64,000 bases of DNA, taken from Enterobacter hormaechei subsp. hoffmannii (GTDB lineage: Bacteria; Pseudomonadota; Gammaproteobacteria; Enterobacterales; Enterobacteriaceae). A program made the position numbers and the translations under genes. Where the stretch lies: positions 1,302,001 through 1,366,000 of the forward strand of contig NZ_CP017186.1 in assembly GCF_001729745.1 (NCBI RefSeq), in the 5' to 3' direction. Positions 1 to 64,000 of this stretch are shown one piece after another; within the stretch, counting starts at the first letter, position 1, and the number at the start of each line of letters is the position of its first letter. Under the pieces are notes generated by a model that saw only the letters and a program-made list of their open reading frames with translations, was not told the DNA's origin and ran no database searches.

Positions 1-377
1 CTCGCGGAGGCGGTGACCAGCTCAACCGGCACCTCACGGCTGGCCTGCGGATTCGCGGCGCGCAGGGCGGCAACGCGTTCAGCAACGGCTTTGTCCAGGT
101 CAGGATTACTGCCAGCCAGATTGCTGCCGCCGGAGGCCATTGGATTATACGGGCTTTCCGCAGTGGCGGAAGGGCGTCCCTGGAAGTAGCGCGGGTCCGT
201 AAAGTTTTGCCCAATCAGACGCGAGCCGCGGTTTTCACCGTTCTGGATAATCAGCGAGCCGTTGGCCTGGTCCTCAAACCACCACTGGCCCAGCGCGGTT
301 GTCATCAGCGGGTAAAGCCCGCCGGTAATCAGAGACAGCAGAATAAACAACAGTATAGCGGGACGTAACATCGTCAT
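1..377 (-). CDS. kdpC: KdpC, potassium-transporting ATPase subunit C (3' end outside window)
   Basis: KdpC is the small single-span subunit of the KdpFABC potassium pump in the inner membrane; it stabilises the complex and helps ATP use by KdpB. The reading frame opens with [20 protein letters not shown], a short hydrophobic N-terminal span, followed by the family-typical segments [34 protein letters not shown] and [10 protein letters not shown]. About 125 residues are visible of a protein of roughly 190; the rest lies beyond base 1. The start is ATG at 377, preceded by AAGGTGAA; an in-frame ATG at 371 is an alternative. It lies 12 bases after the kdpB stop, so it is the last visible gene of kdpFABC. 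No defect is visible. Confidence 0.95.
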
Positions 378-389
378 GAGATTCACCTT

Positions 390-2438
390 TTAAACCAGCC
401 CGAACAGCGTTAACAATATGTCGATAACCTTGATCCCAATAAAGGGCACCACCAGCCCACCCAGACCGTAAATCCACAGGTTACGGCGCAGCATGGCGGC
501 GGCCGTCAGTGGCTTATAGCTCACCCCTTTCAGCGCCAGAGGAATAAGAAAGACAATAATCAGCGCGTTGAAGATCACCGCGCTCAAAATGGCCGAGGCT
601 GGAGAGTGCAGGTGCATCACATTCAGGGCATTCAGCTGCGGATAGGTTGCCGCAAAGGCCGCCGGGATAATGGCGAAATACTTCGCCACGTCGTTGGCGA
701 TACTGAACGTGGTCAGCGAGCCGCGCGTCATCAGCATCTGCTTCCCGATATGCACCACTTCGATCAGCTTGGTCGGGTTCGAGTCGAGATCCACCATGTT
801 GCCCGCCTCTTTTGCCGCCTGGGTACCGGAGTTCATCGCCACCGCCACGTCGGCCTGCGCCAGCGCCGGGGCGTCGTTGGTGCCGTCGCCGGTCATCGCC
901 ACCAGACGACCTTCCGCCTGATACTGGCGAATGAGCGCCAGCTTCGCTTCCGGTGTCGCTTCGGAAAGGAAATCATCCACGCCCGCTTCGGCGGCAATGG
1001 CCGCCGCAGTCAGACGGTTATCCCCGGTGATCATCACCGTTTTAATGCCCATCTTACGCATCTGGGCGAAACGCTCTTTAATACCGCCTTTAACGATATC
1101 CTTCAGAGCGATAACCCCCAGAACGCTTGCACCTTCCGCCACCACCAGCGGGGTTGCCCCCTGACGCGCCACGCTTTCCACCAGGTGGTCGACTTCCGGA
1201 GGGAAATGTCCATTATTGGCTTCAATATGACGGCGAATGGCATCAACGGACCCTTTACGGATCATCCGGTCCTGAATGTTAATTCCACTCATGCGGGTTT
1301 GCGCCGTAAAGGGCACGAACGTGGCGTGCAGGCTTTGTACGTCGCGCTGGCGCAGGTTAAAGCGCTGCTTGGCGAGGATCACGATACTGCGACCTTCCGG
1401 CGTCTCATCGGCCAGCGAAGAAAGCTGTGCCGCGTCGGCCAGCGTTTTTTCATCCACGCCGGGAGCAGGTAAAAAGTCAGAGGCCTGACGATTACCCAGG
1501 GTGATGGTCCCGGTTTTATCCAGCAGCAGTACGTCTACGTCACCCGCCGCTTCAACGGCGCGTCCGCTGGTGGCGATGACGTTCGCGCCCAGCATACGGC
1601 TCATCCCCGCCACGCCAATCGCGGAAAGCAGGCCGCCGATAGTGGTGGGGATCAGACAGACCAGCAGGGCGATCAATACGGTGATGCTGACCGCTGTACC
1701 GCCGTAGGCGGAGAAGGGCCACAGGGTCGCCGTTGCCAGCAGGAACACAATGGTGAGCGCCACCAGCAGAATGGTCAGGGCGATCTCGTTCGGCGTTTTA
1801 CGACGCTGTGCGCCTTCCACCATGGCGATCATCCGGTCGAGAAAGGTTTCGCCCGGGTTAACGCTGCACTGGATCACCAGCCAGTCGGAAAGAATGCGCG
1901 TTCCGCCGGTAACTGAGGCGAAATCTCCGCCCGACTCACGGATCACGGGCGCGGATTCCCCGGTAATAGCGCTTTCGTCTACCGACGCGCCGCCCTCAAT
2001 TACCTCCCCGTCGCAGGGGATGATGTCCCCGGCTTCCACCAGCACCACGTCACCTTTGCGCAGTTCATCCGCCGGAACGTGGTCCATCTGCGCGCCGTAT
2101 TTAGGTTCGCGTAATTTGCGCGCAAAGGCGGTTTTTTTGACCCCTTTCAGACTGTTGGCCTGCGCCTTACTGCGGCCTTCCGCCAGCGCTTCGGCAAAGT
2201 TGGCGAACAGCACGGTAAACCACAGCCACAGGCTGATGGCGCCGGTAAAGGTTGCATTTCCTGAAAGGTGTCCCGTTCCCATGGCAATCGCCAATGCGGT
2301 GGTGAGTAAACTTCCAGTCCAGACAATAAACATCACCGGGTTGTGCCACTGCACTCGCGGGCTCAGTTTTTTTACCGCATCCATGAGGGCCTGACGAACT
2401 AACGTCGGTTCGAGCAGGGCCAGTTGTTTACGACTCAT
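390..2438 (-). CDS. kdpB: KdpB, potassium-transporting P-type ATPase catalytic subunit
   Basis: KdpB is the ATP-hydrolysing subunit of the KdpFABC K+ uptake complex in the inner membrane. The 682-residue product has the P-type ATPase signatures in order: the TGES actuator motif near residue 161, the DKTGTIT phosphorylation motif (catalytic Asp near 307), KGS in the nucleotide domain, and TGDNRLTA and [19 protein letters not shown] in the P domain. Hydrophobic spans lie near residues 35-80, 215-280 and at the C terminus. The length equals that of E. coli KdpB. It sits between kdpA (18 bases) and kdpC (12 bases) and is co-transcribed with them. Confidence 0.98.
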
Positions 2439-2456
2439 GACAAATTCTCCGCAAAA

Positions 2457-4136
2457 TCAGCGTAAAGAGAGATATTCCGCAACCGGGCCTAACGCGAGGG
2501 CGGGGATAAAGGTCAAGGCACCTACCAGCAGAACGGTGCCAATCAGCAGGCCGACGAACAGCGCGCCGTGAGTCGGTAACGTACCGGTAGTGGTCGGCTG
2601 GATCTTCTTATTCACCAGTGTTCCGGCGATCGCCATGACGGGAATAATCACGCCGAAACGACCGAAGAACATGCAGAACGCCAGCAGACAGTTCCAGAAC
2701 GGTGAGTTGGCACTTAACCCTGCAAAGGCGCTGCCGTTGTTGTTTGCGGCAGACGAAACGGCGTAAAGCACTTCGCTAAAGCCGTGAATGCCCGGGTTAA
2801 AGATGCCGCTGCGCCCGGCGTCGGTCATCAGCGCCAGCGCGGTACCGAGCAGCACAAGGGCGGGGGTGACCAGGATTGCCAGCGCGGTTAATTTCATTTC
2901 GCGGACGTCGATTTTTTTGCCGAGATATTCCGGCGTGCGGCCGATCATCAGCCCGGCGATAAACACGGCGAGCAGAACGAACAACAGCATGCCGTACAGC
3001 CCCGAACCGACCCCACCGAAGACTACTTCGCCAATCTGCATCAGCCACATCGGGATCATGCCGCCAAGCGCAGTGAAAGAGTCGTGCATGGCGTTCACCG
3101 CCCCGCAGGAGGCCGCCGTGGTGACCACCGCATAGAGGCTGCTGGCAAGAATGCCGAAGCGGCTCTCTTTGCCTTCCAGGTTGATATTGCTGTTAGCCCC
3201 CAGCTGCATGAAGTGGCTGTTGCCGTTCCATTCGGCCCACATCACCAGTGCTACGCAGACCACGAAGATTAACGACATGGCCCACAGCAGCGTACGGCCC
3301 TGGCGGCGATCGTTAACCACATCGCCAAAGGCGAAGCAGAGCGCGGCGGGGATTAGGAAGATCGCCAGCATCTGTACAAAATTGGTTAATGCCGTTGGGT
3401 TTTCAAACGGATGCGATGAGTTGGCGTTGAAGAAGCCGCCCCCGTTGGTGCCCAGCATCTTGATTGCTTCCTGCGACGCCACTGGCCCCATTGGCAGGAG
3501 TTCCCTGCCCCCTTCAAGCGAGGTGTAAGGGGTATAAGGCAGCAGGTTTTGCAGAGTGCCTTGCTGTATAAAGAACAGGGCAATAATCAGCGCAACAGGC
3601 ACCAGGATCCAAAGGGTGATGCGCGTGACATCAACCCACGCGTTGCCGAGCGTGCTGACATTCTGACGGGCAAACGCGCGCGTCAGGGCGAAGATCACCG
3701 CGATACCGCTGGCTGCAGACAGAAAGTTTTGCACGGTTAACCCGGCCATCTGGCTGAAGTAGCTGAGCGTGGTTTCACCGGCGTAAGACTGCCAGTTGGT
3801 ATTGGTGACAAAGCTGACCGCCGTGTTCAGCGCCAGATGCCAGGATAAACCTGGTAACTGCTGCGGATTCAACGGCAAATTGCCCTGGAGCATGAGCAGC
3901 GTAAAGAGGGCAATAAGCCCCACGATATTCAGAAGCAGTATCGCCATCAGGTACTGGCCCCAGCTCATTTCCCGGTCGCTGATACCTGAAATGCGCCAGA
4001 GCACGTTTTCAATTTTTCGCGTACCCGGCAGTGGCACGTTGTTTATCAGCCGCGCCAGCGCTGTTCCCAGCGGCCTGGCGAGCACAAACAGCAGCAGTAA
4101 AAAGCTGGCAATAAGCAAAAACGCCTGAGCAGCCAT
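2457..4136 (-). CDS. kdpA: KdpA, potassium-transporting ATPase K+-binding subunit
   Basis: KdpA is the channel-like subunit of the Kdp pump and carries the K+ selectivity filter. The 559 residues are almost wholly hydrophobic, with about ten membrane spans, and include the filter-region loops [34 protein letters not shown] and [14 protein letters not shown] characteristic of this K+ transporter-like family. E. coli KdpA is 557 residues. Its ATG at 4136 uses the last A of the kdpF stop codon (TGATG), so translation is probably coupled to kdpF. There is no sign of a frameshift. Confidence 0.98.
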
Positions 4137-4225
4137 CAGAATGCCTCCGCATTAATCAGGGCATAAATCAGATAACCCAATAACAGGAACACCAGCACGA
4201 TGCCGGCAATCAGACCTGCACTCAC
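4136..4225 (-). CDS. kdpF: KdpF, small membrane subunit of the Kdp pump
   Basis: This 29-residue ORF ([20 protein letters not shown], then YALINAEAF) is a single hydrophobic span nearly identical to E. coli KdpF, the small stabilising subunit of KdpFABC. The start is GTG at 4225, preceded at close range by a strong purine-rich ribosome site (GGAGGTGGAG). The stop overlaps the kdpA start by one base. It is the first gene of the kdp operon. Confidence 0.95.
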
Positions 4226-4305
4226 ACTCCACCTCCGGGTGACTTTTGTTGTTGTACAAACGGTAGGATTTGTGGCGCAAAGATTTCGCAAAAATCAGAA
4301 GGGCA

Positions 4306-4327
4306 GGTGTAAAAAAAGTATAAAAAT
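4306..4327 (-). promoter_or_regulatory. Candidate KdpE operator of kdpFABC
   Basis: Read on the minus strand, this T-rich block (ATTTTTATACTTTTTTTACA at its core) lies about 80 bases before kdpF and closely resembles the KdpE-binding stretch described upstream of E. coli kdpFABC. The kdpDE sensor-regulator genes would lie beyond kdpC, outside the window. The rest of 4226-4535 is AT-rich, with no gene on either strand; it holds the divergent control regions of kdp and ybfA. Confidence 0.6.
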
Positions 4328-4535
4328 GGGAAAGACCACAATTTAACTATTGTTAAGTAAACTGTTAACTTTTTTGTAACTTAATTACAGGCGTGAATGT
4401 AAATATTCACGAAATGGATGAAAATAAGTGGTCGGATGAGTAGTAAAATTACAAACAAAGCGGTATTATTTTAACCAGGTCACAGATTTCACATTTTCCG
4501 GAGACGGTTTCCGGCCAACTACAGGGGAGAAAAAT

Positions 4536-4742
4536 ATGGATCTTTATAAAGAGTATCCGGCTCATATCGTGTTCATGCGTCGCACTTTCGCCGTAGTGGC
4601 TGGCGTGCTGGCCCTGCCGGTGATGCTGTTCTGGAAAGATCGCGCACGTTTTTACAGCTATCTGCACCGCGTCTGGGCGAAAACCAGCGAAAAGCCGGTG
4701 TGGATGGATCAGGCCGAGAAAGCAACCTGCGATTTCTACTGA
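4536..4742 (+). CDS. ybfA: YbfA, conserved small inner-membrane protein of unknown function
   Basis: The 68-residue product is a close match to E. coli YbfA (same length, shared core [17 protein letters not shown] and ending EKATCDFY). It has one hydrophobic span (about residues 15-31) followed by a basic stretch and a hydrophilic tail. Its biochemical role is unknown. It lies divergently next to kdpF, the same neighbourhood as in E. coli. The ATG at 4536 follows an AGGGGAG ribosome site, and a strong terminator follows 22 bases after the stop. Confidence 0.93.
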
Positions 4743-4764
4743 TACGGTGTGACATCGTAGCCAT

Positions 4765-4799
4765 AAAAAAACCGCCTACAGCAAAGTGGCGGTTTTTTT
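4765..4799 (+). terminator. Rho-independent terminator of ybfA
   Basis: A-run, stem ACCGCC / GGCGGT with an 11-base loop, then a run of seven T. The flanking A-run makes it potentially bidirectional. Confidence 0.9.
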
Positions 4800-4924
4800 G
4801 TCCCTCGGGATTCGCGGTCCGTTGGGTAATCTTGCAGCCCCTACCCGGGATTTTTATCATACCCTTCTTTAAAAAGTTCGCAATCCACTTCACCTTTATA
4901 AATTCCTAATTTTACTGAAATAAC

Positions 4925-4953
4925 TTACTTTTGGCGTTGGTGTTAATTATGAT
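4925..4953 (+). promoter_or_regulatory. Candidate sigma-70 promoter of the small transcription unit
   Basis: TTACTT (4925-4930) and TATGAT (4948-4953) are separated by exactly 17 bases. A transcript starting near 4960 would run through two hairpins and a 35-codon ORF to the terminator at 5215-5239, making a unit of about 280 nt. No other gene lies between ybfA and phr. Confidence 0.5.
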
Positions 4954-5024
4954 GCCACATCCCTTTCCGCCATCTCGCAAATGGGCATCGGTCCTGGGAA
5001 AGGTGTATCCATAGCCGTAAAGCA

Positions 5025-5077
5025 GCCCGCCTACCCGGGCTTGTGTCCACCGATTTATCACCGGTGGTGATAGGTGG
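5025..5077 (+). promoter_or_regulatory. Structured leader ahead of a 35-codon ORF
   Basis: Two hairpins are visible. The first is GCCCG / CGGGC (5025-5040). The second is a perfect 7-bp stem TATCACC / GGTGATA (5056-5062 with 5066-5072, loop GGT), extended outward by CCACC (5047-5051) pairing with GGTGG (5073-5077). They lie 25-80 bases before the GTG start at 5103. I do not recognise it as any known riboswitch class; it could be a leader controlling the small ORF or part of an sRNA. Confidence 0.4.
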
Positions 5078-5102
5078 AGCGGTTAGCAGCAGGGACCGCA
5101 TA

Positions 5103-5210
5103 GTGAAACGCTATTTATGCATCGCGTTCATTGTCGCCAGCGCACTCGTTGTAAAGAGTGATAAACCGGATGTGTTTAATGCCTTTACCCCGATAGCGCA
5201 GGACAAGTAG
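5103..5210 (+). CDS. Unrecognised 35-residue ORF with a hydrophobic N terminus
   Basis: A GTG-initiated ORF encodes MKRYLCIAFIVASALVV followed by KSDKPDVFNAFTPIAQDK. An AGGGA ribosome site lies 8-9 bases before the start. A short positive N terminus and a hydrophobic stretch (residues 4-17) suggest a small membrane protein or a secretion signal; the C-terminal half is polar. The ORF is bracketed by a plausible promoter (4925-4953), structured leader and strong terminator (5215-5239), which favours a real unit. I do not recognise the protein: it does not look like Hok, Ldr, Ibs, TisB or DinQ toxins. It may be non-coding and merely part of an sRNA. Confidence 0.45.
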   Translation: MKRYLCIAFIVASALVVKSDKPDVFNAFTPIAQDK

Positions 5211-5214
5211 CGTT

Positions 5215-5239
5215 AAGGCCGCCTCGGGCGGCCTTTTTT
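5215..5239 (+). terminator. Rho-independent terminator after the 35-codon ORF
   Basis: Perfect 9-bp stem AAGGCCGCC / GGCGGCCTT with loop TCG, followed by T residues. Confidence 0.9.
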
Positions 5240-5340
5240 ATTTCATCCCGTCTACACTTCATGGCAAAGTAGTTCAATGCATGCCTTTTTCCTTTTACGG
5301 CATGCCCTTACGGACATAATGGACAATTGCCTGGAGTTTT

Positions 5341-6753
5341 ATGCCCACCCATCTGGTTTGGTTTCGCGCGGATTTACGCATTCACGACAACTTCGCTCTC
5401 GCGGCCGCCTGCCGCGCTAAAGACGCGAATGTGCTGGCCCTGTTTATCGCCACGCCTGAACAGTGGCGGCAGCATGACATGGCGCCCCGGCAAGCGGCAT
5501 TACTCAGCGCGTATCTGAATGACCTGCAACATTCACTGGCCGAAAAAGGCATTCCGCTGATCTATAAAGAGGCCCATGATTTTGCCGCACAGCTTGAGAT
5601 GGTGCAGGCAATCTGTAAGCAGCACGCGGTAACGCGTCTTTTTTACAACTACCAGTATGAATTTAACGAGCAGCAGCGGGAGCGTCAGCTGCAGAAAAAC
5701 CTTACGGGCGTGGTCTGTGAAGGCTTTGATGACAGCGTGATGCTCGCACCGGGCAGCGTGATGACCGGCAGTCACGAGATGTATAAAGTTTTCACGCCAT
5801 TTAAAAATGCTTTTATCAAACGCCTGAAAGAGGGGCTGCCAGAATGCGTTCCCGCCCCGGCCATAAGAGGGGAAACGATAACGGATCTGCAGGACATCAG
5901 GCTGAATTATCCCCAGCAGTCGTTTGATGAAACGGTATTCCCCGCCAGCGAGAAAGCGGCTATCGCCCGCTTGCGTCAGTTCTGCGCGCAGGGGGCGGCG
6001 GATTACGAGGCGCGGCGGGATTTTCCAGCGATTGAAGGCACCAGCCGCCTGTCGGCCTGTTTAGCGCTGGGCGCGCTCTCCCCGCGCCAGTGCTTACATC
6101 GGCTACTGGCGGAACAGCCTCAGGCGTTAGACGGGGGGGCGGGCGCAGTGTGGCTGAACGAACTGATCTGGCGTGAGTTTTATCGCCATCTGATGACGTA
6201 TCATCCTGATTTATGTAAACATCGCCCCTTCATTCGTTGGACCGATAAGGTACAGTGGCAGTCGAATGAGAAGCTGCTTAAGGCATGGCAGCATGGGCTC
6301 ACCGGCTTCCCGATTGTTGATGCGGCTATGCGGCAGCTCAATGAAACCGGGTGGATGCATAACCGTCTGCGTATGATTACCGCCAGCTTCCTGGTGAAGG
6401 ATCTGCTTATCGACTGGCGAACCGGAGAGCGTTATTTTATCTCTCAGCTGATCGATGGCGATCTGGCGGCGAATAACGGCGGCTGGCAGTGGGCGGCCTC
6501 CACCGGCACGGATGCGGCTCCCTATTTTCGGATCTTTAATCCGACCACGCAGGGACAACGATTTGACGTCGACGGCGAGTTTATCCGTCGCTGGCTGCCT
6601 GAACTTAAGGATGTCCCCGCCAAAGCCATTCATGAACCCTGGGCATGGGCGGATAAACAGCGTGTTACCCTGAACTATCCCCGTCCCATTGTCGACCATA
6701 AACAGGCGCGCGTCGCCACGCTGGCGGCGTACGAAACCGCCCGAAAAGTTTGA
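5341..6753 (+). CDS. phr: Deoxyribodipyrimidine photolyase (CPD photolyase, class I)
   Basis: This flavoenzyme uses blue light to split cyclobutane pyrimidine dimers. The 470 residues (E. coli 472) show the N-terminal antenna domain (HLVWFRADLRIHDNFAL, residues 3-19) and the C-terminal FAD domain with NELIWREFYRHLM, GFPIVDAAMRQLNETGWMHN and DLAANNGGWQWAASTGTDAAPYFRIFNP around residues 375-402, containing the conserved Trp and Asn residues next to the flavin. The ATG at 5341 is preceded by TGGAG. It is followed 10 bases later by ybgI. The E. coli neighbours ybgA (upstream) and dtpD (downstream) are absent here. Confidence 0.97.
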   Translation: MPTHLVWFRADLRIHDNFALAAACRAKDANVLALFIATPEQWRQHDMAPRQAALLSAYLNDLQHSLAEKGIPLIYKEAHDFAAQLEMVQAICKQHAVTRLFYNYQYEFNEQQRERQLQKNLTGVVCEGFDDSVMLAPGSVMTGSHEMYKVFTPFKNAFIKRLKEGLPECVPAPAIRGETITDLQDIRLNYPQQSFDETVFPASEKAAIARLRQFCAQGAADYEARRDFPAIEGTSRLSACLALGALSPRQCLHRLLAEQPQALDGGAGAVWLNELIWREFYRHLMTYHPDLCKHRPFIRWTDKVQWQSNEKLLKAWQHGLTGFPIVDAAMRQLNETGWMHNRLRMITASFLVKDLLIDWRTGERYFISQLIDGDLAANNGGWQWAASTGTDAAPYFRIFNPTTQGQRFDVDGEFIRRWLPELKDVPAKAIHEPWAWADKQRVTLNYPRPIVDHKQARVATLAAYETARKV

Positions 6754-6763
6754 GAGAATGATG

Positions 6764-7507
6764 ATGAAAAACAGTGAACTGGAACGCCTGATTAACGAAA
6801 AACTCAACACGGCCTCGTTTAGCGACTACGGTCCGAATGGCTTGCAGGTGGAGGGTCGCGAGACGGTGCAAAAAATCATCACCGGCGTAACGGCAAGCCA
6901 GGCGCTGCTGGATGAGGCTGTGCGTCAGGAAGCCGACGCGGTAATTGTCCATCACGGTTATTTCTGGAAAAACGAATCACCGATTATTCGCGGCATGAAG
7001 CGCAACCGTCTCAAAACGCTGCTGGCGAATGACATCAACCTGTACGGCTATCACCTGCCGCTCGATGCGCATCCTGAACTGGGGAATAACGTTCAGCTTG
7101 CGCAGCTGCTGGGGATAACCGTGATGGGCGAAATTGAACCCCTGGTGCCGTGGGGTGAACTGTCGATGCCGGTTCCGGGTCTGGAGCTGGCATCGTGGAT
7201 CGAAGCACGCCTGGGGCGTCGTCCGCTGTGGTGCGGCGACACCGGGCCGGATACCGTGAAGCGCGTGGCATGGTGCACCGGCGGCGGCCAGGGCTTTATT
7301 GATAGCGCGGCGCGTTTCGGTGTCGACGCCTTCATTACCGGCGAGGTTTCCGAGCAGACCATTCACTCTGCCCGTGAACAAGGCCTGCATTTTTACGCGG
7401 CAGGCCATCACGCCACCGAGCGTGGCGGCATCCGCGCCCTCAGCGAGTGGCTGACGGAAAATACCGATCTGGATGTGACGTTTATTGATATCCCTAATCC
7501 GGCCTGA
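6764..7507 (+). CDS. ybgI: YbgI, NIF3-family dinuclear metal-binding protein
   Basis: A 247-residue NIF3-like protein, equal in length and nearly identical to E. coli YbgI, which forms a toroidal hexamer with a two-metal site. Family motifs include DAVIVHHGYFWK (metal-binding His pair, about residues 59-70), GYHLPLDAHPELGNN (93-107) and HFYAAGHHATERGG near the C terminus. The exact substrate is unknown; a cyclohydrolase-like hydrolase has been suggested. Three in-frame ATGs lie in tandem (6758, 6761, 6764); 6764 is chosen by match to the E. coli N terminus MKNTELEQL. It is 10 bases after phr and 14 before pxpB, suggesting co-transcription. Confidence 0.95.
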   Translation: MKNSELERLINEKLNTASFSDYGPNGLQVEGRETVQKIITGVTASQALLDEAVRQEADAVIVHHGYFWKNESPIIRGMKRNRLKTLLANDINLYGYHLPLDAHPELGNNVQLAQLLGITVMGEIEPLVPWGELSMPVPGLELASWIEARLGRRPLWCGDTGPDTVKRVAWCTGGGQGFIDSAARFGVDAFITGEVSEQTIHSAREQGLHFYAAGHHATERGGIRALSEWLTENTDLDVTFIDIPNPA

Positions 7508-7521
7508 TGAGAGGTAGTTAA

Positions 7522-8178
7522 GTGCAGCGAGCGCGTTGTTATCTTTTGGGTGAAACCGCAGTGGTTCTAGAACTTGAGCCTCCGGTGACGCTTGCCACGC
7601 AAAAGCGTATCTGGCGTCTGGCTCAACGACTGCCCGAGCTACCTGGCGTGGTTGAAGCTATTCCGGGTATGAATAATATCACCGTGGTGCTGCGTGATCC
7701 GCACACGGGGGCGCTGGATGCCATTGAGCGTCTGCAACGCTGGTGGGAGGAGAGCGAGGCGCTGGAGCCGGAATCGCGGACGATTGAGATCCCGGTTGTC
7801 TATGGCGGCAAGGGAGGCCCCGACCTTGGCGTCGTGGCCGAGCACTGTGGATTAACGGAGAAGCAGGTTGTGGAGCTGCATAGCTCAGTCGACTATGTTG
7901 TCTGGTTTTTGGGATTTCAGCCGGGTTTCCCCTATCTGGGCGGGTTATCGCCCCAGTTGCATACGCCGCGCCGGGCTGAGCCGCGCCTGAGCGTACCGGC
8001 GGGCAGCGTGGCGATTGGTGGCGAACAGACGGGAATTTATCCGCTCGCCTCGCCGGGAGGCTGGCAGCTTATCGGGCACACATCCACGCCGTTATTTGAA
8101 CCTGGCCAGGACGCACCCATACTCCTGCGTCCGGGGGATACCCTGCGCTTTATCCCGCAAAAGGAGGGGATATGTTAA
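7522..8178 (+). CDS. pxpB: PxpB, 5-oxoprolinase subunit B (KipI family)
   Basis: PxpB, with PxpA and PxpC, forms the ATP-dependent prokaryotic 5-oxoprolinase that opens the 5-oxoproline ring to glutamate. The 218-residue protein (formerly YbgJ) shows the KipI / allophanate-hydrolase-subunit-1 signatures [35 protein letters not shown] and [20 protein letters not shown]. Translation starts at GTG 7522, preceded by GAGAGG. Its end overlaps the pxpC start by seven bases, so the subunits are probably translationally coupled. Confidence 0.95.
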
Positions 8179-9104
8179 CGCTTATTCGCGCAGGGCTTTA
8201 CACCTCGGTACAGGATGCCGGGCGCTTTGGCCTGCGTCAGTCGGGCGTGAGCTACTGCGGTGCGCTTGATCGTCCCTCGCTGGAGATTGCCAACCTGCTG
8301 GTAGGCAACGCCGGCAGCACGGCGGCGTTAGAAATTACGCTGGGTCAGTGCGTGATTGAGTTTGGTCAGGAAACCTGGTTTGCCTTAACCGGCGCGGGCT
8401 GTGACGCGACGCTGGACGGCAAAGCGGTGTGGACCGGCTGGCGCCTGCGGGCGAAAGCCGGACAGCGTCTGACGCTCAAGCGTCCTCTGCACGGCGTGCG
8501 CAGCTATCTTGCGGTGGCGGGAGGTATCGACGTGCCGGAGGTGCTGGGCTCATCCAGCACCGACCAGAAAGCGGGAATGGGCGGACATGAAGGACGGCTG
8601 CTGCGCGACGGCGATCGCCTGGCGATTAAGCCATCAGCGCGCCATTTCACCACCACGCAGGGCGTGAAGCAGCTGTTGTGGGGGAACCTGATCCGCGCCC
8701 TGCCGGGGCCGGAATATCATGAGTTCGATGAGGCCTCAAAAGAGTCTTTCTGGCGCTCGCCATGGAAGATCAGCCCGCAGAGTAACCGCATGGGTTACCG
8801 GCTTCAGGGCCAGCCGCTGACCCGCACGACTGACCGGGAGCTGCTTTCCCATGGTCTGTTGCCGGGGGTGATTCAGGTGCCGGGCAACGGACAGCCCATC
8901 GTACTGATGAACGATGCGCAAACCACGGGAGGATATCCGCGTATTGCCTGCATTATTGAAGCGGATCGCTACCATCTGGCGCAAATTCCTCTCGGTCAGC
9001 CAATTCATTTTGTGCAGTGTTCGCTGGAGGAGGCGCTGAAAGCCCGTCAGGATCAGCAGCGTTATCTCGAACAGCTGGCGTGGAGACTCGATGGTAAAGA
9101 TTGA
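8172..9104 (+). CDS. pxpC: PxpC, 5-oxoprolinase subunit C (KipA / biotin-dependent carboxyltransferase-like)
   Basis: The 310-residue partner of PxpB (formerly YbgK) has the allophanate-hydrolase-subunit-2 fold signatures: [26 protein letters not shown] at residues 7-32, [15 protein letters not shown] and [17 protein letters not shown]. With PxpA and PxpB it hydrolyses 5-oxoproline using ATP. The ATG at 8172 lies inside the end of pxpB behind AGGAGGGG. It overlaps pxpA by 14 bases. Confidence 0.95.
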
Positions 9105-9831
9105 TTTAAACGCCGATCTGGGGGAGGGCAGCAGCGCCGATGCGGCGCTGATGACGCTGGTCTCCTCGGTGAACATCGCCTGTGGGTTTCATGCCGGCGA
9201 TGCGCAGACCATGCTGGCGAGCGTGCGCAATGCCATGAAAAATGGCGTGGCGATAGGCGCTCACCCCAGCTTTCCGGACCGGGAAAACTTTGGTCGCACG
9301 GCGATGGATCTGCCGCCTGAGACGGTTTACGCGCAAATGCTCTACCAGATCGGCGCCCTGGAGGCGATAGTGCGCGCTGAGAAGGGCGTGTTGCGTCACG
9401 TCAAGCCGCACGGCATGCTCTATAACCAGGCAGCGAAAGATCCGGCGCTGGCAGACGCCATTGCCCGCGCGGTACGGGACTGCAATCCGCGTCTGATTCT
9501 GGTTGGCCTGGCGGGCAGCGAGCTTATCCGTGCCGGCGAACGGCTGGGGCTGATTACGCGGCAGGAAGTGTTTGCCGATCGGGGATACCTGCCGGACGGC
9601 AGCCTGGTTCCGCGTACGCAGGCCGGTGCGCTGATCACCGACGAAGGTAAAGCGCTGGCGCAGACGCTGGAGATGGTGCGCTTCGGGCGAGTAACCTCAA
9701 CGGAGGGTACAACGGCAAACGTTCAGGCTGATACGGTATGCTTACACGGTGACGGCGAGCATGCGCTCCAGTTTGCGCGACGCCTGCGGGCGGCGTTCTC
9801 GGAAGAGGGCATTGTTGTCAGCGCAGAATAA
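9091..9831 (+). CDS. pxpA: PxpA, 5-oxoprolinase subunit A (LamB/YcsF family)
   Basis: The 246-residue LamB/YcsF-family subunit of 5-oxoprolinase (formerly YbgL). Diagnostic motifs: [18 protein letters not shown] at the N terminus, [14 protein letters not shown] (residues 28-41), [16 protein letters not shown] and [10 protein letters not shown], the family's metal- and substrate-site loops. The gene overlaps pxpC and is followed 18 bases later by nei. The compact order pxpB-C-A matches E. coli. Confidence 0.95.
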
Positions 9832-9849
9832 TCATGAAAGGACAATAAC

Positions 9850-10641
9850 ATGCCAGAAGGTCCGGAGATCCGCCGCGCGGCGGATAGCCTGGAGGCGGCG
9901 ATAAAGGGCAAACCTCTGACACACGTCTGGTTTGCCTTTCCTCAACTCAAACCGTTTGAATCGCAGCTGGTGGGACAGACGGTGACCCACATTGAAACGC
10001 GCGGCAAAGCGTTACTCACCCACTTTTCCCATAACCTGACGTTATATAGCCACAATCAGCTTTACGGCGTCTGGCGGGTGGTAAAGGCGGACGAGCAGCC
10101 GCAAACGACCCGCGTGCTGCGCGTGCGGCTACAAACGGCGGATAAGGCGATCCTGCTCTACAGCGCTTCTGATATCGAAATGTTAACGCCGGAGCAGTTG
10201 CTCACGCACCCGTTCTTACAGCGGGTTGGGCCGGACGTGCTGGATATGCGCCTGACGGCAAGCGATGTGAAAGCCCGGCTGTTATCGCCCACATTCCGCA
10301 ACCGGCAGTTTTCCGGGCTGTTGCTCGATCAGGCATTTCTGGCGGGGCTGGGAAACTACCTGCGGGTGGAGATCCTCTGGGAAGTCGGGCTGGCGCCGCA
10401 GCACAAAGCGTCGCAGCTAAGCGATGAACAGCTGGAGGCGCTGTCCCACGCGTTGCTGGATATTCCACGGCTGTCGTACAACACGCGTGGCGTGGTGGAT
10501 GAGAACAAGCATCACGGAGCGTTGTTTCGCTTCAAGGTGTTTCATCGGGCGGGTAAAAAGTGTGAGCGGTGTGGCGGGGTGATTGAGAAGGCGACGATCT
10601 CTTCCAGACCGTTTTACTGGTGTCCTGGGTGCCAGATGTAA
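9850..10641 (+). CDS. nei: Endonuclease VIII, DNA glycosylase/AP lyase
   Basis: Nei removes oxidised pyrimidines from DNA and cuts the strand by beta,delta-elimination. The 263-residue protein (E. coli length) begins [11 protein letters not shown], in which Pro2 is the Schiff-base nucleophile and Glu3 is catalytic. The C-terminal zinc finger has the Cys pairs KCERCGG and YWCPGCQM. The start is ATG 9850 after AAAGGACA. It ends in a REP-type element that also serves as terminator against the convergent gltA. Confidence 0.97.
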
Positions 10642-10723
10642 AAAAGCCGGGTGGCGGCTACGCCTTACCCGGCCTACATCTCGCACTTGTAGGCCCGGCA
10701 AGCGAAGCGCCGCCGGGCGTGTT
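10641..10723 (+). repeat. REP pair (BIME) between nei and gltA, acting as terminators
   Basis: Two head-to-head REP-like palindromes. The left one (10645-10673, stem GCCGGGT / ACCCGGC) is preceded by an A-run, so it reads as a terminator for gltA on the minus strand. The right one (10693-10718, stem GCCCGGC / GCCGGGC) is followed by a T-run on the plus strand and terminates nei. Related elements recur at six other gene borders in this window. Confidence 0.85.
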
Positions 10724-10725
10724 TT

Positions 10726-12009
10726 TTAGCGCTTAATATCAGACTTAAAGTCACGCTGCTCGTAGCCGGTATACAGCTGACGAGGACGGGCGATTTTCAT
10801 GCCTTCGCTGTGCATTTCGTTCCAGTGCGCAATCCAGCCTACGGTACGCGCCATGGCGAAGATCACGGTGAACATGGAAGACGGAATGCCCATCGCTTTC
10901 AGGATGATACCGGAGTAGAAATCGACGTTCGGGTAGAGTTTTTTCTCGATGAAGTACGGGTCGTTCAGCGCGATGTGTTCCAGCTCCATCGCCACTTCCA
11001 GCAGATCATCTTTGGTGCCCAGCTCTTTCAGCACTTCGTGGCAGGTCTCACGCATAACGGTCGCGCGAGGGTCGTAGTTTTTGTAAACACGGTGACCGAA
11101 GCCCATCAGACGGAAGGAGTCATTCTTGTCTTTCGCGCGGCGCACGAACTCAGGAATGTGCTCAACGGAGCTGATCTCCTCCAGCATCTTCAGTGCTGCT
11201 TCGTTCGCGCCGCCGTGCGCCGGTCCCCACAGGGAGGCGATACCCGCAGCGATACAGGCGAACGGGTTCGCGCCGGAAGAGCCTGCGGTACGGACGGTAG
11301 AGGTCGAGGCGTTCTGTTCGTGGTCAGCGTGCAGGATCAGAATACGGTCCATCGCGCGTTCCAGCACCGGGTTCACTTCGTACTCTTCACACGGCGTGGA
11401 GAACATCATGCGCAGGAAGTTACCTGCGTAGGAGAGGTCGTTGCGTGGATACACAAACGGCTGACCGATAGAGTATTTGTAACACATCGCCGCCATGGTA
11501 GGCATTTTGGACAGCAGACGGAACGCCGCGATATCACGGTGACGTGGGTTATTCACGTCCAGAGAATCGTGGTAGAACGCCGCCAGCGCACCGGTAATAC
11601 CGCACATGACCGCCATCGGATGAGAGTCACGACGGAACGCATGGAACAGACGGGTAATCTGCTCATGGATCATGGTGTGACGGGTCACGGTGGTTTTAAA
11701 TTCATCGTACTGGGCCTGCGTCGGTTTTTCGCCGTTCAGCAGGATGTAGCACACTTCCAGATAGTTGGATTCGGTGGCTAACTGATCGATGGGGAAGCCG
11801 CGATGGAGCAGGATACCTTCGTCACCGTCAATGTAGGTGATTTTGGATTCGCAAGATGCGGTAGAGGTGAATCCAGGGTCAAAGGTGAATACCCCTTTGG
11901 AACCCAGCGTACGGATATCAATAACATCCTGACCGAGCGTGCCTTTTAGCACATCCAGTTCAATAGCATCATCACCATTTAGGGTGAGTTTTGCCTTTGT
12001 ATCAGCCAT
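10726..12009 (-). CDS. gltA: Citrate synthase (type II, hexameric)
   Basis: Citrate synthase condenses acetyl-CoA and oxaloacetate to citrate at the entry of the TCA cycle in the cytoplasm. The 427 residues equal the E. coli length. The signature [14 protein letters not shown] around residue 303 holds the active-site His. Other landmarks are [34 protein letters not shown] and [13 protein letters not shown]. The N-terminal domain typical of the NADH-inhibited type II enzymes is present. It is divergent from sdhC across a 650-base control region. Confidence 0.99.
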
Positions 12010-12406
12010 TTACGGTCTCCTTAGCGCCTTATGCTTAAGACTGCGCTTTACCGGATTTGCTTTCAGCTGTTAATCATCGTTACCAGATTGTTATTTGGCT
12101 TACCGCTCAGCTCACGAGGAGAAACCAGGGTACAGAGCTATGGCGCCTTGCAGGTAAACGAATGAAATATCAGTGAAACAACAGCAAATCAGCGTTTTTG
12201 CAGTCCGAATTATTCAAACCTGTATATCACTAATAACTGTCCTGATAACTTCGGTCAATACCATCACACTGTTACATAACTATTTGTCAGGTGAAAGAGA
12301 GACCTCATAACTTTTGCGCATTATATGCCTTTTCTGATGACGTTTGTAACAATATTGTTTAACATTTGTCAAATCAGATGATTAAAAATTAAAAAGATGT
12401 TGTTAT

Positions 12407-12422
12407 CGTGACCCCGATCACT
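12407..12422 (+). promoter_or_regulatory. CRP-binding site upstream of sdhC
   Basis: CGTGA-CCCCGA-TCACT matches the CRP consensus TGTGA-N6-TCACA at 8 of 10 positions. Its centre is about 80 bases before the predicted sdhC transcription start, close to the position of the known E. coli sdhC CRP site. Confidence 0.65.
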
Positions 12423-12459
12423 GTTCCAGAGAAAACCCAACAAACTGTATGTAGGTTAA

Positions 12460-12488
12460 TTGTAATGATTTTGTGAACGGCCTATACT
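12460..12488 (+). promoter_or_regulatory. sdhC sigma-70 promoter
   Basis: TTGTAA (12460-12465) and TATACT (12483-12488) with a 17-base spacer; the stretch is almost identical to the mapped E. coli sdhC promoter region. Confidence 0.8.
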
Positions 12489-12663
12489 GCCGCCAGGTCT
12501 CCGGAACACCCTGCAATCCCGAGCCACCCAGCGTTGTAACGTGTCGTTTTAGCATTTGGAAGCAATGTTTTGCATGACGCGCAGTTATAGAAAAGGAACG
12601 CTGTCTGACCCGCATCGCAGTCCGGAGGAAGGAAACAATAAGAACAGCATGTGGGCGTTATTC

Positions 12664-13053
12664 ATGATAAGAAATGTGAAAAAACAAAGACCTGTCAATC
12701 TGGATCTCAAAACGATCCGATTCCCTGTAACAGCAATAGCGTCCATTCTGCACCGTGTTTCTGGTGTGATTACGTTTGTGGCGGTTGGTATCTTGCTGTG
12801 GTTACTGGGAACCAGCCTCTCATCTCCTGAAGGATTCCTCCAGGCCTCAGCCATCATGAACAGCTTCTTCGTGAAATTTATCATGTGGGGCATTCTGACC
12901 GCGCTGGCCTATCACGTGGTTGGCGGCGTTCGCCATATGCTGATGGACTTTGGCTACCTGGAAGAGACGTTCGAGGCCGGTAAACGTACCGCTAACATTT
13001 CATTTGTGATCACTGTCGTGCTTTCACTTCTCGCAGGAGTTCTCGTATGGTAA
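12664..13053 (+). CDS. sdhC: Succinate dehydrogenase cytochrome b556 subunit
   Basis: SdhC is one of the two membrane anchors that bind haem b and ubiquinone in complex II. The 129 residues have three hydrophobic spans. The segment SILHRVSGV (near residues 27-35) holds the conserved ubiquinone-site Ser and Arg, and [17 protein letters not shown] (about 81-97) holds the haem-ligand His. The start at ATG 12664 ([15 protein letters not shown]) matches the E. coli protein. An in-frame ATG at 12649 would add five residues (MWALF) and lies nearer the GGAGGAAGGAA ribosome site, so it is a real alternative. It overlaps sdhD by seven bases. Confidence 0.96.
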
Positions 13054-13394
13054 GCAACGCCTCCGCATTAGGACGCAACGGCGTACATGACTTCATCCTG
13101 GTCCGCGCTACCGCCATCGTCCTCACGCTCTACATCATCTATATGATCGGTTTCTTCGCCACTAGCGGCACACTGACGTGGGAAATCTGGAGTGGTTTCT
13201 TCGGATCGGCCTTCACCAAAGTGTTCACCCTGCTGGCCCTGTTCTCCATCCTTATTCATGCCTGGATTGGCATGTGGCAGGTGTTGACCGATTACGTTAA
13301 ACCGCTGGCGATTCGCCTTCCGCTGCAACTGATTATTGTTGTTGCTCTGCTGGTTTACGTCATTTATGGATTTGTTGTGGTGTGGGGTGTGTAA
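13047..13394 (+). CDS. sdhD: Succinate dehydrogenase hydrophobic membrane anchor subunit
   Basis: SdhD is the second membrane anchor of complex II. The 115-residue protein begins [20 protein letters not shown] and has three hydrophobic spans. The segment [15 protein letters not shown] (about residues 71-85) contains the conserved His and the quinone-site Tyr-Asp region. Its ATG lies within the end of sdhC and its stop shares one base with the sdhA start (TAATG), so the operon is tightly coupled. Confidence 0.97.
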
Positions 13395-15160
13395 TGAAAC
13401 TGCCAGTCAGAGAATTTGATGCTGTTGTGATTGGTGCGGGTGGCGCAGGTATGCGCGCCGCACTGCAAATTTCCCAGAGCGGCCAGACCTGTGCGCTGCT
13501 CTCTAAAGTATTCCCGACCCGTTCCCACACTGTGTCTGCGCAGGGCGGTATCACCGTTGCGCTGGGTAATTCCCATGAAGATAACTGGGAATGGCACATG
13601 TACGATACGGTAAAAGGTTCCGACTACATCGGCGACCAGGATGCCATCGAATATATGTGTAAAACCGGCCCGGAAGCGATTCTGGAGCTGGACCACATGG
13701 GTCTGCCGTTCTCCCGTCTGGAAAATGGCACCATCTATCAGCGTCCGTTTGGCGGCCAGTCGAAAAACTTCGGCGGCGAACAGGCGGCACGTACCGCAGC
13801 AGCGGCTGACCGTACCGGCCACGCGCTGCTGCACACGCTCTATCAGCAAAACCTGAAAAACCACACCACCATCTTCTCCGAGTGGTATGCGTTGGATCTG
13901 GTGAAAAACGCCGATGGCGCGGTGGTGGGTTGTACCGCACTGTGCATTGAAACCGGTGAAGTGGTCTATTTCAAAGCGCGCGCAACCGTGCTGGCCACCG
14001 GCGGCGCAGGCCGTATCTATCAGTCCACTACCAACGCCCACATCAACACCGGTGACGGCGTTGGGATGGCTATCCGCGCTGGCGTGCCGGTGCAGGACAT
14101 GGAGATGTGGCAGTTCCACCCAACCGGTATCGCCGGTGCGGGCGTGCTGGTGACAGAAGGCTGCCGTGGTGAAGGTGGCTATCTGCTGAACAAACATGGC
14201 GAGCGCTTCATGGAGCGTTATGCCCCGAATGCGAAAGACCTGGCGGGCCGTGACGTGGTGGCGCGTTCCATCATGATCGAAATCCGTGAAGGCCGCGGCT
14301 GCGACGGCCCTTGGGGCCCGCACGCGAAGCTGAAACTCGACCATCTGGGTAAAGAAGTGCTGGAATCCCGTCTGCCGGGCATTCTGGAACTGTCCCGCAC
14401 CTTCGCCCACGTCGACCCGGTAAAAGAGCCGATTCCGGTTATCCCAACCTGTCACTACATGATGGGCGGTATTCCGACCAAAGTGACCGGTCAGGCGCTG
14501 ACCGTGAACGAGCAGGGTGAAGACGTGGTCATCCCTGGTCTGTTTGCGGTAGGCGAAATTGCCTGCGTATCCGTGCACGGCGCAAACCGTCTGGGCGGCA
14601 ACTCCCTGCTGGACCTGGTGGTATTTGGCCGTGCGGTGGGGCTGCATCTCCAGGAATCTATTGCCGAGCAGGGCGCGTTGCGTGATGCGACCGACGACGA
14701 AATTGATGCCTCTCTTGAGCGCCTCAACCGCTGGAACGGCAACCGTAACGGCGAAGATCCGGTAGAAATCCGTAAAGCGCTGCAAGAGTGTATGCAGCAC
14801 AACTTCTCGGTATTCCGTGAAGGTGACGCGATGGCCAAAGGGCTGGAGCAACTGAAAGCGATCCGCGAGCGTCTGAAGAATGCCCGTCTGGACGATACCT
14901 CGAGCGAGTTCAACACCCAGCGCGTTGAGTGCCTGGAGCTGGATAACCTGATGGAAACCGCGTTCGCGACCGCGATGTCGGCAAACTTCCGTACCGAAAG
15001 CCGTGGCGCCCATAGCCGCTTCGACTTCCCGGATCGTGATGACGAAAACTGGCTGTGCCATTCCCTGTATCTGCCAGAGTCGGAAACCATGACGCGTCGT
15101 AGCGTTAACATGGAACCGAAACTGCGTCCGGCGTTCCCGCCGAAGATTCGTACTTACTAA
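13394..15160 (+). CDS. sdhA: Succinate dehydrogenase flavoprotein subunit
   Basis: SdhA oxidises succinate to fumarate using covalently bound FAD on the cytoplasmic face of complex II. The 588-residue product begins [20 protein letters not shown], a dinucleotide-binding fold. His45 in [10 protein letters not shown] is the covalent FAD attachment site. The substrate region includes [21 protein letters not shown] and the active-site Arg in [11 protein letters not shown]. The start at 13394 was chosen over an in-frame ATG at 13382 because it gives the E. coli N terminus and the TAATG junction with sdhD. Confidence 0.99.
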
Positions 15161-15175
15161 TGCGGAGACAGGATA

Positions 15176-15892
15176 ATGAAACTCGAATTCTCAGTTTATC
15201 GTTATAACCCGGATGTAGACGATGCTCCGCGTATGCAGGATTACACCCTCGAAGCGGAAGAAGGTCGTGACATGATGCTGCTGGATGCTTTAATCCAGCT
15301 GAAAGAAAAAGATCCTACGCTGTCGTTCCGCCGCTCCTGCCGTGAAGGGGTATGTGGCTCTGACGGTGTAAACATGAACGGCAAAAACGGTCTGGCCTGT
15401 ATCACGCCAATTTCAGCGCTACAGCGTGCAGGCCAGAAAATTGTCATCCGTCCTCTGCCTGGCCTGCCGGTCGTGCGTGATTTGGTGGTGGACATGGGGC
15501 AATTCTATGCACAATATGAGAAGATTAAGCCTTACTTATTGAATAATGGGCAAAATCCACCCGCTCGCGAGCACTTACAGTCGCCTGAGCAGCGTGAAAA
15601 ACTCGATGGGTTGTACGAGTGTATTCTCTGTGCATGCTGTTCAACGTCATGCCCGTCATTCTGGTGGAACCCGGATAAATTTATCGGCCCTGCGGGTCTG
15701 CTGGCTGCCTATCGCTTCCTGATCGACAGCCGCGATACCGAAACCGAGAATCGTCTGGAAGGGTTAAGTGACGCTTTCAGCGTATTCCGCTGCCATAGCA
15801 TCATGAACTGCGTCAGTGTGTGTCCTAAGGGGCTGAACCCGACGCGCGCCATCGGCCATATTAAGTCGATGTTGTTGCAGCGCAGTGCGTAA
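15176..15892 (+). CDS. sdhB: Succinate dehydrogenase iron-sulfur subunit
   Basis: SdhB carries electrons from SdhA to ubiquinone through three iron-sulfur clusters. In the 238-residue protein the [2Fe-2S] cysteines are in SCREGVCGSDG and LAC (residues 55-75), the [4Fe-4S] ligands in CILCACCSTSCP (about 149-160), and the [3Fe-4S] ligands in CHSIMNCVSVCPKG. It is the last sdh gene, followed by a REP element and then sucA, and is probably read through into sucABCD. Confidence 0.99.
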   Translation: MKLEFSVYRYNPDVDDAPRMQDYTLEAEEGRDMMLLDALIQLKEKDPTLSFRRSCREGVCGSDGVNMNGKNGLACITPISALQRAGQKIVIRPLPGLPVVRDLVVDMGQFYAQYEKIKPYLLNNGQNPPAREHLQSPEQREKLDGLYECILCACCSTSCPSFWWNPDKFIGPAGLLAAYRFLIDSRDTETENRLEGLSDAFSVFRCHSIMNCVSVCPKGLNPTRAIGHIKSMLLQRSA

Positions 15893-15899
15893 GTAACAA

Positions 15900-15966
15900 C
15901 GCCGGATGGCGCTGCGCTTATCAGGCCTACGTAACAGTAGGCCCGGTAAGCGTAGCGCCACTGGGC
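15900..15966. repeat. REP pair between sdhB and sucA
   Basis: Two inverted REP-like units: 15900-15925 and its partner 15938-15966, with the common cores GCCGGATGGCGCTGCGCTTA and AGGCCCGGTAAGCGTAGCGC. Elements like this stabilise upstream mRNA or attenuate read-through. Confidence 0.75.
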
Positions 15967-15976
15967 AAATTGCAGA

Positions 15977-16020
15977 AACCTTTAAAAACTGCCCTGAAGT
16001 TTAGACAGTTTCTAAAGGTT
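15977..16020. promoter_or_regulatory. Long imperfect hairpin upstream of sucA
   Basis: AACCTTTAAAAACTG (15977-15991) pairs with CAGTTTCTAAAGGTT (16006-16020) over 15 bp with a single mismatch and a 14-base loop. There is no T-run, so it is not a typical terminator. It lies about 110 bases before the sucA start within the sdhB-sucA spacer and may be an operator, an RNA processing site or an mRNA stabiliser. Confidence 0.55.
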
Positions 16021-16130
16021 CCTTCGCGGGCCAAATGAAAAGAGCTCGCAGGTGAACCCCGGCACGTACACGTGGTGTGCGTGGTAGTTTCTACGGCGAA
16101 AGTAAGCATAAAAATGCTTAAGGGATCACG

Positions 16131-18938
16131 ATGCAGAACGGCGCAATGAAAGCCTGGCTGGACTCTTCTTACCTCTCTGGTTCAAACCAGAGCTGGATAG
16201 AACAGCTCTATGAAGACTTCTTAACCGATCCTGACTCAGTGGACGCAAACTGGCGTTCCATGTTCCAGCAGTTGCCTGGTACAGGGGTCAAACCGGATCA
16301 ATTCCATTCAAAAACACGTGATTATTTCCGTCGTCTGGCGAAGGATGCCTCACGTTACTCTTCTGCGATTTCCGACCCTGACACCAATGCGAAGCAGGTA
16401 AAAGTCCTGCAGCTTATCAACGCTTATCGCTTCCGTGGTCACCAGCATGCGAATCTCGATCCGCTGGGACTGTGGCAGCAGGAACGTGTAGCGGATCTCG
16501 ATCCGGCTTATCACGATCTGACCGAGGCCGATTTCCAGGAAAGCTTTAACGTAGGTTCCTTTGCCATCGGCAAAGACACGATGAAGCTGGGCGATCTGAT
16601 TGATGCGCTCAAGCAAACCTACTGCGGCTCCATCGGCGCGGAATATATGCACATTACCTCCACCGAAGAGAAACGCTGGATCCAGCAGCGTATCGAATCC
16701 GTGGCGGGTCACGCGAATTTCTCAGCAGACGAGAAAAAACGTTTCCTGAGCGAACTGACGGCAGCCGAAGGCCTTGAGCGCTATCTGGGCGCGAAATTCC
16801 CGGGCGCAAAACGCTTCTCACTGGAGGGCGGCGATGCGTTAGTCCCGATGCTGAAAGAGCTGATTCGTCATGCCGGTAAGAGCGGCACGCGCGAAGTGGT
16901 GCTGGGCATGGCGCACCGTGGCCGTCTGAACGTGCTGGTTAACGTGCTGGGTAAAAAACCGCAGGATCTGTTCGACGAATTTGCGGGTAAACATAAAGAG
17001 CACCTCGGCACCGGTGACGTGAAGTACCACATGGGCTTCTCGTCGGATATCGAAACCGAGGGCGGTCAGGTTCACCTGGCGCTGGCGTTTAACCCGTCGC
17101 ACCTGGAAATCGTCAGCCCGGTGGTTATCGGTTCCGTGCGTGCGCGTCTGGATCGTCTGGACGAGCCGAGCAGCAATAAAGTGCTGCCAATCACCATTCA
17201 CGGTGATGCGGCAGTCACAGGGCAGGGCGTGGTTCAGGAAACCCTGAACATGTCGAAAGCGCGTGGTTATGAAGTGGGCGGTACCGTTCGCATCGTAATC
17301 AACAACCAGGTGGGCTTCACCACCTCTAACCCGCTGGATGCGCGTTCTACCCCGTACTGCACCGACATCGGTAAAATGGTTCAGGCGCCAATCTTCCACG
17401 TAAACGCGGATGACCCGGAAGCCGTTGCTTTCGTTACCCGTCTGGCGCTGGACTTCCGTAACACCTTTAAGCGCGACGTGTTCATTGACCTCTTCTGCTA
17501 CCGCCGTCACGGCCACAACGAAGCGGATGAGCCAAGTGCAACCCAGCCGCTGATGTACCAGAAAATCAAAAAACACCCGACGCCGCGTAAAATCTATGCT
17601 GACAAGCTGGAAAGCGAAAAAGTGGCGACGCTGGAGGATGCGACCGAAATGGTCAATCTTTATCGCGACGCGCTGGACGCGGGTGAATGCGTGGTCAAAG
17701 AGCTGCGCCCAATGAACATGCACTCCTTTACCTGGTCGCCGTACCTCAACCACGAGTGGGACGAGAGCTACCCGAACAAGGTTGAGATGAAGCGTTTGCA
17801 GGAGCTGGCTAAACGCATCAGCACCGTGCCGGAAGCGATCGAGATGCAATCCCGCGTGGCCAAGATCTATGGCGACCGCCAGGCCATGGCGGCGGGTGAA
17901 AAGCTGTTCGACTGGGGCGGCGCGGAAACGCTGGCCTATGCGACGCTGGTTGACGAAGGTATTCCGGTTCGTCTGTCCGGTGAAGATGCGGGTCGTGGCA
18001 CTTTCTTCCACCGTCATGCGGTTGTACACAACCAGTCTAACGGTTCAACCTATACTCCGCTTCAGCACGTGCATAACGGTCAGGGCCAGTTCAAGGTCTG
18101 GGACTCCGTGCTGTCAGAAGAAGCGGTTCTGGCCTTCGAATACGGCTACGCCACCGCAGAACCTCGCACCCTGACTATCTGGGAAGCGCAGTTCGGTGAC
18201 TTCGCCAACGGTGCGCAGGTCGTCATCGACCAGTTCATCTCCTCCGGTGAGCAGAAGTGGGGCCGTATGTGTGGTCTGGTGATGTTGCTGCCGCACGGCT
18301 ATGAAGGACAAGGGCCGGAGCACTCCTCCGCGCGTCTGGAGCGTTATCTGCAACTCTGCGCCGAGCAGAACATGCAGGTCTGCGTGCCGTCCACCCCGGC
18401 TCAGGTGTACCACATGTTGCGTCGTCAGGCGCTGCGCGGTATGCGCCGTCCGCTGGTGGTCATGTCGCCAAAATCCCTGCTGCGTCATCCGCTGGCGGTT
18501 TCGAGCCTGGATGAACTGGCTAACGGCACCTTCCTGCCAGCCATCGGTGAAATTGACGAGCTGGATCCGCAGGCCGTTAAGCGTGTCGTAATGTGTTCTG
18601 GTAAGGTTTATTACGACCTGCTGGAACAGCGCCGTAAGAACGATCAGAAAGATGTCGCCATCGTGCGTATCGAGCAGCTTTATCCGTTCCCGCATCAGGC
18701 GATGCAGGAAGTGCTGAAACAGTACGCTCACGTTCATGATTTTGTCTGGTGCCAGGAAGAGCCGCTCAACCAGGGCGCATGGTATTGCAGCCAGCATCAT
18801 TTCCGTGAAGTGATTCCATTTGGGTCTGCCCTGCGTTATGCAGGTCGCCCGGCCTCCGCCTCTCCGGCGGTAGGGTATATGTCCGTTCACCAGAAGCAGC
18901 AACAAGATCTGGTCAATGACGCGCTGAACGTCGATTAA
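16131..18938 (+). CDS. sucA: 2-oxoglutarate dehydrogenase E1 component
   Basis: SucA is the thiamine-diphosphate-dependent E1 that decarboxylates 2-oxoglutarate and passes the succinyl group to SucB. The 935-residue protein (E. coli 933) starts [20 protein letters not shown]. Landmarks include [37 protein letters not shown], and the cofactor segment [12 protein letters not shown] with [18 protein letters not shown]. The C-terminal transketolase-like part includes [18 protein letters not shown] 16131 is preceded by AAGGGATCACG. sucB begins 14 bases after the stop. Confidence 0.99.
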
Positions 18939-18952
18939 TTAAAGGATACATA

Positions 18953-20179
18953 ATGAGTAGCGTAGATATTCTTGTTCCCGACCTGCCTGAGTCCGTAGCA
19001 GATGCAACCGTCGCCACCTGGCACAAAAAACCAGGCGACGCGGTAACCCGTGACGAAGTGCTGGTAGAAATCGAAACTGACAAAGTGGTACTGGAAGTAC
19101 CGGCTTCAGCGGATGGCATTCTGGATGCAGTCCTGGAAGACGAAGGTACGACCGTGACTTCTCGCCAGATCCTGGGTCGCCTGCGTGAAGGCAACAGCGC
19201 GGGCAAAGAGTCCAGCGCGAAATCTGAAGAGAAAGCGTCTACCCCAGCCCAGCGCCAGCAGGCGTCTCTGGAAGAGCAAACCAATGACGCGCTCAGCCCG
19301 GCGATCCGTCGCCTGCTGGCTGAGCACAGCCTCGATCCGGCAGCCATCAAAGGTACCGGCGTGGGTGGCCGTCTGACTCGCGAAGATATCGACAAGCATC
19401 TGGCAAAAGCGCCTTCAGAGGCGAAAGCGGAAGCGAAAGCCCCTGCGGCAGCGGCAGCGGCACAGCCAGCTCTTGGCGCGCGTAGCGAAAAACGCGTGCC
19501 GATGACCCGCCTGCGCAAGCGCGTGGCCGAGCGTCTGCTGGAAGCGAAAAACTCCACCGCGATGCTGACCACCTTCAACGAAGTCAACATGAAGCCAATC
19601 ATGGACCTGCGCAAGCAGTACGGTGACGCGTTTGAAAAACGTCACGGTATCCGTCTGGGCTTCATGTCCTTCTACGTGAAAGCGGTAGTTGAAGCGCTGA
19701 AACGCTACCCGGAAGTGAACGCGTCTATCGATGGCGATGACGTGGTTTACCACAACTACTTCGACGTCAGCATGGCGGTTTCTACCCCACGCGGCCTGGT
19801 CACCCCGGTTCTGCGTGATGTGGACACCCTGGGTATGGCTGACATTGAGAAGAAAATCAAAGAGCTGGCCGTGAAAGGCCGCGACGGCAAGCTGACCGTT
19901 GAAGACCTGACTGGCGGTAACTTCACCATTACCAACGGTGGCGTGTTCGGCTCGCTGATGTCTACCCCGATCATCAACCCGCCGCAGAGCGCGATCCTGG
20001 GTATGCACGCCATTAAAGATCGTCCAATGGCGGTAGACGGTAAAGTTGAGATCCTGCCGATGATGTACCTGGCGCTCTCATACGATCACCGCCTGATCGA
20101 CGGCCGCGAGTCCGTAGGCTTCCTGGTTGCCATTAAAGAGCTGCTGGAAGATCCAACGCGTCTGCTGCTGGACGTTTAG
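18953..20179 (+). CDS. sucB: Dihydrolipoyllysine-residue succinyltransferase (E2 of 2-oxoglutarate dehydrogenase)
   Basis: SucB forms the core of the 2-oxoglutarate dehydrogenase complex and transfers succinyl from lipoate to CoA. The 408 residues (E. coli 405) show the N-terminal lipoyl domain with the lipoylated Lys in [14 protein letters not shown] (about residue 44), an E3-binding domain ([20 protein letters not shown], about 117-136), an Ala/Lys-rich linker, and the catalytic domain ending with [15 protein letters not shown], which holds the catalytic His and Asp. It is separated from sucC by a REP-like element. Confidence 0.99.
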
Positions 20180-20198
20180 TAACTATTTAGCATCACCT

Positions 20199-20238
20199 GC
20201 CCTGTAGGCCGGATAAGCGTAGCGCCGGTCTACAGGTT
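20199..20238. repeat. REP-like element between sucB and sucC
   Basis: A palindromic stretch with the core GTAGGCCGGATAAGCGTAGC and a matching downstream arm (CCGGTCTAC). It is a single unit of the type found at other gene borders in this window. Confidence 0.7.
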
Positions 20239-20275
20239 TGAAGATAACGATTACCCTGAAGGATGGATAGAACAC

Positions 20276-21442
20276 ATGAACTTACATGAATATCAGGCCA
20301 AACAGCTGTTTGCCAGGTCAGGCTTACCGGCTCCGGTGGGTTATGCCTGTACTACCCCGCGTGAAGCAGAAGAAGCCGCATCTAAAATCGGTTCCGGCCC
20401 GTGGGTAGTTAAATGTCAGGTTCACGCTGGTGGCCGTGGTAAAGCGGGCGGTGTGAAGGTTGTTAAGAGCAAAGAAGAGATCCGTGCGTTTGCTGAACAT
20501 TGGCTCGGCAAGCGTCTGGTAACCTACCAGACAGATGCGAATGGCCAGCCGGTCAACCAGATCCTGGTTGAAGCGGCAACCGACATCGCGAAAGAATTGT
20601 ACCTCGGCGCAGTCGTAGACCGTAGCTCCCGTCGCGTGGTGTTCATGGCATCTACCGAAGGCGGCGTGGAAATCGAAAAAGTGGCGGAGGAGACCCCGCA
20701 CCTGATCCACAAAGTGGCAATCGATCCGCTGGCGGGCCCAATGCCTTACCAGGGACGTGAGCTGGCGTTCAAACTGGGTCTGGAAGGCAAGCTGGTTCAG
20801 CAGTTCACCAAGATCTTCATGGGGCTGGCGACCATCTTCCTGGAGCGCGATCTGGCGCTGATCGAGATCAACCCGCTGGTGATCACCACCCAGGGCGACC
20901 TGATCTGCCTCGACGGCAAGCTGGGCGCTGACGGCAACGCGCTGTTCCGCCAGGCGGATCTGCGCGAAATGCGCGACCAGTCTCAGGAAGATCCGCGTGA
21001 AGCGCAGGCTGCCCAGTGGGAGCTGAACTACGTGGCGCTGGATGGCAACATCGGCTGCATGGTTAACGGTGCGGGCCTGGCAATGGGCACCATGGACATC
21101 GTTAAGCTGCACGGCGGTGAGCCAGCGAACTTCCTCGACGTGGGCGGTGGCGCAACCAAAGAGCGCGTAACCGAAGCGTTCAAAATCATTCTCTCTGACA
21201 GCAACGTAAAAGCGGTTCTGGTGAACATCTTCGGCGGTATCGTACGTTGCGACCTGATCGCCGACGGTATCATCGGCGCGGTAGGAGAAGTGGGCGTTAA
21301 CGTTCCGGTTGTTGTACGTCTGGAAGGGAATAACGCTGAACTCGGCGCGAAAAAACTGGCTGACAGCGGCCTGAATATTATTGCAGCGAAAAGTCTGACG
21401 GATGCAGCTCAGCAGGTTGTTGCCGCAGTGGAGGGGAAATAA
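20276..21442 (+). CDS. sucC: Succinyl-CoA synthetase beta subunit (ADP-forming)
   Basis: SucC and SucD convert succinyl-CoA to succinate with formation of ATP. The 388-residue product starts [20 protein letters not shown] and has an N-terminal ATP-grasp domain ([21 protein letters not shown], about residues 43-63) with metal-site residues in [10 protein letters not shown]. The C-terminal domain contains [18 protein letters not shown] and [10 protein letters not shown]. Its final base overlaps the sucD start (TAATG), implying coupled synthesis. Confidence 0.99.
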
Positions 21443-22311
21443 TGTCCGTTTTAATTAATAAAGATACCAAGGTTATCTGCCAGGGCTTCACCGGTAGCCA
21501 GGGGACTTTCCACTCCGAACAGGCGATTGCCTACGGTACGCAGATGGTTGGCGGCGTAACGCCAGGTAAAGGCGGCACCACGCACCTGGGCCTGCCGGTG
21601 TTCAACACCGTGCGTGAAGCAGTAGAAGCGACGGGCGCAACCGCGACCGTGATCTACGTTCCAGCGCCGTTCTGCAAAGACTCTATTCTGGAAGCGATCG
21701 ACGCAGGCATTAAGCTGATCATCACCATCACCGAAGGCATCCCGACGCTGGATATGCTGACCGTGAAGGTGAAGCTGGACGAAGCAGGCGTGCGCATGAT
21801 CGGCCCGAACTGCCCAGGCGTTATCACCCCAGGCGAATGCAAAATCGGCATCATGCCGGGCCACATTCACAAACCGGGCAAAGTGGGCATCGTGTCCCGT
21901 TCCGGTACCCTGACCTATGAAGCAGTTAAGCAGACCACCGATTACGGCTTCGGCCAGTCCACCTGCGTGGGCATCGGCGGTGACCCGATCCCTGGCTCTA
22001 ACTTCATCGACATCCTGAAGCTGTTCCAGGAAGATCCACAGACCGAAGCGATCGTGATGATCGGTGAGATCGGTGGTAGCGCGGAAGAAGAAGCGGCTGC
22101 TTACATCAAAGATCATGTGACCAAGCCGGTGGTGGGTTATATCGCGGGTGTGACCGCGCCGAAAGGCAAACGTATGGGTCACGCGGGTGCGATTATCGCT
22201 GGCGGTAAAGGTACGGCTGATGAGAAATTCGCAGCACTGGAAGCCGCAGGCGTGAAAACCGTTCGCAGCCTGGCGGATATCGGTGAAGCACTGAAATCCA
22301 TCATTAAGTAA
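21442..22311 (+). CDS. sucD: Succinyl-CoA synthetase alpha subunit
   Basis: SucD carries the phosphohistidine and the CoA-binding domain of succinyl-CoA synthetase. In the 289-residue protein, [20 protein letters not shown] (about 16-35) is the CoA-binding Rossmann segment, [13 protein letters not shown] is conserved, and [21 protein letters not shown] holds the active-site His near residue 246. It is the last protein gene of sdhCDAB-sucABCD; the 3' end is followed at once by a likely SdhX sRNA and terminator. Confidence 0.99.
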
Positions 22312-22400
22312 GTCCTCTCTGCTCCCCGAATGGGGCGCGTTGAAGTATAAAAAAATGTCCGTTTCGACATGGTTGGCCGCTGTAAAGCGGCCTTTTTTTA
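22312..22400 (+). ncRNA. sdhX: Likely SdhX (RybD) sRNA from the sdh-suc 3' UTR
   Basis: In E. coli and Salmonella, RNase E releases the Hfq-binding sRNA SdhX from the 3' end of the sdh-suc transcript, and it represses ackA. Here the sequence after sucD has the same position and layout: a short upstream stem (CCCC / GGGG near 22324-22335), a single-stranded AU-rich stretch followed by ATGTCCGTTTCGACAT (itself a small hairpin) and a terminal stem-loop with a U-run (22375-22397). The 5' end is a guess. No alignment could be run, so identity rests on position and structure. Confidence 0.55.
22375..22397 (+). terminator. Terminator of sdhCDAB-sucABCD (and SdhX)
   Basis: Perfect stem GGCCGC / GCGGCC with loop TGTAAA followed by seven T. 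It abuts the mngR stop codon (22398-22400), so both convergent units end here. Confidence 0.92.
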
Positions 22401-23114
22401 TTGCCTGCGTTTAGCCACCAGAGTGAATTTATAGTCGTCGGTATTAAACACGTTGCGACTGTATTCAAATACCCGGCCGTCTTTCAGGAAGCCGCGGGAA
22501 ACTTTTTCAAGAATTGGTTTTGCCGGATCGAGCGCCAGGGCGGCAATCGCCTCGTCCGATGGCATGACTGGCACCAGCTCCTGCTCGCTGCGATCGATAA
22601 CCAGCTTTTTGACCTGCTCAATGTAATGGTATTTCGACTGTTCCATCACTTCCCAGGTGAGGTCGGGGAACATCGCCAGCGGCATCCATGTCTCTTCCAG
22701 ATTCACCGGCTTTTCCCTGATGAAGCGTACGCGCTTGACGTGCCAGACCTTATCATCCGGATTGAGCGCCAGTTTTGCCGCGAGCCGCTCATCGGCTTTC
22801 ACCACTTCGAAGACGCTGACGTCGCTATGCGTATCAACGTTGCGATCCGCCAGTTTTTCGTAAAAGCCAGTAAGCTGATAAATATCGTAATTCACCCGCT
22901 CCTCTTTTACATACGAGCCGCTGCCCTGAATGCTTTCGATGATCTGCTCGTCGGCGAGCAGCTTCAAAGCCTGCCGCACGGTGACACGGCTAACGTTAAA
23001 TGCCTCCTGAAGGCTGGATTCCGTCGGCAGCGCGTCTCCGGGTTTTAATTCCCCGGCGTTAATCTTCTCGCGGAACGCATCGGCGATCTGCCGGTACATC
23101 GGTTTATTGCCCAT
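22398..23114 (-). CDS. mngR: MngR, GntR-family repressor of the mannosylglycerate genes
   Basis: MngR represses the mngAB genes for 2-O-alpha-mannosyl-D-glycerate use. The 238-residue protein (E. coli 240) has an N-terminal winged helix-turn-helix of the GntR type (LPTESSLQEAFNVSRVTVRQALKLL, about residues 29-53, with the wing ESIQGSGSYVKEE) and a C-terminal HutC/FadR-like UTRA effector domain (LEETWMPLAMFPDLTWEVME, PILEKVSRGFLKDGRVFEYS). It is divergent from mngA across 171 bases containing a palindrome likely to be its operator. Codon 1 is ATG at 23114. Confidence 0.92.
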   Translation of the reverse strand: MGNKPMYRQIADAFREKINAGELKPGDALPTESSLQEAFNVSRVTVRQALKLLADEQIIESIQGSGSYVKEERVNYDIYQLTGFYEKLADRNVDTHSDVSVFEVVKADERLAAKLALNPDDKVWHVKRVRFIREKPVNLEETWMPLAMFPDLTWEVMEQSKYHYIEQVKKLVIDRSEQELVPVMPSDEAIAALALDPAKPILEKVSRGFLKDGRVFEYSRNVFNTDDYKFTLVAKRRQ

Positions 23115-23166
23115 TGTGTTACGCCTTTTTAATACCTTTTTAGGGGAATTATGCCTTCAGTGACTG

Positions 23167-23196
23167 ATTTGTAAATAATACAAATTAAATACAAAT
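23167..23196. promoter_or_regulatory. Candidate MngR operator
   Basis: Perfect palindrome ATTTGTA-AATAA-TACAAAT (23167-23185) followed by a third half-site ATACAAAT (23189-23196), lying in the mngR-mngA divergent spacer. The palindrome with its short spacer is typical of GntR/HutC-family operators. Confidence 0.6.
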
Positions 23197-23205
23197 ATCG
23201 TTGTT

Positions 23206-23221
23206 AGTGAAAATGATCACA
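23206..23221 (+). promoter_or_regulatory. CRP-binding site of mngA
   Basis: AGTGA-AAATGA-TCACA matches the CRP consensus TGTGA-N6-TCACA at 9 of 10 positions. A -10-like CACAAT (23243-23248) would place the site centre near -41.5, the class II activation position. Confidence 0.6.
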
Positions 23222-23285
23222 TAAATGTATTATCCAGTCTGCCACAATCCTCCCCAGACAATAACTTTGGATAGGTGAGGATCTT

Positions 23286-25202
23286 ATGAACCTGACGACT
23301 CTGACCGACCCCCGTGCTGTCTGTGTGCAGGCGCAGTTTACCAGCCGTGATGAGGCAATCCGTCAGCTTGCGACGCGGCTGGTAGCGTTGGGCAAAATAG
23401 CCGACGCCGATACGTTTCTGGCAGAGGTTTTCCATCGCGAATCGCTTGGCCCGACGGCGCTGGGCGAGGGGCTGGCCGTACCCCATGGTAAATCAGCGGC
23501 AGTAAAGGAAGCGGCTTTTGCCGTGGCAACACTGCGCGAGCCGCTGGTCTGGGAAGGCGTGGACGGACCGGAGGAGGTCGAGCTGATTTTTTTGCTCGCC
23601 ATTCCTCCCGCACAAGCGGGATCAACGCATATTCAGGTGCTGACGGAACTGACGTCCCGCCTGGCGGATGACGATCTCAGGGCGCACGTGATGACGGCGA
23701 CCAGCGCGGAAGCGGTGCTTACTGCGCTGGAAACGACGCCTGACGCGCAAGAAACCGCCGTCGCAGAGAATGCCCCGACGATCGTCTGTGTTACCGCCTG
23801 TCCGGCCGGGATCGCCCATACCTACATGGCAGCGGAATATCTCGAAAAAGCGGGACGTAAGCTCGGCGTCAATGTAGTGGTCGAAAAGCAGGGGGCAAAC
23901 GGTATTGAGGGGCGCATCACCGCGCAGCATTTGCAGGAGGCAAAAGCGTGTATCTTCGCGGCGGAAGTGGCGATCAAAGAGCGTGAGCGTTTTCAGGGGA
24001 TCCCCGCCATTTCCGTGCCCGTCGCGGAACCCTTGCGCCATGCGGAAGCGCTCATTGAGCGTGCGCTGGCGCTACAGCCTGTATCCGATGCGCGTCCTGC
24101 GCACGTCGACACGGACGCGAAAAAGTCCGTTAAAACCGAACTCAAGCAAGCGCTGCTCAGCGGTATCTCCTTTGCGGTGCCGCTGATTGTCGCTGGCGGC
24201 ACGGTGCTGGCCGTGTCGGTACTCCTGGCGCAAATCCTTGGCTTGCAGCACCTGTTCGATCAGGAAAACTCGTGGCTGTGGATGTACCGTAAACTGGGCG
24301 GTGGGATGCTCGGCATTCTGATGGTCCCTGTTCTGGCGGCCTATACCGCTTACTCGCTGGCGGATAAACCTGCGCTTACGCCGGGCTTTGCGGCGGGTCT
24401 TGCCGCCAATATGATCGGCTCCGGCTTTCTGGGGGCCATCGTCGGCGGGCTGATTGCGGGCTACCTGATGCGCTGGGTGAAAAACCACATCCGGCTGAGT
24501 AGCCGCTACAACGGCTTTCTGACCTTTTATCTCTATCCGGTGTTTGGCGTACTGGGCGCAGGCAGCCTGATGCTGTTTGTGATCGGCGAACCGGTGGCCT
24601 GGATCAATAACGCCCTGACCGCCTGGCTTAATGGTCTCTCCGGCGCGAACGCGCTGCTGCTGGGGGCGATCCTGGGCTTTATGTGCTCGTTCGATCTGGG
24701 CGGTCCGGTTAACAAAGCCTCTTACGCGTTCTGTCTGGGCGCGATGGCCAACGGCGTATACGGGCCTTATGCGATCTTCGCCTCCGTCAAAATGGTTTCG
24801 GCCTTTACCGTGACGGCATCAACGATGCTGGCTCCGAATCTGTTTAAACAGTTCGAAATTGAGACCGGCAAATCCACCTGGCTGCTGGGGCTGGCGGGCA
24901 TCACCGAAGGGGCAATTCCGATGGCTATCGAGGATCCGTTGCGAGTCATCGGCTCATTTGTTCTGGGGTCAATGGCGACCGGAGCGATTGTCGGAGCGAT
25001 GGGTATTGGGCTCTCCACCCCGGGCGCGGGCATTTTCTCTCTCTTCTTACTGCATGATGCCGGGCTGGGCGGCGTGATAGCCGCTGCCGGCTGGTTTGGC
25101 GCCGCGCTGGTGGGCGCCGCAATCTCTACGCTCATTTTACTGCTCTGGCGACGCCAGGCCGTGAAGAGCGGTACCTACGTGACTGAAGACATACCATCCT
25201 AA
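23286..25202 (+). CDS. mngA: PTS 2-O-alpha-mannosyl-D-glycerate transporter, EIIABC
   Basis: MngA imports and phosphorylates 2-O-alpha-mannosyl-D-glycerate through the phosphotransferase system. The 638 residues contain three fused domains: fructose-type EIIA (1-150, phospho-His in VPHGKS near residue 65), EIIB (about 165-265, phospho-Cys in CVTACPAGIAHTYMAAEYL), and a membrane EIIC (about 280-630, starting GISFAVPLIVAGGTVLAVSV). The assignment among fructose-family transporters rests on the adjacent mngR and mngB. The ATG at 23286 follows AGGTGAGGATCTT. mngB follows after 23 bases. Confidence 0.92.
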   Translation: MNLTTLTDPRAVCVQAQFTSRDEAIRQLATRLVALGKIADADTFLAEVFHRESLGPTALGEGLAVPHGKSAAVKEAAFAVATLREPLVWEGVDGPEEVELIFLLAIPPAQAGSTHIQVLTELTSRLADDDLRAHVMTATSAEAVLTALETTPDAQETAVAENAPTIVCVTACPAGIAHTYMAAEYLEKAGRKLGVNVVVEKQGANGIEGRITAQHLQEAKACIFAAEVAIKERERFQGIPAISVPVAEPLRHAEALIERALALQPVSDARPAHVDTDAKKSVKTELKQALLSGISFAVPLIVAGGTVLAVSVLLAQILGLQHLFDQENSWLWMYRKLGGGMLGILMVPVLAAYTAYSLADKPALTPGFAAGLAANMIGSGFLGAIVGGLIAGYLMRWVKNHIRLSSRYNGFLTFYLYPVFGVLGAGSLMLFVIGEPVAWINNALTAWLNGLSGANALLLGAILGFMCSFDLGGPVNKASYAFCLGAMANGVYGPYAIFASVKMVSAFTVTASTMLAPNLFKQFEIETGKSTWLLGLAGITEGAIPMAIEDPLRVIGSFVLGSMATGAIVGAMGIGLSTPGAGIFSLFLLHDAGLGGVIAAAGWFGAALVGAAISTLILLLWRRQAVKSGTYVTEDIPS

Positions 25203-25225
25203 ACACGCACTGACAGGAAACGAAG

Positions 25226-27862
25226 ATGAAAGCTGTATCTCGCGTTCATATCACGCCACATATGCACTGGGACCGGGAGTGGTACTTCACCACCGAAGCG
25301 TCACGTATTCTTCTGGTCAATAATATGGAAGAGATCCTCACCCGTCTTGAGCAGGACGCAGAGTATAAATACTACGTTCTCGACGGCCAGACGGCGGTGC
25401 TGGAAGATTATTTTGCCGTGAAACCGGAAAACAGGCCACGCGTGAAGGCGCTGGTGGCGGCCGGGAAGCTGATTATCGGGCCGTGGTATACCCAGACGGA
25501 CACCACCCTTGTCTCCGGCGAGTCGATTGTGCGCAATCTGATGTACGGCATGCGCGACTGTCTGGCCTTTGGTGAGCCGATGAAAATTGGCTATCTGCCG
25601 GACTCCTTCGGCATGTCTTCCCAGCTGCCACACATTTACAACGGTTTTGGCATCACGCGCACCATGTTCTGGCGCGGCTGTTCCGAGCGGCACGGTACCG
25701 ATAAAACCGAATTTCTCTGGCAAAGCCAGGACGGCAGCGAAGTGACGGCACAGGTGCTGCCGCTGGGCTACGCGATTGGTAAGTACTTACCGGAGGATGA
25801 AGCCGGACTGCGCAAACGGCTCGACAACTACTTCGAGGTGCTCGAAAAAGCCTCCGTGACGAAAGAAATTTTGCTGCCTAACGGCCATGATCAGATGCCG
25901 CTCCAGCAGAACATATTTGCGGTGATGGATAAGCTGCGCAAAATCTACCCGCAGCGTCAGTTTGTGATGAGCCGCTTCGAGGAGGTGTTTGACCATATCG
26001 ATGCGCACCGAGATGAACTGGCGACGCTGAAAGGGGAATTTATTGACGGTAAATATATGCGGGTGCACCGGACGATCGGCTCCACGAGGATGGACATCAA
26101 AATCGCCCACGCCCGGATAGAGAATAAAATCGTCAACGTCCTCGAGCCGCTGGCTACGCTTGCCTGGACGCTGGGCTTTGACTATCACCACGGCTTGCTG
26201 GAAAAAATGTGGAAAGAGATCCTCAAGAATCACGCCCACGACAGTATCGGCTGCTGCTGCAGCGATAAAGTGCATCGCGAGGTGATGTCACGCTTTGAGC
26301 TGGCGGAAGACATGGCCGATAACCTGACGTGCTTCTATATGCGCAAGATTGTCGACAACATGCCGCAGAGCGAGGAAGACAAACTGGTGATGTTTAACCT
26401 CACGCCCTGGCCGCGTGAGGAAGTAATCAACACCACGATACGTCTGCGCGCCAGCCAGTTCCGCCTGTTGGACGAAAAGGGAAATGAAATCCCTTATTAT
26501 CTCCGCAGCGCGCGTGAGATAGACCCCGGGCTGATTGACCGGCAGATAGTGCATTACGGCAACTACGATCCCTTCATGGAGTTTGACATCCAGCTCACCC
26601 AGATCCTGCCATCTATGGGTTACCGCACGCTCTATATCGAGCCGCACGTGGCCGGCAAACTGCAGACGCCAAATAAATCGCCGGAGGCGTTACTGGAAAA
26701 TGCTTTCTGGGAAGTAACGTTAAACGAGGACGGTACTTTGCGTCTGCTCGACAAAGCGTCCGGGCTTATCTATGACCGCGCGCTGGAAATTGAAGAGAGC
26801 TCGGATGATGGCGATGAGTACGACTACTCGCCTTCACGGGAAGAGTGGAGACTCTCTTCCGCGCAGGGCGAACATGAGGTTGAGGTGATCCACGAGGCCT
26901 GGCAGAGCAGGGCGGTGATCCGCCATCGAATGGCGGTGCCAGCGGATCTCGCTGAACGTTCTGCGCGTCAGCAGACGGGAACGCTTGAGGCAGAACTCAC
27001 GGTCACGCTCAGCCATAACAGCCGACGTATCGACGTCGAGGCACGTCTCGGAAATCACGCGGATGACCACCGTGTGCGGGTGCTGATCCCGACACCATTC
27101 ACCACAGAGACGGTCTTAGCCGATACCCAGTTTGGTTCGCTGACGCGCCCTGTACAGGATGAAGCGATGGCAGACTGGCAGGAGGAGGGATGGAAGGAAG
27201 CGCCGCTGCCGGTGTGGAATCTGCTCAACTACGCGGTGCTCCAGGAACGGCGTAACGGGATGGCGCTATTTACCGAAGGGTTGCGCGAATTTGAAGTAAC
27301 AGGTGAGCGTCAAAACACGTTTGCCCTGACGTTGCTTCGCGGCGTCGGGTTGCTTGGGAAGGAAGACTTACTTCTGCGCCCTGGCAGACCGTCCGGGATC
27401 AAAATGCCGGTGCCTGATTCGCAGATGCGGGGTCAGTTAACCTGTCGCTTTAGCCTGTTCAGTTTTAATGGTACGCCCGTCAGTGCTGGCGTTGCGCAGC
27501 AGGCGAAGTCGTGGTTAACGCCAGTGCACTGTTATAACAAAATTCCGTGGGATGCGATGAAGCTTAACCGTGCCTCTTTCACCACACCCTGTAGCTATAG
27601 CCTGCTAACGCTGGCGCCTAACGGATGTGTACTCAGTGCGCTGAAAAAAGCGGAGGATCGTGACGAGATGATTCTTCGTCTGTACAACCCTTCGGAGACC
27701 CGCTCCAGTGACGTGGCTTTGTCTGTGAACCGTGAGGTCCAGGCCTGTTGCGAAACGGACATGAATGAGGTGTGCAAAGCGCAAGGGGAGGGGGGCTCAG
27801 CCATTACGGGGCCTTTCCGGCCAGGCCAGTCACGCACCTTCAGCATAAAAATTGAAAGGTAA
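25226..27862 (+). CDS. mngB: MngB, alpha-mannosidase (mannosylglycerate hydrolase, GH38)
   Basis: MngB hydrolyses phosphorylated mannosylglycerate in the cytoplasm to mannose 6-phosphate and glycerate. The 878-residue product (E. coli 877) shows the GH38 motifs: [15 protein letters not shown] (zinc-binding His and Asp, residues 8-22) and [22 protein letters not shown] (nucleophile region, about residues 119-140), followed by the second metal His in [14 protein letters not shown] (about 333-346). The C-terminal beta-rich domains are intact. It lies 23 bases after mngA and ends before a strong terminator. Confidence 0.95.
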
Positions 27863-27878
27863 TCTCAAGAACAATATC

Positions 27879-27904
27879 AAGGCCGCAACCCTGCGGCCTT
27901 TATT
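27879..27904 (+). terminator. Terminator of mngAB
   Basis: Perfect 9-bp stem AAGGCCGCA / TGCGGCCTT with a 4-base loop, followed by a short T-rich tail. Confidence 0.85.
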
Positions 27905-28541
27905 TCATCAAATAGTCACTAAAGGGTGTTAATTTTAAGATTAGCGAAGGTGAATGAAATGTAATCTTTTGGGCGGGTAGTAAAGCGAAAGAAAAATACT
28001 GTGAAGCGGATAACATTATATGTTTCTCTCCCTGCAAAAAGGTCTTTTTTACACGCGTTAATAAAAATCACAACTGTTTATATTATCTTCTGGCTTTTAT
28101 AACCATTAATGCCTTTAAATATACATGTTATTAACAAGGTTTTTACTATCCATGTCACAAAGAAACATCATTAACAGTACCGGCTGTTTTTGATTTAAAT
28201 CAATGTTTAATCCTTGGAAAAAGGCTCCAAAAGGCGTTAAATTGTTCCCGATCAAAATGGCCGAAAAGTGGTAATTTTGCTATAAATTGATCGCCGTCGA
28301 AAAACGTAAATCTGTTCGAATAAAAACCTGTTTATTGTAAGGGTTTTGCAGCGTATTATATTTACGGGATCAATTTGGTTTTTTCTTAACGTATTTGTAA
28401 CCTTTCATCATTGCTTTTTCCTCCTGTAGAGAATAAGCAACGAAGAAGGGAAGCAGATAACTTTGTATTGGGGCATGCGTGTGGATCCTTATCTAACGGG
28501 GTTCACTCTCGGAGTCTTCATGCGATGAGCAAGGAGTCATA
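27905..28541 (+). promoter_or_regulatory. cydA upstream control region
   Basis: A 637-base gene-free, strongly AT-rich stretch. It contains a perfect FNR box (28190-28203). Its promoter candidate is an activated type: TATAAA at 28281 with a poor -35, about 250 bases before cydA. In E. coli this region is controlled by ArcA, FNR and H-NS; ArcA sites are too degenerate to place by eye. The last 60 bases hold a purine-rich leader with AAGGAG just before the cydA ATG. Confidence 0.75.
28190..28203. promoter_or_regulatory. FNR-binding box upstream of cydA
   Basis: TTGAT-TTAA-ATCAA is a perfect match to the FNR consensus TTGAT-N4-ATCAA. FNR represses cydAB under strict anaerobiosis in E. coli. Confidence 0.75.
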
Positions 28542-30110
28542 ATGTTAGACGTAGTCGAACTGTCGCGCTTACAGTTTGCCTTGACCGCGATGTACCATTT
28601 CCTTTTTGTGCCGCTGACGCTCGGTATGGCGTTCCTGCTGGCCATCATGGAAACGGTTTACGTCCTCTCCGGCAAACAGATTTATAAAGATATGACCAAG
28701 TTCTGGGGCAAGTTGTTTGGTATCAACTTTGCGCTGGGCGTGGCAACCGGTCTGACCATGGAGTTCCAGTTCGGGACAAACTGGTCTTACTATTCCCACT
28801 ATGTAGGGGATATTTTCGGTGCGCCGCTGGCCATTGAAGGTCTGATGGCCTTCTTCCTCGAATCCACCTTTGTAGGTCTGTTCTTCTTCGGTTGGGACCG
28901 TCTGGGTAAAGTCCAGCATATGGCGGTAACCTGGCTGGTGGCATTAGGCTCCAACTTGTCCGCACTGTGGATCCTGGTGGCGAACGGCTGGATGCAAAAC
29001 CCAATCGCATCTGATTTCAACTTCGAAACCATGCGTATGGAGATGGTCAGCTTCGCTGAGCTAGTCCTGAACCCGGTTGCCCAGGTTAAATTCGTGCACA
29101 CCGTGGCGTCTGGCTATGTGTGCGGCGCGATGTTCGTGCTGGGCATCAGCTCCTACTATATGCTGCGCGGCCGTGACTTCGCGTTCGCCAAGCGTTCTTT
29201 CGCTATCGCAGCAAGCTTCGGTATGGCCGCGATTCTGTCCGTTATTGTTCTGGGTGATGAATCCGGTTACGAAATGGGTGACGTGCAGAAAACCAAACTC
29301 GCCGCAATTGAAGCTGAATGGGAAACCCAGCCGGCACCGGCAGCGTTTACCCTGTTCGGCGTGCCTGACCAGGAAGCGCAGGAAAACCGCTTCGCCATTC
29401 AAATTCCTTACGCTCTGGGTATTATCGCCACGCGCTCCGTCGACAAACAGGTGACTGGCCTGAAAGATCTGATGGTGCAGCATGAAGAGCGTATCCGTAA
29501 CGGGATGAAAGCCTACTCGCTGCTGGAACAGCTGCGCGCCGGCTCTACCGACCAGGCCGTTCGCGATCAATTTAACGACGTGAAGAAAGACCTCGGTTAC
29601 GGTCTGCTGCTGAAACGCTATACCCCGAACGTCTCCGACGCGACGGAAGCGCAGATTCAGATGGCAACCAAAGACTCTATTCCACGCGTTGCGCCGCTGT
29701 ACTTCGCGTTCCGCATCATGGTGGGTTGCGGCATTATCATGCTGCTGATCATCGCGGCCTCGTTCTGGTCAGTCATTCGTAACCGTATCGGTGAGAAAAA
29801 ATGGCTGCTGCGCACCGCGCTGTACGGTATCCCACTGCCATGGATTGCTATCGAGTCCGGCTGGTTTGTTGCGGAATATGGCCGTCAGCCATGGGCGATC
29901 GGTGAGGTGCTGCCAACAGCGGTAGCGAACTCCTCCCTGACCGCAGGCGACCTGATCTTCTCCATGCTGCTGATTTGCGGTCTGTACACCCTGTTCCTGG
30001 TGGCTGAACTGTTCCTGATGTTCAAGTTCGCGCGCCTTGGCCCAAGCAGCCTGAAAACCGGTCGCTACCACTACGAGCAGTCTGTTACGACTACTCAGCC
30101 GGCACGCTAA
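28542..30110 (+). CDS. cydA: Cytochrome bd-I ubiquinol oxidase subunit I
   Basis: CydA holds the three haems (b558, b595, d) and the quinol site of the high-affinity oxygen reductase used at low oxygen. The 522-residue membrane protein has His19 (haem b595/d ligand, in [15 protein letters not shown]) and a His near 186 ([13 protein letters not shown]); the long periplasmic Q-loop (about residues 240-390) is of the long type found in E. coli. About nine spans are present. The ATG at 28542 follows AAGGAGTCATA. cydB begins 15 bases after the stop. Confidence 0.98.
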
Positions 30111-30125
30111 GACAGGAGTCATCAA

Positions 30126-31265
30126 ATGATCGATTATGAAGTATTGCGTTTTATCTGGTGGCTGTTGATCGGCGTTCTGCTGATTGGTTTTGCGGTCACC
30201 GATGGTTTCGATATGGGCGTGGGCATGCTCACCCGTTTCCTCGGTCGTAATGACACCGAGCGTCGAATCATGATCAACTCCATCGCCCCGCACTGGGACG
30301 GTAACCAGGTGTGGCTGATCACCGCAGGCGGCGCGCTGTTCGCTGCCTGGCCGATGGTTTACGCGGCTGCGTTCTCCGGCTTCTATGTGGCGATGATTCT
30401 GGTGCTGGCCTCTTTATTCTTCCGTCCGGTAGGTTTTGACTACCGCTCCAAGATTGAAGACACCCGCTGGCGTAACATGTGGGACTGGGGCATCTTCATT
30501 GGTAGCTTCGTTCCACCGCTGGTCATTGGTGTGGCGTTCGGTAACCTGTTACAGGGCGTACCGTTCCACGTCGACGAATATATGCGTCTGTTCTACACCG
30601 GTAACTTCTTCCAGCTGCTGAATCCGTTTGGTCTGCTGGCTGGCGTGGTGAGCGTGGCGATGATCATCACCCAGGGCGCAACCTATCTCCAGATGCGTAC
30701 CGTGGGTGAACTGCACCTGCGTTCCCGTGCGACCGCTCAGGTGGCGGCGCTGGTGACGCTGGTCTGCTTCGCGCTGGCAGGCGTGTGGGTCGTGTACGGT
30801 ATTGATGGCTATGTGGTGACCTCCGCCATTAACCATACCGCACCGTCTAACCCGTTGACCAAAGAGGTGGCGCGTCAGGCTGGCGCATGGCTGGTGAACT
30901 TCAACAATATGCCTGCGCTGTGGGCTATCCCTGCTCTGGGTGTGCTGCTGCCACTGCTGACAGTGTTAATGTCTCGTCTGGAGAAAGGCGCTATGGCGTT
31001 CGTGTTCTCTTCCCTGACGCTGGCGTGCATTATCCTGACGGCAGGTATTGCTATGTTCCCATTCGTGATGCCATCCAGCACCATGATGAATGCTAGCCTG
31101 ACCATGTGGGATGCAACGTCCAGCCAGTTGACGTTGAACCTGATGACGTACGTTGCTTGCGTGTTCGTGCCGATTATCCTGCTCTACACCGCCTGGTGTT
31201 ACTGGAAAATGTTCGGTCGCATCACTAAAGAACATATCGAAAGCAACACCCACTCTATGTATTAA
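30126..31265 (+). CDS. cydB: Cytochrome bd-I ubiquinol oxidase subunit II
   Basis: CydB is the second large membrane subunit of the bd-I oxidase. The 379-residue protein equals the E. coli length, begins MIDYEVLRFIWWLLIGVLLIG, and shows the family segments TDGFDMGVGML, APHWDGNQVWLITAGGALFAAWP and MFPFVMPSS. About nine membrane spans are visible. It lies between cydA and cydX with short gaps. Confidence 0.98.
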   Translation: MIDYEVLRFIWWLLIGVLLIGFAVTDGFDMGVGMLTRFLGRNDTERRIMINSIAPHWDGNQVWLITAGGALFAAWPMVYAAAFSGFYVAMILVLASLFFRPVGFDYRSKIEDTRWRNMWDWGIFIGSFVPPLVIGVAFGNLLQGVPFHVDEYMRLFYTGNFFQLLNPFGLLAGVVSVAMIITQGATYLQMRTVGELHLRSRATAQVAALVTLVCFALAGVWVVYGIDGYVVTSAINHTAPSNPLTKEVARQAGAWLVNFNNMPALWAIPALGVLLPLLTVLMSRLEKGAMAFVFSSLTLACIILTAGIAMFPFVMPSSTMMNASLTMWDATSSQLTLNLMTYVACVFVPIILLYTAWCYWKMFGRITKEHIESNTHSMY

Positions 31266-31279
31266 GTAAGGAGCTGAAT

Positions 31280-31393
31280 ATGTGGTATTTCGCATGGATT
31301 TTAGGGACGCTTCTTGCCTGTGCATTTGGTGTCATCACTGCCCTGGCGCTTGAGCATGTAGAAGCGTCTAAAGCAGGTGAAGATAAGCACTAA
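31280..31393 (+). CDS. cydX: CydX, small subunit of cytochrome bd-I oxidase
   Basis: A 37-residue ORF beginning MWYFAWILGTLLACAFGVIT and ending ASKAGEDKH is nearly identical to E. coli CydX. This single-span peptide sits beside CydA and is needed for full oxidase activity and haem stability. ATG 31280 is preceded by AAGGAGCTGAAT. Its TAA overlaps the ybgE ATG by one base. Confidence 0.96.
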   Translation: MWYFAWILGTLLACAFGVITALALEHVEASKAGEDKH

Positions 31394-31683
31394 TGAATAT
31401 TATCGCAACGTTATATGCGGTAATGGACAAGCGCCCCCTGCGGGCGCTTTCCCTCATTATGGCATTACTGCTGGCGGGCTGTATCTTCTGGGACCCGTCG
31501 CGCTTCGCGGCTAAAACCAGCGAGCTTGAGATCTGGCACGGCTTCCTGATTATGTGGGCGGTGTGTGCAGGTGTGATTCACGGTGTCGGCTTTCATCCGA
31601 AAGCGCTTCACTGGCAGGGTATCTTCTGCCCGCTGATTGCCGATCTGGTTCTTCTCGCCGGTTTGATTTTCTTCTTCTTCTGA
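31393..31683 (+). CDS. ybgE: YbgE, Cyd operon protein (small inner-membrane protein)
   Basis: The 96-residue protein has three hydrophobic spans (about residues 15-32, 48-65 and 75-95) and matches YbgE of the cyd operon in length and sequence. Its role is not firmly known. It starts inside the cydX stop codon and is followed by a hairpin and then the ybgC/tol promoter. Confidence 0.93.
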   Translation: MNIIATLYAVMDKRPLRALSLIMALLLAGCIFWDPSRFAAKTSELEIWHGFLIMWAVCAGVIHGVGFHPKALHWQGIFCPLIADLVLLAGLIFFFF

Positions 31684-31704
31684 ATAAGAAATGTCCGTTA
31701 ATGA

Positions 31705-31733
31705 TATGGGCTTACCCGAGCCCATAAAAATTT
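31705..31733 (+). terminator. Weak terminator-like hairpin after ybgE
   Basis: Perfect 8-bp stem TATGGGCT / AGCCCATA with loop TACCCG, followed by AAAAATTT. The tail has few U residues, so partial read-through from cyd into ybgC-tol is likely. Confidence 0.5.
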
Positions 31734-31755
31734 ACTCTCCGTTTACTTTCCCCCA

Positions 31756-31784
31756 TTCCAAACCATCATTCCCGCGCGTATAGT
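31756..31784 (+). promoter_or_regulatory. Candidate promoter of ybgC-tol
   Basis: TTCCAA (31756-31761) and TATAGT (31779-31784) with a 17-base spacer, about 50 bases before the ybgC start. Confidence 0.55.
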
Positions 31785-31831
31785 AGCGAAGTTTGAAAGC
31801 TCCAACTTTTCTTGTATTACCGGGATGTAAA

Positions 31832-32925
<1,094 letters not shown>

Positions 32926-32928
32926 ACC

Positions 32929-33357
32929 ATGGCCAGATCGCGTGGACGAGGTCGTCGCGAGCTCAAGTCCGAAATCAATATCGTTCCGTTACTGGACGTG
33001 CTGCTGGTGCTGCTGCTGATCTTTATGGCGACAGCCCCCATCATCACCCAGAGCGTAGAAGTTGATCTGCCGGATGCGACAGAATCACAGGCGGTAAGCA
33101 CCAATGACGATCCTCCGGTCATCATTGAGGTTTCCGGCGTAGGGCAGTACAGCGTGGTGGTCGAGAAGGATCGTATGGATCAGCTCCCCCCAGAGCAGGT
33201 TATTGCTGAAGCGCAACGACGCCTGGAGTCAAATCCGAAGACGGTCTTCTTAATCGGTGGTGCGAAAGACGTACCATATGATGAAATTATCAAAGCGCTG
33301 AACTTGCTACATAGCGCGGGCGTTAAGTCAGTTGGCTTAATGACTCAGCCTATTTGA
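32929..33357 (+). CDS. tolR: TolR, stator subunit of the Tol-Pal system
   Basis: TolR works with TolQ in proton conduction. The 142-residue protein begins MARSRGRGRRELKSEINIVP and has one span (about 17-37) containing the essential Asp in PLLDVLLVLLLIFMATAP, followed by a periplasmic ExbD-like domain. It is 3 bases after tolQ and 28 before tolA. Confidence 0.98.
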   Translation: MARSRGRGRRELKSEINIVPLLDVLLVLLLIFMATAPIITQSVEVDLPDATESQAVSTNDDPPVIIEVSGVGQYSVVVEKDRMDQLPPEQVIAEAQRRLESNPKTVFLIGGAKDVPYDEIIKALNLLHSAGVKSVGLMTQPI

Positions 33358-33385
33358 TCATCTGCGTAGTTTTTGGGAACCGATA

Positions 33386-34639
33386 GTGTCAAAGGCAACC
33401 GAACAGAACGACAAGCTTAAGCGAGCGATAATCGTCTCCGCAGTGCTGCACGTGATTCTTTTTGCAGCGCTGATCTGGAGTTCGTTCGATGAGCACATTG
33501 ATGCATCGGGCGGTGGTGGAGGCTCATCCATCGACGCCGTCATGGTAGATCCCGGTGCGGTAGTGCAGAACTATAATCGTCAGCAACAGCAGCAGGCGAG
33601 CGCAAAACGCGCTGAAGAGCAGCGTGAAAAACAGGCGCAACAGCAGGCGGAAGAGCTGCGTGAAAAGCAGGCCGCCGAGCAGGAACGTTTGAAGCAGCTT
33701 GAGAAAGAGCGTTTGCAGGCGCAGGAAGCCGCGAAAGAGCAGGCGGAGCAGCAGAAACAGGCTGAAGCCGCAGCGAAGAAAGCGCAGGAACAGCAGAAGC
33801 AGGCGGAGGAGGCGGCAGCCAAAGCCGCAGCAGACGCTAAGGCGCAGGCAGATGCTCAGGCGAAAGTAGCCGCAGAAGCAGCGAAAAAAGCCGCTGCTGA
33901 CGCGCAGAAGAAGGCCGAAGCAGAAGCCGCGAAGAAAGCCGCTGCTGATGCGAAGAAGAAAGCGGAAGCCGAAGCCGCGAAAAAAGCCGCTGCTGACGCA
34001 CAGAAGAAAGCCGAAGCAGAAGCCGCGAAGAAAGCCGCCCAGGAAGCAGAGAAAAAAGCGGCCGCCGAAGCGGCGAAGAAAGCGGCTGCCGCTGAGAAAG
34101 CTGCGGCAGAAAAAGCCGCCGCTGCGGAAAAAGCCGCTGCTGATAAAAAAGCTGCAGCTGAGAAAGCCGCTGCCGATAAGAAAGCAGCAGCCGAAAAAGC
34201 CGCTGCTAAAAAGGCCGCTGCCGCTGAGAAAGCTGCCGCAGCCGCAGGAGTTGACGATCTGCTGGGCGACCTGAGTTCCGGTAAGAATGCACCGAAAACG
34301 GGCGGTGGGGCGAAAGGAAATGGACAGCCGTCAAAAGACAGCGGTACCTCCGGAGCCAACGGTGGGGCAACAGGTGCAGATATCAGTGCTTATGCCAAAC
34401 AGATCCAGGTTGCGATTCAGAGCCGACTCTTTGATGCAGGCCTGTATCAGGGCAAGCAATGCGTACTGCACATCAATCTTGCGCCAGACGGCAGGTTGAA
34501 AAGCGTGACGTCTGAAGGGGGCGATCCTGCGCTCTGTCAGGCTGCGCTGGCCGCAGCCAGATCGGCGAACATTCCTAAACCGCCTAGCGAGGCTGTTTAT
34601 GAAAGGATAAAAGATGCCAAACTGGACTTTAAGCTGTAA
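33386..34639 (+). CDS. tolA: TolA, periplasm-spanning protein of the Tol-Pal system
   Basis: TolA links the inner-membrane TolQR motor to Pal and TolB at the outer membrane and serves as a colicin and phage receptor component. The 417-residue protein has an N-terminal span (about 13-34), a long Ala/Lys/Glu/Gln-rich helical domain (about 65-310) and a C-terminal globular domain (about 330-417, including GKQCVLHINLAPDG and GGDPALCQAALAAA). The start is GTG at 33386. The helix contains four 16-residue near-identical repeats, listed separately. The C-terminal domain differs more from E. coli than the rest of the operon does. Confidence 0.97.
   Translation: MSKATEQNDKLKRAIIVSAVLHVILFAALIWSSFDEHIDASGGGGGSSIDAVMVDPGAVVQNYNRQQQQQASAKRAEEQREKQAQQQAEELREKQAAEQERLKQLEKERLQAQEAAKEQAEQQKQAEAAAKKAQEQQKQAEEAAAKAAADAKAQADAQAKVAAEAAKKAAADAQKKAEAEAAKKAAADAKKKAEAEAAKKAAADAQKKAEAEAAKKAAQEAEKKAAAEAAKKAAAAEKAAAEKAAAAEKAAADKKAAAEKAAADKKAAAEKAAAKKAAAAEKAAAAAGVDDLLGDLSSGKNAPKTGGGAKGNGQPSKDSGTSGANGGATGADISAYAKQIQVAIQSRLFDAGLYQGKQCVLHINLAPDGRLKSVTSEGGDPALCQAALAAARSANIPKPPSEAVYERIKDAKLDFKL
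33872..34063 (+). repeat. 48-bp tandem repeat inside tolA
   Basis: Four consecutive 48-base units encode EAAKKAAADAQKKAEA or a close variant; the fourth is diverged (EAAKKAAQEAEKKAAA). Downstream, shorter AAAEKAAADKK-type repeats continue to about 34240. Such repeats probably expand and contract by slippage, changing the length of the TolA helix. Confidence 0.85.
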
Positions 34640-34768
34640 TCAACTCTTCTAACGGAAGTATGAAAAACAGTCTATGGTCGTAAACAGGATAAGTAGTTTT
34701 GTCTATTTGGGTTTGTTAACATTCTGCTAAATTATCGTGGGTAAGGTTACCCAGATAAGGGAGATATG

Positions 34769-36061
34769 ATGAAGCAGGCATTACGTGTAGCAGTTAGTTT
34801 TTTAATGCTGTGGGCAGCTGTACTGCACGCAGAAGTACGTATCGAGATCACCCAGGGGGTGGACTCGGCGCGTCCGATTGGTGTCGTTCCGTTCCAGTGG
34901 GCAGGCCCGGGCGCTGCGCCTGAAGATATTGGCGGCATTGTTGCAGCTGACCTGCGTAACAGCGGTAAATTTAACCCATTAGATCGTTCCCGCCTGCCTC
35001 AGCAGCCGGGTACTGCGCAGGACGTTCAGCCTGCTGCATGGTCTGCGCTGGGTATTGATGCGGTAGTTGTCGGTCAGGTTACGCCTGCACCAGACGGCGG
35101 CTATAACGTTGCGTATCAGCTGGTTGATACCGGCGGTGCGCCGGGTACCGTTCTGGCTCAGAACACGTATAAAGTGAACAAGCAGTGGCTGCGCTACGCT
35201 GGCCATACGGCGAGTGACGAAGTGTTCGAGAAGCTGACCGGTATTAAAGGTGCGTTCCGTACCCGTATCGCGTACGTGGTACAGACCAACGGCGGCCAGT
35301 TCCCTTATGAGCTGCGCGTCTCTGACTACGATGGTTACAACCAGTTCACCGTACACCGTTCACCGCAGCCGCTGATGTCTCCGGCATGGTCTCCGGACGG
35401 CTCAAAGCTGGCGTATGTGACCTTCGAAAGCGGCCGCTCCGCGCTGGTCATCCAGACGCTCTCTAACGGTGCTGTTCGTCAGGTTGCGTCATTCCCACGT
35501 CACAACGGTGCACCTGCGTTCTCTCCGGACGGTACCAAACTGGCGTTTGCCCTGTCTAAAACCGGTAGCCTGAATCTGTACGTAATGGATATTGGTTCTG
35601 GTCAGATCCGTCAGGTCACGGATGGTCGTAGCAATAACACTGAGCCAACCTGGTTCCCGGACAGCCAGAATCTGGCCTTTACGTCCGACCAGGCAGGTCG
35701 TCCACAAGTTTATAAAGTGAATATCAACGGCGGAGCAGCGCAGCGTATTACCTGGGAAGGTTCTCAGAACCAGGATGCTGACGTCAGTGCCGATGGTAAA
35801 ACAATGGTAATGGTTAGCACTGCGGGTGGTCAGCAGCACATTGCCAAACAAGATCTGGTAACGGGAGGCGTACAAATACTGTCGTCAACGTTCCTGGATG
35901 AAACGCCAAGTCTGGCACCTAACGGCACCATGGTAATCTACAGCTCTTCTCAGGGGATGGGATCCGTGCTGAATCTGGTTTCTACAGATGGGCGTTTCAA
36001 AGCGCGTCTTCCGGCAACTGATGGACAGGTAAAATCACCTGCCTGGTCGCCGTATCTGTAA
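34769..36061 (+). CDS. tolB: TolB, periplasmic beta-propeller protein of the Tol-Pal system
   Basis: TolB binds Pal and TolA in the periplasm. The 430-residue precursor has a signal peptide ([21 protein letters not shown], cleaved before Glu22), an N-terminal alpha/beta domain (about 22-160), and a six-bladed WD40-like beta-propeller with repeated [14 protein letters not shown] and [14 protein letters not shown] motifs. The start at 34769 matches E. coli; ATG 34766 immediately before it is an alternative. A 126-base gap after tolA could hold its own promoter. Confidence 0.98.
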
Positions 36062-36071
36062 TAATAATTAA

Positions 36072-36617
<546 letters not shown>

Positions 36618-36626
36618 GAGAATTGC

Positions 36627-37415
36627 ATGAGCAGTAACTTCAGACATCATCTGATGAGTCTGTCGTTACTGGTTGGAATAGCGGCCCCCTGGGCCGCTTT
36701 TGCTCAGGCACCAATCAGTAGTGTCGGCTCAGGCTCGGTAGAAGACCGGGTTACTCAACTCGAGCGTATTTCTAACGCTCACAGCCAACTTTTAACTCAA
36801 CTCCAGCAGCAGCTTTCCGATAACCAGAATGATATTGATTCCCTTCGTGGTCAGATTCAGGAGAGCCAGTATCAGCTTAATCAGGTTGTGGAGCGCCAGA
36901 AGCAAATTTTGTTGCAGATGGATAGCCTGAACAGTGGCGGAGCAGCAGCACAGCCAGCAGCAGGCGATCAAAGCGGTGCGGCGACGCCTGCACCTGCGGC
37001 AGATGCCTCCCCGTCGTCAGGTGCGCCTGTACAGAGCGGTGACGCGAATACGGACTATAACGCGGCCATTGCCCTGGTACAGGACAAATCGCGCCAGGAC
37101 GATGCTATCGTTGCGTTTCAGAACTTCGTTAAGAAGTACCCTGATTCTACTTACCAGCCAAATGCGAACTACTGGCTGGGTCAGTTGAATTACAACAAGG
37201 GTAAAAAGGATGATGCGGCGTTTTATTTTGCCTCTGTGGTGAAAAATTACCCGAAATCACCGAAAGCGCCGGATGCGATGTATAAAGTCGGCGTGATCAT
37301 GCAGGACAAAGGCGACACTGCAAAAGCCAAAGCGGTTTATCAGCAGGTGGTTGCGAAATTCCCGGGTACAGACGGCGCCAAACAAGCGCAAAAACGTTTG
37401 AGTTCGATGGGTTGA
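36627..37415 (+). CDS. cpoB: CpoB (YbgF), cell division coordinator
   Basis: CpoB is a periplasmic protein that coordinates PBP1B activity with Tol-driven outer-membrane constriction. The 262 residues comprise a signal peptide (cleavage near AAFA|QAP, residue 26), an N-terminal coiled coil (about 35-105, including VEDRVTQLERISNAHSQLL), a Pro/Ala-rich linker, and a C-terminal TPR domain (about 140-262) with repeats such as YWLGQLNYNKGKKDDAAFYF. It is the last gene of the tol-pal operon. Confidence 0.96.
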   Translation: MSSNFRHHLMSLSLLVGIAAPWAAFAQAPISSVGSGSVEDRVTQLERISNAHSQLLTQLQQQLSDNQNDIDSLRGQIQESQYQLNQVVERQKQILLQMDSLNSGGAAAQPAAGDQSGAATPAPAADASPSSGAPVQSGDANTDYNAAIALVQDKSRQDDAIVAFQNFVKKYPDSTYQPNANYWLGQLNYNKGKKDDAAFYFASVVKNYPKSPKAPDAMYKVGVIMQDKGDTAKAKAVYQQVVAKFPGTDGAKQAQKRLSSMG

Positions 37416-37420
37416 TTATC

Positions 37421-37454
37421 GCATGACCAGAAATCGCGTTATTTCTGGTCGTGC
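37421..37454. terminator. Hairpin after cpoB
   Basis: GACCAGAAAT / ATTTCTGGTC is a perfect 10-bp stem with loop CGCGTT, extended by four outer pairs (one a G-T wobble). There is no T-run, so it may act as an mRNA stabiliser or processing site rather than as a classical terminator. Confidence 0.5.
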
Positions 37455-37498
37455 AGCATGATTCCTAAGCAGTTAAGTGATCTTTATCGAAATTTTTG

Positions 37499-37526
37499 TT
37501 GCGCAGAATTCTTAAATCAGTAATAT
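37499..37526 (+). promoter_or_regulatory. Candidate promoter of the tRNA cluster
   Basis: TTGCGC (37499-37504) and TAATAT (37521-37526) with a 16-base spacer, followed by a GC-rich discriminator (GCCGCCG), typical of stringently controlled stable-RNA promoters. Confidence 0.6.
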
Positions 37527-37576
37527 ATGCCGCCGTTGCCACGGGATATCAAACAACGTGAAAGCAGCGCAAAAGT

Positions 37577-37652
37577 GGGTCGTTAGCTCAGTTGGTAGAG
37601 CAGTTGACTTTTAATCAATTGGTCGCAGGTTCGAATCCTGCACGACCCACCA
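37577..37652 (+). tRNA. lysT: tRNA-Lys (UUU)
   Basis: A 76-nt cloverleaf with acceptor stem GGGTCGT / ACGACCC, D-arm GCTCAGTTGGTAGAGC, anticodon loop CTTTTAA (anticodon UUU), T-arm GCAGGTTCGAATCCTGC and encoded CCA. First of four identical copies in this cluster; the gene symbol is by position and is provisional. Confidence 0.97.
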
Positions 37653-37679
37653 CTTAAAGCAGTTCCGGCAGTACAGAGT

Positions 37680-37755
37680 GGGTGATTAGCTCAGTTGGTA
37701 GAGCATCTCCTTTACACGGAGGGGGTCGGCGGTTCGAGCCCGTCATCACCCACCA
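37680..37755 (+). tRNA. valT: tRNA-Val (UAC)
   Basis: A 76-nt cloverleaf with acceptor stem GGGTGAT / ATCACCC, anticodon loop TTTACAC (anticodon UAC), T-arm with GGTTCGAGCC and encoded CCA. It sits between tRNA-Lys genes, as in the E. coli lysT-valT-lysW cluster. Confidence 0.97.
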
Positions 37756-37758
37756 CTC

Positions 37759-37834
37759 GGGTCGTTAGCTCAGTTGGTAGAGCAGTTGACTTTTAATCAA
37801 TTGGTCGCAGGTTCGAATCCTGCACGACCCACCA
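37759..37834 (+). tRNA. lysW: tRNA-Lys (UUU)
   Basis: Second copy, identical over 76 nt to the one at 37577, only three bases after tRNA-Val. The gene symbol is provisional. Confidence 0.97.
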
Positions 37835-37875
37835 ATTTTATTGGTTCCGAGTGATAATTCAGGCAACACCCGAAT

Positions 37876-37951
37876 GGGTCGTTAGCTCAGTTGGTAGAGC
37901 AGTTGACTTTTAATCAATTGGTCGCAGGTTCGAATCCTGCACGACCCACCA
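37876..37951 (+). tRNA. tRNA-Lys (UUU)
   Basis: Third copy, identical over 76 nt to the first. The E. coli cluster has a second tRNA-Val (valZ) before this position; it is absent here, and the 41-base spacer shows no remnant. Confidence 0.97.
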
Positions 37952-37982
37952 GCCTGAATAGATTTGAAGTACATCCCGTAAG

Positions 37983-38058
37983 GGGTCGTTAGCTCAGTTG
38001 GTAGAGCAGTTGACTTTTAATCAATTGGTCGCAGGTTCGAATCCTGCACGACCCACCA
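37983..38058 (+). tRNA. tRNA-Lys (UUU)
   Basis: Fourth identical copy; last intact tRNA of the cluster. Confidence 0.97.
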
Positions 38059-38140
38059 ATTTTAATGACTTACTCAGATACTACACGTGAAGGATAACGT
38101 TGCTTTAGCAACGGCCCGAAGGGCGAGGCGAAGCCGAGTC

Positions 38141-38158
38141 ATCCTGCACGACCCACCA
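38141..38158 (+). repeat. Stranded 18-nt copy of a tRNA-Lys 3' end
   Basis: ATCCTGCACGACCCACCA exactly repeats the last 18 bases of the tRNA-Lys genes (compare 38041-38058) but has no 5' partner. It is preceded by an unrelated 82-base stretch with short inverted repeats (GTTGCT TTA GCAAC). It looks like the remnant of a deleted tRNA unit or of a recombination event at the tRNA 3' end. Confidence 0.85.
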
Positions 38159-38164
38159 GTGTAG

Positions 38165-38189
38165 AAAGGCGCCCTAAAGGCGCCTTTTT
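38165..38189 (+). terminator. Terminator of the tRNA cluster
   Basis: Stem AAAGGCGCC / GGCGCCTTT with a short loop, followed by a T-run. Confidence 0.9.
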
Positions 38190-38212
38190 GCTATCTGTCG
38201 TTCGCCAGTGCC

Positions 38213-38247
38213 TTGTAGGTCGGGTAAGGCGAAGCCACCAGCCGACA
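38213..38247. repeat. REP-like element upstream of nadA
   Basis: A single imperfect palindrome with the core TGTAGGTCGGGTAAGGCGAA and a short complementary arm (GCCGACA). The gap 38059-38387 otherwise holds the tRNA fragment, terminator and nadA promoter, and no gene. Confidence 0.6.
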
Positions 38248-38298
38248 AATGCTACCGGCATCAATTCCCGATGACATTCCTCCTCAAATTCGCTATCT

Positions 38299-38316
38299 TG
38301 TTTAGTATATAAAACA
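38299..38316. promoter_or_regulatory. NadR operator of nadA
   Basis: TGTTTA-GTATAT-AAAACA matches the NadR box TGTTTA-N6-TAAACA with one mismatch and overlaps a TATATA -10-like element, so NAD-bound NadR should block nadA-pnuC transcription. Confidence 0.75.
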
Positions 38317-38387
38317 CCATTGCCTCATTTTTGTTATCTCATGCAAAAAAAAGCAATATTGTTAAGCCAGTAAAACGAGAAGCCATA

Positions 38388-39431
38388 ATGAGTGTGATGT
38401 TTGATCCCGAAACCGCAATCTATCCCTTCCCGCCGAAGCCAGCTCCGCTAAGCCGGGATGAGAAGCAGTTCTATCGTGAAAAAATCAAGCGCCTCCTTAA
38501 AGAGCGTGATGCGGTGATGGTGGCGCATTACTACACCGACCCGGAAATTCAGCAGCTGGCGGAAGAGACGGGCGGCTGTATCTCAGACTCCCTGGAGATG
38601 GCGCGTTTCGGTGCTAAGCATTCAGCCTCCACGCTGCTGGTCGCGGGGGTTCGTTTTATGGGTGAAACGGCAAAAATCCTCAGCCCGGAAAAAACGATTC
38701 TGATGCCTACGCTGAATGCCGAATGTTCTCTTGACCTCGGTTGCCCGATTGATGAGTTCACCGCCTTCTGTGATGCCCACCCTGACCGTACCGTGGTGGT
38801 CTATGCCAATACGTCTGCGGCGGTGAAAGCCCGGGCAGACTGGGTAGTAACGTCCAGTATTGCCGTTGAGCTGATTGAACATCTGGACAGCCTGGGGGAG
38901 AAAATCATCTGGGCGCCCGATCGTCACCTGGGAAACTACGTACAAAAACAGACCGGTGCGGATGTGCTGTGCTGGCAGGGCGCCTGTATCGTTCACGACG
39001 AGTTTAAGACCCAGGCACTGACCCGGATGAAACGCCTTTACCCGCAGGCCGCAATTCTGGTGCATCCGGAGTCGCCGCAGTCGATTGTTGAGATGGCGGA
39101 CGCCGTCGGCTCAACCAGCCAGTTGATAAACGCGGCAAAAACCCTGCCGCACAAGCAGCTCATCGTGGCGACCGATCGCGGTATCTTCTATAAAATGCAG
39201 CAGGCCGTACCAGAAAAAGAGCTGCTCGAAGCGCCAACCGCCGGAGAAGGGGCGACCTGTCGAAGCTGCGCGCACTGCCCGTGGATGGCGATGAATGGAC
39301 TTAAGGCGATAGCGGAGGGGCTGGAGATCGGGGGCGCAGCGCATGAGATCCACGTAGACGCCGCCCTGCGCGAAGGCGCGTTAATTCCGCTTAACCGTAT
39401 GCTGGATTTTGCGGCTACACTACGTACTTAA
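38388..39431 (+). CDS. nadA: Quinolinate synthase A
   Basis: NadA, a [4Fe-4S] enzyme, condenses iminoaspartate with dihydroxyacetone phosphate to quinolinate in de novo NAD synthesis. The 347-residue protein equals the E. coli length. The cluster cysteines lie in ECSLDLGCP (about 113), [12 protein letters not shown] (about 200) and [15 protein letters not shown] (about 291-305). The start chosen is ATG 38388 ([18 protein letters not shown]); an upstream in-frame ATG at 38331 would add 19 residues but lies close to the operator. pnuC follows after 22 bases in one operon. Confidence 0.97.
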
Positions 39432-39453
39432 CTTATTACGCCCCGGAGAAAAA

Positions 39454-40173
39454 ATGGATTTTTTTAGCACACAGAACATCCTGGTTCATATCCCGATTGG
39501 TGCGGGCGGCTATGACCTGTCGTGGATTGAAGCGGTAGGTACGCTGGCCGGTTTACTCTGTATCTGGCTGGCCAGCCTTGAGAAGATCAGTAACTATGCG
39601 TTCGGGCTGATAAACGTCACGCTGTTTGCGATCATCTTCTTCCAGATCCAGCTCTACGCCAGCTTGCTTCTGCAGCTGTTCTTCTTCGCGGCCAATATCT
39701 ATGGCTGGTACGCCTGGTCGCGGCAAAACAGTCAGCAGGAGGCGGAGCTGCAAATCCGCTGGCTGCCGTTGCCAAAAGCCATTGCCTGGCTCGCGGCCTG
39801 CGTGGTGGCAATCGGCTTTATGACCGTCTTTATTGACCCGGTATTTGCCTTCCTGACGCGCGTGGCGGTCTCGGTCATGTCGGGTCTGGGATTAAACGTG
39901 ACGATGCCTGAGCTTCAGCCTGATGCCTTCCCGTTCTGGGATTCCTGCATGATGGTGCTTTCGATTGCCGCAATGATCCTGATGACCCGTAAATACGTTG
40001 AAAACTGGCTGCTGTGGGTGGTCATCAACGTGATTAGCGTGGTGATTTTTGCCCGTCAGGGCGTTTATGCCATGTCGCTGGAGTATATGCTGCTGACCGT
40101 CATTGCCCTGAACGGTAGCCGCATGTGGATCAACAGCGCGCGTGAGCGTGGCTCTCGCGCGCTTTCCCGCTAA
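39454..40173 (+). CDS. pnuC: PnuC, nicotinamide riboside transporter
   Basis: PnuC carries nicotinamide riboside across the inner membrane for NAD salvage. The 239-residue protein begins [24 protein letters not shown] and has about seven spans with the conserved segments [27 protein letters not shown] and [19 protein letters not shown] 39454 follows CCGGAGAAAA. It shares NadR control with nadA. Its stop overlaps the zitB stop from the other strand by three bases. Confidence 0.96.
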
Positions 40174-41108
40174 TGGTGATGCTCGTGTGAGTGGCCGGAC
40201 TGCGCCTCGTTCAGGTGACAGTCTGGCCCGTTACAGGGCTGATACTCCATCTGGATGGTGGAGTGCGCAATTTCGTAGTGATGCTCAAGGAAGTGCCGAA
40301 TACGTTCAAGCAACGCATCGTGATCGTGGGGCGGAATAACCTGAACGTGCAGCGTCATAAGCGGTTTCTCACCCACCAGCCAGACGTGAACGTGGTGAAC
40401 GTTACGGACTTCAGGAATGGAACGACACAGATTGCGTTTTAGCTCGCCAATATCCAGCGACGTGGGAGCGCCTTCCAGCAGTTCATTCACGCTCTCTTTC
40501 AACAGCCGCCAGGCACTGCGTAATACAAGGCACGATACCAGCACGGAAAGAATCGGGTCGATGGGGGTCCAGCCCGTACCCATAATGATCAGCGCGGCGA
40601 CGATGGCACCTACGGAACCCAGCAGATCGCCCAGCACGTGAAGCGCCGCGGCCCGTACGTTCAGATTTTTTTCGCTGCTGCCGCGGTGCAATATCCAGAA
40701 TGCCAGAATATTGGCGACCAACCCGGCAATAGCAATCACCATCATCGTCGTTCCGGCTACCGGTTGTGGATGACGAAAGCGCTGAAACGCCTCCCAGACG
40801 ATAAGAATGGTAATAACCACCAGTGCAATCGCATTCACGAACGCAGCAAGTGTGGTGAGTCTGAGCCAGCCAAAGGTGTGGCGGGCATTGGGAGGGCGAC
40901 GGGCAAACTGCACGGCCAGCAGAGCAAACAGGAGCGCGGCAGCGTCGGTCAGCATATGCCCGGCATCGGCCAGCAGCGCCAGCGATCCGGAGATCAGTCC
41001 GCCTGTCACCTCAATAATCATAAAGGTGGCAGTGACGCCAAAAGCCAGCAGAAGCCGTTTGGCATTTTCATCGCCAGTGGAGTGGGAATGGGAGTGGGAG
41101 TGCGCCAT
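40170..41108 (-). CDS. zitB: ZitB, zinc exporter of the cation diffusion facilitator family
   Basis: ZitB exports Zn2+ from the cytoplasm in exchange for protons. The 312-residue protein (E. coli 313) begins with a His-rich stretch ([15 protein letters not shown]) and ends GHSHEHHH. Six spans follow, with the family metal-site motif [19 protein letters not shown] (about 45-63) and [13 protein letters not shown] (about 158-170), then a cytoplasmic domain with [20 protein letters not shown]. It is convergent with pnuC, with overlapping stops and no intervening terminator. Confidence 0.96.
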
Positions 41109-41162
41109 GGTATCGTTCCTGATTTATTATTATTTTTAGTGTAGCGTTTTTAAGAGCTTAAA

Positions 41163-41189
41163 TAAAAAAGGAGAGCATTCGCTCTCCCT
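41163..41189 (-). terminator. Terminator of ybgS
   Basis: Perfect 7-bp stem GGAGAGC / GCTCTCC with a 4-base loop, followed on the minus strand by a run of T. Confidence 0.88.
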
Positions 41190-41207
41190 CTTTTACCTTA
41201 CGGAAGG

Positions 41208-41567
41208 TTACTGGGTAGTACCGTCCGTTTTGGTATTGGCATCGCTGCCCACTTTGTCATTCGGGTCCGGGCATTTCCCGTCTTTACACATTGAGTTTTT
41301 GTGAACTTCGTCAGTGCTCATACCGTCATGGTTCATCGTGCCGGTATTCGTACCGCCGGTGTTGGTATTGCCCGTGTTGATATTACTGTTATCAACATTA
41401 TTTGGCGCGATATTCTGTTTTGCATCCGGCGCAACCTGGCCCGCTTCGGCAGCGGCATTCGCGTCGCCGTTGCTGCCGGAGGAGCCTGTATCGGCTGCCA
41501 GTACGCTACCGCTTGCCAGGGTAAGGGTTGCCGTCAGGAAAAGCGTAGTCAGTTTCGTCATTTTCAT
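41208..41567 (-). CDS. ybgS: YbgS, putative periplasmic protein of unknown function
   Basis: The 119-residue product has a signal peptide ([20 protein letters not shown] to Ala24) and a low-complexity, Asn/Thr/Gly/Asp-rich mature part with the family segment [19 protein letters not shown] and the E. coli-like end NTKTDGTTQ. The function is unknown. The middle (about 53-75, [16 protein letters not shown]) differs from E. coli YbgS (126 residues) and may be a small repeat expansion. Starts at 41567 or 41570 (tandem ATGs after CAGGAG) are equally possible. 41571-41871 is a gene-free control region for ybgS and aroG. Confidence 0.88.
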
Positions 41568-41783
41568 CATGGTGCTCCTGTTCTTATCGTTACGCTGGAT
41601 AACATTCTCCAACAGTGCATCTTGTTCAGTGGCGAAAGATCCCAGATTCCTGAATTATGTCAGGATGGAATCGCGTATAAGTATTTAAAAACAGTCGTTA
41701 CAAGTAAAAAGCTTAGGCGAGATCTCATTTTTCGCTATTTTGTTGCGTATTTTAGGCGAATTCCAGGAATTATCTGCGCGAAG

Positions 41784-41801
41784 TGTAAAATCCCGTTTAC
41801 A
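41784..41801. promoter_or_regulatory. TyrR box of aroG
   Basis: TGTAAA-ATCCCG-TTTACA is a perfect match to the strong TyrR box TGTAAA-N6-TTTACA, 70 bases before aroG. TyrR with phenylalanine represses aroG in E. coli. Confidence 0.85.
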
Positions 41802-41871
41802 CTTCGTGACCGACAAGTTAGATTGAAAGCATTGCTTTCATTACTAAAGATATGGCAGAGCCGGAAAGAAG

Positions 41872-42924
41872 ATGAATTATCAGAACGACGATTTACGCAT
41901 TAAAGAGATCAATGAGTTATTACCTCCCGTAGCGCTCCTTGAAAAATTCCCCGCCACCGAAAATGCCGCCAACACGGTGTCTCATGCCCGCAAGGCGATC
42001 CACAAGATCCTGAAAGGTAGCGACGATCGTCTTTTGGTGGTCATCGGACCGTGCTCCATTCACGATCCTGCTGCGGCCAAAGAGTACGCGTCACGTCTGC
42101 TCACCCTGCGCGAAGAGCTGAAGGGCGAACTGGAAATTGTGATGCGCGTTTATTTCGAAAAACCGCGTACCACCGTGGGCTGGAAAGGGTTGATCAACGA
42201 TCCGCACATGGACAACAGTTTCCAGATCAACGACGGCCTGCGTATTGCGCGTAAGCTGCTGCTGGAGATTAACGACAGCGGGCTGCCTGCAGCCGGAGAA
42301 TTCCTCGATATGATCACCCCGCAGTATCTGGCTGACCTGATGAGCTGGGGCGCTATTGGTGCGCGTACGACTGAATCGCAGGTTCACCGTGAGCTGGCGT
42401 CTGGCCTGTCATGCCCGGTGGGTTTCAAAAACGGCACTGATGGCACCATCAAAGTCGCTATTGATGCCATCAATGCGGCTGGCGCGCCGCACTGCTTCCT
42501 GTCGGTGACTAAGTGGGGCCACTCGGCTATCGTGAATACCAGCGGTAATGGCGATTGCCATATCATTCTGCGCGGCGGTAAAGAGCCTAACTACAGCGCT
42601 AAACACGTAGCGGAAGTGAAGGCGGGTCTGGAGAAAGCGGGACTGGCGCCGCAGATCATGATCGATTTCAGCCATGCGAACTCAAGCAAACAGTTCAAAA
42701 AGCAGATGGAAGTTGGTGCAGACGTTTGTCAGCAAATCGCCAACGGTGAACGCGCAGTGATTGGGGTGATGATTGAGAGCCATCTGGTGGAAGGCAATCA
42801 GAACCTGGAGGGCAGCGAGCCGCTGGTCTACGGTAAGAGCGTGACGGATGCCTGCATTGGCTGGGATGATACCGATGCGATCCTGCGTCAGCTGGCGGAT
42901 GCGGTAAAAGCGCGTCGCGGTTAA
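41872..42924 (+). CDS. aroG: 3-deoxy-7-phosphoheptulonate synthase, Phe-sensitive
   Basis: AroG condenses phosphoenolpyruvate and erythrose 4-phosphate in the first step of aromatic amino acid synthesis. The 350-residue protein equals E. coli AroG and starts MNYQNDDLRIKEINELLPPV. Landmarks: VVIGPCSIHDP (about 58-68), RVYFEKPRTTVGWKGLINDP, GARTTESQVHRELASGLSCPVGFKNGTDG and DFSHANSSKQ. Its Phe specificity is inferred from overall identity to AroG. A bidirectional terminator follows. Confidence 0.97.
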   Translation: MNYQNDDLRIKEINELLPPVALLEKFPATENAANTVSHARKAIHKILKGSDDRLLVVIGPCSIHDPAAAKEYASRLLTLREELKGELEIVMRVYFEKPRTTVGWKGLINDPHMDNSFQINDGLRIARKLLLEINDSGLPAAGEFLDMITPQYLADLMSWGAIGARTTESQVHRELASGLSCPVGFKNGTDGTIKVAIDAINAAGAPHCFLSVTKWGHSAIVNTSGNGDCHIILRGGKEPNYSAKHVAEVKAGLEKAGLAPQIMIDFSHANSSKQFKKQMEVGADVCQQIANGERAVIGVMIESHLVEGNQNLEGSEPLVYGKSVTDACIGWDDTDAILRQLADAVKARRG

Positions 42925-42940
42925 GTTTATCGCGGAAAAT

Positions 42941-42970
42941 AAAAAAGCGTGGATTGCTCCACGCTTTTTT
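42941..42970. terminator. Bidirectional terminator between aroG and gpmA
   Basis: A-run, perfect stem AGCGTGG / CCACGCT with a 6-base loop, T-run. It serves both convergent genes. Confidence 0.92.
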
Positions 42971-42985
42971 TATGTCCGGCGAAAA

Positions 42986-43738
42986 TTACTTCGCTTTACC
43001 CTGGTTCGCCACGGCCGCCGCTTTTGCAGCGATTTCGTCGGCGTTACCCAGGTAGTAATGTTTAACTGGCTTGAAGTTTTCGTCGAACTCGTACACCAGC
43101 GGCACGCCGGTAGGGATGTTCAGCTCGAGGATTTCATCTTCACCCATGTTGTCCAGGTATTTCACCAGCGCACGCAGGGAGTTACCGTGAGCAGCGATAA
43201 TGACGCGCTCGCCGCTTTTCAGGCGTGGCAGAATGGTTTCGTTCCAGTAAGGCACAACGCGGTCGATGGTCAGCGCCAGGCTTTCGGTCTGCGGCAGTTC
43301 AGCTTCAGTCAGCTTCGCGTAACGCGGATCGTGGCCCGGGTAGCGCTCGTCATCTTTGCTCAGCTCTGGAGGCGTGACCGCAAAACCACGACGCCACTGC
43401 TTAACCTGCTCGTCACCGTATTTTTCTGCGGTTTCTGCTTTGTTCAGACCTTGCAGCGCACCGTAGTGACGCTCGTTCAGTTTCCAGGATTTCTCAACCG
43501 GCAGCCAGGCCTGATCCAGCTCGTCCAGAATGTTCCACAGGGTATGGATGGCACGTTTCAGCACAGAGGTGTAAGCAAAGTCAAAGGTGAAGCCTTCTTC
43601 TTTCAGCAGCTTACCTGCCGCTTTTGCTTCGCTCACGCCTTTCTCGGACAGATCAACGTCATACCAACCGGTGAAGCGGTTTTCGTTGTTCCACTGGCTT
43701 TCGCCGTGGCGCACCAGGACAAGCTTAGTATTAGCCAT
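42986..43738 (-). CDS. gpmA: 2,3-bisphosphoglycerate-dependent phosphoglycerate mutase
   Basis: GpmA interconverts 3- and 2-phosphoglycerate in glycolysis. The 250-residue protein begins [20 protein letters not shown]; the catalytic phospho-His is in RHGES (about residue 11), and the second His is in [16 protein letters not shown] (about 185). The length matches the E. coli enzyme. A Fur box lies just upstream, consistent with known iron control of gpmA. Confidence 0.98.
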
Positions 43739-43759
43739 TTCTTACTCCTCAAGCATTTT

Positions 43760-43782
43760 GAATGATAACAATTCTCATTATA
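43760..43782. promoter_or_regulatory. Fur box upstream of gpmA
   Basis: AATGATAACAATTCTCATTA closely matches the Fur consensus palindrome (GATAATGATAATCATTATC-like), 25-45 bases before the gpmA start. Confidence 0.65.
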
Positions 43783-43912
43783 TTGCCGTGACTGTGCCAG
43801 CAGCAACGCTTAACCCTAACCATAGCGAAAATAGTTCGAGAGTGTAAGATGCATGTGAATCCAGGGTTATGATTTTGTCTGCGATCGCCGCTATTTTCAG
43901 CAAGCTGAGCGG

Positions 43913-43935
43913 AAAAAAGCCCTCGCGGTGAGGGC
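43913..43935 (-). terminator. Terminator of galETKM
   Basis: Stem GCCCTC / GAGGGC with a 5-base loop, followed on the minus strand by a run of six T. A REP pair lies between it and the galM stop. Confidence 0.8.
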
Positions 43936-43938
43936 CAG

Positions 43939-44010
43939 GCTTTTTGCCGGATGGCGCTTCGCTTATCCGGCCTACATTCGTAGGCCCGTGCACGCGTAGC
44001 GCCGCCGGAC
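43939..44010. repeat. REP pair after galM
   Basis: Two inverted REP units sharing the cores TGCCGGATGGCGCTTCGCTT and GTAGCGCCGCCGG, in the galM-gpmA spacer. Confidence 0.75.
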
Positions 44011-44011
44011 A

Positions 44012-45055
44012 TTATGCGCGCGGAATGAAATGATACTCTGTGACGCTTACGTACTCTTCACCCGGACGCAGCACACAGTCAGGCTGCGGCCATTCAGGAT
44101 GGTTAGGACTGTCCGGCAGGAACTCGCTCTCCAGCGCCAGACCTTGCCAGGCGGCGTAGTCGTTATGTTCACGCGCCGTGGTCCCCTCCAGGTAGTTACC
44201 GGAGTAGAACTGGAGGGCAGGGGCGGTGGTGTAGACCGTCATCTGTAACTTCTCATCCGCAGACCAGACCTGTGCGGCAGGTTGAGAAAGATCGCCTTTC
44301 GCCTGCAACAGGAAAGCGTGGTCGTAGCCTTTCACCTTGCGCTGATCGTCATCACTCAGGAAATCCTGGGCGATGGTTTTCGGCTGACGGAAATCAAAGC
44401 TATTACCGCTTACCGGTTTCAGCCCCTGATAAGGGATACCCATCTCATCGACCGGCAGATACGCGTCCGCCAGGATCTGGAGTTTGTGGCTGCGGACATC
44501 GGTCTGATTGCCGTCAAGGTTGAAATAGGCGTGGTTAGTCAGGTTGACCGGGCACGGCTTGTCGACGGTCGCGCGGTACTCAATGGCGATACGATTATCT
44601 TCGGTCAGGGTAAAGCGCGCGGTTGCGGTGAGATTGCCCGGGAAGCCCTGGTCTCCGTCGAGGGAGTCCAGAGAGAACCAGACCTCACCGTCATTTTGCT
44701 GCACAATCTTCCAGCGACGTTTATCAAACCCTTCCGGGCCGCCGTGCAGCTGATTTTCACCCTGGCTGGCAAGCAGGGAATAGGTTACGCCGTCCAGCGT
44801 AAACCGGCTTCTGGCGATGCGGTTGGCGTAGCGGCCTATGGATGCGCCCAGAAAAGCGGTCTGCTCGATATACTGCTCGGGCGATGCGCAGCCAAGCAGG
44901 GTTTCGCGCACGCTGCCGTCAGGCATCGGTACGCGGGCAGAAAGTAACGTTGCGCCCCAGTCCATCAGCGTAACCACCATCCCGGCACTGTTGCGCAGGG
45001 TTAACAGGCGATACGGCAGACCATCCGGTGCGAGTGTTGGTGTTTCGTTTAGCAC
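44012..45055 (-). CDS. galM: Galactose mutarotase (aldose 1-epimerase)
   Basis: GalM interconverts alpha- and beta-D-galactose, feeding GalK. The 347-residue protein (E. coli 346) carries the family motifs [17 protein letters not shown], the catalytic His in NQTDVRS-adjacent [11 protein letters not shown] (about 170-180), and the acidic region [18 protein letters not shown] (about 305-322). It starts at GTG 45055, inside the last codons of galK (7-base overlap), so it is translationally coupled. Confidence 0.96.
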
Positions 45056-46197
45056 TGTCCGGCTCCTTGTGATGCTTTGCAGACATAGAAAGTTTCTTTG
45101 ATGCCCGTTTTGGCTTCGTACTGTTTAGCCACCGCGTCCTGAATGGCAGGGACCAGCTCTTCCGGCACCAGGGCGACGACACAGCCGCCAAATCCCCCCC
45201 CGGTCATACGCACGCCGCCTTTGTCGCCAATCGTGGCTTTCACAATTTCAACCAGGGTGTCGATTTGTGGCACGGTGATTTCGAAATCGTCGCGCATGGA
45301 GGCATGCGATTCGGCCATCAGCTCGCCCATCCGTTTCAGGTCACCTTTCGCCAGCGCGGAGGCGGCTTCTACGGTACGGGCATTTTCCGTCAGCACGTGA
45401 CGCACGCGCTTAGTGACAACCGGATCCAGTTCGTGGGCAACCTTGTTAAATTCGTCAAGTGAGACATCACGCAGGGCTGGCTGCTGGAAGAAGCGCGCGC
45501 CGGTTTCACACTGCTCGCGGCGGGTGTTGTACTCGCTCCCCACCAGGGTGCGTTTGAAGTTGCTGTTGATGATCACCACAGCCGCACCTTTTGGCAGTGG
45601 AACCGCTTTGGTCCCGAGGGAGCGGCAGTCAATCAGCAAAGCATGTTCTTTCTTGCCCAGCGCGGAAATCAGCTGATCCATAATGCCGCAGTTGCAGCCC
45701 ACGAACTGGTTTTCCGCTTCCTGACCGTTGAGGGCGATTTGCGCCCCGTCCAGCGGCAGATGATAAAGCTGCTGGAACACGGTGCCGACCGCCACTTCCA
45801 GCGATGCGGAAGAGCTTAATCCCGCCCCTTGCGGCACGTTGCCGCTGATCACCAGATCGGCCCCGCCGAAATTCTTGTTACGCTTCAGAAGATGCTTCAC
45901 CACGCCGCGAACATAGTTCGACCACTGCTGGCTGTCGTGGGTCACGATCGGCGCATCGAGGGAAAATTCGTCAATTTCGTTGCCGTAATCCGCGGCGATC
46001 ACTCGCACGTTACGATCTGAACGTTTCGTGCAGGCGATCACCGTCTGGTAGTCGATGGCACACGGCAGGACAAAACCGTCGTTATAGTCGGTGTGCTCGC
46101 CGATCAGATTAACGCGGCCTGGCGCCTGGATAATATGGGTGGCAGGGTAGCCAAATTTTTCAGCAAACAGGGATTGTGTTTTATCTTTCAGACTCAT
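45049..46197 (-). CDS. galK: Galactokinase
   Basis: GalK phosphorylates alpha-D-galactose with ATP. The 382-residue protein shows the galactokinase signature [20 protein letters not shown] (about 27-46), the GHMP ATP-loop [19 protein letters not shown] (about 122-140) and [14 protein letters not shown] (about 336-349). It lies two bases after galT in galETKM. Confidence 0.98.
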
Positions 46198-46199
46198 TT

Positions 46200-47246
46200 T
46201 TAGACTCCTGATTCGCGGTAATGGACGTCGCTAACGGCACGCAGGCGTTCTGCCGCCTGTTCCGCCGTCAGGTCGCGCTGGGTTTCCGCCAGCATTTCAT
46301 AGCCCACCATGAATTTACGTACCGTCGCAGAACGCAGCAGCGGCGGATAGAAGTGTGCATGTAACTGCCAGTGTTGATTCTCTTCGCCGTTAAACGGCGC
46401 ACCGTGCCAGCCCATGGAGTAGGGGAAGGAACACTGGAACAGGTTGTCGTAGCGGCTGGTCAGTTTTTTCAGCGCCAGGGCAAGGTCGTCTCGCTGGGCG
46501 TCGCTGAGGTCCGTAATACGCTGAACATGGGCCTTTGGCAGCAGCAGCGTTTCAAACGGCCACGCCGCCCAGTAAGGGACTACCGCAAGCCAGTGCTCGG
46601 TTTCCACCACAGTGCGGCTGCCGTCCGCCAGTTCACGCTGGGTGTAATCCACCAGCATCGGCGAACCGTTCTGGGCGAAATAGGCTTTTTGCAGCCGGTC
46701 TTCACGTTCGGCTTCGTTCGGCAGGAAGCTGTTCGCCCAGATCTGGCCGTGCGGATGCGGGTTAGAGCAGCCCATCGCCGCGCCTTTATTTTCAAATACC
46801 TGCACCCACGGATAGGTCTGGCCCAGCTCCGCCGTTTGCGCCTGCCAGGTGCTGACCACCTCTTTCAGCGCCTCAACGCTCAGCTCCGGCAGCGTTTTGC
46901 TGTGATCGGGAGAGAAGCAGATCACGCGGCTGGTGCCGCGGGCGCTTTCGCAGCGCATCAGCGGGTCATGGCTTTCCGGCGCGTCCGGCGTATCGGTCAT
47001 CAGCGCCGCAAAATCGTTAGTGAAAACGAAGGTGCCCTTGTAGGTCGGGTTTGTATCGCCCGTCACGCGCGTGTTGCCCGGACAGAGGAAGCAGTCCGGA
47101 TCGTGCTGTGGCAGCGACTGTTTTGCAGGCGTCTCTTGCGCCCCCTGCCAGGGGCGCTTGGCGCGATGCGGTGAAACTAAAATCCATTGCCCGCTGAGCG
47201 GGTTAAAACGACGATGCGGGTGATCGACGGGATTGAATTGTGTCAT
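46200..47246 (-). CDS. galT: Galactose-1-phosphate uridylyltransferase
   Basis: GalT exchanges UMP between UDP-glucose and galactose 1-phosphate. The 348-residue protein has the active-site motif [17 protein letters not shown] (nucleophile His near residue 166) and the zinc-site residues in [12 protein letters not shown] (about 52-63). It begins 9 bases after the galE stop. Confidence 0.98.
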
Positions 47247-47255
47247 GACAAATCC

Positions 47256-48272
47256 TTAATCCGGATAACCCTGCGGATGGCGTGACTGCCAGTGCCAGGT
47301 ATCCTGTGCCATTTCATCAAGCGTGCGGGTAACACGCCAGTTAAGCTCTTTATCCGCTTTGGTGGCATCGGCCCAGTAAGCCGGGAGGTCGCCATCACGA
47401 CGCGGCGCAAAGTGATACTTCACTGGCTTGCCGCAGGCTTTACTGAAGGCATTCACCACATCCAGCACGCTGCTGCCGACGCCGGCGCCGAGGTTGTAAA
47501 TATGCACGCCCGGTTTATCCGCCAGCTGCTGCATCGCCGCCACGTGGCCGTCGGCCAGATCCATCACGTGAATGTAATCGCGCACGCCGGTGCCGTCTTC
47601 GGTGGGATAATCGTTACCAAAAATCGCCAGGGAGTCGCGACGCCCTACGGCAACCTGCGCGATATACGGCATCAGGTTATTAGGAATGCCCTGCGGATCT
47701 TCACCCATGTCGCCTGACGGATGCGCGCCAACCGGGTTGAAGTAGCGCAGCAGCGCGATGCTCCACTCAGGCTGGGCTTTTTGCAGGTCGGTCAGGATCT
47801 GCTCTACCATCAGCTTGCTTTTGCCATACGGGCTTTGCGGCGTACCGGTCGGGAAGCTTTCAACGTAAGGAATTTTTGGCTGATCGCCGTAGACGGTCGC
47901 GGAAGAGCTGAAGATAAAGTTTTTCACGTTCGCCGCACGCATGGCGGAGATCAGACGCAGGGTACCGTTGACGTTGTTGTCGTAGTACTCAAGCGGTTTT
48001 GCTACCGATTCGCCCACCGCTTTCAGGCCCGCGAAGTGGATAACGGTTTCAATCGCGTGATCGTGAAGGATTTCAGTCATCAATGCTTCATTGCGGATAT
48101 CGCCTTCCACGAAAGTCGGCTGTTTACCCGCAAGGCGTTCAATGACCGGCAGCACGCTGCGCTTACTGTTGCACAGGTTATCAAGAATGACGACATCGTG
48201 GCCGCTTTGCAGAAGTTGTACGCAGGTATGACTTCCTATGTAACCGCTACCACCTGTTACCAGAACTCGCAT
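47256..48272 (-). CDS. galE: UDP-glucose 4-epimerase
   Basis: GalE interconverts UDP-galactose and UDP-glucose with bound NAD. The 338-residue protein starts MRVLVTGGSGYIGSHTCVQL (Rossmann GxxGxxG), with the catalytic Ser in FSSSATVYGD (about 124) and the YxxxK pair in SPYGKSKLM (Tyr near 149). The start at 48272 follows TGGAGCGAAAT and gives the E. coli length; an upstream ATG at 48314 would fall near the promoter. First gene of galETKM. Confidence 0.98.
   Translation of the reverse strand: MRVLVTGGSGYIGSHTCVQLLQSGHDVVILDNLCNSKRSVLPVIERLAGKQPTFVEGDIRNEALMTEILHDHAIETVIHFAGLKAVGESVAKPLEYYDNNVNGTLRLISAMRAANVKNFIFSSSATVYGDQPKIPYVESFPTGTPQSPYGKSKLMVEQILTDLQKAQPEWSIALLRYFNPVGAHPSGDMGEDPQGIPNNLMPYIAQVAVGRRDSLAIFGNDYPTEDGTGVRDYIHVMDLADGHVAAMQQLADKPGVHIYNLGAGVGSSVLDVVNAFSKACGKPVKYHFAPRRDGDLPAYWADATKADKELNWRVTRTLDEMAQDTWHWQSRHPQGYPD
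48238..48253. promoter_or_regulatory. Internal gal operator (OI) inside galE
   Basis: Read on the minus strand, GTGGTAGCGGTTACAT lies within the first codons of galE, as the GalR/GalS operator OI does in E. coli. With the external operator about 110 bases away it would allow DNA looping. Confidence 0.75.
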
Positions 48273-48327
48273 ATTTCGCTCCATTAGGCTTATGGTATGA
48301 ATTAACCATAGCATATCAGAGACGCGA

Positions 48328-48368
48328 AAAGTGTGACATGGGATAAAATAGTGGTATCGTTTACACTG
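48328..48368 (-). promoter_or_regulatory. gal promoter region with external operator and CRP site
   Basis: GTGTAAACGATACCAC (minus strand, 48351-48366) matches the external GalR operator OE. The adjacent CATGTCACACTTTT (minus strand, about 48328-48341) matches the E. coli gal CRP region. The remaining stretch up to 48273 is close to the E. coli gal promoter. Confidence 0.75.
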
Positions 48369-48445
48369 GTTTTCACAGGCGCTTTTTCACAGACTGAGTG
48401 CATTGTAGATCAAAGAGATAGAGATGTATTGTTGCAGGTTGTCTG

Positions 48446-48468
48446 AAAAGCGGAGGGCAGCGCCCTCC
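48446..48468 (-). terminator. Terminator of modF
   Basis: Perfect 7-bp stem GGAGGGC / GCCCTCC with a 3-base loop, followed on the minus strand by CGCTTTTC, 6 bases after the modF stop. Confidence 0.75.
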
Positions 48469-48473
48469 ACGCG

Positions 48474-49946
48474 TTAATCGATTTTGCTCAGCAGGTAGCG
48501 GTAATGCTCGCCGTCAGGTACAAATTCCAGCCGATGGGTGATGCAGGACGGGGCATCCTCAGCATGGTGGGAGACAAACAGCAGCTGGGTTTCACCTTCG
48601 CTAATCAGGACATCCACAAAGCGGCGGATCAGCTGACGGTTGAGGGGATCCAGCCCCTGCAACGGTTCATCAAGAATCAGCAGCGTAGGATGCTTAACCA
48701 GCGCGCGGACGATCAATGCCAGCCGCTGCTGCCCCCACGACAGGCTGTGAAATGGCGCATCGGCTACCCGGTGGTCCATACCCAGAATATCCAGCCACTG
48801 CTGCGCCAGCTTGTGCTGCTTGTCGGATACCGCCTGATAAATACCAATGGAATCGAAGAAGCCAGAGAGGATCACGTTTCGCACCGTAGTGCTCACCCGG
48901 TAGTCCAGATGCAGGCTGCTGCTGACATAGCCGATATGCTTTTTGATATCCCAGATGGTTTCCCCGCTGCCGCGGCGGCGGCCGAAGAGGGTCAAATCGT
49001 TGCTGTAACCCTGCGGGTGATCGCCAGTGATCAGGCTGAGCAGCGTGGATTTACCCGCCCCGTTGGGGCCGACGATCTGCCAGTGCTCACCAGGATTAAC
49101 CGTCCAGCTGAGATGATTAAGAATAGGGCGATCGTCGTAAGCAACCACCCCATCGCGCAGCACAATGCGCGGCTGGTCAGGATCCAGCCCGTGGCGTGCT
49201 GAAGGGGCATCCGGCTCCGGCAGCGCAATACCGTCCAGTTTCTCGCTGTGGGCCAGCTGTGCAATTAGCGCCTGCCGGAGCAGTACGGCTTTCTCGCCGG
49301 TTTCGGTCAGGCTACAGTCCGCCAGCACGCCCGCGTAATGTACGAAATCCGGGATCTCATCAAAGCGGTTAAGGACCAGCACAAGGGTGTATCCCTGCTG
49401 GTTAAGCGACGCCAGCAACGCTGCCAGCTGCGCGCGGGACTGCACATCCAGTCCGTCAAACGGTTCATCCAGAATCAGGAGTTCCGGCTCGCTCATCAGC
49501 GCCTGGCACAGCAGCGTTTTGCGCGTCTCGCCGGTAGAGAGATATTTAAAGCGGCGGTTAAGCAGGGCGGTAATGCCAAATTGCTCCGCCAGCTGCTGAC
49601 AGCGGGCAGGATCTTTTATCTCATCCTGGATAATGTCCGCCGTCGTGCGGCCAGTATCTTCTTCGCCGGGGCTGAGCAAATCGGTATTGTTACGCTGCCA
49701 CTCATCGCTGACCAGCTTTTGCAGCTGTTCGAAGGAAAGGCGCGTCAGCCGGGTAAAGGTGCACTGACGCTCCCCCTTCAGCTGGGTTAATTCGCCTGCC
49801 AGAGCGCGGGCCAGCGCGGATTTTCCGCTGCCATTCGTGCCCACAAACGCCCAGCTTTCTCCGGCGCGAAGGGTTAACTCTGGCAGCGATAAGGTACGGG
49901 TATCGCTAAGACGAAACGTGCCTTGCGAAATATGCAATGATGACAT
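48474..49946 (-). CDS. modF: ModF, duplicated ABC ATPase linked to molybdate transport genes
   Basis: The 490-residue cytoplasmic protein contains two ABC ATPase domains. The first has Walker A GTNGSGKSALARAL (about 36-49), the signature LSTGETRKTL and Walker B LLILDEPFDGLD. The second has Walker A GPNGAGKSTLLSLI (about 293-306), the signature SWGQQRLALI and Walker B LLILDEPLQGLD. It matches E. coli ModF (PhrA). Its role is unsettled, with a link to molybdenum rather than proven transport. It lies 67 bases after modE in a modEF operon. Confidence 0.95.
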   Translation of the reverse strand: MSSLHISQGTFRLSDTRTLSLPELTLRAGESWAFVGTNGSGKSALARALAGELTQLKGERQCTFTRLTRLSFEQLQKLVSDEWQRNNTDLLSPGEEDTGRTTADIIQDEIKDPARCQQLAEQFGITALLNRRFKYLSTGETRKTLLCQALMSEPELLILDEPFDGLDVQSRAQLAALLASLNQQGYTLVLVLNRFDEIPDFVHYAGVLADCSLTETGEKAVLLRQALIAQLAHSEKLDGIALPEPDAPSARHGLDPDQPRIVLRDGVVAYDDRPILNHLSWTVNPGEHWQIVGPNGAGKSTLLSLITGDHPQGYSNDLTLFGRRRGSGETIWDIKKHIGYVSSSLHLDYRVSTTVRNVILSGFFDSIGIYQAVSDKQHKLAQQWLDILGMDHRVADAPFHSLSWGQQRLALIVRALVKHPTLLILDEPLQGLDPLNRQLIRRFVDVLISEGETQLLFVSHHAEDAPSCITHRLEFVPDGEHYRYLLSKID

Positions 49947-50013
49947 GTGTTATCCCATTTTTTGCAGCAACAGATGTCAGGGATACTCAGTGTTGGTGGG
50001 GTTGTCAATGCGC

Positions 50014-50802
50014 TTAGCACAATGTGGCGATAATTACCCGGTCTGCATTGAAATATGCGGTCACCACAGCACCTTCATCTAATTCGGTCGCGTCGTTCAC
50101 CGGAACGGTGGCGCAGAGCGACTGTCCATCCGGCAGGGTCATCAGCACTTCACACTGTTCTGCGCCGCGCTCGATGTGGCTGATACGCCCGCGTAGCTGG
50201 TTGTCGGCCTCGGCGGCCTGCTCAGGGTTAAGCGTGATGCTGATCCAGGGCGCTTTGAGTAATACCAGCACCTCCTGACCTTCGTTCAGCCCGAGGCGTT
50301 GACCGCTTTGCGCGGTGATGGCGGCTTTCAGGCGCGTTGTGCCGTCCGCGAGCAGGATCTCAATATGCTCCTGCACCTGCGAATGATCGCGCCCCGTCAC
50401 CGTACCAAACCACTGGTTGCGGGCGCTGGTCTGCAAAGAGAAACGGGAGATGGCGCCCAGCAGGCTGTCCAGCGGCAGGTTGTCGTCATCGCTCAGCACA
50501 TCAAATGCTTTTTGCTGGATCTGCGCCAGTAAGTCATAGAGCTGGATCAGGCGTTGCCCGTAACGCGTCAACACGGCGCCGCCGCCGCCTTTTCCGCCGG
50601 TGGCGCGCTCTACCAGCGTTTGTTCGCTCAGGGTGTTCATGTCGTTAATCGCATCCCAGGCGCTTTTATAGCTGATGCCGGCGTTTTTAGCTCCCTGGCT
50701 AATCGAGCCAGTTTGTTCTATTTGTTTTAACAGGGCGATACGTCGCGGATCGGCGAAAAGCTTCTGCTGAAGTCGTAGGGTGAGGAGAATTTCGGCCTGC
50801 AT
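50014..50802 (-). CDS. modE: ModE, molybdate-responsive transcription regulator
   Basis: ModE binds molybdate and represses modABC while activating molybdoenzyme genes. The 262-residue protein has an N-terminal winged helix-turn-helix ([36 protein letters not shown], about 20-55) and two C-terminal Mop domains (about 124-190 and 195-262), including [16 protein letters not shown]. It is divergent from acrZ and two genes from its target modA. Confidence 0.97.
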
Positions 50803-50929
50803 AACAATGTCCCGGCAAAAAGGTTATTGTGACCCAAATGTCCGGGTGCGGAAAGCGCACCGCACAAAAGGGGATGTTTTTCTTACTTTTCAGGGTAGAA
50901 TAAGCCGTTCACAAGATCTGGAGAAAACC

Positions 50930-51082
50930 ATGTTAGAGTTGTTGAAAAGTCTGGTATTCGCGGTAATCATGGTGCCAGTAGTGATGGCTATCATCCTCGG
51001 TGCCATCTACGGCCTGGGTGAAGTGTTCAACGTCTTTTCGAACATTGGTCATCGTCGTGACCAGCCTAAAAAGCAGCAATGA
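50930..51082 (+). CDS. acrZ: AcrZ, small accessory protein of the AcrAB-TolC efflux pump
   Basis: A 50-residue membrane protein beginning [20 protein letters not shown], nearly identical over its first 36 residues to E. coli AcrZ (49 residues). AcrZ binds AcrB and helps export of some antibiotics such as chloramphenicol and tetracycline. One hydrophobic helix is visible (about 8-30). ATG 50930 follows TCTGGAGAAAACC. The C terminus ([13 protein letters not shown]) differs from E. coli. A TAGAAT -10-like element lies 29 bases upstream. Confidence 0.94.
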
Positions 51083-51090
51083 TTTCCTCC

Positions 51091-51118
51091 AAAACGCCCG
51101 GCCAGCCCGGGCGTTTTG
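51091..51118 (+). terminator. Terminator of acrZ
   Basis: Perfect 10-bp stem AAAACGCCCG / CGGGCGTTTT with a 7-base loop. Confidence 0.85.
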
Positions 51119-51213
51119 CTCTCAAGTTTATTCCTCTCCCGCCGATATCTTTTACAACGTTCCTTGAGTTTACGCATTAATGGGTACGATTTAGCGCTAG
51201 GAACGCCTGCGAT

Positions 51214-51243
51214 ATATCGTTATATTTGTTTGTATATAACGAT
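51214..51243. promoter_or_regulatory. ModE operator of modABC
   Basis: ATCGTTATAT (51216-51225) and TATATAACGAT (51233-51243) form an inverted repeat matching the known ModE site of the E. coli modA promoter. It lies immediately before the modA ribosome site (AGGAGC). Confidence 0.85.
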
Positions 51244-51260
51244 ACGCACAGGAGCTTCAA

Positions 51261-52037
51261 ATGGCACGTTCATGGGTACGCCTTTTCGCAGGGGCAACGC
51301 TGACTCTCTCACTCACCGGCCACGCGCTCGCGGATGAAGGAAAAATCACGGTCTTTGCGGCGGCGTCGCTGACTAACGCGATGCAGGATATTGCTGCGAT
51401 ATACAAAAAAGAGAAAAACGTCGAGGTGGTCTCGTCGTTTGCCTCCTCGTCGACGCTGGCCCGCCAGATCGAAGCGGGGGCACCGGCTGATCTGTTCATC
51501 TCTGCCGATCAGAAATGGATGGACTACGCGGTGGAGAAAAAATCTGTTGATACGGCTAGCCGCGAAACGCTGCTGGGAAATAGCCTGGTGGTGGTCGCGC
51601 CCGCAAACAGCAAGCAGGGCGACATCGCCATCAATAAACAGACGGACTGGACCCGTCTGCTCAACGGTGGCCGTCTGGCGGTGGGCGATCCGGAGCATGT
51701 TCCTGCCGGGATTTATGCGAAAGAAGCGCTACAAAAACTGGGCGCATGGGAGACCTTATCGCCGAAGCTGGCTCCCGCAGAAGATGTGCGCGGCGCGCTG
51801 GCGCTGGTGGAGCGTAACGAAGCCCCACTCGGGATCGTTTACGGCTCCGATGCCGTCGCCAGTAAAGGTGTGAAGGTGGTCGGTACCTTCCCGGAAGACT
51901 CGCATAAGAAAGTAGAATATCCTGTTGCGATAGTTGATGGACATAAAAATGCGACCGTGACGGCCTTCGTTGACTACCTGAAGGGGCCTGAAGCGTCCGC
52001 TATCTTTAAACGTTACGGATTTACGACTCACGAATGA
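51261..52037 (+). CDS. modA: ModA, periplasmic molybdate-binding protein
   Basis: ModA captures molybdate in the periplasm and delivers it to ModBC. The 258-residue precursor has a signal peptide (cleavage near ALA|DEG, residue 24) and binding-site segments VFAAASLTNAMQD (about 31-43), SSFASSSTLARQIEAGAPADLFISAD, and VGDPEHVPAGIYAKEAL. Its end overlaps modB by four bases (ATGA). Confidence 0.98.
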   Translation: MARSWVRLFAGATLTLSLTGHALADEGKITVFAAASLTNAMQDIAAIYKKEKNVEVVSSFASSSTLARQIEAGAPADLFISADQKWMDYAVEKKSVDTASRETLLGNSLVVVAPANSKQGDIAINKQTDWTRLLNGGRLAVGDPEHVPAGIYAKEALQKLGAWETLSPKLAPAEDVRGALALVERNEAPLGIVYGSDAVASKGVKVVGTFPEDSHKKVEYPVAIVDGHKNATVTAFVDYLKGPEASAIFKRYGFTTHE

Positions 52038-52726
52038 TATTGACCGAACCTGAATGGCAGGCCGTGCTGCTGAGCCTGAAAGTCTCTTCCCTGGCGGTTG
52101 CGCTGAGTTTGCCCTTTGGGGTGTTCTTTGCCTGGTTACTGGTTCGCGTGAAGTTTCCAGGCAAAGCCCTGCTCGACAGTGTTCTCCATCTTCCGCTCGT
52201 GTTACCGCCTGTGGTGGTCGGCTATCTGCTGCTGATCTCCATGGGGCGACGCGGTTTTATCGGCGAATGGCTGTACGACTGGTTCGGCCTGACCTTTGCT
52301 TTCAGCTGGCGCGGCGCGGTTCTGGCCGCGGCAGTAATGTCCTTCCCGCTAATGGTGCGCGCTATCCGCCTGGCGCTGGAAGGGGTGGATATCCGGCTAG
52401 AGCAGGCCGCCCGCACGCTGGGCGCAGGCCGCTGGCGGGTATTCCTGACCATTACGCTTCCGCTCACCTTACCGGGCATTATCGTCGGTACGGTGTTAGC
52501 CTTCGCCCGCTCACTGGGTGAGTTCGGCGCGACCATCACCTTTGTGTCCAACATTCCCGGCGAGACGCGGACCATCCCGTCGGCCATGTATACCCTGATT
52601 CAAACCCCGGGTGGCGAAGGTGCGGCGGCCCGGCTGTGTATTATTTCGATTGTACTCGCCCTGGTCTCGCTGCTGGTGTCTGAATGGCTGGCGCGCCTCA
52701 GCCGTGAACGGATGGGGAAACCGTGA
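52034..52726 (+). CDS. modB: ModB, molybdate ABC transporter permease
   Basis: The 230-residue inner-membrane permease has five to six spans and the EAA-type loop that contacts Mod[28 protein letters not shown] (about 117-143). The adjacent [23 protein letters not shown] is typical of molybdate permeases. It overlaps modA and modC by four bases each. Confidence 0.98.
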
Positions 52727-53784
52727 TGCTGGAACTCAACTTTACGCAAACCCTGGGCAGCCACACTCTGACGCTTAACGAAACGCTGCCTGCCAGCGGT
52801 ATCACCGCCATTTTTGGCGTTTCCGGGGCAGGGAAAACGTCGCTGATTAATGCGATTAGCGGCCTGACGCGTCCCCAGTCTGGCAGAATTGTGTTAAATA
52901 ACCGCGTCTTAAACGACGCGGAGAAGAAGGTCTGCCTGTCACCGGATAAGCGCCGCATCGGCTATGTGTTTCAGGATGCGCGCCTGTTTCCGCACTACAG
53001 CGTGCGCGGAAATCTGCGCTATGGCATGGCAAAAAGCATGGCCGGACAGTTCGATAAGCTGGTGGCGCTGCTGGGCATCGAACCGCTGCTCGATCGTCTC
53101 CCGTCTTCGCTGTCGGGTGGTGAAAAACAGCGCGTGGCAATTGGCCGCGCCCTGTTAACCGCGCCGGAATTGTTGCTGCTGGATGAGCCGCTGGCCTCGC
53201 TGGATATTCCGCGCAAGCGCGAGTTGCTGCCGTATCTGCAACGTCTGGCGCGGGAAATCAACGTGCCTATGCTGTACGTCAGCCATTCGCTGGATGAGAT
53301 CTTACATCTGGCCGACAAAGTGCTGGTGCTGGAGGCGGGCAGGGTGAAGGCATTCGGCAATCTGGAAGAGGTATGGGGCAGCAGCGTTATGCATCCGTGG
53401 CTGCCAAAGGAGCAGCAGAGCAGCATTCTGAAGGTGAGCGTGCTGGAGCACCATCCACATTATGCGATGACCGCGCTGGCGCTGGGTGACCAGCATTTGT
53501 GGGTGAATAAAATCGATACGCCGATTCAGTCCACGTTACGGATCCGCATTCAGGCGTCGGATGTCTCCCTGGTGCTGCAACCGCCGCTGCAAACCAGTAT
53601 CCGCAATATTTTGCGCGCAAAAGTGGCGCAGTGTTTTGATGATAACGGCCAGGTAGAAGTGCAACTGGAAGTGGGCAACAGAACGCTGTGGGCGCGCATC
53701 AGCCCGTGGGCCAGGGATGAGTTAGGCATCAAGCCTGGCCTGTGGCTTTACGCGCAAATCAAGAGCGTCTCTATCACCGCCTGA
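52723..53784 (+). CDS. modC: ModC, molybdate ABC transporter ATPase
   Basis: ModC hydrolyses ATP to drive molybdate import. The 353-residue protein has Walker [15 protein letters not shown] (about 32-45), the signature [15 protein letters not shown] (about 129-143), Walker [13 protein letters not shown], and a C-terminal Mop domain (about 285-350, [13 protein letters not shown]). GTG or ATG tandem starts occur at 52723-52728; the frame begins at 52723. Its stop abuts the ybhA stop with no spacer. Confidence 0.98.
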
Positions 53785-54603
53785 TTACAGCAGGTGGGTA
53801 TAAATATACTGCGCGATGCTGTCAGTGGTGTTATCGCCAATCACCACGTTAGCACGCGCTTTCACCGCATCATCGGCGTTGCCCATCGCCACGCCCGTTC
53901 CGGCCGCTTCCAGCATGCTGATGTCGTTATAGTTATCGCCGAAGGCAATCACGTCCTGCATTGACCAGCCCTGTGACTCAACGAACTGGGTCAAACGCTT
54001 TCCTTTGCTGTTGCCTTTACGGGCGATATCCACCTGATCGTGCCAGGACCATTCACATTCCAGACCCAGCGTATGCTCGACATGTTTTGCGAAGGTGTTC
54101 AGTTTGGCGGTGTCTTCATCGGTCAGGGCAAATTTCCAGATTGCCTGGACGTCTTCCGCCGCCTGGCGCAGGGAGGAAACCTGAGTGAACACCGGACGCT
54201 GCGCTTCCGGCAGAGACAGGGCCCAGTTGCTGGTGCGGATCACATGGCCGGTAGGGCGTTCATACAGCATGGCGTTATCCACATACATCAGGCCGTGAAT
54301 CGCGTGCTCATCCAGTAAATCAATCAATTGCAGCGCCTGCGGAACGGGAAGCGGATCAGAGGTTAAAACCTTTTTTGCCTGATAATCATACAAATAGGTG
54401 CCATTACAACAAATTGCAGGTGTATCTAAGCCCAGTGCCTGATAAAAAGGATGAATGGCTACGTGATGTCGACCCGTTACGATGAGAAGTTGATACCCCG
54501 CTTCCCGGGCTCGTTTGAGGGCCTCAAGAGAAGAGGGGAGCAGGGTTTTCTGAGGGGTAAGCAGTGTTCCGTCTAAATCCAGGGCAATCACTCGCGAGGT
54601 CAT
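53785..54603 (-). CDS. ybhA: YbhA, HAD-family pyridoxal phosphate / sugar phosphatase
   Basis: A 272-residue Cof-type HAD phosphatase matching E. coli YbhA, which acts on pyridoxal 5'-phosphate and several sugar phosphates in vitro. Motif I is IALDLDGTLLTPQ (nucleophile Asp near 9), motif II IVTGRHH (about 41-47), and motif IV GDNYNDISMLEAAGTGVAMGNA (about 213-234). It is convergent with modC with directly abutting stops and divergent from pgl. Confidence 0.96.
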   Translation of the reverse strand: MTSRVIALDLDGTLLTPQKTLLPSSLEALKRAREAGYQLLIVTGRHHVAIHPFYQALGLDTPAICCNGTYLYDYQAKKVLTSDPLPVPQALQLIDLLDEHAIHGLMYVDNAMLYERPTGHVIRTSNWALSLPEAQRPVFTQVSSLRQAAEDVQAIWKFALTDEDTAKLNTFAKHVEHTLGLECEWSWHDQVDIARKGNSKGKRLTQFVESQGWSMQDVIAFGDNYNDISMLEAAGTGVAMGNADDAVKARANVVIGDNTTDSIAQYIYTHLL

Positions 54604-54722
54604 TTTTTCTTCCGGGTTAATGTTGAATTTAAGGTCTGTCGGGATGGTACACCGAGAGCGGAACCCTGCAAAATCCCGGACTACAATTCAGCATTCACCG
54701 TTAAAAATAATCAGGAGTATTC

Positions 54723-55718
54723 ATGAAACAAACCGTTTATACCGCCAGTCCTGAAAGTCAGCAGATCCATGTCTGGCGTTTGAATACAGAAGGTTCGCTT
54801 ACGCTGGTTCAGGTTGTTGATGTGCCAGGCCAGGTGCAGCCGATGGTCGTCAGCCCGGATAAACGTTTTCTTTATGTCGGGGTACGCCCGGAATTCCGCG
54901 TACTCGCATACCGCATCTCCCCGGATGACGGCGCGCTGACCTATACCGCAGAAGCGCCGCTGCCGGGCAGCCCGACCCATATTTCTACCGACCATAAAGG
55001 CAACTTTATCTTCAGCGGCTCCTACAATGCAGGCTGCGTGAGCGTCACCCGCCTGGAAGACGGTATTCCCGTTGAAACCGTCGACGTGGTAGAAGGGCTT
55101 GAGGGTTGCCACTCCGCCAACATTTCGCCGGATAACCGCACGCTGTGGGTGCCAGCGCTGAAGCAGGATCGCATCTGCCTGTTTACCCTGAGCGATGACG
55201 GTCATCTGGTCGCGCAGAGCCCGGCGGAAGTCACCACCGTGGAAGGCGCAGGCCCGCGCCATATGGTCTTCCACCCGAATCAGCAGTATGCCTATGTCGT
55301 TAACGAGCTGAACAGCTCGGTAGATGTCTGGGAGCTGAACGATCCTAACGGGCAGATCGAGTGCGTACAGACGCTGGACATGATGCCAGCTGATTTCTCC
55401 GACACACGCTGGGCGGCAGACATTCACATCACGCCGGATGGCCGCCACCTGTATGCCTGTGACCGTACCTCCAGTCTGATCACCGTCTTCAGCGTCTCTG
55501 AAGACGGCAGCGTTCTGGCAGTTGAGGGCTTCCAGCCGACAGAAACCCAGCCGCGCGGCTTTAATGTCGACCACAGCGGCAAATACCTGATTGCGGCGGG
55601 GCAGAAATCCCACCACATCGCGCTCTATGAAATCAAAGGCGTGCAGGGTCTACTGGAAGAGAAAGGACGCTATGCGGTCGGACAAGGGCCGATGTGGGTT
55701 GTGATTAACGCTCACTGA
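54723..55718 (+). CDS. pgl: 6-phosphogluconolactonase
   Basis: Pgl hydrolyses 6-phosphogluconolactone in the pentose phosphate pathway. The 331-residue protein is a seven-bladed beta-propeller of the lactonase family, begins [20 protein letters not shown], and contains [24 protein letters not shown] and [23 protein letters not shown], including the conserved catalytic His/Arg. ATG 54723 follows CAGGAGTATTC. A terminator follows 13 bases after the stop. Confidence 0.97.
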
Positions 55719-55730
55719 TCCGTAGACGAA

Positions 55731-55760
55731 AAAAAACCTCGCACATGCGAGGTTTTTTTA
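55731..55760. terminator. Terminator after pgl
   Basis: A-run, perfect stem AACCTCGCA / TGCGAGGTT, T-run. The symmetric runs make it bidirectional; it can also stop transcripts from ybhC. Confidence 0.9.
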
Positions 55761-55778
55761 TGCGTGGTTAATGCATGA

Positions 55779-55819
55779 GGTAGGCCGGGTAAGGCGTAGC
55801 CGCCACCCGGCAGCAGGCA
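55779..55819. repeat. REP element between pgl and ybhC
   Basis: A single REP-like palindrome with the stem GCCGGGT / ACCCGGC around AAGGCGTAGCCGCC. Confidence 0.8.
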
Positions 55820-55821
55820 TT

Positions 55822-57105
55822 TTACTGCTTCGGTTCAGCAACCACTTTGCTACCCAGACCGCGGTTGTTGTATTCCCACATGCGGTTGAAGTTAGCGTCG
55901 TTCAGGTTACGCTGCACGTTGTCTTTATCATCCACCGTGCCGATGTTGCCGGAGAAAGGACGTTTCGAGATCGCCGCATCCGCCCACGGTTTCGCCATGT
56001 TAAAGCCTTCGTTAATCACGCTGTCGCGGATCACGACCTGGCCGTTAGTGGCGGAGTCCACGTCCAGAGAGCGGCCAAGCTGCGCCACGCCATCGCCAGC
56101 AGCAGTAAAGCGGCTATTCACGGCCAGGAAGCCATAGAACAGGTTAGACTGCGTGGCCGGGGCAAAGACGTAACCTTCCTGCTGCGTACGTGAATTCACC
56201 ACGCGGAAGTCGGTGTTATCAAATACCACCGCGCCGCGACCGGAGACCATATCCACGTCGCCTTCAATGTAGCTGTTGGTGACCAGAGTACGCGTCAGAC
56301 GATTGTTCTGAAGGGTATTCTGCACGCCGCTGTTGGTCACGAAGAAGGTATTCTGGCGGCCCAGGATATTGACGTTGTTAATCTGTACCTTGTCGCCATC
56401 GCTACGCAGCGCCACGGCCTGGTGATTACCTGCGTCAACGCTGTCGCCCAGGGTGTTCTGAATGGTCAGGTTCTGCAATTGCAGGCCGTTGTTCTGTGAC
56501 CAGAATACCGCCGAGCACATCACGCCAATGGTGGCGGCACGTTTGCGCTGGCAGTTATCAAACATATACCACGCCGGTTTACCTGGCATGTATTTACCGG
56601 CCGGGTTCACCAGATGGCGCCAGGTGGTGCTGTCGATCTCTGAATCAATCGCCAGGCCAATTTTCACGTCGACCGCTTTTTCGCCAAGTCCGTAAAGCGT
56701 AATGCTTCCCGGTGCCGCCGGAACATAAACGGTTCCTTCGTATTCACCCGGCAGGATGGCAATGTACTGACGAGATGCGCTGTGTTTGGTGATTGCGGCA
56801 TCAACAGCTGCCTGAATTGAGGTGTGCGTAACGCCCTCTGCTCCGGCCGGGCCGACAACGAAGTCTGGCTGTTTCGGCAGGTTAATAGAAGAAGGCGTCC
56901 ATGGGGCTGCATTGGGATCCATCGCCGAGAAATAGTGGGCACGGGTGAAGTTCTTCGCTTCAGCCGCTGACAGGATCGGACGGGAAGCGGTGCCCGGAGC
57001 AACCTGCTCAGAAGGTTGCTGATCCGGTGGTGTTGAACTGCAAGCGGATAAAGTCACGCCAAAGGCGAGTGCCAACGCCAGACGGGAAATCCTGGAAATA
57101 TTCAA
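55822..57105 (-). CDS. ybhC: YbhC, outer-membrane lipoprotein of the pectinesterase family (acyl-CoA thioesterase activity)
   Basis: The 427-residue precursor matches E. coli YbhC in length. It has a lipoprotein signal (MNISRISRLALALAFGVTLS then AC, lipidated Cys22) and a right-handed beta-helix domain of pectinesterase type, with the motifs GPAGAEGVTHTSIQAAVDAAI, GRQNTFFVTNSG and YIEGDVDMVSGRGAVVFDN, the last near the catalytic Asp region. E. coli YbhC lacks clear pectinesterase activity and is annotated as a thioesterase-like protein; the natural substrate is not established. In E. coli it also flanks the lambda attachment site. Confidence 0.94.
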   Translation of the reverse strand: MNISRISRLALALAFGVTLSACSSTPPDQQPSEQVAPGTASRPILSAAEAKNFTRAHYFSAMDPNAAPWTPSSINLPKQPDFVVGPAGAEGVTHTSIQAAVDAAITKHSASRQYIAILPGEYEGTVYVPAAPGSITLYGLGEKAVDVKIGLAIDSEIDSTTWRHLVNPAGKYMPGKPAWYMFDNCQRKRAATIGVMCSAVFWSQNNGLQLQNLTIQNTLGDSVDAGNHQAVALRSDGDKVQINNVNILGRQNTFFVTNSGVQNTLQNNRLTRTLVTNSYIEGDVDMVSGRGAVVFDNTDFRVVNSRTQQEGYVFAPATQSNLFYGFLAVNSRFTAAGDGVAQLGRSLDVDSATNGQVVIRDSVINEGFNMAKPWADAAISKRPFSGNIGTVDDKDNVQRNLNDANFNRMWEYNNRGLGSKVVAEPKQ

Positions 57106-57151
57106 GGTAATGCTCCTGGGTATGCAAGTCTTATCTGAATAGACGAAATAG

Positions 57152-57174
57152 CCTGCTTTTTTATACTAAGTTGA
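57152..57174. other. attB: Lambda-type attB site, unoccupied
   Basis: The 15-bp lambda core GCTTTTTTATACTAA is present in full at 57155-57169. The flanks also match E. coli attB (CCT before; TTGAGCG after), with one change, C to G, directly after the core. It sits just upstream of ybhC, the same place as attB in E. coli K-12. No integrase or prophage is present. Confidence 0.9.
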
Positions 57175-57268
57175 GCGAAACGGGAAGATAAAAACGGGAA
57201 AAGTTGCATTTTTGCCCGCAGGCGACGGGAAAGTCATCACAAATAAATAACATTTTCCTGCAAGGCGG

Positions 57269-57308
57269 TTGACAGCAGGTGACAGATGAAAATAAATGTC
57301 TATACAAC
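57269..57308 (+). promoter_or_regulatory. hutIGC promoter with HutC operator
   Basis: A perfect -35 TTGACA (57269-57274) is followed at 17 bases by ATAAAT (57292-57297). TGTCTATACAA (57297-57307), a half-conserved copy of the operator before hutU, overlaps the probable start point, so HutC should autoregulate this operon. The site covers ATG 57296, which argues against that codon as the hutI start. Confidence 0.65.
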
Positions 57309-57328
57309 CCATGACAAGCGGAAGGCAC

Positions 57329-58552
57329 ATGCAGCAGCTTCATCCCGATGATGTGATATGGCGAAATGCGCGACTGGCGACCCTGGCGACAGGTGAGCCG
57401 GAACCCTACGGCCTGAAAGAACAACATGCCCTCGTCGTGCGCGGCCAGACGATTGCGGCCGTTATTCCTGAAGCCGAGATCCCCTCCGGGCATCGTCAGT
57501 GTGTCGATCTCGACGGGCGTCTGGTTACTCCCGGCCTGATCGATTGCCACACCCATCTGGTGTTCGGCGGCGATCGCGCAGCGGAATGGGAGCAACGGCT
57601 TAACGGCGTGTCGTATCAGACCATTAGCGCGCAGGGCGGCGGTATTAACGCCACGGTCACGGCGACCCGCAACAGTTCGCCGGAAATGCTCCTGACGGTG
57701 GCGCAGCAGCGGCTCCAGCGGCTGATGAATGAAGGCGTAACGACCATTGAAATCAAATCGGGATACGGACTGAACGTCCAGGCCGAAGAGAAAATGCTGC
57801 TGGTTGCCCGCCAGCTCAGCCTGAACAATCTGGTCGATATCAGCCCGACGCTGCTGGCCGCGCACGCCGTTCCTGCCGAGTACCGACAGGATCCGGATGC
57901 CTATCTCACGCTGGTCTGTGAGCAGATCATGCCCACGCTGTGGCAAAAAGAGTTATTTGAAGCGGTGGACGTGTTTTGTGAAAACGTCGGCTTTACCCCG
58001 GTGCAAACCGAGCGCCTGTTCCGGGCCGCCGCCGCGCTCGGGATCCCGGTAAAAGGGCATGTAGAGCAACTGTCGAATCTGGGCGGCGCGGCGCTGGTCA
58101 GCCAGTATAAGGGGCTGTCGGCCGATCATATTGAGTATCTCGATGATGCAGGTATTCAGGCGATGGCGCAAAGCGGCACGGTGGCGGTATTGCTCCCCGG
58201 CGCGTTCTATTTTCTTCAGGAGCGCCAGCGTCCACCGGTGGCGCAGCTCAGAGAGCAGGGCGTGCCGATGGCGGTGGCTACCGACTACAACCCGGGCACC
58301 AGCCCGTTTGCCAGCCTGCATCTGGCAATGAACATGGCCTGCGTCCAGTTTGGCCTCACGCCGGAAGAGGCCTGGGCTGGCGTGACGCGGCATGCGGCGC
58401 AGGCGCTAGGTCGTGGCGCGACGCACGGGCAGTTAAAGCCCAGTTATGTGGCTGATTTCGTCGTCTGGGAGGCGAATCATCCGGTTGAGATGGTTTACGA
58501 GCCGGGGCGGAATCCTTTATATCAACGCGTGTTTCGGGGGCAGGTAGCATGA
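57329..58552 (+). CDS. hutI: Imidazolonepropionase
   Basis: HutI opens the ring of 4-imidazolone-5-propionate to N-formimino-glutamate, step three of histidine breakdown. The 407-residue amidohydrolase begins [19 protein letters not shown]. The metal motif is [13 protein letters not shown] (about 71-83), with [28 protein letters not shown] (metal His) and [10 protein letters not shown] (catalytic Asp). The start at 57329 has a GGAAGG ribosome site 6 bases upstream; an upstream ATG (57296) would add 11 residues but lies in the operator. It overlaps hutG by four bases. Confidence 0.96.
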
Positions 58553-59487
58553 AATTGTGGCATCCCGTTTCCCCGCAGGTCTGGCAGGGTCGTGACGACA
58601 GCGCCGAATCCAGCACCGCGAAACGTCTCTTCCAGACCATAAAGCAGCGCGAACACTTTGCACCCGTGCCGTCAGACATCGCCCTGCTGGGCTTTGAATG
58701 TGATGAAGGGGTTAAGCGTAACCAGGGCAGGCCCGGTGCTGCACAGGCTCCCGATGTTCTGCGCGGCGCGCTGGCGAATATGGCGAGCCATCAGGGGCAT
58801 GCGCGCCTCGTGGATATGGGCTCCATTTTTGTTGAAGGCAATGCGCTGGAGGCGGCACAGCAGGCGCTGAGCGAGGCCATTACCGCGTGCCAGCAATCCG
58901 GGATGCGTACTCTGGTTTTCGGCGGTGGACATGAAACCGCCTGGGCGCACGGGCGCGGCGTGCTGGATGCCTTTCCGAACGATCGCATTGCGGTGATCAA
59001 CCTGGATGCGCACCTCGATTTACGTAAGGCTGAACGGGCTACGTCCGGCACGCCGTTCCGCCAGCTGGCGCACTACTGCGCGTCGCAGTCGCGGGCGTTT
59101 CACTACGCCTGCCTGGGGGTAAGCCGTGCGGCGAATACCCAGGCGCTGTGGGAGGAAGCTGAACGGTTGAACGTGATGCTGGTTGAAGATCTCGATTTTC
59201 GCCGGGATGCGCTATCCGCGCTGGATAGCGTGCTTGCGCAGGCAGACCGGGTCTATCTCACCATTGACCTCGATGTGCTGCCCGCCGCAGAAATGCCCGC
59301 CGTATCCGCCCCTGCGGCGTTGGGGATCCCGGCGCTGGATCTGTTCCCGGTGATTGAGCGTATCTGCCGAAGCGGTAAACTACAGGCGGCGGATCTGGTG
59401 GAATATAATCCGCACTACGACCGGGACGGTCAGGGGGCGAAGCTTGCCGCCCGACTGGCCTGGCAAATTGCTCACTGGTGGGCATAA
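58549..59487 (+). CDS. hutG: Formimidoylglutamase
   Basis: HutG hydrolyses N-formimino-glutamate to glutamate and formamide. The 312-residue ureohydrolase-family protein has the Mn-binding motifs [11 protein letters not shown] (about 125-135), [10 protein letters not shown] (about 148-157), and [16 protein letters not shown] (about 238-253). It belongs to the four-step pathway ending in formamide. Its ATG overlaps the hutI stop; hutC starts 19 bases after its end. Confidence 0.95.
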
Positions 59488-59506
59488 CAACATTCAAGGA
59501 GTCATG

Positions 59507-60241
59507 ATGTTTTCACGCTCGCCCCTGCCGCAGCCGAGCCCTCCCGCGCCTTTTTACGAAAAGGTGAAGCAGGCGATCAGCGAAAAAATTGCTGCCGGCG
59601 TCTGGCGTCCGCACGACCGTATTCCCTCCGAAGCTGAACTGGTCGCGCAGTTTGGCTTTAGTCGAATGACCATTAACCGGGCGCTGCGGGAACTGACCGA
59701 TGAAGGGTTGCTGGTGCGTTTGCAGGGTGTCGGAACCTTTGTCGCCGAGCCAAAAGGACAGTCGGCGCTGTTTGAAATCCGCAGCATTGCCGATGAAATT
59801 GCCGCCCGCAACCATCAGCACCACTGCGAAGTGCTGGTGCTTGAAGAGACGCAGGCCAGCGCCGAACAGGCCATCGAGCTGAACGTTAAAGAGGGCACCC
59901 GGATCTTCCATTCGGTGATGGTGCATTATGAGAACGATATTCCGGTCCAGATTGAAGATCGCTGCGTCAACGCGGAGCGGATCCCGGACTACCTGAACCA
60001 GGATTACACCCAAACCACACCGCATGCGTATCTCTCGCTCGTCGCCCCGCTGACGGAAGGGGAGCATATCGTGGAGGCCGTGCGCGCCACGCCTCAGGAG
60101 TGCGAGTTGTTGCGTATTAAAGAGCACGATCCCTGCCTGCTGATCCGCCGTCGTACCTGGTCGTCCTCGCAAATTGTGTCGCATGCGAAGCTGCTGTTCC
60201 CGGGGAATCGTTACCGGTTGCAGGGCCACTTTATGTCATAA
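59507..60241 (+). CDS. hutC: HutC, GntR-family repressor of histidine utilisation
   Basis: HutC represses the hut operons until urocanate is present. The 244-residue protein has an N-terminal GntR helix-turn-helix (KVKQAISEKIAAGVWRPHDR, then IPSEAELVAQFGFSRMTINRALREL, about 18-66) and a C-terminal UTRA effector domain (EGTRIFHSVMVHYENDIPVQIEDRCVN and PGNRYRLQGHFMS). Tandem ATGs lie at 59504 and 59507; the AAGGAG site favours 59507. A further upstream start (59354) would run inside hutG and is not supported. It is the third gene of hutIGC. Confidence 0.94.
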   Translation: MFSRSPLPQPSPPAPFYEKVKQAISEKIAAGVWRPHDRIPSEAELVAQFGFSRMTINRALRELTDEGLLVRLQGVGTFVAEPKGQSALFEIRSIADEIAARNHQHHCEVLVLEETQASAEQAIELNVKEGTRIFHSVMVHYENDIPVQIEDRCVNAERIPDYLNQDYTQTTPHAYLSLVAPLTEGEHIVEAVRATPQECELLRIKEHDPCLLIRRRTWSSSQIVSHAKLLFPGNRYRLQGHFMS

Positions 60242-60269
60242 GTTTTATAAGCGTGATCGCTAACGCAAT

Positions 60270-60284
60270 ATAGCAAAATTGTAT
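60270..60284 (+). promoter_or_regulatory. NAC-binding site of hutUH
   Basis: ATA-GCAAAA-TTGTAT matches the NAC consensus ATA-N6-TnGTAT exactly. Its centre is about 63 bases before the predicted hutU start point, close to the NAC position reported for Klebsiella hutU (near -64). It should give activation during nitrogen limitation. Confidence 0.7.
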
Positions 60285-60304
60285 CTTTTTTGTTAAATCC
60301 GACC

Positions 60305-60333
60305 TTGTGTGTGCTTGTCTATACAAGTATATC
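60305..60333 (+). promoter_or_regulatory. hutUH promoter with HutC operator in the spacer
   Basis: TTGTGT (60305-60310) and TATATC (60328-60333) have a 17-base spacer. The spacer contains the near-palindrome CTTGTCTATACAAG (60314-60327), the second HutC site in this cluster. Confidence 0.65.
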
Positions 60334-60368
60334 TAAATGCATCACCTGTCCCTTATGAGGAACACACA

Positions 60369-62057
60369 ATGTCGTCAGATAAATACCGCAAGCAGGATGT
60401 CCGCGCCGCGCGCGGCACCACGCTCACCGCAAAAAGCTGGCTCACCGAAGCACCGCTGCGCATGTTGATGAACAACCTTGATCCTGAGGTAGCAGAGAAT
60501 CCCCATGAGCTGGTGGTCTACGGCGGCATTGGCCGCGCCGCGCGCAACTGGGCGTGCTATGACGCGATTGTTGAGTCTTTGACGAATCTCGAAAACGACG
60601 AAACGCTGCTGGTGCAATCCGGCAAACCGGTTGGCGTATTCAAAACCCATAAAAATGCGCCCCGTGTGCTGATTGCCAACTCCAACCTGGTGCCGCACTG
60701 GGCGACGTGGGAACACTTCAACGAGCTGGACGCAAAAGGGCTGGCCATGTACGGCCAGATGACCGCGGGTAGCTGGATCTACATCGGCAGCCAGGGGATT
60801 GTGCAGGGCACCTATGAAACCTTCGTGGAAGCGGGCCGACAGCACTATAACGGCTCACTGAAAGGCCGCTGGGTGCTCACCGCCGGACTGGGCGGCATGG
60901 GCGGCGCGCAGCCACTGGCCGCGACGCTGGCGGGCGCGTGCTCCCTGAATATTGAGTGCCAGCAGAGCCGCATCGATTTCCGTCTGCGTACCCGCTATGT
61001 TGATGAACAGGCCGACAACCTCGATGACGCGCTGGCGCGCATCAAAAAGTACACCGCTGAAGGCAAAGCCGTGTCGGTTGCCCTGTGCGGCAACGCGGCG
61101 GATATTCTGCCGGAACTGGTGGCGCGCGGCGTGCGTCCGGATCTGGTCACCGACCAGACCAGCGCTCACGATCCGCTCCACGGCTATCTGCCAAAAGGCT
61201 GGACGTGGGAAGATTACCAGCAAAAAGCGGAAACCGATCCTGAGGGCACGGTACTGGCGGCTAAACGCGCCATGGCGGAACACGTCTCCGCGATGCTCGC
61301 CTTCAGTAAGATGGGGATTCCGACCTTTGATTACGGGAATAACATCCGCCAGATGGCGAAAGAGATGGGGGTGAATAACGCCTTTGACTTCCCCGGTTTC
61401 GTGCCCGCCTATATTCGTCCGCTGTTCTGCCGCGGCATCGGGCCGTTCCGCTGGGTTGCCCTCTCCGGCGACCCGGAGGATATCTACAAAACCGACGCCA
61501 GAGTAAAAGAGATTGTCGCCGACGACGAACATCTGCACCGCTGGCTGGACATGGCGCGCGAGCGCATTAATTTTCAGGGCTTACCGGCGCGTATCTGCTG
61601 GGTCGGGCTGGAGTGGCGGCAAAAACTCGGCCTCGCCTTTAACGAAATGGTGCGCAGCGGCGAAGTCTCCGCGCCGATCGTCATTGGCCGCGACCACCTG
61701 GACTCCGGCTCTGTCGCCAGTCCGAACCGTGAAACCGAAGCCATGCGCGACGGCTCGGATGCGGTCTCCGACTGGCCGCTGCTGAATGCCCTGCTGAACA
61801 CCGCCAGTGGCGCAACCTGGGTGTCGCTGCACCACGGCGGCGGCGTCGGGATGGGCTTCTCCCAGCACTCCGGGATGGTCATCGTCTGTGACGGTACCGA
61901 CGAAGCGGCGGCACGTATTGCTCGCGTGCTGCATAACGACCCGGCAACCGGCGTAATGCGCCACGCGGATGCGGGTTACGAGATTGCCATTGATTGTGCC
62001 AAAGAGCAGGGCCTGAACCTGCCGATGATCCCCGCCACACAAGGAAAGCCTGCATGA
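60369..62057 (+). CDS. hutU: Urocanate hydratase
   Basis: HutU converts urocanate to 4-imidazolone-5-propionate with tightly bound NAD+. The 562-residue protein begins [20 protein letters not shown] and contains the NAD-binding segment [20 protein letters not shown] (about 174-193), [18 protein letters not shown], and the active-site Cys region [19 protein letters not shown] (about 401-419). ATG 60369 follows TGAGGAACACACA. It overlaps hutH by four bases (ATGA). Confidence 0.97.
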
Positions 62058-63574
62058 ACGCGTTAACACTTACTCCCGGCTCTCTGACGCTCAAACAGCT
62101 GCGTCACGTCTGGCGTCAGCCGGTGACACTCGCCCTTGATGAAAGCGCCCACCGTGCCATTAATGACAGCGTGGCCTGCGTGGAGGCGATTGTAGCGGAG
62201 GGGCGCACCGCCTACGGCATCAATACCGGGTTTGGCCTGCTGGCGCAGACCCGCATTGCCACGCACGATCTGGAGAATTTACAGCGTTCGCTTGTGCTCT
62301 CGCACGCGGCGGGCGTTGGCCAGCCGCTGGACGATGAGATCGTCCGCCTGATGATGGTGTTGAAAATCAACAGCCTGGCGCGTGGGTTTTCCGGCATTCG
62401 TCTGAGCGTGATCCAGGCGCTGATGGCGCTGGTCAATGCGGAAGTTTATCCGTGGATCCCGGCGAAGGGCTCCGTTGGAGCTTCCGGCGATCTGGCACCG
62501 CTGGCGCATATGTCACTGCTCCTGCTGGGTGAAGGCAAGGCGCGCTGGCAAGGGGAGTGGCTGCCTGCGAAAGAGGCGCTGAAAAAAGCCGGCTTAGCGC
62601 CGATTACTCTTGCAGCAAAAGAAGGGCTGGCGCTGCTCAACGGCACGCAGGCGTCGACGGCCTTTGCGCTGCGCGGTCTGTTTGAAGCAGAGGATCTGTT
62701 CGCCTCCGCGGTGGTGTGTGGTGCGCTGACCACTGAAGCGGTACTCGGCTCGCGTCGTCCGTTCGATGCCCGCATCCACGAGGTGCGCGGCCAGCGTGGT
62801 CAGATTGATGCCGCAGCCATGTACCGCCACGTACTTACCGATACCAGCGACATTGCCGATTCGCATCACAACTGCGAGAAGGTGCAGGATCCGTATTCTC
62901 TGCGCTGCCAGCCGCAGGTGATGGGCGCATGCCTGACACAGCTTCGCCAGGCGGCAGAAGTGCTGCTGGTGGAGGCCAATGCGGTGTCCGACAACCCACT
63001 GGTGTTTGCTCAGGAAAACGAGGTGGTCTCCGGCGGCAACTTCCACGCCGAGCCGGTGGCGATGGCCGCAGATAATATCGCGCTGGCGATTGCCGAAATC
63101 GGAGCCTTGTCCGAGCGTCGAATCGCACTAATGATGGATAAACACATGTCCCAGCTGCCGCCATTCCTGGTGCGCAACGGTGGGGTGAACTCGGGCTTTA
63201 TGATCGCCCAGGTCACCGCCGCAGCACTGGCAAGCGAAAACAAAGCCCTGTCGCATCCGCACAGCGTGGACAGCCTGCCAACGTCAGCAAATCAGGAAGA
63301 TCACGTTTCGATGGCCCCGGCTGCCGGGCGTCGACTGTGGGAGATGGCCTCCAACACCCGCGGCGTGCTGGCGGTGGAATGGCTGGCGGCGTGTCAGGGT
63401 ATTGATTTGCGCGAAGGGCTAAAATCCAGCCCGCTGCTGGAGCAGGCGCGTCATACGCTGCGCGAGCACGTTACGCACTACGATGAGGACCGCTTCTTTG
63501 CGCCGGATATTGATAAGGCGATACAGCTTCTGGAAGAAGAAACCCTTGCAGGACTGCTACCTTCCGTGCTGTGA
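62054..63574 (+). CDS. hutH: Histidine ammonia-lyase
   Basis: HutH removes ammonia from L-histidine to give trans-urocanate, the first step of the pathway. The 506-residue protein has the Ala-Ser-Gly triad that forms the MIO cofactor in [20 protein letters not shown] (about 137-156), plus [10 protein letters not shown] (about 53-62), [10 protein letters not shown] and [15 protein letters not shown]. The start at 62054 follows AAGGAAAGCC; the longer in-frame start at 61994 would lie in hutU. hutUH is the second hut transcription unit. Confidence 0.97.
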
Positions 63575-63582
63575 TTTTTTTG

Positions 63583-63659
63583 CCCGGTGGCGCTGCGCTT
63601 ACCGGGCCTACGAATACGAAATGTAGTCCGGGTAAGGCGTAGCCGCCACCCGGCTTTTT
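63583..63659. repeat. REP pair after hutH, with terminator
   Basis: Two inverted REP units (63583-63611 and 63627-63655). The second has stem CCGGGT / ACCCGG and is followed by a seven-T run, so it terminates hutUH just before the convergent ybhB stop. Confidence 0.8.
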
Positions 63660-64000
63660 TTATGAATACATCGCCGTAATCGACGCGCTGCCCAGCGAAT
63701 GGAAATGGACGTTAAAGCCTACCATTGCCCCGCTTGCCCCTTCGTCAACCTCAATCTTGTCCACATCCAGCGCGTGCACCGTGAAGATATAGCGGTGCGT
63801 TTCCCCTTTTGGCGGCGCCGCGCCGCCGTAGCCCGCTTTGCCAAAGTCCGTGCGGGTCTGAATCGCACCGTCGGGCAGGGCAACCAGATCGGAACCGGAA
63901 CCCTGCGGCAGCACGCGGGTGTCGGCGGGCAGGTTTGCCACGATCCAGTGCCACCAGCCCGAGCCGGTTGGCGCATCCGGATCGTAGCAGGTCACGACAA
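63660..64000 (-). CDS. ybhB: YbhB, PEBP-family (Raf kinase inhibitor-like) protein, 5' end outside window
   Basis: The visible 113 residues are the C-terminal part of a phosphatidylethanolamine-binding-protein family member, nearly identical to E. coli YbhB (158 residues). The ligand-site motifs YDPDAPTGSGWWHWIV (conserved Asp-Pro-Asp-Ala-Pro) and PPKGETHRYIFTVHAL are present, and it ends FHSLGSASITAMYS. Its cellular role is not settled. The first 45 or so residues lie beyond base 64000; an internal ATG at 63995 is not the start. Confidence 0.95.
   Translation of the reverse strand, partial: VVTCYDPDAPTGSGWWHWIVANLPADTRVLPQGSGSDLVALPDGAIQTRTDFGKAGYGGAAPPKGETHRYIFTVHALDVDKIEVDEGASGAMVGFNVHFHSLGSASITAMYS

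What the first reader, a model, noticed from the sequence alone, without database searches (positions are those of the whole stretch)
57152..57174. Intact lambda-type attB with perfect core, and a B' arm closer to Int consensus than in E. coli
The full 15-bp lambda core GCTTTTTTATACTAA is present next to ybhC, where attB lies in E. coli, although the strain does not look like E. coli. The one flank change (C to G just after the core) turns the B' site on the opposite strand into CAACTTAGT. This fits the core-type Int consensus CAACTTNNT better than E. coli's CAAGTTAGT. The site is empty here, so this genus is a potential host for lambdoid phages using this integrase specificity.
Basis: partly seen in the sequence, partly recalled or inferred. 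Interest (0 to 1): 0.75.

Follow-up and report, generated by a model that had tools for sequence, protein, structure and literature searches.

The report
Lambda's landing site, ancestral version
The DNA site where phage lambda inserts itself in E. coli is an old element beside the gene ybhC shared by many related gut-type bacteria, and E. coli's copy, not this one, is the odd version, apparently matched by a one-residue change in lambda's own integrase.

Summary
The 15-bp lambda core is real and exact (57155-57169), between ybhC and the hut operon, and the site is empty. It is not peculiar to this strain: the site is present and empty in 60 of 61 genomes of the genus. In a YbhC-anchored family survey the host base after the core is G in 93 and C in 13 of 106 scorable genomes. 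E. coli is the exception: C in 5059, T in 64, G in 1, A in 0 of 5426 complete genomes. So E. coli's C is most likely derived, and the window's B' site equals C' of lambda attP. Prophages with lambda-type integrases sit at this site in Citrobacter-like and Cedecea hosts and, one end seen, a Buttiauxella-like host; Salmonella phages carry a near-identical attP core. Those integrases have Asp99; lambda and the E. coli prophage integrases examined have Asn99. A published selection points to N99D as the switch of lambda Int towards sites with a C-to-G change, inferred here to be this base (PMC10863862). Two Asn99 prophages in G-type Escherichia show a preference, not a lock. The new point is the natural base-residue pairing; recombination was not tested.

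The parts
57155..57169 (+). 15-bp lambda-type attB core GCTTTTTTATACTAA
   Evidence: read directly; exact match; same place in 60 of 61 genomes of the genus
57160..57166 (+). 7-bp overlap TTTATAC in which strands are exchanged (definition recalled)
   Evidence: identical in 106 of 112 alignable YbhC genomes; in Cedecea colo the attL has host GCATT and the attR phage GCTTT beside this overlap
57153..57161 (+). B core-type Int site CTGCTTTTT
   Evidence: read; site definition recalled
57165..57173 (-). B' core-type Int site CAACTTAGT, identical to C' of lambda attP
   Evidence: lambda attP (J02459) reads core + GTTGG; site definition recalled
57170..57170 (+). Discriminating base: G here, C in most E. 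coli; 4th base after the overlap
   Evidence: HK022 attB in K-12 also has G at this register
57158..57187 (+). Conserved ~30-bp element TTTTTATACTAAGTTGAGCGAAACGGGAAG upstream of ybhC, probably its promoter or operator (inferred)
   Evidence: genus-weighted conservation profile over 36 genera
55822..57105 (-). ybhC, TTG start
57329..58552 (+). hutI, followed by hutG, hutC, hutU and hutH

Best explanation
The site is the host half of a lambda-type integration system in what is most likely its ancestral enteric form. About 30 bp upstream of ybhC is held in place across the family by a host function (most likely ybhC expression; inferred). A family of phages with lambda-type integrases has used it as attB in several genera. 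The right-hand core site (B') usually carries G on the + strand (CAAC on the other), and the integrases of that family outside E. coli carry Asp99, the residue that is thought to read this base pair. In E. coli the base became C (T in a few lineages, B and C strains among them), and the lambda lineage carries Asn99, which fits C. Lambda's attP kept G in its C' site, so lambda attP matches this Enterobacter site better than it matches E. coli attB. Shown by sequence: the element, the base distribution, occupied sites in other genera, the residue split. Inferred: that residue and base co-adapted in nature, and that an Asp99 integrase would use this site better than lambda's.
For: Base: of 118 YbhC genomes 112 have an alignable element; leaving out 6 whose right half is a phage end, the host base is G in 93 and C in 13 of 106, with 29 of 36 genera G only. 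G in 68 of 68 named contigs found with a pattern open at this base but needing the exact core, and in 60 of 60 matches in the genus. E. coli: C 5059, T 64, G 1, A 0 of 5426. Integrases: of 59 distinct lambda-type proteins, 46 have Asn99, all 91% or more identical to lambda's; 8 have Asp99 with lambda-type residues 283 and 319; 3 are HK022-type and 1 is another type, all Asp99; 1 has a gap at 99. attR base and integrase from one contig or genome, 18 pairs chosen because both ends were in hand: C/Asn 11, T/Asn 2, G/Asp 3, G/Asn 2. Tree of 19 chosen proteins: the 7 Asn99 rows group together (94/98) among Asp99 rows. Use: both prophage ends in a Citrobacter-like host (L263, L266, one contig) and in Cedecea colo (L228, L286, one contig, about 46 kb apart); one end in a Buttiauxella-like host (L012). 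Salmonella phages SI5 and 29485 have attP with 14 of the 15 core bases, then GTTGAACG. Mechanism: PMC10863862, sections 14 (first part) and 15 and found passages.
Against: Two Escherichia genomes (SCPM-O-B-8794 and E1V33) hold Asn99 integrases with G-type attR, the two ends lying on different contigs, and lambda's own C' site is G-type, so Asn99 tolerates G. On the tree Asn99 arose once, so the association is one event, not many; the grouping is just under the tree tool's mark and the root is a midpoint. C also occurs in six other genera of the sample, for which I found no lambda-type prophage at the site. The ybhC tree does not resolve where in Escherichia the base changed. In the paper the large changes were measured with N99D together with H329R and other substitutions. 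Which base it boxed is not readable in the held text; I infer it from HK022 attB and from the neighbouring bases named in the text. HK022 attB also differs C to G at the outermost left base, so that inference is not certain.
Confidence: 0.7

Rival explanations
1. Neutral difference: the base varies between G and C by drift or for ybhC regulation, and Asn99 in the lambda lineage is unconnected or simply more permissive.
For: C appears in seven of 36 genera; Asn99 integrases accompany G-type attR in two Escherichia genomes; the Asn99 change looks like a single event.
Against: Residue 99 is the residue that a laboratory selection changed together with a C-to-G change in the site (PMC10863862). 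Of 44 distinct integrases with an E. coli-type ybhC flank, 43 have Asn99, 1 has a gap there and none has Asp99; of 8 distinct Asp99 lambda-type integrases 6 have another flank or attP and 2 have no att data.
Confidence: 0.2
2. Conserved promoter only: in Enterobacter the core survives as ybhC upstream DNA and has no history as an attB there. This concerns the genus, not the base-residue pairing, and can be true together with the best explanation.
For: Conservation extends over about 30 bp; none of 60 genus genomes is occupied; no integrase above 40% identity among those passing E 1e-60 in 61 genomes; no viral contig has an exact Enterobacter-type attL.
Against: The identical 38-bp sequence is occupied in a Citrobacter-like host, so the DNA is competent in a relative; one genome per species is a thin sample of prophages.
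Confidence: 0.35
3. Scar: the G was brought in by a lambda-type phage whose attP carries G, through imprecise excision or gene conversion.
For: Lambda attP has G at this position.
Against: The base lies outside the 7-bp overlap, and G is the only state seen in 29 of 36 genera.
Confidence: 0.02

Closest known systems
Lambda attB of E. coli
   Same: exact 15-bp core, 7-bp overlap, position beside ybhC
   Different: G instead of C at the 4th base after the overlap; hut operon instead of ybhB and bioA on the other side (E. coli gene order)
Phage HK022 attB (beside torS) and integrase
   Same: G at the same register; Asp99 in the integrase
   Different: different overlap (AGGTGAA) and different residues at 282, 283, 287, 319 and 329
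Laboratory lambda Int variants C4, C6 and C7 with N99D (PMC10863862)
   Same: Asp99 paired with a C-to-G change in the att site
   Different: selected in the laboratory with other substitutions (E174K, E218K, I43F, E319G, D336V and others; C6 and C7 also H329R); the natural Asp99 integrases at this site keep E319 and H329

Membership tests
Lambda-type attB | 15-bp common core identical to lambda attP | tested here: met
Lambda-type attB | position next to ybhC | tested here: met
Lambda-type attB | two inverted core-type Int sites around a 7-bp overlap | tested here: met
   (site definitions recalled)
Lambda-type attB | same site occupied by a prophage with a lambda-type integrase in relatives | tested here: met
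   Citrobacter-like host, Cedecea colo, Escherichia
Lambda-type attB | occupied within the window's own genus | tested here: not met
   0 of the 60 genus genomes that have the site; not a requirement for an attB
Lambda-type attB | recombines with attP through Int and IHF | not testable with these tools
   needs an in vitro assay
HK022-type attB | overlap AGGTGAA | tested here: not met
   overlap is TTTATAC

The most novel reading that the evidence does not exclude
E. coli's lambda attB is an escaped version of the family's site: changing the base under Int residue 99 weakened its use by the resident Asp99 phages, and two E. coli phage lineages answered differently. Lambda kept the site and changed Asp99 to Asn; HK022 kept Asp99 and moved to another site that still has G at that register. 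The textbook attB would then be a derived allele in a host-phage contest, and lambda attP a record of the older host site.
Probability: 0.25. Interest if true: 0.82.

Novelty: new variant of a known kind. Interest (0 to 1): 0.6.

Why it matters
Lambda integration is the model of site-specific recombination and has been studied with E. coli's attB. If that site is a derived allele, its deviating B' arm and lambda's Asn99 are local adaptations, not the basic design. The pairing gives a natural one-base, one-residue recognition rule that can be tested with existing enzymes, and it would help predict which integrases use which enteric chromosomes.

Tried and rejected
Second site in the genome: GCTTTCTTATACTAAGTGG at G000:C1:1508461 looked like a possible secondary site, but near matches are at the level of the control pattern, so I dropped it. 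Excision scar: rejected because the base is outside the overlap and G is the general state. Tree of ybhC in Escherichia: too poorly resolved to place the change. A Citrobacter-type integrase was not found at E 1e-110 in 17 genomes of genus g24, and at E 1e-120 only 3 of 392 family genomes had a relative of lambda Int, so intact lambda-type prophages are rare outside E. coli in one-genome-per-species data. Four genomes with attL-like right halves (G238, G105, G323, G121) carry only partial or broken integrase pieces without residue 99 in the alignments, so they were not used for the residue count. Sigma-70 scan: two weak hits, neither on the ybhC strand within the conserved element. Rows left out of the base count: 6 of 118 YbhC genomes with no alignable element (4 of genus g107, 1 of g12, 1 of g35) and 6 whose base after the core is a phage's; the cut of at most 7 mismatches is mine. 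About 302 of 5426 E. coli genomes matched none of the four 40-base queries and were not examined. Passages of PMC4880445 gave no contact for residue 99. Papers: the listings showed none on this natural pairing of base and residue, but most subscription journals are not held; the older HK022 specificity work is recalled, and the one paper I asked for by DOI was not held.

It also took the genus sites as empty from a single-copy match, which would not exclude every attR; now show it for all 60. I lowered the best explanation from 0.72 to 0.70 because the paper's large effects combine N99D with other substitutions.

Full report
What is there. The window reads ...AGCCT-GCTTTTTTATACTAA-G-TTGAGCGAAACGGGAAG... 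with the core at 57155-57169. ybhC starts at 57105 on the minus strand and hutI at 57329 on the plus strand. The hut genes lie where E. coli has ybhB and bioA. Nothing lies between ybhC and hutI but the intergenic DNA, so the site is empty. The exact core occurs once in the genome; looser matches are at the level of the reversed control, 8 against 9. Of the 68 named records in hand, the closest over 3 kb are Enterobacter (94.5% to E. cloacae M-7, 92.9% to E. quasihormaechei).

How general it is. In the genus as the genome collection draws it, 60 of 61 genomes have the site, all with G after the core and one copy each. In all 60 the start of YbhC lies 48-51 bp from the core and host DNA follows on the other side, so all are empty. 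In the family sample 89 of 392 genomes match core plus NTTG with at most one mismatch. To avoid selecting on the site itself I located YbhC first: 118 of 392 genomes have it at E 1e-140, and I fetched the DNA upstream in all 118. In 112 the element is alignable (at most 7 mismatches over 24 bases, my cut); the exact core is in 57 and the overlap TTTATAC in 106 of these. Six of the 112 have a phage-like right half. In the other 106 the host base after the core is G in 93 and C in 13; 29 of 36 genera have only G. Conservation is high from core position 4 to the end of the stretch examined, position 33, which goes beyond the core-type Int sites (recalled), so a host function probably keeps it; which factor binds is unknown.

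E. coli is the exception. With 40-base queries that can only seed when the base is right, 5059 of 5426 complete E. coli genomes have C, 64 have T, 1 has G and none has A. Of the 60 T rows listed about two thirds are recognisable B, BL21 or C laboratory derivatives. Among 12 Escherichia genomes 10 matched: 7 with C (4 of these as CTTT) and 3 with G. All 68 named species contigs found with a pattern open at this base have G; that pattern needs the exact core, so it is not a random sample. Lambda attP itself has G: its C' site is the window's B' site, letter for letter.

Who uses the site. A prophage in a host whose flanks match Citrobacter has both ends on one contig (L263, L266); its host site is identical to the window over 38 bp. 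Cedecea colo has an attR (L228) and, about 46 kb away on the same contig, an attL with an integrase 69% identical to lambda's (L286). Its two ends differ just outside the overlap in the way strand exchange there predicts. A viral contig with a Buttiauxella-like flank (L012) has an attL and an integrase 71% identical. Salmonella phages SI5 and 29485 have attP with 14 of the 15 core bases followed by GTTGAACG, and integrases 68% identical. In the window's genus 7 of 61 genomes have an integrase at E 1e-60 or better, all at 39-40% identity, and an exact Enterobacter-type attL pattern had no hit in viral contigs. In the family sample only 3 of 392 genomes had a relative of lambda Int at E 1e-120.

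The residue. I extracted 192 loci with lambda-type integrases, 59 distinct proteins; some loci are the same contig fetched twice. Forty-six distinct proteins have Asn99, all 91% or more identical to lambda's; one has a gap there; 8 have Asp99 with lambda-type residues 283 and 319; 3 are HK022-type and 1 is of another type, all Asp99. The 8 come from Citrobacter-like, Cedecea-like, Buttiauxella-like and SI5-type phages. Of the 44 distinct proteins with an E. coli-type ybhC flank, none has Asp99. I paired attR base with integrase for 18 contigs or genomes, chosen because both ends were in hand: C with Asn 11, T with Asn 2, G with Asp 3, G with Asn 2. The last two are Escherichia genomes whose two prophage ends lie on different contigs. 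On a tree of 19 chosen proteins the 7 Asn99 rows form one group (94/98, just under the tool's mark), next to HK022 and among Asp99 rows (midpoint root). So Asp99 is the likely older state, and the change to Asn happened once.

Why residue 99. I read section 14 (first part), section 15 and found passages of PMC10863862. There, directed evolution of a lambda Int variant gave N99D among other substitutions. Purified C7 (N99D and H329R added to C3) recombined two new target sites 345 and 1097 times better than C3; C6 and C7 recombined attB 13 and 6.3 times less well. Adding N99D alone, or reverting it, moved activity the same way in end-point tests that the authors word cautiously. Their simulations place Asn99 on the guanine paired with the key attB cytosine, and Asp99 on the cytosine of the changed pair. 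They note that HK022's attB shares the cytosine-to-guanine change. The figure that boxes the base is not held, and the att sequences I looked for are not in the text. I place it at the base after the core because K-12's HK022 attB reads AGGTGAA-AAAGGTTG, with G at the 4th base after the overlap, and because the neighbouring adenine and guanine that they name fit TAAG. HK022 attB also differs C to G at the outermost left base, so this remains an inference.

Conclusion. The integrases found at this site outside Escherichia carry Asp99; lambda and its E. coli kin carry Asn99. That natural pairing is the new point. It rests on what looks like one change in the phage lineage and on published biochemistry, it has two exceptions, and it has not been tested here by recombination.

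Noticed in passing
E. coli genomes: 64 of 5426 E. coli genomes carry T, not C, at the base after the lambda core; about two thirds of the 60 rows listed are B, BL21 or C laboratory derivatives.
   Followed up: partly
57158-57187: A conserved ~30-bp element upstream of ybhC in most genera sampled; its binding factor is unknown.
   Followed up: partly
L536, L537, L538, L539: Partial or broken lambda-type integrase pieces and attL-like ends next to ybhC in four further genomes (two of genus g46, which includes a Salmonella diarizonae record, one of g66, which includes Cedecea colo, one of g62).
   Followed up: partly
phage record MW057783: A record named Campylobacter phage CJLB-4 has lambda att and integrase at 100% identity, perhaps lambda contamination or mislabelling.
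   Followed up: no
57298-57309: TGTCTATACAAC just before hutI resembles a HutC operator (motif recalled).
   Followed up: no
37577-38058: Cluster of five tRNA genes, Lys-Val-Lys-Lys-Lys.
   Followed up: no
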